Source of the DNA: an uncultured Pseudomonadota bacterium | GTDB lineage: Bacteria; Myxococcota_A; UBA796; SXON01 | Assembly: GCA_903921785.1 (NCBI GenBank) | Contig: CAIXRH010000275.1 | Span: 1 to 32,484 of the forward strand | Direction: 5' to 3' | Length of the DNA: 32,484 bases | Part shown: positions 1-32,484 of the stretch, in pieces | Layout of the letters: each line of letters starts with the position of its first letter | Position numbering within the stretch: position 1 is the stretch's first letter | Notes under the pieces: model-generated | The model's input: the letters and a program-made list of their open reading frames with translations, nothing else | Told to the model about the DNA's origin: nothing | Database searches by the model: none | Made by a program: the position numbers and the translations under genes

Positions 1-117
1 CACTCCGGGAAAGCGTCGGGAGCCCACGCCGGCGTGATCGTGCTCGCCCGCGGTTGGGACCGCGTAGCGCCACTCGTCCCGGTCGTCACCAGACTTCTAA
101 AGCTTCAACCAGCATGA
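1..117 (+). CDS. 3' end of a gene cut by the window edge (possibly PIN-like, DUF5615-type)
   Basis: The first forward frame is open from base 1 to a TGA at 115-117, giving 38 C-terminal residues that include HAGVIVLARGWDRV and then a Leu-rich tail. The pattern of HAGVIVL followed by a hydrophobic helix resembles the C-terminus of DUF5615/PIN-like toxin-type proteins, where a similar HxGVxLL strand precedes the last helix. That likeness is weak and comes from memory. The rest of the gene lies outside the window, so an open frame by chance is possible. Confidence 0.3.
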   Translation, partial: HSGKASGAHAGVIVLARGWDRVAPLVPVVTRLLKLQPA

Positions 118-338
118 TCTGAGAAGCGATCAGTGCTCAGGGCGCGCCCCCGTCCGTCCGCCCCTTCGCGGCCGCGAGCGTGACGCCGCCCACGCTGCCC
201 CGCAACGACGGATTGACCTCGGGTTTCGTCCCCGCCGGGCAATACCCGAAAAATCTGGTCTGCGCAGATCCGGATCCCCCGACCTCCGGTGTCTGGAGGG
301 CGTGCGAGCGCTTCGCACCCCTTCCCCCAGGAGACGCC
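118..338. other. Leader region upstream of the first lipoprotein gene
   Basis: No convincing coding frame is seen in these 221 bases. The stretch holds a perfect 10-bp palindrome TCTGCGCAGA at 259-268, nested in a wider ATCTG/CAGAT inverted pair (253-257 and 265-269). A TCGGGT/ACCCGA inverted pair flanks positions 218-249 just upstream. These could be operator sites for the lipoprotein gene or the sigma-factor operon behind it. I found no hexamer pair with proper sigma-70 spacing. Confidence 0.3.
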
Positions 339-872
339 ATGAACCGAACCCTCGCTTTCTTCGCCCCGCTCACGCTGCTCAGCGGCTGCATCATCTACGA
401 CGGCACCTGCGGCCGCGGCGACGGAAAGTGTGGCTGGGGCGACGAAGGCGGCATCAACGGGGACACCTCCGGCCTCTCCGGCGACACCGACACCGCCACG
501 GACGACACCGCGAGCGACACCGACACCGCGGCCGACACCGCGATCCCGGACCCCGACCCCTCCTTCGCCCTCACGCCGAACGAGGCGACCGCCGGCGACA
601 CCTTCATCGCCTCGCTCACGGCCACCGACTTCGATCTCGACGCCGTGACCGGCGTGAACGCCTACGGCTCCGCCAGCCTCCTCGCCACGGCCAACCGCTC
701 CGACGAGCTCCTCCTCACCTTCAAGGTCGACAACCACGCCGCCGAAGGCGAGACCGTGGACCTGCTCCTCGAGGTCGGCGCCGACGCCGAATACCTCCCG
801 GCGATCCTCACCCTGCACGCCGCGGCCGACGGCGGCGGCTCCTCCGGCGACGACACCGGCGGCTGCCCTTAG
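339..872 (+). CDS. Small secreted lipoprotein with Asp/Thr-rich linker
   Basis: The product is a 177-residue predicted lipoprotein of unknown function. The start at 339 is chosen because AGGAG (329-333) precedes it at good spacing and because it begins a clean signal peptide ending in the lipobox LLSGC (Cys17). After the lipidation site come a Cys/Gly-rich stretch and an Asp/Thr repeat region (about residues 45-70). A roughly 85-residue domain follows, with alternating hydrophobic residues (FALTPNEATAGDTFIASL) that suggest a beta-sandwich, and then a short Gly/Asp tail ending in Cys-Pro. It sits only 4 nt before the annotated start of the sigma factor, so it may be co-transcribed with the sigma/anti-sigma/caspase genes. 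Confidence 0.75.
   Translation: MNRTLAFFAPLTLLSGCIIYDGTCGRGDGKCGWGDEGGINGDTSGLSGDTDTATDDTASDTDTAADTAIPDPDPSFALTPNEATAGDTFIASLTATDFDLDAVTGVNAYGSASLLATANRSDELLLTFKVDNHAAEGETVDLLLEVGADAEYLPAILTLHAAADGGGSSGDDTGGCP
481..529 (+). repeat. Direct repeat encoding the Asp/Thr linker
   Basis: A 16-base unit, GCGACACCGACACCGC, occurs at 481-496 and again identically at 514-529 (period 33). Shorter GACACCGC copies lie between and after. The repeat is in frame and encodes Asp-Thr-Asp-Thr units in the lipoprotein linker. In-frame slippage could change linker length. Confidence 0.7.
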
Positions 873-876
873 TCCC

Positions 877-1443
877 ATGCGCGGCGCCCTCGCCATCGTG
901 TCCGGGGGGACCACCGAGCCCTCCGCCCCGCTAAGCTCCCCTTCGGAGGCGCCGCGCCGCTTGCCCGACGCGCTCGACATCCCCGCGCTCTACCGTCGTT
1001 ACGGAGACCTCGTGCTCGGCCGCTGCCGCACGATCCTCCGCGACGACGCCGACGCCCAGGACGCCATGCAGGAGGTCTTCCTGAAGCTCCACCGCTTCAG
1101 CGAGAGCTTCCGCGGCGAGAGCTCCCCGTCGACCTTCCTTTACCGCGTGACCACCACCACCTGCCTCAACCGCATCCGCACCCGGAAGCGGCGGCCAGAG
1201 GACCCCGTGGAGGAGATGCCCCCGCTCCCCTCCACCGACTCGGTGCTCGACACTCTGGCGCTCCGCGAGCTGCTCGACCAGCTCCTCGAGACCAGCGACC
1301 CGAAGACGCGCGAGTGCCTGATCTACCACTACGTCGACGGGATGACCCACGACGAGGTCGGCGAGATGGTCAGCCTCAGCGGGGCCGCGGTACGGAAGCG
1401 TATCGCTGCGTTCAAATCCGAAGCCCAAGGGCGACTGCCATGA
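877..1443 (+). CDS. ECF-type RNA polymerase sigma factor
   Basis: The 188-residue product is a sigma-70-family extracytoplasmic function (ECF) sigma factor, which directs core RNA polymerase to a small regulon. The region-2 signature is visible around residues 37-70 (YRRYGDLVLGR, then DADAQDAMQEVFLKLHR), as is the Trp-less but recognisable promoter-melting stretch STFLYRVTTTTCLNRIR. A shortened linker leads to region 4 (residues about 135-185) with TRECLIYHYVDGMTHDEVG and a helix-turn-helix SLSGAAVRKRI. The start is uncertain: ATG 877 gives a Ser/Pro-rich leader, while TTG 961 is preceded by GGAGG (945-949) and starts right before the conserved domain. Its stop overlaps the next gene's ATG (ATGA at 1440-1443), so translation is coupled to the anti-sigma-like protein, the usual arrangement for such pairs. 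Confidence 0.9.
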   Translation: MRGALAIVSGGTTEPSAPLSSPSEAPRRLPDALDIPALYRRYGDLVLGRCRTILRDDADAQDAMQEVFLKLHRFSESFRGESSPSTFLYRVTTTTCLNRIRTRKRRPEDPVEEMPPLPSTDSVLDTLALRELLDQLLETSDPKTRECLIYHYVDGMTHDEVGEMVSLSGAAVRKRIAAFKSEAQGRLP

Positions 1444-2483
1444 GCCACGTCAACACCCTGAAGCTGCACCAGCTCCGCCTCGGCGAGCTCTCCCCCGCCG
1501 AGGAGCGCGCGCTGCACGCCCACCTCGCCGAGTGTGCGCTGTGCGCGGCGCGGCTCCACCACCAGCAGACCGAGCGCCTCGCGTTCTCACGCGAGCCGAT
1601 GCCCGTGGCGCTCGAGCCGAAGCCGAGCTGGATCGAGCGCCTCCGCGGCTGGCTCTTCCCCGGCGCCGTGCTCGTGCCCGCCACGCTGGCCGCGTTCTTC
1701 GTGATCCAGGCCGGTCCCCTCCCGGAGCATGGCCCCGTGGCCAGCCCGCCGGCAGCGCCCGCGTCCCCCACGGAGCCCGGCGCGGCTCCGGAAGGGGCCG
1801 TCGTGGCCTCGCCCGAGGCGGTGCCCGCGGGTGGCGGCGCGGTGAAGGCCCCGCCGATCCCGGTGCCCGAGGGAGTTCCGGCGACGCTGGACGCGGCGAG
1901 CGGCAGCAATCCCGCAGGCGCAAGCGCCCCGCCGGAGGGCGGAAGCGCACCAGAGCCGGTCGGGATCGACCCGGCGGGCGCAGGGATCCCGGCCCTTCCC
2001 GAGAGCACCCCGGCGGCGGTGCCCGAGGGCGCGGCCGCGGCGACGCCCGAAACGACTCCGGCGCCCGACGGGTCCAGCGATCCCGGCGGCGACGTCACCC
2101 ACAGCAAGGGCCTCCAGACCCGCCTCGAAGCCTGGGTCCAGTCCGGCCAGAGCGCCCGGCCGCTCTACCTGGGCGAGACCGTCAGCGCGGGCACGAAGGT
2201 GCAGCTCCGCTACGACCCCCAGGGCCGCCGCTACGTCACCCTCGCGGGTCGGGACAGCGACGGCGTGGTGGAGGTCTACGGCACGGTCCCCGCCGGCGCT
2301 GGCCCGGGAATGGTGAGCGCCCCCTTCGCCCTCACCCTCGACGCCAGTCGCGGAGAGCAGACGTTCTTCGCCCTCTGCACCGACACCCGGCCCACCCCGG
2401 GCGACGTGGTGGCGGCCGTGAAGCACAATCCGGTACGCATGGACGGCGCGGTCGTCGCCACGGTGGTGGTACGGAAAGACTGA
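1440..2483 (+). CDS. Anti-sigma-factor-like membrane protein with zinc finger and DUF4384-like domain
   Basis: The 347-residue product reads as a cytoplasmic zinc-binding anti-sigma domain, a single membrane helix and a large periplasmic part. Residues 1-45 carry the H-x3-C-x2-C signature (His28, Cys32, Cys35) of zf-HC2 anti-sigma factors. A hydrophobic helix spans about residues 74-91. Residues 92-222 are a Pro/Ala/Glu-rich low-complexity spacer. Residues about 225-347 form a beta-rich domain (LYLGETVSAGTKVQLRYD, then YVTLAGRDSDGVVEVYG) like DUF4384, which is often found beside caspase-like and kinase proteins. ATG 1440 overlaps the sigma gene's stop, and the caspase gene follows after 1 nt. 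A role in holding the sigma factor inactive until a periplasmic signal arrives is inferred. Confidence 0.8.
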   Translation: MSHVNTLKLHQLRLGELSPAEERALHAHLAECALCAARLHHQQTERLAFSREPMPVALEPKPSWIERLRGWLFPGAVLVPATLAAFFVIQAGPLPEHGPVASPPAAPASPTEPGAAPEGAVVASPEAVPAGGGAVKAPPIPVPEGVPATLDAASGSNPAGASAPPEGGSAPEPVGIDPAGAGIPALPESTPAAVPEGAAAATPETTPAPDGSSDPGGDVTHSKGLQTRLEAWVQSGQSARPLYLGETVSAGTKVQLRYDPQGRRYVTLAGRDSDGVVEVYGTVPAGAGPGMVSAPFALTLDASRGEQTFFALCTDTRPTPGDVVAAVKHNPVRMDGAVVATVVVRKD

Positions 2484-2484
2484 C

Positions 2485-4374
2485 GTGATCCTCCTCTTCG
2501 GCCTCGCCCACGCCTCCGTCCTGCGCCACGCGCTCATCGTGGGCGCGAACCTCGGGGGCTCGGGGCTGGAGCCGCTGCGCTACGCCGAGGAAGATGCGCG
2601 GCGTTTCTCCGATGTTCTGGTCGACCTCGGCGGCTTCGACCCGGTGTACATCACCGTCCTGTACTCGCCGACGGAGGCCGAGCTCAAGGAGGCGCTGCAC
2701 GCCCACGCCGACGTCGCCTCCGGCTTCGACGACGACCTGTTCCTCTTCTACTACTCCGGTCACGCCGACGCACGCGGCCTGCGGGTCGGGGAAGACACGT
2801 ACCCCTGGGAGGAGCTCCGAACCGACATCCGCAAGATGCCGTCGGAGGTGAAGGTCGGCGTGCTCGACGCGTGCCGGTCCGGGAGCATCACCCGGCTCAA
2901 GGGCGCCGCGCTCAGCCAGCCGTTCATGGTCGACGACCGCCTCGCCGCCGAAGGCGAGGCGTGGATCACCGCCGCCAACGCCGATGAAGAAGCCCAGGAG
3001 TCGGAGAACCTCCGGGGCAGCTTCTTCACCCACTACCTCATCAGCGGCCTGCGCGGCGCGGCGGACACCAACGACGGCTCGGTGTCCCTCCAAGAGGCGT
3101 ACGACTACGCGTACTCGCGGACGGTCAGCCACACCGGCGAGACCACCGCCGGCATCCAGCACCCGAGCTTCGACTACCGCATCCAGGGCCAGGGCTCCCT
3201 TGGGCTCACCACCGTCACCACGGGCCGTGCCCAGGCCACGCTGCCGGAAGAGCTCGAAGGCACGTTCACAGTGGTCCGCCGCACCGACCGAACGCCCGTG
3301 GCCGAGGTGGCGAAGGTCAAGGGGACGCCGGTCACCCTCGCGCTCTCGCCGGACACGTACCTGGTTAGGTACATCGAGGGAAAAACGCTCATGCAGTCGG
3401 AGGTGATGCTCACCGACGGCGCGCGCGTCACCGTCACCCAGTTCGCTCCGGTCGACCTCTTCGCCTCCGCACGCGCCACCCCGGAGAAGGGCGAGGTGCC
3501 CACCGGGCTCGCCGCGGAGCCGGCGCCGGCGCCCAACGGGGTGGTCTTCCACGACACGTGGGAGAAGGTGCGCGCGCTCGCCGTGGGCAACCAGGGTTGG
3601 TGGAGCGAGGCCGTGAACGCCCGGGACCTCCGCCACAGCCCGCTCCTGGCCACCGGGTTGTCCACGCTCGTGCCCGGGGCGGGGCAGATCTACAACCACC
3701 AAGGCGTCAAAGGCGGCCTGTACATGGCCGGCACGCTCGCGCTGTTCGCGGGGAGCGTCTTCGTTCCCGACCAGGGCTTCTTCTCCGGCTCCATCACCGG
3801 CCCCGATCCCTTGGCGATGGGCGCGGCGATGCTCTACGGCAGCGCCATCGCGGACGCCGCCTACAACGCCAACCCCGGACCGGAGCGGGAGACCCGTCAC
3901 CCCTCTGGGGGCGGGACGGTCGGCACCTACGCCGGCTGGGACGTCGCCCAGGGCTTCGGCAGCCCCTACGTGGCCGGCGTCAACGCGGACTGGCTCGCCA
4001 CCCCCAACGTGAGCCTGGGCATCGATCGCCTCGGGTGGACGCGCAGCTCCTCGAGTGAGAGCCGCTGGAACTTCGGGAGCAAGGTCTCCTTCGTGATCGA
4101 CGGCCGCTCCTTCCGGCCCTACGTGTTCCTCGCCGGCGGCGGCCGGGTGATCCAGACCGGTGGGCAGGTGGACGTCTCCGACTGGGACGACGACGTCGCT
4201 CGTGCCCGCGGAAAGGCCAGCTCCCGCCTGGTCGGGGTCGTCAGCACCGGCCTTGGCGTGAATTACTACGTGACGCCCAGGTATTTCCTCAACACGGAGC
4301 TCCGCGTGGAGTCGGAGGACGCCGACGCGAGGTTCCTCTGGGGTGGGGGCGTGGGCGTACATTTCGGGAAGTGA
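2485..4374 (+). CDS. Secreted caspase-family (C14) protease with C-terminal beta-barrel-like region
   Basis: The 629-residue product starts at GTG 2485, 1 nt after the previous stop, with a short signal-peptide-like N-terminus. Residues 14-235 form a caspase/metacaspase fold: HALIVGAN, then LFLFYYSGHAD with catalytic His93 and KVGVLDACRSGS with catalytic Cys130. Both catalytic residues are intact, so it should be an active peptidase, probably cutting after a basic residue as metacaspases do. The middle holds a small beta domain (about 245-320) and an LVPGAGQIYNHQGVKGG motif with hydrophobic helices (about 385-455) resembling DUF5683. The last about 140 residues alternate in strand-like fashion (WNFGSKVSFVIDGRSF, YVTPRYFLNTELRVES) and end in GVGVHFGK, like a small outer-membrane barrel. 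It is co-operonic with a sigma/anti-sigma pair. Confidence 0.82.
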   Translation: MILLFGLAHASVLRHALIVGANLGGSGLEPLRYAEEDARRFSDVLVDLGGFDPVYITVLYSPTEAELKEALHAHADVASGFDDDLFLFYYSGHADARGLRVGEDTYPWEELRTDIRKMPSEVKVGVLDACRSGSITRLKGAALSQPFMVDDRLAAEGEAWITAANADEEAQESENLRGSFFTHYLISGLRGAADTNDGSVSLQEAYDYAYSRTVSHTGETTAGIQHPSFDYRIQGQGSLGLTTVTTGRAQATLPEELEGTFTVVRRTDRTPVAEVAKVKGTPVTLALSPDTYLVRYIEGKTLMQSEVMLTDGARVTVTQFAPVDLFASARATPEKGEVPTGLAAEPAPAPNGVVFHDTWEKVRALAVGNQGWWSEAVNARDLRHSPLLATGLSTLVPGAGQIYNHQGVKGGLYMAGTLALFAGSVFVPDQGFFSGSITGPDPLAMGAAMLYGSAIADAAYNANPGPERETRHPSGGGTVGTYAGWDVAQGFGSPYVAGVNADWLATPNVSLGIDRLGWTRSSSSESRWNFGSKVSFVIDGRSFRPYVFLAGGGRVIQTGGQVDVSDWDDDVARARGKASSRLVGVVSTGLGVNYYVTPRYFLNTELRVESEDADARFLWGGGVGVHFGK

Positions 4375-4525
4375 TGAGGGGGGTAAGGGCGTCGCGATCG
4401 AATCGCCGCACGCCGTCGGTTCACACCTCCCGGTAAGTCCTTGCTTCGGCGAGCAAGACGCGGCCGTATCGGACCGGCGTCGGATCGGCGCCACGATCTT
4501 GTTAGGGTTTTTTTCACTTCACGCT

Positions 4526-4553
4526 TTGCAGACAACTCTCCGCGTCGTACACT
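4526..4553 (+). promoter_or_regulatory. Sigma-70-like promoter for the tad genes, apparently leaderless
   Basis: TTGCAG (4526-4531) and TACACT (4548-4553) are separated by 16 nt in a locally AT-richer stretch after a T7 run (4508-4514). Exactly 6 nt separate the -10-like hexamer from ATG 4560, so transcription would start at or next to the start codon. No Shine-Dalgarno sequence precedes the ATG, which fits leaderless translation. This is a pattern match only; no transcript data are available. Confidence 0.5.
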
Positions 4554-4559
4554 CTGCGC

Positions 4560-4973
4560 ATGACCCTCTTTTCCCTCCTTTCGCGGCGAGCGCGTCGCGG
4601 AGCCGCGGCGCTGGAATTCGCGCTCTGCGCTCCGGTCCTGGTCACCGTGGCCGCCGGCGTGGTGGACTGGGGCTGGTTCCTCTCCCGCGAAGCCCAGCTG
4701 GAGGACGCCGCCCGGGACGCCGCCCGTAGCGGCGCGGCGGCGCCGGAGGGCGTCGCCCCGGAGGACCTCGCGGAGGGCCGCATGGCGGAGTCCCTCGCCG
4801 CCCTCGGCTTCGACGTCGCGAGCTCCTCGGTCACCGCTACCACCGTAGACGACGCCACCCTGGGGGGCGACGTCCTGACCCTTCAGGTCTCCACCCCCTA
4901 CAACCCGCCCGTGGGGCTCATCGCCAGCGCCGACTTCCTCTCCGCCACCATCGTCATGCCCGTGGCGCCATGA
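4560..4973 (+). CDS. TadE-family pseudopilin-like protein
   Basis: The 137-residue product has the TadE/TadF hallmark at its N-terminus: a short basic leader (LSRRARRG) followed by AAALEFALCAPVLVTVAAGVVDW, a hydrophobic helix with the pilin-type Glu near its start. The domain continues as WFLSREAQLEDAARDAARSGA, and a C-terminal beta-rich region ends at the stop. TadE-like pseudopilins are cleaved by a TadV-type prepilin peptidase and take part in assembly of Flp/Tad pili. The gene overlaps the next by ATGA (4970-4973). No pilin, ATPase (TadA) or secretin (RcpA) gene is in the window, so this is a satellite pseudopilin cluster. Confidence 0.82.
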   Translation: MTLFSLLSRRARRGAAALEFALCAPVLVTVAAGVVDWGWFLSREAQLEDAARDAARSGAAAPEGVAPEDLAEGRMAESLAALGFDVASSSVTATTVDDATLGGDVLTLQVSTPYNPPVGLIASADFLSATIVMPVAP

Positions 4974-6199
4974 TGACCCGCCGGTCACGCCGCGGCTCGG
5001 GCGCCATCATGTCCGGCCTGATGCTCACCACGACGATCGCCGCGGGCTCCGTGGCGGTGGACATCGGCTACCAGCGGATGGTCGGCGGGCAGCTCCAGGC
5101 GGGGCTCGACGCCGCCGCGATCGCCGCCACGACCCGCCTCGCGGACAGCCCTGCCGAAGCCCGCGCGGCGGCCACCTACCTCGCCTCCCTGAATTCCGCC
5201 GGCGGGAGCTCGATCACGCTCACGGCCTCGGAGATCGAGATCGGCACGTGGGACGCGACGACCAAGACGTTCACCCCGCTCGCCGCGGCCGCGGAGTCCA
5301 CGGGAACGGCGGTGCGCATCTCCCACTCCGTCGCGGACATCCCCACGTTCTTGTCCACGGCGTTCGGCGTGGCCTCGCTCGGGGTGTCGCGCGTGGCCAT
5401 CTCCGGCACGGCGGGGAGCGGCACGGCGTCCTGCGGGGTGCTGGCCGCCACGGTGGACGTGATCAACGGCAACTGGTCGGCCGACTCCTACGATTCGAGC
5501 AAGGGTACCTACCTCGCGACGAAGAGCTCGTACGCCGGCGTCTGCGCCGACGGGAGCATCACCGCCTCGGGCAACGCCAAGATCTACGGCTCGCTGTACT
5601 ACGGCCGCGACGCTGGGGATCACGCCTCCGTCTCCGGCTCGGTCACGGTGACCGGGAGCGTCGCGAAGCTCCCGAAGGAGGTCACCCTCCCCACCGCGAG
5701 CAGCACCTACGCGAAGACCCACAACAACAACGCCACGATCGGCAAGACCAGCTCGGGCAAGAGCCCGATGGACGGCACGAAGTTCTCCATGAACGCCAAG
5801 GAGACCCTCACGCTCAACGCCGGCACCTACTACTTCACCGACTTCAGCCTCAACGGGCAGGCCCAGCTCAAGGTGAACGGGGCGGTGAAGATCTACGTGG
5901 CGGGGGACTTCCACGCCAACGGCGGCGGCATCCTCAACCAGGCGAGCGCGCCGAAGAACCTCACGGTGTACGTGGACGGGGCGCACTCCGTGGAGGTCAA
6001 CGGCAGCGCCGACTTCTACGGGTCGATCATCTCGCCCAACTCGGAAGGCCACATCAACGGAAACGCGGCCTTTTACGGGATCATCGTCGGCAACAAAATC
6101 GAGCTGAACGGCAACGGCAAGTTCCACGAGGACCTCGCGATGGTCGACGCCTACGTCGGCAGCGTCGGCGGGAACGAACGCGCGGTCTTGTTCCAATGA
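4970..6199 (+). CDS. TadG-like pilus-associated protein with DUF7305-like C-terminus
   Basis: The 409-residue product begins with the TadG-type N-terminus: a basic segment (TRRSRRGSGAIMSG), one hydrophobic helix, then GSVAVDIGYQRMVGGQLQAGLDAAAIAAT, typical of Tad-associated 'putative Flp pilus-assembly' domains. Residues about 160-400 form a long repeat-like beta region with many Asn-Gly turns (LKVNGAVKIYVAGDFHANGG, NGNAAFYGIIVGNKIELNGN). This resembles the DUF7305 beta-helix module found in PilX/TadG-like proteins and may be surface exposed. It starts at ATG 4970 within ATGA shared with the upstream TadE stop; ATG 4973 is an equally possible start. Its stop overlaps the start of the second TadE gene. 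A role in the pilus tip or adhesion is inferred only. Confidence 0.78.
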   Translation: MMTRRSRRGSGAIMSGLMLTTTIAAGSVAVDIGYQRMVGGQLQAGLDAAAIAATTRLADSPAEARAAATYLASLNSAGGSSITLTASEIEIGTWDATTKTFTPLAAAAESTGTAVRISHSVADIPTFLSTAFGVASLGVSRVAISGTAGSGTASCGVLAATVDVINGNWSADSYDSSKGTYLATKSSYAGVCADGSITASGNAKIYGSLYYGRDAGDHASVSGSVTVTGSVAKLPKEVTLPTASSTYAKTHNNNATIGKTSSGKSPMDGTKFSMNAKETLTLNAGTYYFTDFSLNGQAQLKVNGAVKIYVAGDFHANGGGILNQASAPKNLTVYVDGAHSVEVNGSADFYGSIISPNSEGHINGNAAFYGIIVGNKIELNGNGKFHEDLAMVDAYVGSVGGNERAVLFQ

Positions 6200-6600
6200 G
6201 CCGCGCCCTCCACGCTCGCCGCGGCGCCGCGGCCATCGAGACGGCGCTGATCCTCCCGGTGCTGCTCACGCTCTTTGGCGGCACCGTGGACACCGCGTGG
6301 TACCTCTACCAGCGGAACGCGCTCGTGGACGCCGCCCAGGCCGCCGCACGCGCGGGAGCCGTCACGGGCAGCCAGGCGGAGTTCGCGACCGACGCTTCGG
6401 CGGCGGCCGCCTCGAGGCTCACCGCCGAGGGCGTCGATCCGAGCCTGGTCACCGTGACGGCGGAGGAGTCGACCGGCTCCACCACGATGATCACCGTCAC
6501 GCTCACGCTGCCGTTCTCCCCGGTGGTCGGGCTGGTGCCGCTGCCGGAGTCGCTGAGCGCCTCGGCGTCGGCCCACTACGAGAACACCTCAGCGAGCTAG
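6196..6600 (+). CDS. Second TadE-family pseudopilin-like protein
   Basis: The 134-residue product has the same layout as the first TadE protein: a basic leader (SRALHARRG), then AAAIETALILPVLLTLFGGTVDTAWYL with the conserved Glu after the leader, and RNALVDAAQAAARAGA. A C-terminal beta-rich part contains MITVTLTLPFSPVVGLVPLP, closely matching the end of the first protein, so the two are probably paralogues from a local duplication. ATG 6196 overlaps the previous stop (ATGA at 6196-6199), showing a translationally coupled trio. The convergent transketolase gene ends 114 nt downstream. Confidence 0.82.
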   Translation: MSRALHARRGAAAIETALILPVLLTLFGGTVDTAWYLYQRNALVDAAQAAARAGAVTGSQAEFATDASAAAASRLTAEGVDPSLVTVTAEESTGSTTMITVTLTLPFSPVVGLVPLPESLSASASAHYENTSAS

Positions 6601-6614
6601 CCTCGGGGCACGTG

Positions 6615-6639
6615 CCGCGGCTCGCCATTCTCGCCGCGG
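6615..6639. terminator. Hairpin in convergent intergenic region (possible bidirectional terminator)
   Basis: CCGCGGC (6615-6621) and GCCGCGG (6633-6639) form a perfect 7-bp stem with an 11-nt loop. A separate palindrome GGCACGTGCC lies at 6607-6616. The hairpin lies between the converging ends of the tad operon and transketolase. There is no U-tract, so intrinsic termination is uncertain. Confidence 0.3.
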
Positions 6640-6680
6640 CGGCTCCTCGACCCCCGACGTCGGCTGGCGGGCAAGGCGGC
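6631..6680. repeat. Intergenic element copy 1 (paired with 21471-21520)
   Basis: These 50 bases align without gaps to 21471-21520 with 41 of 50 identical. Conserved blocks include CCTCGACC, CCGACG, CGGGCAAGG. Both copies lie in noncoding spaces between convergent genes, in the same orientation. The element may be a terminator-like or REP-like dispersed repeat. No further copy was noticed in the window. Confidence 0.5.
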
Positions 6681-6714
6681 CTCGCGCCACCCGCCCCTGG
6701 GCATCCTCGGCGGT

Positions 6715-8697
6715 CTACCCGGCGACGGACTTCGCCACCGCCACGAGGTTCGGCACGTTGAGTCCGAGGTTCTCCGAGACGGTCTTGCCGGGCGCGCTGG
6801 CGCCGAAGCGGTCGATGCCGATGGCGGCGCCACGGTCGCCCAGGTAGCGTTCCCAGCCGCGGGTGGCGCCGGCCTCCACGCCGACGCGGGGCGCGGAGCC
6901 GAGGACCGCCGCGCGATAGTCGGCGGGCTGAGCGTCGAACACGGCGGTGCACGCCAGGTTCACCACCCGGGCGGGGATGCCCTCGGCGCCGAGCTGCTTC
7001 GCCGCTTCGATCGCGAGCCCCACCTCGGAGCCGCTGGCCACGAACGTGACCTTGGCGTTCGGCGCATCGACCAGCACGTAGCCGCCGCGGCGGATCGAGT
7101 CGGCCGGCGGGTAGGCCGCGCGGTCGAGCGTGGGGAGGTCCTGACGGGTGAGGGCCAGCGCGACGGGGCCGTCGGCGCGCTCGAGGGCCATGGCCCAGGC
7201 CACGTTGGTCTCCGCGGCGTCCGCCGGGCGGATCAGCCACGCGTTCGGCACCAGGCGGATGCTCGCGAGGGTCTCCGTGGGCTGGTGGGTGGGGCCGTCC
7301 TCGCCGACCCACACGCTGTCGTGGGTGTAGACGTAGGTGACCGGCTGGCCCATGAGCGCGCTGAGGCGGAAGCTGGGGCGGTGGTAGTCGTGGAAGATGA
7401 GGAACGTGGCGCAGAACGGACGGAGGCCGCCGTGGAGGGCGAGGCCGTTGGCCAGGGCCGCCATCGCGTGCTCACGGATGCCGAAGTTCACGTTGCGCCC
7501 CGAGGCGTCCCCCCGCTTCACGTCGGCCGCAGCCTTGATGTGGGTGAGGTTGGACTCCGCGAGGTCGGCGCTGCCGCCGAAGAACCCAGGGACCGCGGCG
7601 GCGATCGCCTGGATCGCCATCTGCGAGGCCTTCCGGGAGGCGATCCCGGGGCCGGGCGCGTGGACCGGCCAGGCGATGGACGCGGTGTCGACCTTGCCGG
7701 AGAGCTGCGCGGTGAACGCGGCGCCCTCGGCGGCGTTGGCGAGGCGGAGGTTCCACGCGGCGCGGAGGGCGGCGCGGTCGGCGTTCCCGGCGCGGAAGAC
7801 GGCGAAGCTCGCTTCGTCCGCCTGGAAGAACTGCTCAGGGTCGAGGCCGAGGGCCTGCTTGGTGAGCACGACCTCGTCGGGGCCGAGCGGCGCGCCGTGC
7901 ACCGCAGACTTCCCGGCCTTGTTCGGGGAGCCGTAGCCGATGGTGGTCTTGCAGCGGATGAGGCTGGGGCGGTCCTGCACGTCGCGCGCGGCGGCGATCG
8001 CGGCGGCCACGGCGGCTTGGTCGTGACCGTTCACCGACTGCACGTGCCAGCCGAGGGCCTCGAACTTGCCCGTGGTGTCTTCGGTGAAGGTGATCTCGGT
8101 GCGCCCGTCGATCGTGATGTCGTTGTCGTCGTAGAGCACGGTGATGCGGCCGAGCCCGAGGTGGCCCGCGAGGGACGCGGCTTCGGTGGAGATGCCCTCC
8201 ATCAGGTCGCCGTCGCCGCAGAGGGCGTAGGTGAAATGATCGACGAGGCCGGCGCCGAAGCGGGCGCGCAGGTGCGCCTCGGCGAGCGCCATGCCCACCG
8301 CCATCGCGATGCCCTGCCCGAGCGGGCCGGTTGTGCACTCCACGCCCGGCGCCTCGCCGAACTCGGGGTGCCCCGGCGTGCGGCTGCCCCACTGGCGGAA
8401 CTGCTGGAGGTCCTCCAACTGGAGCGGGCGGAGGTGCTTGTGCCCCGGAATCCCCTGACCCGTGAGGTACTGCACGGCGTAGAGCAGGGAGCTGCCGTGG
8501 CCTCCGGAGAGCACCACGCGGTCACGATCGGCCCAGGTCGGGTCCTGGGGGTCGTACTTCACGAACTTCGACCAGAGCACGGTGGCGACGTCGGCCATGC
8601 CCATGGGCATGCCAGGGTGGCCGCTCTTGGCCTTCTGGATCTGGTCGATCGCGAGGCCGCGGATCACGTGGGCGGCGCGTTGGGCGGGGCTGGACAT
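6715..8697 (-). CDS. tkt: Transketolase
   Basis: The 660-residue product matches the usual transketolase length (about 660). It transfers two-carbon ketol units between sugar phosphates in the pentose phosphate pathway, using thiamine diphosphate and a divalent metal. Visible signatures include SGHPGMPMGMAD (His27), DRVVLSGGHGS, GPLGQGIAMAVGMALAE, and the ThDP/metal motif GDGDLMEG (161-168) with Asn192 in DDNDITIDG. The pyrimidine domain shows NFGIREHAMAALANGLALHGG with its catalytic Glu, and later DSVWVGEDGPTHQPTE. The start at 8697 has GGAG upstream. It stands alone, convergent to the tad genes and divergent from the GT-C-like gene. I see nothing unusual in it. Confidence 0.97.
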   Translation of the reverse strand: MSSPAQRAAHVIRGLAIDQIQKAKSGHPGMPMGMADVATVLWSKFVKYDPQDPTWADRDRVVLSGGHGSSLLYAVQYLTGQGIPGHKHLRPLQLEDLQQFRQWGSRTPGHPEFGEAPGVECTTGPLGQGIAMAVGMALAEAHLRARFGAGLVDHFTYALCGDGDLMEGISTEAASLAGHLGLGRITVLYDDNDITIDGRTEITFTEDTTGKFEALGWHVQSVNGHDQAAVAAAIAAARDVQDRPSLIRCKTTIGYGSPNKAGKSAVHGAPLGPDEVVLTKQALGLDPEQFFQADEASFAVFRAGNADRAALRAAWNLRLANAAEGAAFTAQLSGKVDTASIAWPVHAPGPGIASRKASQMAIQAIAAAVPGFFGGSADLAESNLTHIKAAADVKRGDASGRNVNFGIREHAMAALANGLALHGGLRPFCATFLIFHDYHRPSFRLSALMGQPVTYVYTHDSVWVGEDGPTHQPTETLASIRLVPNAWLIRPADAAETNVAWAMALERADGPVALALTRQDLPTLDRAAYPPADSIRRGGYVLVDAPNAKVTFVASGSEVGLAIEAAKQLGAEGIPARVVNLACTAVFDAQPADYRAAVLGSAPRVGVEAGATRGWERYLGDRGAAIGIDRFGASAPGKTVSENLGLNVPNLVAVAKSVAG

Positions 8698-8797
8698 GGG
8701 AGGGCTCCGGGGCGGCGCGCGGGCACTAATCCGAATCGGGCCGGGGTGCGCGCGGCTCGCAACCGGTTGTGCGCGCCCGGGCCGAGCGGCAGGGAGT

Positions 8798-8803
8798 TAC
8801 GGT
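8798..8803 (+). promoter_or_regulatory. -10-like hexamer 6 nt before a GTG start
   Basis: TACGGT (8798-8803) is followed by exactly 6 nt and then GTG 8810. This is the same geometry seen at 4548-4553 and 31705-31710. No good -35 was recognised at 16-18 nt upstream. AGGGAG (8791-8796) could instead act as a distant ribosome binding site. Confidence 0.35.
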
Positions 8804-8809
8804 CCGGAC

Positions 8810-10624
8810 GTGCCGACCCGCGGCGTGCTCCTCCAGTCCCTGCTGCTCGCCGTGTTGGTCACCTGGCCGGCGCTGCTTGATCCAGCCGGGGCCGTGCTCG
8901 GCTCCCCGTCGGGGGACGCGCTCAAGCACGTGTGGAACCTGTGGTGGATGCACGCCGAGCTCACCGAGGGCGACTGGGGTCTCCACACCTCCTTCGTGAA
9001 CTACCCCACGGGGATCGACCTCTACCCCATCGAATTCGCCAACGGTCTGCTCACGGCGTGGACGCCCCTGCCGCCCGTGCTGGCCGCCAACGTCCTCGCC
9101 TACGTGCACGTGGTGCTGATCGGGGTGTGTACGGGGTGGCTCGGCTGGCTCGTCGCCCGGCGCCCCGCGAGCGCCTTTGTGGCCGGTGCGTTGGCCCAGG
9201 GCGGCGCGTTCACCGCGTTCACCCTGCACGTCGGCGTCGGGGAGCTCCGGCAGGCGTGGTGGGTGCCCCTCGGCCTTGGCTTCGCGATCCGCGCCCGGGA
9301 CCTCCTGCGGCCGAAGGACTTCGTCGCGCTCGGCATCGTCCTCGGTGCGGCTACGCTCGCCTGCTTCTACCACGGCTTCTTCCTCGCCACCGCCGTCGCA
9401 GTCTATGCGTTGAGCACCCTCGCCCGCGACCGCCGGCTCTGGCTCGGATGGGCCGTGGCCGTGGTCCTCGGTCTCGGCATGGTGCTGCCCACCGTCAAGC
9501 TCTTCGCCTCCACCTACGGCACCGCCACCCGCCCGGACGTGAGCTTCTTCGAGTGGATGCGCGGGCCGCTCCCCACCGCCAGCTTCATCGTGGACTCGCT
9601 GGACCTGCCGGAGATCGTGCAGCCGGACCTCACGCTGGTCTCGGACCCGTCCGGGCACTTCGAAGCCTACCTCGGGGGCCGCTACCTCGGGGTGATCGCG
9701 CTGATCCTCGCGGGGATCGGGGTGGCCTCCGCGCCGCGGCGCGCGTGGCCATGGGTGGCGATCGCGCTGGCCGGGGTGGTGCTCGCGCTCGGGAACACCC
9801 TCTGGTGGGGAGGCGCGCAGGTGGAGCCGACGATCTACCTGCCGCTCGCGGTGATCAACAAGGCCCTGGCCTGGGTCGCGGAGCCGCTGAATTTCCCGGT
9901 TCGTTATCTGGCGATCACCTCGACGGCCCTGGCGGTGCTCGGGGGGCTCGCCGCACGCTGGCGGTGGACGCTGCTGCTCGTGCCCCTGGTGCTGGTCGAC
10001 GTGGCCTGGAATGACCCCGTCCCCTTCCCTCGCGCCACCTTCACCCTCGATGGCGCCCCCGACCTGGTGGCCCCGCCCGGGGCCGTCGCCGACATGACCT
10101 GGGCCACCCGGGCCGACACCATCGCCGAGAACCAGGACCCGCTCACCCTCTTCGACCAGACCATGCGAAAGCAGGACATCGCCGCCCAGATCTACCTGAA
10201 TCGGCCGATGCAGACCGTCGCCATCGAGCGGGTGGACCACTGGGCGTACGACGGCATCTACTGGACTGCTGCGAGCCCGTTGGCGCGCGCGCTCGCCGGC
10301 ACCCCGGTCGAGCCCAGCTACCTCAAGGCCGGAATGTTCCTGCTCCACGAGCGGGGCTTCGCCTCGGTGCTGCTCTCCCACGCCTGTGACGGCGAGCAGG
10401 ACGGGCGGGCGGTGCGGATGATCACCGAGGTGCTCGGCCCGCCGGTGAGCGGCGCCTGCGCAGACCTCTGGGCGCTCCCGACCGGCCCGCCGCCCGCGGA
10501 CCTCGCCACCTACGCCGCCCAGCAGGAGGCGGACCTGGCCCACGTTCCCCCGCCCACGCTGGGCACGATCACCGAGGTCACGCGGCCCAAGCCCGACGCC
10601 GTTCCGCCTCCTCCCGGGGGGTAG
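8810..10624 (+). CDS. Polytopic membrane protein, GT-C glycosyltransferase-like
   Basis: The 604-residue product has a large N-terminal membrane part with about ten hydrophobic helices and a C-terminal soluble portion after about residue 390. The first loop carries SPSGDALKHVWNLWWMH, an acidic residue shortly after the first helix as in GT-C-type lipid-linked-sugar transferases and their relatives. Later loops contain SFVNYPTGIDLYP and NFPVRYLAI, typical of uncharacterised 'glycosyltransferase family 39/YfhO-like' proteins. It would use a polyprenyl-phosphate-linked sugar, but the substrate cannot be read from sequence. GTG 8810 is chosen because the first helix begins directly after it; the longer frame upstream overlaps the divergent promoter region. 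The C-terminal end is Pro-rich. Confidence 0.65.
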   Translation: MPTRGVLLQSLLLAVLVTWPALLDPAGAVLGSPSGDALKHVWNLWWMHAELTEGDWGLHTSFVNYPTGIDLYPIEFANGLLTAWTPLPPVLAANVLAYVHVVLIGVCTGWLGWLVARRPASAFVAGALAQGGAFTAFTLHVGVGELRQAWWVPLGLGFAIRARDLLRPKDFVALGIVLGAATLACFYHGFFLATAVAVYALSTLARDRRLWLGWAVAVVLGLGMVLPTVKLFASTYGTATRPDVSFFEWMRGPLPTASFIVDSLDLPEIVQPDLTLVSDPSGHFEAYLGGRYLGVIALILAGIGVASAPRRAWPWVAIALAGVVLALGNTLWWGGAQVEPTIYLPLAVINKALAWVAEPLNFPVRYLAITSTALAVLGGLAARWRWTLLLVPLVLVDVAWNDPVPFPRATFTLDGAPDLVAPPGAVADMTWATRADTIAENQDPLTLFDQTMRKQDIAAQIYLNRPMQTVAIERVDHWAYDGIYWTAASPLARALAGTPVEPSYLKAGMFLLHERGFASVLLSHACDGEQDGRAVRMITEVLGPPVSGACADLWALPTGPPPADLATYAAQQEADLAHVPPPTLGTITEVTRPKPDAVPPPPGG

Positions 10625-10629
10625 GCCGA

Positions 10630-10667
10630 ACGAAGCGCGCCGCAACCCGTCGAAACGAAGCACGCCG
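10630..10667 (+). repeat. Direct repeat upstream of the beta-helix lipoprotein gene
   Basis: ACGAAGCGCGCCG (10630-10642) and ACGAAGCACGCCG (10655-10667) differ at one base and start 25 nt apart. They lie just upstream of the TACGTT hexamer at 10675. This arrangement looks like a pair of regulator-binding sites, although 25 nt is not a whole number of helical turns. Confidence 0.4.
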
Positions 10668-10694
10668 AGCGTGCTACGTTCGACCGAGAGGTCG
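10660..10694 (+). promoter_or_regulatory. Promoter/leader hairpins of the beta-helix lipoprotein gene
   Basis: GCACG/CGTGC form an inverted pair at 10660-10674, directly followed by a -10-like TACGTT (10675-10680). Next comes CGACC-GAGA-GGTCG (10681-10694), a perfect 5-bp stem with a 4-nt loop. The only Shine-Dalgarno-like bases, GAGAGG (10686-10691), lie in that loop and stem, so the hairpin could limit ribosome access to ATG 10700. Confidence 0.35.
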
Positions 10695-10699
10695 CGACG

Positions 10700-12493
<1,794 letters not shown>

Positions 12494-12494
12494 A

Positions 12495-12546
12495 GCGCCC
12501 CGCGCGGTGCGCGTCCTCGCCAACTCGCCGTTGAGCGGAGGGGCGC
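12495..12546 (+). other. Inverted repeat between lipoprotein and proS
   Basis: GCGCCCC (12495-12501) and GGGGCGC (12540-12546) are perfect 7-base complements, separated by 38 nt, starting right after the upstream stop codon. They could be part of a terminator or attenuator, but no U-tract follows. Confidence 0.2.
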
Positions 12547-12581
12547 CGCGGGCTATGCGCCGAACCCTTCGAGGAGCCCCC

Positions 12582-14051
12582 ATGGCCGACAACGGCATCA
12601 CCCCCCGCGAGCGCGACTATTCTCAGTGGTACCTGGACGTGATCTCGTCCGCGGAGCTCTGCGACTACTCCCCGGTGAAGGGCTCCATGGTGCTCCGGCC
12701 CCACGGCTTCGCGGTGTGGGACCTGATGAAGGGCGAGCTCGATCAGCGCTTCAAGGACACCGGGCACGTCAACGCGTACTTCCCCTTGCTCATCCCCGTG
12801 TCCTTCCTCTCCAAGGAAGCCGAGCACGTCGAGGGCTTCGCGAAAGAGTGCGCGGTCGTCACCCACCACCGCCTGCGGGCGGCGGCCGGCGGCGGCGTCG
12901 AGCCCGATCCCACGGCGCGGCTCGAAGAACCGCTGGTGATCCGCCCCACGAGCGAGACGATCATCTGGCACATGTACGGGAAGTGGATCCAGTCCCATCG
13001 GGACCTGCCGATCCTCATCAACCAGTGGGCCAACGTGGTGCGCTGGGAGATGAAGACCCGTCCGTTCCTCCGCACCGCCGAGTTCCTCTGGCAGGAGGGC
13101 CACACGGCCCATGCCACGGCCGACGAAGCCGTCGAGGAGACCAAGAAGATGCTCGGTGTGTACGCCGACTTCGCCGAGAACGTCATGGCCTGCCCGGTCA
13201 TCCCCGGCGTGAAGAGCGCATCCGAGCGCTTCGCCGGCGCGGTGGACACGATGTGCATCGAGGCGATGATGCAGAACGGCTGGGCGCTCCAGGCCGGCAC
13301 GAGCCACTTCCTCGGCCAGAACTTCGCCAAGGCGTTCGACGTCACCTTCACCGGCGACTCCGGCGTTCGCGAGTACGTCTGGGCGACGAGCTGGGGCGTC
13401 TCCACCCGCCTCGTGGGCGCGGTGATCATGACCCACAGCGACGACACCGGCTTGGTGCTGCCCCCGATGCTCGCGCCCGTGCAGGTGGTCATCACCCCGA
13501 TCTGGAAGGGTGAGGCGGAGAAGGCGGGCGTCGTTGCGTTCGCCGACAAGGTCGCGAAGGCGCTCAAGGGCCTGCGCGTGAAGGTGGACGCGCGGGATCA
13601 GCTCAAGCCCGGCGCCAAGTACTTCGAGTGGGAGCGTAAGGGCGTGCCGCTCCGCCTGGAGATCGGCCCCCGCGACGTGGCGCAGAACAGCGTCTTCGCC
13701 GCGCCCCGCACCGGCGGCGGCAAGTTCGGCATCCCGGTCGACGACAACCTGAAGGCCACGGTGGAGGCGAAGCTCGCCGACATCCAAGGGGTGCTCCTGC
13801 AGCGGGCCAAGGAGCGCCTGGCGGCCCGCACCTTCCGCGTCGACAGCTACGCGGAGTTCAAGGAGAAGATCGAAGGCGGCGGCTTCTTCCTGGTGAACTG
13901 GTGCGATGACGCCGCGAACGAGGCGACGATCAAGGAGGAGACCAAGGCGACGATCCGCTGCTACCCGCTCGACGGGCAGGCGCCGACCGGGCCGTGTTTC
14001 TACTCCGGGCGCCCGGCCACGCATGTGGCGTTGTTCGCCCGCGCGTACTAG
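12582..14051 (+). CDS. proS: Prolyl-tRNA synthetase, archaeal/eukaryotic-type (ProS type 3)
   Basis: The 489-residue product ligates proline to tRNA(Pro). Its length and lack of the inserted editing domain show the archaeal/eukaryotic-like class rather than the roughly 570-residue bacterial class. Class II motifs are visible: the N-terminal DYSQWYLDVISSAEL with GSMVLRPHGFAVWD, motif 2 RPTSETIIWHMYGKW and PFLRTAEFLWQEGHTAHA, and motif 3 GAVIMTHSDDTGLVLPPMLAP. The anticodon-binding domain is followed by the characteristic C-terminal domain with WCDDAANEATIKEETKATIRC and the terminal FARAY, whose last Tyr is conserved. The zinc-site cysteines look incomplete (CFYSG instead of CxxC). Start 12582 is set by GAGGAG (12571-12576). 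Confidence 0.95.
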   Translation: MADNGITPRERDYSQWYLDVISSAELCDYSPVKGSMVLRPHGFAVWDLMKGELDQRFKDTGHVNAYFPLLIPVSFLSKEAEHVEGFAKECAVVTHHRLRAAAGGGVEPDPTARLEEPLVIRPTSETIIWHMYGKWIQSHRDLPILINQWANVVRWEMKTRPFLRTAEFLWQEGHTAHATADEAVEETKKMLGVYADFAENVMACPVIPGVKSASERFAGAVDTMCIEAMMQNGWALQAGTSHFLGQNFAKAFDVTFTGDSGVREYVWATSWGVSTRLVGAVIMTHSDDTGLVLPPMLAPVQVVITPIWKGEAEKAGVVAFADKVAKALKGLRVKVDARDQLKPGAKYFEWERKGVPLRLEIGPRDVAQNSVFAAPRTGGGKFGIPVDDNLKATVEAKLADIQGVLLQRAKERLAARTFRVDSYAEFKEKIEGGGFFLVNWCDDAANEATIKEETKATIRCYPLDGQAPTGPCFYSGRPATHVALFARAY

Positions 14052-14080
14052 CGGGGCGGTATGCACACTCGGGCCACGCG

Positions 14081-15781
14081 ATGAGCGCCCACATCTCGGT
14101 CCGCGATCTGCCGCGGGTGCGGGACGTGGCGCTCACCCTCGCCTCCCACGGCTTCGGCGAGCTCGCGCGCATCATCGGCCTGGAAACGCAGACGTCGGCC
14201 TCGGAGCAGCCCGTGGCGCGGCGGGTGCGCCTCGCGCTGGCCGACCTCGGCACCACGTACATCAAGCTCGGGCAGGTGATGTCGGTGCGGCCGGACATCC
14301 TCCCTCAGGGTGTCCTGACCGAGCTGGCCGAGCTGCAAGACAACGCCCCCTCCGTGCCGTTCGACCAGATCAAGGCGCTGGTGGAGGAGGAGCTCGGGCG
14401 ACCGATCAGCGAGGTCTTCGCGGTCTTTGAGGAGGTGCCGCTCGCGAGCGCGAGCATCGCCCAGGTGCACGGGGCCATGCTCCTCGATGGCACCGAAGTG
14501 GCGGTGAAGGTCCAACGGCCGGGCATCGCCACGGTGCTCCAGAGCGACCTGCACATCCTCTACACCATGGCTCGCCTGGTGGAAGGGCAGCTCCAGGTCC
14601 CGGGGCTCTACACCCCGGTGGAGATCGTCCAGGAGTTCGAGGTCGCCATCCAGACCGAGCTCGACTTCCTCCAGGAGGCCCGCGCCGCCGAGCGTTTCCG
14701 AGCCAACCACCAGCTCGTGGAAGGCGTGGTGATCCCCGCCATCCACCGAGAGCTCTGCACCCGGCGGGTGCTGGTGATGGCGCGGATGCGCGGCCGGAAG
14801 CTCAACGCCATCGTGGGCGGGAGCGACGAGGGCAAGCGGGCGATGCGGAAGTTCATCGAGAGCTGGTACTTCCAGCTCTTCGAGCACGGCTTCTTCCACG
14901 GGGACCCCCACCCCGGCAACCTCATGGTGCTCGACAACGGCGCGCTCTGCTTCCTGGACTTCGGGCTCACCGGCACCCTCACCGGTGAGATGCAGGACAT
15001 CATGACCGACATCTTCGCCGGCCTGGTCTTCCGGGACGCGGAGACGGTCGCGATGGCGGTGTACCGCGCCGGCGCCACGGCCGAGCGGGTGGACCTCAAG
15101 GCGTTCCGCAGTGAGATCGAGCGCTTGATGGCGAAGTACCACGGAGCGTCGCTCAACGACCTCGGCACCCGGGGCTCGCTGCTGGAGTTCATCGAGGTGG
15201 CCAAGCGGTACCGAATCCAGCTCCCCCGCGAGTTCGCGGTGATCGCGCGCGCGGGCACGCTGGTGGACGGCATCGCCAAACGCCTCTTGCCCAACATGGA
15301 CATCGTGGAGGAGGTGCGCCCGTGGGCGCAACGCCTGGTCCAACGCCGCTTCGGTCCCGAGCGGATCGGCGCGGACACGCTGCGGGTGCTGCAACACGCG
15401 CAGACCGCCCTGCGGGACCTCCCGACCCAGGCCAACCAGCTCATGCTCGACCTCGAGCGCGGCCGGGTGAGCATCACCACCCGGGATCCCGAGGCGGAGG
15501 AGCTCCGACTGGAGATCCGCCACGCCGCCGTGCGCATCTCCCTGGCGTTGTGCGCCCTCGCGCTCGCCATCAGCGGCACGATCTTCATCGCGACGTGGGC
15601 GCCGATGCCCTGGGGCGTGCCGATCTGGCCGTTCCTCGGCGTGGGCATCGCGATGGTGTCGCTGCTGATGTTCTTCGGGCTGATGATGCACTGGTTGTTC
15701 GCCGCTCGGATCCATCCGCGCGAGTGGTACAGGCGGCTGGTGGCCGTGTTCCGCTTCTTCATTGCCGAACGCGCCGCGTGA
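14081..15781 (+). CDS. ABC1/AarF/UbiB-family atypical kinase
   Basis: The 566-residue product belongs to the UbiB/ADCK family of atypical protein-kinase-like ATPases, linked to quinone biosynthesis and lipid handling. The family KxGQ motif is present in YIKLGQVMSVRPDILP (60-75), as are the Ala-rich loop ASASIAQVH (122-130) and the lysine of AVKVQRPG. The catalytic HGDPHPGNL and the metal-binding LDFGLTG are also intact. Two hydrophobic helices at the C-terminus (about 485-545) anchor it to the membrane, as in UbiB. The start is ATG 14081, 29 nt after proS; the weak upstream context GCGATG lacks a clear Shine-Dalgarno. No ubiquinone or menaquinone genes are nearby, so the exact substrate is unknown. 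Confidence 0.92.
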   Translation: MSAHISVRDLPRVRDVALTLASHGFGELARIIGLETQTSASEQPVARRVRLALADLGTTYIKLGQVMSVRPDILPQGVLTELAELQDNAPSVPFDQIKALVEEELGRPISEVFAVFEEVPLASASIAQVHGAMLLDGTEVAVKVQRPGIATVLQSDLHILYTMARLVEGQLQVPGLYTPVEIVQEFEVAIQTELDFLQEARAAERFRANHQLVEGVVIPAIHRELCTRRVLVMARMRGRKLNAIVGGSDEGKRAMRKFIESWYFQLFEHGFFHGDPHPGNLMVLDNGALCFLDFGLTGTLTGEMQDIMTDIFAGLVFRDAETVAMAVYRAGATAERVDLKAFRSEIERLMAKYHGASLNDLGTRGSLLEFIEVAKRYRIQLPREFAVIARAGTLVDGIAKRLLPNMDIVEEVRPWAQRLVQRRFGPERIGADTLRVLQHAQTALRDLPTQANQLMLDLERGRVSITTRDPEAEELRLEIRHAAVRISLALCALALAISGTIFIATWAPMPWGVPIWPFLGVGIAMVSLLMFFGLMMHWLFAARIHPREWYRRLVAVFRFFIAERAA

Positions 15782-15846
15782 CGACGGTGTTGCAGGTTTG
15801 ACGCGTTCCCAGCACCCGGCGCCTGTACGGGGCCACCCTCCCGTGG

Positions 15847-15852
15847 TACCGT
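15847..15852 (+). promoter_or_regulatory. -10-like TACCGT upstream of the pseudokinase gene
   Basis: TACCGT (15847-15852) resembles the TACnnT hexamers found before several genes here. It lies 28 nt before GTG 15881, giving a leader of about 20 nt with GGAG (15870-15873) as ribosome binding site. There is no obvious -35. Confidence 0.3.
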
Positions 15853-15880
15853 CCTCCGAAGTGCCTCGCGGAGTGCGGAC

Positions 15881-17581
15881 GTGTCGGGATCGAGTATGAC
15901 GCTGCGCCAGGGCGACGTGATCGCCAAGAAGTACGAGATCGAGCGTGAGCTTGGCTCCGGCCCGATGGGCCCCACCTACGCCGCCCGTTCCTTGGCGAAC
16001 GCGCGCCGGGTGGCGCTCAAGCTGATGGCGGGCCCATCGGTCGGCCTCGCCGCCGCGACGCCCGTCGTGCAGCGGGTGCAAGCCGCCCGCTCCGAGGCGC
16101 TCATCCCGGTGATCGACTTCGGCGAACACCTGGGGCAGCTCTTCGTCGTCACCGAGTTCTTCGAGGCCGACTCGCTGCGCCGGTTGATGGACAGCTACGC
16201 CGGGGAGCGCAAGGCGTTCTCCCTCCAGGAAGCCTGTCAGATCGTGGTGCGGGTGCTGGAGGCCGTGGATGCCGCACACCAGGCCGGCCTCGTTCACCGA
16301 CACGTCAAGCCCGGCACGGTGCTGGTGAACAGCCGCTCCGTCGGCCCCGGCCAAGGCAAGGTGGTCCGGTCCATCCGCCTCGGGGGCCTCGGCTTCTCCG
16401 AGGTGATGAACCCCGGCACGCTCGCCGAAGCCGTCGTCGAGCGGCCCGACTCCCGGTACATGGCGCCGGAGCTCGCCTCCCCCAGCGCGGGCGGCACCGT
16501 TCAGTCCGACCTGTACTCGGTCGGCGTGATCTTCTACGAGCTGCTCTGCGGGCAGACCCCCATGGGCACCTACCTCGCGCCGAGCCAGGTGCGGGAGGAC
16601 CTCCCTAAGCACGTCGATGACATCGTCGACATCGCCATCGCCGCCAACGCCGAGGATCGCTACCCCTCGGCGCGCGACATGATCAACGACATCCAGCGCG
16701 CCTTCACCGACGACGACAAGCCCGACGCCGGCGTGTCCAAGCGCACCATCGGCATGGTGGTCGGGGGGAGCGTGCTGCTCTTCGGTGCGGTCGCCGCGTT
16801 CTTCGCGCTCAACGATCCCCAGGCGGCGGCCCAGAAGGCCGACGAGGCGGATCGCGTGAAGGTGATCAAGGAGAACACCTACGACGCGGGTGCCCAGGCG
16901 AAGAAGGCCGAAGGTCACCCGAACATGACCTACATCCCCGAAGGCTCGTGGATCGCCGGTCGGCTCCGCGCGGAGAACGGGGACGTGGCTTCGCCCACCG
17001 AGCCGCTCGCCGAGCGCCGCGAGAGCCGGGGCTACTATATCGACCTGTTCGAGTACCCCAATGAGCCCGGCGGCCACGCCACGGTGAACGTGACCCGCGA
17101 CCAGGCCGAGGCGGCCTGCGCCGAGCGTAGCAAGCGTCTCTGCACGGCCGACGAGTGGGAGCGCGCCTGCAAGGGCCCCGAGCTCAACGTGTACGGGTAC
17201 GGCAACACCTTCTCCGCCGAGGCCTGCGGCACCGATCCGGGCGGCGACAAGGACGTGGACGGCACGCTGGATCGCACCAGCGGCTCCCAGGAGAAGTGTA
17301 AGTCCGGCTGGGGCGTGTACGACCTCTCCGGCGGCGCCCTGGAGTGGACCTCGAACCGCGGCTCCTCCAACAGCAAGTTCGGCGTGCTCAAGGGCGGCAA
17401 GATCGGGCAGACCGCGCAGGCCACCCGCTGCGCCTACAGCGCCGAGCAGAACCCCGACAATCCCAACCGGGCCATCGGCTTCCGCTGCTGCATGGATGAC
17501 AACGGGCAGCTCCCCACCGGCGCGGCCCCCGCGGAAGCGCCGGCCGATCCGGCCGCGCCCGCAGCTCCGAATCCCCCCTAG
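15881..17581 (+). CDS. Transmembrane pseudokinase fused to an FGE-sulfatase-type domain
   Basis: The 566-residue product starts at GTG 15881 (GGAG at 15870-15873). Residues 12-275 have a Ser/Thr kinase (PknB-like) fold: glycine loop GSGPMGPTY, the VAIK-type lysine in VALKLM (Lys47), APE in RYMAPELAS and SDLYSVGVIFYELLCGQTP. The catalytic positions are lost: HRD reads HRH (141), the following Asn of KPxN is Thr146, and DFG reads GLG (169-171). It therefore reads as a pseudokinase that might still bind nucleotide. A helix at about 288-310 crosses the membrane. Residues about 345-537 are an FGE-sulfatase/SUMF1-like domain (MTYIPEGSW, RLCTADEWERACKG, WGVYDLSGGALEWT, GFRCC), a pattern often fused to myxobacterial kinases. 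The end is Ala/Pro-rich. A sensing or scaffolding role is inferred. Confidence 0.85.
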   Translation: MSGSSMTLRQGDVIAKKYEIERELGSGPMGPTYAARSLANARRVALKLMAGPSVGLAAATPVVQRVQAARSEALIPVIDFGEHLGQLFVVTEFFEADSLRRLMDSYAGERKAFSLQEACQIVVRVLEAVDAAHQAGLVHRHVKPGTVLVNSRSVGPGQGKVVRSIRLGGLGFSEVMNPGTLAEAVVERPDSRYMAPELASPSAGGTVQSDLYSVGVIFYELLCGQTPMGTYLAPSQVREDLPKHVDDIVDIAIAANAEDRYPSARDMINDIQRAFTDDDKPDAGVSKRTIGMVVGGSVLLFGAVAAFFALNDPQAAAQKADEADRVKVIKENTYDAGAQAKKAEGHPNMTYIPEGSWIAGRLRAENGDVASPTEPLAERRESRGYYIDLFEYPNEPGGHATVNVTRDQAEAACAERSKRLCTADEWERACKGPELNVYGYGNTFSAEACGTDPGGDKDVDGTLDRTSGSQEKCKSGWGVYDLSGGALEWTSNRGSSNSKFGVLKGGKIGQTAQATRCAYSAEQNPDNPNRAIGFRCCMDDNGQLPTGAAPAEAPADPAAPAAPNPP

Positions 17582-17584
17582 CCG

Positions 17585-18085
17585 ATGGCGGGAGCGCTCC
17601 GGCTTCGCCGCGCCAGCGCTGCGGACGTAGCCGTGGTCGCCGAGTTGAACGCGGAGGTGCAGCGGCTCCACGCCGCGCACCTGCCGGACCGGTTCACGGC
17701 GCCAGACCCCGCCGTGTTTCACGCCTGGGCGGCTGAACGCCTCGCGCGCCCCGACACCGACGTGTGGCTCGCGGAGCTCGAAGGGACGGTCGTCGGCTAC
17801 GTGCTCTGCGTGGAGGTGGAGCGGCCGGCCACGCCGTTCGGGCCGGCGCGGCGGTTCCTCGAGCTCGAGCAGATCGGGGTCACCGGCGCCGCTCGCCGCC
17901 GCGGCGTGGGTCGCCGGCTGGTGGAGCAGGCGGTGGCCGAGGCCGAGGCGCGGGGGCTGGGCGAGGTGGAGCTGAGCTCTTTCGCCTTCAACACCGAAGC
18001 CCACGCGCTGTTCGTGGCGATGGGATTCACTCCGCGAATCGTGCGGTTCGTGCGCGCGACGATCGACCGGAAGGCCGGGCGCTGA
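17585..18085 (+). CDS. GNAT-family N-acetyltransferase
   Basis: The 166-residue product has the GNAT fold and length. Motif A (acetyl-CoA pyrophosphate loop) is ARRRGVGRRLVEQAVAEAEARG (about 99-120), preceded by the strand LELEQIGVTGAA. The C-terminal AFNTEAHALFVAMGF is the usual motif B region that precedes FTPRIVRFVR. The N-terminal LRRASAADVAVVAELN also matches the family. It starts 3 nt after the pseudokinase stop, so the two are probably one transcript. The acceptor substrate (small molecule, peptide or protein N-terminus) cannot be read from sequence. Confidence 0.88.
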   Translation: MAGALRLRRASAADVAVVAELNAEVQRLHAAHLPDRFTAPDPAVFHAWAAERLARPDTDVWLAELEGTVVGYVLCVEVERPATPFGPARRFLELEQIGVTGAARRRGVGRRLVEQAVAEAEARGLGEVELSSFAFNTEAHALFVAMGFTPRIVRFVRATIDRKAGR

Positions 18086-18137
18086 GCCCTTCGGCGGCCG
18101 CCCGGCGCCACACCTCCCGGATCGCCCCCGCGGCGCC

Positions 18138-18187
18138 GCGATGGCGTGCGGACCCTGCCCGCGTCCAGGTTGGGCCCACGCCATCGC
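18138..18187. terminator. Long perfect hairpin between convergent genes
   Basis: GCGATGGCGTG (18138-18148) and CACGCCATCGC (18177-18187) are perfect 11-base complements around a 28-nt GC-rich loop. They lie between the GNAT gene (+) and the hydrolase gene (-), whose ends are 121 nt apart. A bidirectional terminator or mRNA 3'-end stabiliser is likely. There is no run of T on either side. Confidence 0.45.
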
Positions 18188-18206
18188 CCAGATGAAAAGC
18201 CGACCC

Positions 18207-19073
18207 CTACTTCCTCCGTTCGGGAGGGCGCTCCTTGTAGGCCGCCGCCGCCTCGCGCAGCTCTTGCCGTACGATCACGTAGACGCCGGGGTCGTACGTG
18301 AGCGCCGTATGCCCAACGCCCTGGATCGGGCGGTTCTTCATCGACGTCTCCCCCGGCTTGGGGGCGAGCACCGCGGACCACCACGGGCACACCACGTCGT
18401 GACGGCTGTGGATGCTCACCAGCGGCACATCCGCCGGGAACACATCCTCCTTGAGCCGACGGACAAAAGTGCTGTTCGGAAGAAGGTCCCACGGGGAGCG
18501 GGAGAGCACGCCCATGCCCATGAGCGTGAGTCCGAGCGCGGCCGTGGGCGTACCGTGGTGCGGCGTGCCCAACGTGACCACCGACTTCACCCGCGGCCCA
18601 CCCCCGAGGTGTTGTACGTAGTGCCGCGCGATCAGCCCGCCCTTGCTGTGGCCCACGATGTGGAAGCTCCGCAGCCCGGTGCGCTGACAGATCCGCTCGA
18701 TCTTCTCGGCCACCAGCTCCGCGAGGTCCCGCGGGCGGCGGGTGTTGAGCCCCATCAACCCGCCGAGGTCGAAGCTGAAGACCCCGAAGCCGTCGTAGCG
18801 CAGGCGATCCTCCATCACCTCCCAGACGTTGCGCGTCTGGAAGAAGCCATGAAGGAGGAGCACCGTCTCGTCGAACGACGCGAAGTCGTCCCGACGGACG
18901 ATCTTGTTGGAGCGCGCGTACACCGTGCGGAGGCTGCCGAGCTGGTCGCGCAGTGCGCGCCAGGTGCGCAGGGGGCTGGTGGGCTTGTTGACCACGCCGA
19001 GGCCTAACCCGTCCGCCCCGCCCCACGCCCACACCTCGTTGACCGGTTGGCCCGGCGGCGTACGGACCGCCAT
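18207..19073 (-). CDS. Alpha/beta-hydrolase, lipase-like
   Basis: The 288-residue product resembles triacylglycerol-lipase/PGAP1-like esterases. VLLLHGFFQTRNVWE (about 71-85) provides the oxyanion HG. FHIVGHSKGGLIARHY contains the nucleophile Ser143 in GHSKG. VTLGTPHHGTPTA is the lipase-family 'GTPHxGT' motif. The acid is probably Asp in SIHSRHDVVCPW, and the His is in GVGHTALTY. No signal peptide is visible, so it is probably cytoplasmic or peripheral. The start is taken at 19073; ATG 19088 in the same frame would give five more residues, and neither has a Shine-Dalgarno. The start codon lies only 30 nt from that of the divergent lipoprotein gene, so the two genes' control regions overlap. 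Confidence 0.85.
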   Translation of the reverse strand: MAVRTPPGQPVNEVWAWGGADGLGLGVVNKPTSPLRTWRALRDQLGSLRTVYARSNKIVRRDDFASFDETVLLLHGFFQTRNVWEVMEDRLRYDGFGVFSFDLGGLMGLNTRRPRDLAELVAEKIERICQRTGLRSFHIVGHSKGGLIARHYVQHLGGGPRVKSVVTLGTPHHGTPTAALGLTLMGMGVLSRSPWDLLPNSTFVRRLKEDVFPADVPLVSIHSRHDVVCPWWSAVLAPKPGETSMKNRPIQGVGHTALTYDPGVYVIVRQELREAAAAYKERPPERRK

Positions 19074-19075
19074 GG

Positions 19076-19081
19076 TACGCT
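19076..19081 (+). promoter_or_regulatory. -10-like TACGCT before the small lipoprotein gene
   Basis: TACGCT lies 22 nt before ATG 19104, with AAGGAG (19091-19096) as ribosome binding site in between. If this is the -10, the leader would be about 15 nt and the upstream promoter elements would lie inside the divergent hydrolase gene. Sequence resemblance only. Confidence 0.3.
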
Positions 19082-19103
19082 GCGCCATCCAAGGAGTCCC
19101 CGC

Positions 19104-19634
19104 ATGCGTTTCCTCCCGGTGCTCGCCCTCTTCGCGTTCGCCTGTACCACCGAGTCCACCGACTCCGGCAGCGGCACGCTCGACCCCTCGAACAACGGCA
19201 GCAACGACTGCTCGGGCACCGCCCCGGTGATCGACAACTTCGAGGCTTCCGACCAGGGGCAGACCGCGACGGACAGCGACAGCGGCAAGACCTACCCGGT
19301 CATCGACCTGATGATCGAGTACAGCGACGACGACGGCGACGCCCACGTCATCAGCACCGACGTGTGGTGGGACGACGTGATCGACGGCACGGTCGATGTG
19401 ACCAAGAACCCCGACACCTCCACCGCCCCCCAGGCGCTCAAGGACAACGACGGCAACACGGTCGAAGAGTGCGCGGGCTCCGGCGGCACGCTCGATCTGG
19501 GCCTGATGGTCGCGGGCGGCGGCCTGGAGTACGAGACGACGTACGACTTCGCCGTGATCGTCTACGACAACGCGAAGATGGCGTCTGAGCCCGCGTTTGC
19601 CTCGGGGCTCACGCCGGCCGAGCTGCCGCAGTAG
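19104..19634 (+). CDS. Small acidic lipoprotein of unknown function
   Basis: The 176-residue product starts at ATG 19104, supported by AAGGAG (19091-19096). The N-terminus MRFLPVLALFAFACTTESTD is a signal peptide with a lipobox-like FAFAC (Cys14), followed by a Ser/Thr/Asp/Gly linker and then one domain of about 130 residues with an Ig-like or fibronectin-like strand pattern. The repeats LMIEYSDDDGDAHVIS and TYDFAVIVYDNAKM suggest Ca-binding loops. It precedes purM by 42 nt in the same direction but has no apparent functional link. I do not recognise the family. Confidence 0.7.
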   Translation: MRFLPVLALFAFACTTESTDSGSGTLDPSNNGSNDCSGTAPVIDNFEASDQGQTATDSDSGKTYPVIDLMIEYSDDDGDAHVISTDVWWDDVIDGTVDVTKNPDTSTAPQALKDNDGNTVEECAGSGGTLDLGLMVAGGGLEYETTYDFAVIVYDNAKMASEPAFASGLTPAELPQ

Positions 19635-19676
19635 TCCGGGCGCGCCGGGAGGCGTCTGCCGCGTTAGCCGCGCGAC

Positions 19677-20684
19677 ATGAAGAAGGACGCCTACCGCGAA
19701 GCCGGAGTGGACATCGACGCGGGCGACGAAGTGGTCGACCGCATCGGCAAGCACGTACGCAGCACCTACCGCGATGGCGTGGTGGGGGACATCGGCGGAT
19801 TCGGCGGATTTTTCCGCGTCCCCGAGCGATACAAGGAGCCCCTGCTCGTGGCCGGGACGGACGGCGTGGGCACCAAGCTGCTGCTCGCCCAGCAGCTCGG
19901 CAAGCCCGACACCATCGGCATCGATCTGGTGGCGATGTGCGTGAACGACGTCGCCGTATGCGGCGCCGAGCCCTTGTTCTTCCTCGACTACTTCGCCACC
20001 GGAAAGCTCGATCCCGCGGAAGCCGAGGCGGTCGTCGCCGGCATCTGTGAGGGCTGCCGCCAGGCCGGCTGCGCGCTCATCGGCGGGGAAACGGCCGAGA
20101 TGCCCGGGATGTACGCGCCGCGCCACTACGACCTCGCGGGCTTCTGCGTCGGCGTCGTGGAGCGCAGCCAGGTGATGGACGGCAAGTCCATCCAGGCCGG
20201 CGATGTGCTCGTGGGTCTCCCGAGCTCCGGCGTGCACAGCAACGGCTACTCGCTCGTGCGCCACCTCCTCGGCACCCTGCCGATGGATCAGGACCGCTGG
20301 AACCTCGGCGCGCCACTCGGGGAAGTACTGCTTCGCCCTACGAAGATCTACGTGAAGGAGCTCCTCGCCTACCGCGCGAAGTACCCGCTCGGCGGCGCGG
20401 TGCACATCACCGGCGGCGGCTTCACCGGCAACGTGCCGCGGGTGCTCCCCAAGGGCCTCGGTGCGGTGATGGACAAGGGAAGCTGGCCCGAATTGCCGAT
20501 CTTCGCGCTGCTCCGCGAGGTCGGCCACCTCAGCGACGAGGAGATGTACCGCACCTTCAACTGCGGGCTCGGCATGGTGCTGGTGGTGCGGCCCGAAGCG
20601 GCCGAGGCCCTGGCCGCGGAGTCCGGCGGCTACATCGTCGGGCGGGTCGTGGCCGATCCGAACGGCGAGTGCGTGGTGCGGTAG
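19677..20684 (+). CDS. purM: Phosphoribosylformylglycinamidine cyclo-ligase (AIR synthetase)
   Basis: The 335-residue product is the fifth enzyme of purine biosynthesis, closing the imidazole ring of FGAM with ATP to give AIR. Recognised motifs are VAGTDGVGTKLLLAQQ, TIGIDLVAMCVNDVAVCGAEPLFFLDYFATGKL, GGETAEMPGMY and GLPSSGVHSNGYSLVR, plus ITGGGFTGNVPR. The length equals that of the family. The stop TAG (20682-20684) shares its last base with GTG 20684 of purN, so the pair is translationally coupled, as in many bacteria. Confidence 0.97.
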   Translation: MKKDAYREAGVDIDAGDEVVDRIGKHVRSTYRDGVVGDIGGFGGFFRVPERYKEPLLVAGTDGVGTKLLLAQQLGKPDTIGIDLVAMCVNDVAVCGAEPLFFLDYFATGKLDPAEAEAVVAGICEGCRQAGCALIGGETAEMPGMYAPRHYDLAGFCVGVVERSQVMDGKSIQAGDVLVGLPSSGVHSNGYSLVRHLLGTLPMDQDRWNLGAPLGEVLLRPTKIYVKELLAYRAKYPLGGAVHITGGGFTGNVPRVLPKGLGAVMDKGSWPELPIFALLREVGHLSDEEMYRTFNCGLGMVLVVRPEAAEALAAESGGYIVGRVVADPNGECVVR

Positions 20685-21334
20685 TGCCCCCGGCGCGGGT
20701 GGCGGTGTTGGTCTCCGGCGGCGGCACCAACCTCCAGGCGCTGCTCGACGCCGCGGCAGACCCCTGGTTCCCCGCCGACATCGTGAAAGTGGTGAGCAAC
20801 ATCCCTGGCGTCTTCGCGCTCGAGCGCGCGGCCCGGGCCGGTGTGCCGAGCGTCGTCATCGAACACAAGGGCAAGCCCCGCGAGGCCTTCGAGCAGGAGC
20901 TGCTCGCCGCCCTGGGCGAGGTCGACATCGTCTGCCTCGCCGGCTTCATGCGGGTGCTCACCCCCACCTTTCTCGGTGCTTTCCCGCATCGAGTGATGAA
21001 CATCCACCCGGCCCTGCTCCCCGCGTTTCCCGGTACGCACGGGGCCCGTCAGGCGCTGGAGTACGGCGCCACGCAGGCGGGGGCCACCTGCCACCTGGTC
21101 GACGCGGGGGTGGACACCGGCCCGATCCTCGCCCAGGGCAGCGTGCCCGTGCTCGCCGGCGACACCGAGGCCACGCTCGCCGCGCGGATCCTCACCGTCG
21201 AACACCGTCTCTACCCGATGTGCCTCCGTTGGATGGCCGAGGGGCGGGTGCGGGTGGAGGGTCGGCGCGCCCAGGTGGAGCTTCATCAGGGGGAAGCTCG
21301 GTGGATTCTTGGGACGGGGGGTTCCCCCCCGTAA
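20684..21334 (+). CDS. purN: Phosphoribosylglycinamide formyltransferase
   Basis: The 216-residue product transfers a formyl group from 10-formyl-THF to GAR, the third step of purine biosynthesis. VLVSGGGTNLQALLDA binds the GAR phosphate. The catalytic residues Asn106, His108 and Asp144 (NIHPALLPAFPGTHG and DAGVDTGPILAQ) fall at the same numbers as in the E. coli enzyme. The start is GTG 20684, overlapping the purM stop by one base. The last codons form a strong hairpin with the TAA stop (see 21314-21332). Confidence 0.96.
   Translation: MPPARVAVLVSGGGTNLQALLDAAADPWFPADIVKVVSNIPGVFALERAARAGVPSVVIEHKGKPREAFEQELLAALGEVDIVCLAGFMRVLTPTFLGAFPHRVMNIHPALLPAFPGTHGARQALEYGATQAGATCHLVDAGVDTGPILAQGSVPVLAGDTEATLAARILTVEHRLYPMCLRWMAEGRVRVEGRRAQVELHQGEARWILGTGGSPP
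21314..21332 (+). terminator. 8-bp G/C hairpin overlapping the purN stop codon
   Basis: ACGGGGGG (21314-21321) pairs with CCCCCCGT (21325-21332) around a 3-nt loop, ending on the first base of the purN TAA. A second stem, CCCCGG/CCGGGG (21339-21344 and 21355-21360), encloses the palindrome CGGCTCGAGCCG (21342-21353). Together they form a stacked hairpin region at the end of the purM-purN transcript. There is no U-tract. Confidence 0.4.
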
Positions 21335-21398
21335 CGCCCCCCGGCTCGAGCCGACCGGGGCGCCCAGACGGGTGCGAAGCGGCCGAAGGGGTGCCTCG

Positions 21399-21434
21399 AT
21401 GTCCGGGGCAGGCGGGTCGCGGCGCCCGGGACAT
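21399..21434. other. Third inverted repeat in the purN/membrane-protein gap
   Basis: ATGTCC (21399-21404) and GGACAT (21429-21434) are perfect complements, extended by GGG/CCC after one mismatch. The whole 222-bp space (21335-21556) between convergent genes is noncoding and hairpin-rich. I see no gene in it. Confidence 0.3.
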
Positions 21435-21470
21435 TCGCGGGGCGCTGAGCGTCGGGCGGAGGCCCCCGTC

Positions 21471-21520
21471 TCGCCCCGGTGGCCCCTCGACCGCCGACGC
21501 CGGCCGCCGGGCAAGGCCGG
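21471..21520. repeat. Intergenic element copy 2 (paired with 6631-6680)
   Basis: This copy is 41/50 identical, without gaps, to 6631-6680. It lies in a convergent intergenic region of the same kind. The conserved CGGC-CGGGCAAGGC segment could fold into a short stem. Function unknown. Confidence 0.5.
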
Positions 21521-21556
21521 CCCCGACCTCCACCCCCTTTGCACCTTCGATTTCGA

Positions 21557-23029
21557 CTACTCGGGGCGGAACCGCACCACCCGAAGCGTCCCCTCCCCTC
21601 CGACCGTCGCCCCGGCCGCGGTCAGGGTGCGCTGCAGCTCGGTCCAGGTCCAGGGCGGGAGCGCAGCGACGTCGATCACCAGGGTGGTCGTGGGTTCTCC
21701 GAGGTTCGTCGGCCACGGGCCTTCGGTGAGCGGCTGCGCGGCCAAGGTGTCCAGGCCGTAGCCGGTGGTGCGTGCGAGGGTCGGGAGGTCGACCGTCGTG
21801 GCCGACGCCGCGCTCGCTCCCGCGACCGACAGCAGCGCCGCCGCTTGCGTCTCCGAGACCCGTCCGGCGGAATACGGCACCTCGGGGGGAGGGAACCACG
21901 CGACCGTGGCGCCTTCGAGGTCGGGGGCGATGGCCACGAGGTCCGCCGTGCGGACCCGCGCCGGCCCTGCCCCGTTGGGCAGCGCAGCGACGACCGCAAG
22001 GCTCGCCGCGGCCGCCGGGAGCACGGGAAGGAGCACGGCGCGGCGTCCGAGCACGATCGCCGCCAACGCCAGGAGTGCCACCCCGAAGGGCACCAGCGCC
22101 GACTCCAACCCGCTGCCCCGCACCCACGCCCGAACCGCGCCCTCCCCGAGGTGCGCCTGCGCCCACAAGGACGGCGCGACCCAGCCGGTTGGCGCGGGCA
22201 CCACGGCCGCCTCCACCGCCAACGGCAACGCCGTGGTCGGCCGCGCGTCCCCGGAAAATCCGGACGCCGCCACGCTCAGCGGATGGACCCAGCGGCCGTT
22301 GTACGCCGCCGATGCGCTGACCCACTTCGCCGACTCCGCCGGCGGGAGCGGGAACCACGCCTCCGAGGCCCCCGCGTAGGTGGGGACCGTGTGGGCCGCG
22401 GGGGCCGGGGCGAACGCGCCACCGGGCGACGACGCGTCAGGCAGCGACGCGGCCGCCAACGGCGCGAGCGCGAAGAGCGCGAGGCCAGCCACCCAGCGCC
22501 GGCGCACGAGCCCACTGGCAGCGGTGACCAGCGCCGTGGCCGGGCTCCACCACCCGAGCAGCGGGGCGAGGGCAGGGTGGGCGAGGCCGAGGAGCACCGG
22601 CCCGGCGGAGAGCGCGGCGAGGGCGGGCACGCTGAACCGCCCGAGGCCGAGCCCGATCACGGTCCACGGGCCGAGCTGGGCCGCGACGCCCACGAGGAGG
22701 CCGCCAAGGCTCCCGCGCTCTGGTAGGAAGACCCTGGCGAAGCGCCACCCGCCGTAGCCGGCGCTCCACAACGCGAGGGCGATGACCGCGCGCGCCGCGG
22801 GGAGCGGCGCCAGCCCACAACCGGCCCCCAGCAGGGCGCCGAGGGGGCTGGCCGGGACCCCGAACGTGCCGCCGCGCAGGCCGGTGATCGCCAGGACGAA
22901 GCTCGCGCCGAGGTCCCCGTCGAGCACGTCGGGGGCGAGGCCGGCGCGAGCCGCCAGCACCCACGCCAGCGGCGCGAGCGCGGCGAGCCCCGCGGCTACC
23001 AGCTCCCGGGGTTCGAGGCGCTGCACGGC
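21557..23029 (-). CDS. Polytopic membrane protein of unknown function
   Basis: The 490-residue product has an N-terminal membrane half with about eight hydrophobic, Ala/Leu-rich helices (such as LVAAGLAALAPLAWVLAA and LVPFGVALLALAAIVLG), separated by a 130-residue periplasmic-type loop. A soluble C-terminal domain of about 130 residues follows (VRTADLVAIAPDLEGATVAWF to VVRFRPE). I do not recognise a family; the layout resembles uncharacterised GT-C-like proteins but no acidic motif was found. The start is GTG 23029, with GGGGAG five nt upstream; TTG 23041 is an alternative. It overlaps the end of the hydrolase gene and is the last gene of a minus-strand operon. Confidence 0.65.
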   Translation of the reverse strand, partial: AVQRLEPRELVAAGLAALAPLAWVLAARAGLAPDVLDGDLGASFVLAITGLRGGTFGVPASPLGALLGAGCGLAPLPAARAVIALALWSAGYGGWRFARVFLPERGSLGGLLVGVAAQLGPWTVIGLGLGRFSVPALAALSAGPVLLGLAHPALAPLLGWWSPATALVTAASGLVRRRWVAGLALFALAPLAAASLPDASSPGGAFAPAPAAHTVPTYAGASEAWFPLPPAESAKWVSASAAYNGRWVHPLSVAASGFSGDARPTTALPLAVEAAVVPAPTGWVAPSLWAQAHLGEGAVRAWVRGSGLESALVPFGVALLALAAIVLGRRAVLLPVLPAAAASLAVVAALPNGAGPARVRTADLVAIAPDLEGATVAWFPPPEVPYSAGRVSETQAAALLSVAGASAASATTVDLPTLARTTGYGLDTLAAQPLTEGPWPTNLGEPTTTLVIDVAALPPWTWTELQRTLTAAGATVGGEGTLRVVRFRPE

Positions 23030-24774
23030 GTCTCCCCACAAGAATGGGCGATCTCCCCGGTCGTGAGGAAGTGGATCGTCTGCTGCTGGGCGCCCGGGAA
23101 GAGGCGGGGGATGGAGTGGGCGCCGGTGAGCTCCCCCGGACGGTTGGCGGCCACCGGGAGGGGCTGCTCCGGATCAAACTGCACCATCCCCCCGCCGGTC
23201 GTCGGGAGCGCGACGGTGGCGAGATCGGTCGGGGTGTTCACGGAGGGGAGCGCGACCGGGAGGCCCGCGCTGCGCATCAACAGCTCGGTGGTGAGGTTCG
23301 GCACCTGTTCGTCGCCCACGGACTCCTGCCAGAGCCACGTGCCCTGCCCGAGCTTCTCGGCGTAGCTGGCGGGGTCGACCGGGTCCCAGAGCATCTGGCT
23401 CGCCGCGTACAGCACCTGCCGATCCCAGGGGTCGTCAAAGTCGCGGGTCATCACGACGTCGAACGGCGGCCACTGGGCCGACCGTTCAAGCATCGTGGCC
23501 CAGGCGGCGCCGCCGACGTGGAGCACGCCCTTGTCGAGCACGTCCTGGTTGGCCATCGTGACCGCCCCCTCGATACCCCCCAGGGAAATTCCGTAGTAGT
23601 AGATGTGGCTCGGGTCCCCCAGACCGGCGAAGACCGGATCGTCGACGAGCTCGCCGTCCCGCACGGCGTGCATCAGCGCCACCGTGTCGGAGACGCCCTG
23701 CGCGAGCATCTCGGGGATCTCGTCGAACCGGGCGAAGTCGTCGGCGACCTCGATGGCGTGCAGCCGGTCCGCGCCGGTGAGCCCGGTCCACTTGGTGGCG
23801 ACCACGATGGCGCCGAGGTGGTTGGCGACCGAGATCACCCCGTTGGGGTCGTCGTCCTTGCCGAGGTAGTCGTCGGGCTCGGACATGATGCCGTGGCCGA
23901 AGACGAGGATGGGCACGGTACCTGGCGCTGCGTCCTTCACCGAGTCGGGGATCGCCACCATCAGGTAGGCCTGCCGGTCGCCCTGCACGGTCGGCACCCG
24001 GTCGGCGCTCAGCTCCATGTGGGTGCCGTCGATCAACAGCTCCGTGGTGGTGAAGCTGCCTTCGGCGAGGCGCCAGAGCCCGGGCGGCGGCTCGCTCTCC
24101 CCGCCGGCCTCCCAGGTGCGGGTGACCGTGTGGGCCGCGGGGGTCCCGGCCGTGGCGACGAGGCTGTTGGTGAGCAGGGCGGTGCCGCTGCCCACCGGGA
24201 AGTCCCAGGCCACCACGACATCGGTCTGGCCGAGGGCGGCGAGCTGGTCGCGCAGCTCGGCGTAGTGGCCCGTCGGCTCCGGCACGTCGAGCGGGGCGCC
24301 GCCGCTGGTGACCGCCGACGTGACCAGCACCGCCACGCGGTGTCCGGGGGTCAGCGCCCGCATCGGCCGGACCACCAAGGTCGTCGTCGTTCCGCTGGGG
24401 TAGTCCGTCGCCGCGTCGAGCTCGGCGAAACAGTCCACCGGATCGCCACTGTCGAGGTCGATCATCCGCACCGATCCGTCGGTGCCGATGGCGGCCTGGC
24501 CGCCGATGCTCGTCGCGTCGATCTCCTGGGGGAACCGCACCACGGAGGGCTGCACCACCGAGAACCCGGTGCGGGCGGCGAAGGCGGCGAAGTCCCAGGC
24601 GGTGCCGCCCTCTTTCACCGGCAGATCGCCCACTTCGAGGGCGAGGTGCCCGTCCGCCCCCACCAGCTCCATGCTCGGGAAGGGGTTCTGGCGACCGAGG
24701 CCGAGGGCGCCAACCCCGGCGTCGGAGCCCGAGTCGTCGGAGGTGGCGCAGCCGAGGAGGAGGGCGATGAGCAT
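22996..24774 (-). CDS. Large secreted lipoprotein with alpha/beta-hydrolase domain
   Basis: The 592-residue product has a very short signal peptide with lipobox LLGC (Cys9), then a Ser/Asp/Gly linker. The first about 270 residues form an Ig-like N-terminal part (GTTTTLVVRPMRALTPGHRVAVL, a pattern of bacterial 'Ig-like virulence/lipase' proteins). The second half is an alpha/beta-hydrolase: PILVFGHGIMSEPDD gives the oxyanion HG, and YYYGISLGGIEGA gives the nucleophile Ser397 in GxSxG. The acid is possibly Asp in GDEQVP, and the His is in GEIAHSC near the end. It is probably a surface or periplasmic esterase. A cttatc (GATAAG on this strand) 8 nt before the start and no Shine-Dalgarno fit a near-leaderless mRNA. 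Confidence 0.78.
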   Translation of the reverse strand: MLIALLLGCATSDDSGSDAGVGALGLGRQNPFPSMELVGADGHLALEVGDLPVKEGGTAWDFAAFAARTGFSVVQPSVVRFPQEIDATSIGGQAAIGTDGSVRMIDLDSGDPVDCFAELDAATDYPSGTTTTLVVRPMRALTPGHRVAVLVTSAVTSGGAPLDVPEPTGHYAELRDQLAALGQTDVVVAWDFPVGSGTALLTNSLVATAGTPAAHTVTRTWEAGGESEPPPGLWRLAEGSFTTTELLIDGTHMELSADRVPTVQGDRQAYLMVAIPDSVKDAAPGTVPILVFGHGIMSEPDDYLGKDDDPNGVISVANHLGAIVVATKWTGLTGADRLHAIEVADDFARFDEIPEMLAQGVSDTVALMHAVRDGELVDDPVFAGLGDPSHIYYYGISLGGIEGAVTMANQDVLDKGVLHVGGAAWATMLERSAQWPPFDVVMTRDFDDPWDRQVLYAASQMLWDPVDPASYAEKLGQGTWLWQESVGDEQVPNLTTELLMRSAGLPVALPSVNTPTDLATVALPTTGGGMVQFDPEQPLPVAANRPGELTGAHSIPRLFPGAQQQTIHFLTTGEIAHSCGETPCSASNPGSW

Positions 24775-24836
24775 CGACGGGGCTTATCTCGCGCATGCCG
24801 GGGGCGGCCTCAGCCGCGGGAGCGGGCGCGCGCCGC

Positions 24837-25394
24837 CTAGCCGCCCGCCGAGAGCTCCGACCTGGCCCGCTCGAAGAACTTCTCCGTGACCAGCGCGCCG
24901 CCGCCGTGGCGCCGCAGCCCGAGCGCGAGGCGACCCAGGCTCGTCGTTTCGGGCGGCTCCGCGAGCGGCGGCCGCGATTGGCGCGTCAAAACCCGCGTGA
25001 CCGGCGACCAGTTGGTGCGGCCCAACGCCACCTCCATCGCGTCGCGAACCACGGGCGCGTGCTCGGGCAGCCAGCCGGCCGAGCGGGCGTCGCGCGCCAA
25101 CGACACCACGTTGGCCGCGAAGGCCGTTCGGTCGAGGACCTCCTTCACGGTGAGGAACCACAAGACGGTCTTGAACAGCTTCTTGATCGGCCAGAGGACC
25201 ATGGTGGTGAGACAGCCGACCAGGACCGAAGCGCGATCCTCGGTCAGCGCGCGGAGGGTGTCTTCGTCCGCGTGGCCATCGAGCACCAGCGCGCGGCGGA
25301 GCGCGCGACGGGCGAGCCAGTCGTCCACGAACGGGAGCGGCACGAGGTAGGCGAGCCCGGAGAGCAGGACCCAGCTCCACGGCGATCCGTTCAT
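24837..25394 (-). CDS. Conserved-looking membrane-associated protein of unknown function
   Basis: The 185-residue product starts at ATG 25394 with GGAGG six nt upstream, overlapping the previous gene's stop (ATGA). It begins with a hydrophobic segment (WSWVLLSGLAYLVPLPFVDDWLARRALRR), whose LVPLPFVDD motif recurs in uncharacterised myxobacterial proteins as far as I recall. A second hydrophobic stretch (LVGCLTTMVLWPIKKLFKTVLWFLTV) lies at about residues 57-83, followed by helical segments rich in Arg/Ala. No catalytic motif was recognised. It lies between two lipoprotein genes in a minus-strand operon. Confidence 0.6.
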   Translation of the reverse strand: MNGSPWSWVLLSGLAYLVPLPFVDDWLARRALRRALVLDGHADEDTLRALTEDRASVLVGCLTTMVLWPIKKLFKTVLWFLTVKEVLDRTAFAANVVSLARDARSAGWLPEHAPVVRDAMEVALGRTNWSPVTRVLTRQSRPPLAEPPETTSLGRLALGLRRHGGGALVTEKFFERARSELSAGG

Positions 25395-26053
25395 CCGCCA
25401 CCTCCACACTTCACGATCCAGTCCGCGGCGGGTTGGGCCTGGGTGGCGGACGTCGTCCACCACGCGCCGTCGCGCCGGGTGACGTTCACCGCGATGGAGT
25501 GGGTGGCGTCGACCAGGACGGCGGTGACGCGATGGGCAGGAGGATCGGCGTCGATCCCTGCGAAGAGCTTCCGCGCGGCTTCGCGCCCCGCCTCGACCTG
25601 GGTCGCGTCCAGCGCGGCGGCCATGCCGACGACCCGCCCACGGGCGTACGGCACGTTCTCGAACGGGCGCCCGGACTCGAGCGTGTCGGGGTCCGCGGCG
25701 ACCACGGACCGACCCACGACCACCCGCCAGGGCGTGGAAAGCATGCCGGTGGAGCAGTCGGCCATCGGGGCCCAGGCCTCAAAAGAGAGGTCAATCGTCT
25801 GGGTCTTGCTCACCGGAACCGAGTCCAGGACGGCGGCGGCCTCGGTGAGGTCGGCGAGCACGGGGAGCGTGATCCAGGTCTCGTTGGCCGAGCGCTTCGC
25901 GAGGGTGGTCGCGGTGGGATGATCGGCGGGGATATGGCGACCTCCCTGCGCTTCCCAGGCCGTGAGCGCCTCGTCGAGGTGACCCTGGCGCATGAGCGCG
26001 TCGGGGTCGGGAGGAGCGGGCGTCGCACAGCCGAGGAGCAGGAGCATCACCAT
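25391..26053 (-). CDS. Lipoprotein with TPR-like start
   Basis: The product is 220 residues if started at ATG 26053, or 218 from ATG 26047. The signal peptide ends in lipobox LLGC (Cys9 from ATG 26053). A helix-like segment, DALMRQGHLDEALTAWEAQGG, matches one TPR unit. The rest is a roughly 150-residue mixed alpha/beta domain with ITLPVLADLTEAAAVLDSV and THSIAVNVTRRDGAWW. I recognise no family. A TACGCT hexamer (minus strand, 26061-26056) sits just upstream; with a normal -10 to start-site distance it favours a leaderless start at 26047-26050. This is the first gene of the operon running to 21557. Confidence 0.65.
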   Translation of the reverse strand: MVMLLLLGCATPAPPDPDALMRQGHLDEALTAWEAQGGRHIPADHPTATTLAKRSANETWITLPVLADLTEAAAVLDSVPVSKTQTIDLSFEAWAPMADCSTGMLSTPWRVVVGRSVVAADPDTLESGRPFENVPYARGRVVGMAAALDATQVEAGREAARKLFAGIDADPPAHRVTAVLVDATHSIAVNVTRRDGAWWTTSATQAQPAADWIVKCGGGG

Positions 26054-26123
26054 CGAGCGTATCGCGGCGAGGAGGGAGGAGGATCGCCGACCCCGGGCAT
26101 TGCCGACGCCGCCCCCGGACGAT

Positions 26124-26140
26124 ACACGTTGACACGTCAA
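26124..26140 (+). promoter_or_regulatory. Operator-like repeats upstream of the coiled-coil/zinc-knuckle gene
   Basis: The direct repeat ACACGT-TG-ACACGT (26124-26137) overlaps the inverted pair TTGAC/GTCAA (26129-26133 and 26136-26140). It lies in the 99-nt space between divergent start codons, 13 nt before ATG 26153, with GCGAGG (26141-26146) as ribosome binding site. A regulator site is possible but not proven. Confidence 0.35.
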
Positions 26141-26152
26141 GCGAGGCCCCCG

Positions 26153-26779
26153 ATGTCCCTGGTGGATACCCTTCTGGCCCGAGTGGGCCGGCCCGCGGGC
26201 CGAGCCCTCGATCCCACCATCCGCGACCTCGTGCAGCAGGTGCTCAAGGAGCACGGCTACGCCAGCCCCGCCGAAGTGCAGGCGCTGCGCGACGAGGTGC
26301 GGGACATGCGTACACGCGTGGACGGCATGGCCCGCCGGCTCGACGAGCTCACCCGTCAGGCCGAGACCGCCCGCGGCGAAGCGGCCGCGCGGTCGGCGGA
26401 GGCCAATGCCGCGGCGGTGGCGGCCGGCGCGGGTGCGAAGGTGGAGATCGCGGCCTTGGCGACGCAGGTCGCCGAGCTCCAGGCCCAGCTCGCCGAGCGC
26501 GCGGCAGGCGCACCGGCGGCCACGCCCGCCGCGGTGGCCGACGCCACCCCCGCCGAGCCCACGGGGTGCAAGGTCCCCGGGTGTCCCCACGAATTCCGCA
26601 GCAAGGGCTTCTGTTCGCCCCACTACCAGCAGTGGCGCCGCGGCACGCTCAAGGGTTTTGTCGCGCCCGACGGCCACGTGGCCATCGGCGACCAGACGTT
26701 CCGCGTCAAGACGGCGCTGGCCGGCGGGCTGGCCGAGCTGCGTGGCGAGACGCTGTACGTGGACGGTCAGGCGGTCTGA
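26153..26779 (+). CDS. Coiled-coil protein with a C-terminal CCCH zinc knuckle
   Basis: The 208-residue product starts at ATG 26153. Residues 20-120 are helical and heptad-like (DEVRDMRTRVDGMARRLDEL, then VAELQAQLAERAAG), with an Ala-rich middle. Residues 134-170 carry a compact zinc-site candidate, C139-x4-C144-x9-C154-x2-H157, with the run SKGFCSPHYQQWRRGTL. I recall this knuckle from hypothetical proteins of myxobacteria, where it may bind nucleic acid, but no characterised function is known to me. The last 40 residues form a small beta hairpin (FRVKTALAGGLAELRGETLYVDG). The gene is divergent from a lipoprotein and convergent with GH92. Confidence 0.75.
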   Translation: MSLVDTLLARVGRPAGRALDPTIRDLVQQVLKEHGYASPAEVQALRDEVRDMRTRVDGMARRLDELTRQAETARGEAAARSAEANAAAVAAGAGAKVEIAALATQVAELQAQLAERAAGAPAATPAAVADATPAEPTGCKVPGCPHEFRSKGFCSPHYQQWRRGTLKGFVAPDGHVAIGDQTFRVKTALAGGLAELRGETLYVDGQAV

Positions 26780-28954
26780 TCACTCGTAGCGAAACACGAG
26801 GCTCCCGCCCCCGCGCAGCTCCCCGTGATCAAACGTGGGCTTCGTCCACGGGATCCCGTTGAGCTCCACCGAGGCGAGGGTCCCCTCGCCTTCCCGCCAC
26901 ACGTCGAACGTGCCCCCGGGCACGGGGAAGCGGACGTGCTCAAACGCGGGTTCACCGAGGATGTAGGTCCGGGTTCCGGCGATCGGGTAGAAGCCGGAGG
27001 CGGCGAAGAGGTACCAGGCCGAGAGCGTCCCGGCGTCGTCGTTGCCGGCGAGACCGTCGGGGTCGTGGTGGTACTGGCTCTCCCGGATCCAGTCGACCCA
27101 CTCCGCAGCGGCGGCGGGGTCGCCCCAAAGCGCGAAGAGCCAGGCGGCGTGGAGATCGGGCTCGTTGCCGTGCCAATACCAGGCGCCGGGGCCGAGGAGC
27201 TGCCCCTCCGCCTTGGCCTCGGTGAAGAACTCGGTGAGCCGCGCACGCGCGGCCTCCTTCCCCCCCAGCGTCTCCGCGAGGCCGGCGGCGTCCCACGGCG
27301 CGAGCCAGAGGTACTGGCGGGCATTGCCCTCCACGAACTCGTCCGACCAGGAGATGTCGGAGAACTCGGCGTCGAACGTACCGTCGCTGTGACGGGCGTG
27401 AAAGTAGCCCACGTCGGCGTCGTAGAGGTTCGGGTACTGCCGGGCGCGCCAGGCGAAGTGGGCGGCGTTGTCGGGATCGCCCATGCGCTGACCGGCGAGC
27501 GCCAGCGCTTCGTCCGCCCAGCTGAGCTCCAGCTGCCACGCGACGCTGCCGCCCTGCACGTCGGACGGGATGAAGCCCAGCGCCTCCAGCTCCGGGATGG
27601 CCGGACGCGCGTTGTACGGGTATTCACCAATGCCTCGCGCCTGATCCACCATCAAGGGCCACGCGGCATCCCGGTCCCAACCGGGGACGTCCTTCACGAT
27701 CGCGTCGGCGAGGGCGATGTCGGCCGGGGCGCCGATCATCGAGCCGCCTTCGGAGCGCGCCACCGGCCAGCGGGGGAAGGCGCCGCCCTGCTGGCGCATC
27801 GCCAACAGCGACTGCGCAGCGCTGGCCGCATCCCCCGGGTAGAACAGGTCGAACGCCGGATGGACGGTGCGATAGGTGTCCCAGAGCGACAGGTCGCTAT
27901 GGTAGCTCCAGCCGTCGGCGGTGTGGACCTCGCCGTCGAAGCCGACGTAGCGGCCGTCGGCGTCCGAGTAGAGGGTGGGCATCTGGAGGAGGTGGTAGAG
28001 CGCGGTCCAGAAGATGGCAGCGTGGTCGTCGTCGGCCCCATCGAGCTGCCAGCCGGCGAAGCGACCGGCCCATTCCGCGCGGGTGGCGGCCACCGTGTCC
28101 TCGATGGGCTGGTCCTCCGGAAGCTCGGCGTCGAGGTTGGCCTTCGCCGCCGCCACGTCGATGAGCGACACGCCCACGCGAAGCCGCGCTTCGTTTCCGG
28201 CGAGGTGCAGCACGGCGCCGACCTCACTGCCGGTCGCGTCCGCCGGCGCCCCGGCCACCACCTCGCCCTCCGACCATGTGTTCGCGGAGACGATCCCGGT
28301 GTCCACCACGGCGTAGAAGTAGAGCGGGAACGAGCCGGAGAAGCTGTCGTCGTTGGTCATGAACCCGGAGACCACGCCGGCCTCGGCGTCGACGTCGATG
28401 CGCGCGCCGAGGTTCTCGCCGTAGGAGACGTAGCCGAGGTCGATGGCGAGGGTCGGATCGGCGACACTGCTCGGAAACACGTAGCGGTGCTGCCCCGCGT
28501 GCGCAGTGGCGGCGAGCGTCACCTCCGTGCCATCCGCGAGGGTGACCGCGTAGCGCCCCGGGCTCGCCGACTCGTCGGCATGATCAAACGCTTGGCGCCA
28601 GTCTTCGGGACCGCGGACAGTGTCGGGCAGGCTGTCGCCCGGCATGAACAGCAGGTCCCCGAGACCGGGCACGCCGACGCCGTGCATGTGGGTGTGAGAG
28701 AACCCTTCGATGTGATCGTCGGGGTACCAGTACCCGGAGCAGTGGAAGGCGCCGATGCCCAGGCTGCCGTTGGAGGTGTCCGGCCCGAGCTTCACCATGC
28801 CGAACGGGGCGGTGGCAGCCGGAGTGGCGGAACCTACGCGGAAACCAGGCCCCCCGGTGGCGATGAAGGGGTCCACCTCGTCCACCGGATCGACGGGGGT
28901 CCAGCCTTCTCCCGTGGCACATCCGCCCAACGCCGCCAGCCAGACCAGGGTCAT
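26780..28954 (-). CDS. GH92-family alpha-mannosidase lipoprotein
   Basis: The 724-residue product matches glycoside hydrolase family 92 (calcium-dependent exo-alpha-1,2-mannosidases) in length and motifs. After the lipobox LGGC (Cys12) and a short Asp-rich linker come VDPFIATGGPG, AAPFGMVKLGPDT-like (ATAPFGMVKLGPDT) and HIEGFSHTHMHGVGV, all near the N-terminal beta-sandwich. The alpha/alpha-barrel part contains SLWDTYRTVHPAFDL, and GLAGNDDAGTLSAWYLFAASGFYPI is the family's C-terminal signature. It would cleave alpha-1,2-linked mannose from glycans outside the cell. It stands alone, without transporters or regulators of polysaccharide-utilisation type. TTAGGT (minus strand, 28967-28962) lies 7 nt before the ATG, with no Shine-Dalgarno. 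Confidence 0.93.
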   Translation of the reverse strand: MTLVWLAALGGCATGEGWTPVDPVDEVDPFIATGGPGFRVGSATPAATAPFGMVKLGPDTSNGSLGIGAFHCSGYWYPDDHIEGFSHTHMHGVGVPGLGDLLFMPGDSLPDTVRGPEDWRQAFDHADESASPGRYAVTLADGTEVTLAATAHAGQHRYVFPSSVADPTLAIDLGYVSYGENLGARIDVDAEAGVVSGFMTNDDSFSGSFPLYFYAVVDTGIVSANTWSEGEVVAGAPADATGSEVGAVLHLAGNEARLRVGVSLIDVAAAKANLDAELPEDQPIEDTVAATRAEWAGRFAGWQLDGADDDHAAIFWTALYHLLQMPTLYSDADGRYVGFDGEVHTADGWSYHSDLSLWDTYRTVHPAFDLFYPGDAASAAQSLLAMRQQGGAFPRWPVARSEGGSMIGAPADIALADAIVKDVPGWDRDAAWPLMVDQARGIGEYPYNARPAIPELEALGFIPSDVQGGSVAWQLELSWADEALALAGQRMGDPDNAAHFAWRARQYPNLYDADVGYFHARHSDGTFDAEFSDISWSDEFVEGNARQYLWLAPWDAAGLAETLGGKEAARARLTEFFTEAKAEGQLLGPGAWYWHGNEPDLHAAWLFALWGDPAAAAEWVDWIRESQYHHDPDGLAGNDDAGTLSAWYLFAASGFYPIAGTRTYILGEPAFEHVRFPVPGGTFDVWREGEGTLASVELNGIPWTKPTFDHGELRGGGSLVFRYE

Positions 28955-29136
28955 GGCCGCGACCTAACCTGCGGGGCCCGGCTACCGCCCAATGTAGCGG
29001 TACGGCAGGTTTGGCGCGGCCTCGGCGACGACGCCTCGCGAGGACCAGGGGAGCCGCGGATCGTGCGCAACGTCCTGAACCTACAACGTTCGCACTGGGC
29101 CCAGGCCGGTGAGTAAAACCCATCCCAAACTTTAGC
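28955..29136. other. Noncoding space upstream of the GH92 gene
   Basis: These 182 bases hold the GH92 promoter (minus strand) and the 3' end of the preceding minus-strand cluster. The region 29110-29140 is notably AT-rich for this window. A short inverted pair GCTAC/GTAGC is at 28981-28985 and 28994-28998. No gene was recognised. Confidence 0.4.
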
Positions 29137-29511
29137 TTACGCCAAAGCCACCGCCGCGCGGGCCGCCAGCGCGCGCGCCGCGAACGCGGGATGCGCTTGC
29201 ACGTCGCCGCCGAACTCCGGCGCCACCTCGACCAGCCGCAGCGCCAGCGCGAGCCGCGCCGGCATCACGTCCGGGGGCGGGTTCCCGAACCCGGAGAGCG
29301 ACCGGTCGAGCAGCTCGTCCAAGGTCGGAGACGCACCCGTAGACCAGGCGTCCATCAGCAGGTCGCGCAGGAGGCCGACGTGCCCGCCTCGCCCCGTCAG
29401 CCCGGCGCGCTCGCAGATCGCGCGCGCCAGCTCTCCCGCCAACCACCGCCGACCGCGTACGCCGACCCCAGCCGGTGCGGCGAGGAGGCGATTGGCGTTG
29501 ATCGGGGCCAT
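29137..29511 (-). CDS. Small helical protein at the end of the ACP/reductase cluster
   Basis: The 124-residue product starts at ATG 29511, 13 nt after the reductase stop. It is almost all alpha-helical, Ala/Leu/Arg-rich, with two amphipathic blocks (RRWLAGELARAICERAGL and ARLALALRLVEVAPEFGGDV). No signal peptide and no membrane segment are seen. I recognise no family. Its position suggests a function with the acyl carrier protein and reductase, but a chance open frame in high-GC DNA cannot be ruled out. Confidence 0.45.
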   Translation of the reverse strand: MAPINANRLLAAPAGVGVRGRRWLAGELARAICERAGLTGRGGHVGLLRDLLMDAWSTGASPTLDELLDRSLSGFGNPPPDVMPARLALALRLVEVAPEFGGDVQAHPAFAARALAARAAVALA

Positions 29512-29524
29512 GGCCCCGGGTCGG

Positions 29525-30421
29525 TCAGCGCGGGCGCAGCTTGAGCTCAGGCGGTTCCACGACGATGCCGTGGCGCGTGGCGGCCTCGCCGAACCCCCGC
29601 ACCGTGTCCGCCGAGAGGGCCCGGCCGTTCTGCCACGCCGCCGCCCGGCCCTCCAGAAGCTGAACCAGGGGCTCCAGGAGGCAGGCGTAGACGTGGTCGA
29701 CACCGTAGCCCGCGACAACGTGGAAGATCCAGCCCCAGGCGTCGCGAGACCAGCCCTTCGGGAGCGGGAGGCGCTCGCCGGGGACCACCTTCACCCCGGG
29801 GCCGGCCGGACCGCTCAGCGTGGGCGGCAGCGCCACGTCGATGAGGGTGGTGCCCGGGGCGAGGCGGTCCGGCGCGACGGTGCCACCGGTGGTGTGGGCG
29901 CCCACCACCACCGGAAACTCCCGCAGGTCCTGTGGATCTGCGACCGCGCCGAGCAGCTCCACGAGCGCGCGCCCGACGGTGCCTCGACCGCCCACCACGG
30001 CGGTCGGACGGTCGCCCCGGACCGACTCCGTGAGCTTCCACGCCGCCCACGCCGTGGCGGCGTTGCCGGTGGTGACGGGGAGGCCACACCGTTCCTGGAG
30101 CGCGGTGCCGCGACCCGCCACGACGGACAGAACGCTGCCGAGGCCAACGGCGCCGACAGGACCCGCCACCTGCACCGCGCGGTGCATGCTCCGGAGCGCC
30201 GCCTCCTGGTCGGCGAGCAGCTGCGCCGGGAGCATGGGCACACCCACGATCACCCCCTCGATCCCCCGGAAGTGCAGGGTGGCGAGGACGTCGCAGTCGT
30301 CGGGATCGGTGCCGTCGCGGGCGCCGGTGGCCACGCCAAACCGCGCCGTACGCAGGCCCTGGAGCCGCTGCGCGAGCGGCACCAGCGGGTGCACGAGGAA
30401 GGCGAACCGCGGCACCGCCAC
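29525..30421 (-). CDS. Acyl-ACP reductase (AAR)-like oxidoreductase
   Basis: The 298-residue product aligns by eye along its length with cyanobacterial long-chain acyl-[acyl-carrier-protein] reductase (about 341 aa), which makes fatty aldehydes from acyl-ACP with NADPH. Matching blocks are LPAQLLADQEAALRSMHRAV, LPVTTGNAATAWAAW (TTGN conserved), AVVGGRGTVGRALVELLG (Rossmann loop, 142-158) and HVYACLLEPLVQLLEG. The last carries Cys247, in line with the catalytic Cys294 of the Synechococcus enzyme. The C-terminal GEAATRHGI also matches. It is about 40 residues shorter, mainly at the N-terminus and around 160-220. The gene starts 9 nt after an ACP gene, which supports an ACP-bound substrate. No aldehyde-deformylating oxygenase is in the window. 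A FolD/shikimate-dehydrogenase-like role is a weaker alternative. Confidence 0.65.
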   Translation of the reverse strand: MAVPRFAFLVHPLVPLAQRLQGLRTARFGVATGARDGTDPDDCDVLATLHFRGIEGVIVGVPMLPAQLLADQEAALRSMHRAVQVAGPVGAVGLGSVLSVVAGRGTALQERCGLPVTTGNAATAWAAWKLTESVRGDRPTAVVGGRGTVGRALVELLGAVADPQDLREFPVVVGAHTTGGTVAPDRLAPGTTLIDVALPPTLSGPAGPGVKVVPGERLPLPKGWSRDAWGWIFHVVAGYGVDHVYACLLEPLVQLLEGRAAAWQNGRALSADTVRGFGEAATRHGIVVEPPELKLRPR

Positions 30422-30430
30422 GGGGCGGAC

Positions 30431-30862
30431 CTACCCGCCCGCTTTCTGCGCGAGCAGGCCCTGGACGATGTTGTAGAAGGTGCCGACCCGAAGCAGGGTG
30501 CCCACCTCGGAGACCTTCATGCCGGTGCGAAACTCGGCAGGCGGCACCTCGGGCATCGCCTCCGCCAGGCGGTCGAGCGCGGCGCGGGTGAGCACGCCGC
30601 CCACCTCGTAGGCTTCGTTCTCGCCGAGTCCCTGCCGCCCGGTCTGCTCGATGCCGCCACGGGGGATGCGGATGTCGAACGCGCGCTCCAGGCGGAACGC
30701 GATGTCGAGGAGGTCGAGGCTCTCCGCGCCGAGGTCCCCGAGCACGGAGGAGTCGAACGCGACGTCGCCCAGCGAGAGGCCCAGCGCGTCGGCGAAGGCG
30801 CGGCGCACCTTCTCCAGCACAGCGACATCACACTCGTCCTCGGTGGCGACAGGCTTGAACAT
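30431..30862 (-). CDS. Long acyl carrier protein
   Basis: The 143-residue product carries an ACP domain in its first 75 residues: VLEKVRRAFADALGL, then DSSVLGDLGAESLDLLDIAFRLERAFDIRIPRG, with the phosphopantetheine-accepting Ser48 in GAESLD. This is the DSL-motif region with Glu in place of Asp. Helices II and III look normal. Residues about 85-143 are an added helical tail (LTRAALDRLAEAMPEV, VGTFYNIVQGLLAQKA), unlike housekeeping AcpP (about 78 aa). The start is ATG 30862 with GAGGAG four nt upstream. It lies between a ketosynthase-like gene and the reductase, so it probably carries their acyl chain. Confidence 0.88.
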   Translation of the reverse strand: MFKPVATEDECDVAVLEKVRRAFADALGLSLGDVAFDSSVLGDLGAESLDLLDIAFRLERAFDIRIPRGGIEQTGRQGLGENEAYEVGGVLTRAALDRLAEAMPEVPPAEFRTGMKVSEVGTLLRVGTFYNIVQGLLAQKAGG

Positions 30863-30935
30863 GGAGCTCCTCGGCGGCGCCCCCGCCTAGCCCGCCAAGG
30901 GGACGGCCGCCACGGGCGAAGAGGCCCACCGGCGC

Positions 30936-31685
30936 TCAGCCGACGGTGAGCCCGCCGACCCCCACCGGCCCCCCGGCCAAGAGCGCGCGAACCAGCGCGA
31001 CCGGCACGGCCGCCGCCCCGAGCTCCCCGACGGGATCCGCGGCGTGCGGAGCCACCGGTACCCCGGAGCGGACCCGGCGCCCGGCGAGCGGGAGCACGCC
31101 CTCCGCGACGAGCACCACGAACGCGGCCCCCTCTGCGCACGGCACCCCCAGCACCGGCTCGGCGCCGAGCAGCGCATCGGCGCCGCCGGCGATCGCCACG
31201 TCCACCCGGCCCTCCGCGAGGGAGTGGACCGCGTTGGTGAGCGCGACCGCGCCGCCGAGGCGACCATCGCACCAATTGCCGTTGTCCCCCCGCAGGTCCA
31301 AAAGCGCGCTCGCGTAGCCGAGGACGTTGTTGGAGAGCCCCTTCACCAACCACAGCGGCGGCACCATCGGGATGCCGCGCTCGGCGAACGCCTGGAGGTC
31401 GGGCACCGGACCCGAAGCCTCGATGGCCATGGCGAGGTCCTCCACGTCGCCCTGTTGGGGCGAAGCGCCGACGAAGAGCCCGCGCCGTTCAGGGGGGACC
31501 GCCGCCCACCCCGGGACCCCGGCGACCGCCGAGAGCACCGCCGCCACCCCGAGCTGCACGGCGCGGGTCATCGTCTTGAGCGACTTCCGGGGCAGGCCCG
31601 CCGCGAGCGGATCGAAGCCCGGGACGGGGAGTCCGGGGCCCGGGGAGACGTAAAGCGCATGACCGACGAGGAGGACGTTCCGCAC
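30936..31685 (-). CDS. Half-length beta-ketoacyl-synthase-like protein
   Basis: The 249-residue product matches only the N-terminal half of a ketosynthase (full enzymes about 410 aa). Recognised blocks are RRGLFVGASPQQGDVEDL, PPLWLVKGLSNNVLGYASALLDLRGDN (like the NMAAGHISIxxGxxGP segment) and LAEGRVDVAIAGGADALLG. Counting back from the GG of AIAGG, the nucleophile position falls on Arg142; Cys139, three residues earlier in NWCDGR, is the only nearby cysteine. The C-terminal domain with the two catalytic His is absent. It is therefore probably not a condensing enzyme but a chain-length-factor-like or scaffold partner. The start GTG 31685 lacks a Shine-Dalgarno and is 31 nt from the divergent GTG 31717. 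It is the first gene of the ACP/reductase cluster. Confidence 0.72.
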   Translation of the reverse strand: MRNVLLVGHALYVSPGPGLPVPGFDPLAAGLPRKSLKTMTRAVQLGVAAVLSAVAGVPGWAAVPPERRGLFVGASPQQGDVEDLAMAIEASGPVPDLQAFAERGIPMVPPLWLVKGLSNNVLGYASALLDLRGDNGNWCDGRLGGAVALTNAVHSLAEGRVDVAIAGGADALLGAEPVLGVPCAEGAAFVVLVAEGVLPLAGRRVRSGVPVAPHAADPVGELGAAAVPVALVRALLAGGPVGVGGLTVG

Positions 31686-31704
31686 CGGTCGCGTCTATCC
31701 CGGC

Positions 31705-31710
31705 TACGTT
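31705..31710 (+). promoter_or_regulatory. -10-like TACGTT 6 nt before a GTG start
   Basis: TACGTT (31705-31710) is followed by 6 nt and GTG 31717, the same geometry as at 4548 and 8798. The eight bases GCTACGTT (31703-31710) recur before the beta-helix lipoprotein (10673-10680). The 31-nt gap to the divergent ketosynthase-like start means both promoters overlap. Confidence 0.35.
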
Positions 31711-31716
31711 CGGGGC

Positions 31717-32484
31717 GTGCTGCTCGCCCTCTTCCTCGCCTGCCCCGGCTCCACCGACTCCGCCGATCCTGACGACTCCACCGGCGACTCGGGGGACAGC
31801 GGCGACGCCGCAACCCCGCCGATGGACGCCTCCCACCTCGTCGTCGACGGGCTCGCCGGCAGCGCCACCGGCTTCGCGGTCGCCATGGGCCCCGACACGG
31901 ACGGCGATCGCGGTGCCGCCGCGTGGATCGCGGGGGACTACGTACACCAGGTGTGCCGCTTCGAGGGGCAGTCCGGGCACCTCACCCTCCCGGATGGCGC
32001 AGCCTGCATCCACAGCGCAAACCTGGACTATCCGGGGTACGGCCTCGGCGTGGGCGCCGAATGGGTCGGCCTCGGCGCGATCGGCGGCGCCGCCGGCGGC
32101 ACCTACACCGGCAGGGTGTACCTCCTGGCGCAGGACATCGCTCCCGGGCTCCACGAAGTCGACGAAGCGGCGGTGACGCTCGAGGGAGAGTCCGCGGGCG
32201 ACTACGCGGGGACCACGGTGGCGTTCCTCGGCGGCGGCGGGGCGGACAGCGTAGTCGTCGGGGCCCCTGGCAACGACGCGAGCGGCGCGGGCGCGGGCGC
32301 GGGCCGGGCCTACCTCTGGCCGGAAGGCGTCGGGCTCCTCAGCGGGTCCGTGGCCGAGGCGCCGCTGATCATCCAGGGCACCAGCCCCCCGTCCGCGCTC
32401 AAGCATGGCGCCCCCGAGGCCGGCGACGGCGTGGGGAGCGTCGCCGCGAACGCCGGCGACCTCGACGGCGACGGCCTCGACGAC
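31717..32484 (+). CDS. Lipoprotein with FG-GAP/integrin-like repeats, cut by the window end
   Basis: The frame from GTG 31717 is open to base 32484 (256 codons, no stop), so the gene continues beyond the window. The N-terminus LLALFLACPGSTDSAD is a signal peptide with a lipobox-like FLAC (Cys9), followed by an Asp/Ser/Gly linker. The rest shows FG-GAP-type propeller blades: GFAVAMGPDTDGDRGAAAWIAG, YAGTTVAFLGGGGADSVVVGAP, and at the edge VGSVAANAGDLDGDGLDD, with Ca-binding DxDGDGxDD loops. The complete protein is probably a secreted or surface beta-propeller. No catalytic motif is visible in this part. Confidence 0.8.
   Translation, partial: MLLALFLACPGSTDSADPDDSTGDSGDSGDAATPPMDASHLVVDGLAGSATGFAVAMGPDTDGDRGAAAWIAGDYVHQVCRFEGQSGHLTLPDGAACIHSANLDYPGYGLGVGAEWVGLGAIGGAAGGTYTGRVYLLAQDIAPGLHEVDEAAVTLEGESAGDYAGTTVAFLGGGGADSVVVGAPGNDASGAGAGAGRAYLWPEGVGLLSGSVAEAPLIIQGTSPPSALKHGAPEAGDGVGSVAANAGDLDGDGLDD

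Follow-up and report, generated by a model that had tools for sequence, protein, structure and literature searches.

The system reported here has its nearest described relative, judged by parts list and not by alignment with the Kec sequences, in the koreenceine (kec) pathway of Pseudomonas koreensis. That cluster encodes an ACP, two ketosynthase (KS) genes each accompanied by a partial KS (chain-length factor, CLF) and ketoreductase functions, and its chain has been proposed to be released as an aldehyde by a reductase resembling cyanobacterial acyl-ACP reductase (AAR), which forms the C-terminal domain of the aminotransferase fusion KecF (PMC6498172). Two other AAR-like enzymes have been characterized. 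For PigE there is evidence of thioester reduction, and its Cys296 overlays Cys294 of AAR (PMC8341465), while TamH reduces C12-ACP, not C12-CoA, with NADH (PMC9594044). Reductases of the AAR type that act on ACP-bound chains have therefore already been described or proposed outside cyanobacteria, namely PigE, TamH, and KecF. A precedent for reduced KS partners comes from aryl polyene synthesis, in which ApeC is a half-size CLF that is C-terminally truncated and has no catalytic cysteine, and in which the KS/CLF pair containing it is active (PMC8358021).

Here we describe a locus at positions 29137–31685 of a 32,484-nucleotide stretch of DNA (the window), which is an entire contig of a 7.48-Mb assembly whose genome is 96% complete. 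The features are:

30936..31685, minus strand: P0001, half-size ketosynthase-like subunit of the CLF-B type (249 aa; PF00109, 2.9e-7)
30431..30862, minus strand: P0002, long ACP, apparently dedicated to the system (143 aa; PF00550, 1.5e-8)
29525..30421, minus strand: P0003, acyl-ACP-reductase-type thioester reductase by profile and fold matches (298 aa)
29137..29511, minus strand: P0004, 124-aa protein with no assigned function and no Pfam or NCBIfam match

We interpret this locus as the reductive-release end of a dedicated, aldehyde-releasing type II fatty-acid or polyketide synthase, a reading to which we assign a probability of about 0.68. Like the koreenceine system, it would combine an ACP, two KS/CLF pairs, ketoreductase functions, and an AAR-like release enzyme. 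However, the KecF reductase is fused to an aminotransferase within one cluster, whereas P0003 is free-standing and has a long ACP as its partner. In the window's lineage the genes are scattered, and the reductase has no aminotransferase tied to it. A literature search returned no account of this arrangement from the lineage, which weakly suggests that it is new.

Conservation of the locus

All four open reading frames are intact and lie on the minus strand, as the sequence-only reading of this DNA had placed them. P0001–P0003 are under purifying selection and not chance open reading frames, because their orthologues in genus-mates are 67–86% identical with dN/dS values of 0.12–0.37. P0004 lies downstream of P0003 on the same strand as the reductase; its homologues were found at five loci only, all within the genus (48–52% identity), with dN/dS values of 0.45–0.63 that denote weak constraint, and its membership of the system is uncertain.

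Divergent from the half-KS gene, a gene for an FG-GAP repeat protein (window 31717–32484) is cut by the contig end, and the same arrangement is present in genus-mates. Plasmid homologues were sought for P0001 and P0003 and none were found, and a contig scan for the system recovered two loci only, both apparently from genus-mates. A public contig labelled Klebsiella pneumoniae (L032) carries the system at 73% identity; the label looks wrong, and the contig apparently corresponds to the same-genus contig G220:C100.

The reductase and its nucleotide-binding domain

Searches of P0003 with direct family models gave no match in Pfam and PigE alone, below cut-off, in NCBIfam. A profile built from 34 relatives and searched against the PDB recovered PigE (4ppm, E 3.8e-49), whose N-terminal domain is the closest solved sequence relative, as well as cyanobacterial AAR (6jzq, E 3.7e-23). 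The AlphaFold (AF2) model of P0003 (pLDDT 94.1) matched AAR 6jzu with a Z of 28.9 and an rmsd of 2.9 over 283 aligned residues and the carmabin TAD with a Z of about 25, against about 9–10 or less for malic enzyme and FolD-type folds. Homology and modelled fold together mark P0003 as a genuine AAR-type thioester reductase, bearing out the relationship to the cyanobacterial enzyme that had first been proposed, and its profile matches place it nearer the PigE reductase domain than cyanobacterial AAR. An identity as FolD or shikimate dehydrogenase, named in the sequence-only reading as an outcome that would count against it, was rejected, since similarity to such folds is distant only.

The cysteine that had been singled out as catalytic in type, Cys247, is invariant in all 34 relatives and aligned with the AAR Cys294 site, in an FAC..E / YAC..EP segment; we predict that it is the acyl-accepting residue. 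The TTGN motif noted at the same time is present at residues 117–120; among the relatives its TTG core is conserved apart from three S/T swaps, but its asparagine is not. P0003 thus shares with cyanobacterial AAR (6jzq/6jzu) the fold, the position of the catalytic cysteine, the glycine-rich nucleotide motif (here GGRGTVG), and the TTG motif. It differs in its identity of only ~20%, its shortened Rossmann domain, its dedicated adjacent ACP, and its want of an aldehyde-deformylating oxygenase (ADO) partner. It also differs in that TIGR04058, the NCBIfam AAR model, had no match in the window's genome at E 10; with the same model one control genome scored over cut-off, and Synechococcus was among the matches. 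PigE and TamH, the latter acting on an ACP-bound chain with NADH, are both fused to aminotransferases, whereas P0003 is a single free-standing domain.

The nucleotide-binding segment, measured from the glycine motif to the next conserved motif of the reductase, spans 69–71 residues in families f24 and f46, 56–63 in other relatives from the order, 42–44 in other genera of the window's family (f1), and 37 in the window's genus. Compared with relatives outside f1 (37 vs. 56–71 residues), P0003 is without 19–34 residues of this domain, so that its cofactor binding and activity are uncertain. A DP motif is conserved in the shortened segment across the window's family. An acidic residue ending the second strand is commonly a mark of NADH use; because of this residue in the DP motif, and in line with the NADH-specific TamH, P0003 probably uses NADH.

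The half-size ketosynthase and the carrier protein

P0001 comprises the N-terminal thiolase half of a KS and a short C-terminal remnant, and the active-site histidines are lost. Its AF2 model (pLDDT 90.6) matched FabF with a Z of about 24 over 234–236 residues, aligning with FabF over its N-terminal half and its last strands. Arginine occupies the position of the catalytic cysteine, which is R/E/G/A/S across the family. In many relatives, P0001 homologues lie directly downstream of an intact FabF-like KS (KS-B) that keeps Cys/His/His. In a tree of N-terminal halves, a second half-KS grouped with CLF-A (support 98/94) and P0001 with the full-length, Cys-less CLF-B (support 100/98); because of the latter grouping, P0001 is best classified as a truncated CLF-type subunit without the catalytic cysteine. 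The half-length KS-like protein of the sequence-only reading is therefore real but no lone oddity, being instead, by this classification, the truncated partner of a catalytic KS whose gene lies elsewhere; likewise, the proposed trio of KS half, ACP, and reductase exists but appears to belong to a larger type II synthase.

P0001 resembles the CLF of ApeO-ApeC (PMC8358021) in its half size, in keeping the first thiolase fold with the second nearly lost, and in having an intact KS partner. However, its truncation derives from a full-length CLF that is still present in other families. A search of the PDB with a P0001 profile gave no sequence match to ApeC at E 1, and ApeC was not among the structural matches listed for P0001.

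In P0002, Ser48 in the GAESLD motif is invariant in 33 sequences, as expected from the initial assignment, and is the predicted phosphopantetheine site. A C-terminal extension of ~60 residues is conserved across the 33 homologues. The ACP gene lies immediately upstream of the reductase gene, on the same strand, at 34 of 35 loci; this arrangement identifies P0002, to judge from gene order and sequence, as an ACP dedicated to the reductase system, and it upholds the earlier suggestion of a dedicated carrier in a non-cyanobacterial setting.

A proposed dispersed synthase across the order

The more distant families f24 and f46 carry a cluster encoding FabZ, KS-A, CLF-A, KS-B, FabD, full-length CLF-B, and FabG. 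In both, the ACP-reductase pair lies at a separate locus; in f24, CLF-A and KS-B form a fusion. KS-A and KS-B keep Cys/His/His, and both CLFs are without the cysteine. Koreenceine-type parts (ACP, two KS/CLF pairs, and an AAR-like release enzyme) are all present in the window's genome, on three contigs: KS-A, half-CLF-A, and FabZ at G000:C125, KS-B at G000:C193 (602–1756), and half-CLF-B, ACP, and reductase in the window. Because of this dispersal, their joint action is inferred. A search of the window's genome for a stand-alone FabD like that of the cluster found none; cluster FabD matched only inside open reading frames of 1080–3362 codons (G000:C25, C195, C347, and C50), through an assembly gap or in reality.

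Among 58 relatives from the order, reductase and half-KS occurred together in 37, the reductase alone in 5, the half-KS alone in 2, and neither in 14 (Fisher 1e-7, and 2.4e-4 outside family f1, in a test that ignores shared ancestry). Of 379 genomes sampled in the phylum, 61 matched the reductase profile, among them 22/22 of the window's family. The set turns up repeatedly within one bacterial family and in much of the order that contains it, and AAR-type chemistry would be a conserved trait of this non-cyanobacterial lineage, with the reductase in every family genome sampled. As the reductase is tied to a full dedicated set of chain-building enzymes, a class of compounds can be sought. Moreover, the gradation in CLF length down to half size, and in the reductase down to its shortened form, offers natural intermediates with which to explore the minimal CLF and the minimal nucleotide-binding domain.

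Some neighbouring genes were observed in relatives. An MbnH-family di-heme enzyme gene (L146:2863–4059) adjoins FabZ of the f46 synthase cluster, and within the family half-CLF-A is followed directly by a gene for a Ser/Thr protein kinase (L117:9234–10955 and L044:3715–6009); this kinase might regulate the synthase.

Proposed mechanism and fate of the aldehyde

We infer that KS-A and KS-B, encoded elsewhere in the genome, form heterodimers with Cys-less CLF-type subunits, P0001 being the putative partner of KS-B. These KS/CLF pairs would assemble a chain attached to P0002, the long dedicated ACP. P0003 would then take the acyl group from this ACP onto Cys247 and, with NAD(P)H as reductant (probably NADH), release it as a free aldehyde. 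The broader proposition, which we hold at even odds, is of an undescribed reductive type II synthase that is widely conserved in one order and in two families besides. It would consist of two KS/CLF pairs, a dedicated long ACP, and a free-standing acyl-ACP reductase, and would yield a specific aldehyde-derived lipid or metabolite; in the window's lineage its CLFs and reductase would have become smaller step by step. We identified no enzyme that would act on the aldehyde downstream. An alkane pathway was rejected because ADO (PF11266) had no match in the window's 96%-complete genome.

P0003 could instead be a general long-chain acyl-ACP reductase that draws on primary fatty acid synthesis and supplies ether lipid or plasmalogen formation with aldehydes or alcohols, with the KS parts adjusting chain length only. 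Its AAR homology would suit such a role, as would the two genes of the plasmanyl-desaturase type (PF10520) that the window's genome carries, and for Myxococcus xanthus the route from fatty acid to alkyl ether lipid has yet to be worked out (PMC9131029). We nevertheless consider this unlikely, given the long, dedicated form of the ACP, the co-occurrence of the reductase with KS/CLF parts, and a search of the window's genome that found no wax ester synthase. Furthermore, PF10520 genes occur in 10/22 family genomes vs. 22/22 for the reductase, a distribution that does not track the system; ether lipids, the role suggested from the sequence alone, are possible as a destination but are not supported as a conserved one.

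We give similarly little weight to an amine or alkaloid pathway like those of koreenceine or tambjamine, in which the aldehyde would be transaminated by an aminotransferase encoded elsewhere. The nearest characterized reductase relatives (PigE, TamH, and KecF) are indeed fused to aminotransferases, and in genus g2 an aminotransferase gene adjoins the ACP-reductase pair, but across the system such a gene is neither fused nor consistently adjacent, and the g2 enzyme most closely resembles amino acid aminotransferases of the YbdL type and not those of class III. The g2 order of aminotransferase, ACP, reductase, and epimerase, which resembles a serine palmitoyltransferase cluster, also raised a sphingolipid idea, rejected because the aminotransferase is YbdL-like.

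Least probable of all is that the window's copy is catalytically degenerate, its shortened reductase and half-KS being non-catalytic acyl-ACP binding or regulatory proteins: the stepwise shrinkage of the nucleotide-binding segment and the disappearance, in the same lineage, of the C-terminal half from CLF-B would fit, but Cys247 and the glycine motif are kept, the reductase has a dN/dS of 0.17–0.32, and the aryl polyene KS/CLF is active with its half-size CLF.

Related reductases were also seen in other contexts. In another family of the phylum, a 646-aa protein (L133:40–1980; G376:C9) contains an AAR/PigE-like reductase domain at residues 260–570, preceded by an N-terminal part without assignment. 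Within the same order as the window, a divergent AAR-like gene overlaps an ADO-like gene by 4 bases (L132:6027–7777; G074:C54), scoring 110.7 bits with TIGR04058 and 41.9 bits with TIGR04059, both below cut-off; by sequence similarity, this pair is a possible alkane-type operon outside cyanobacteria.
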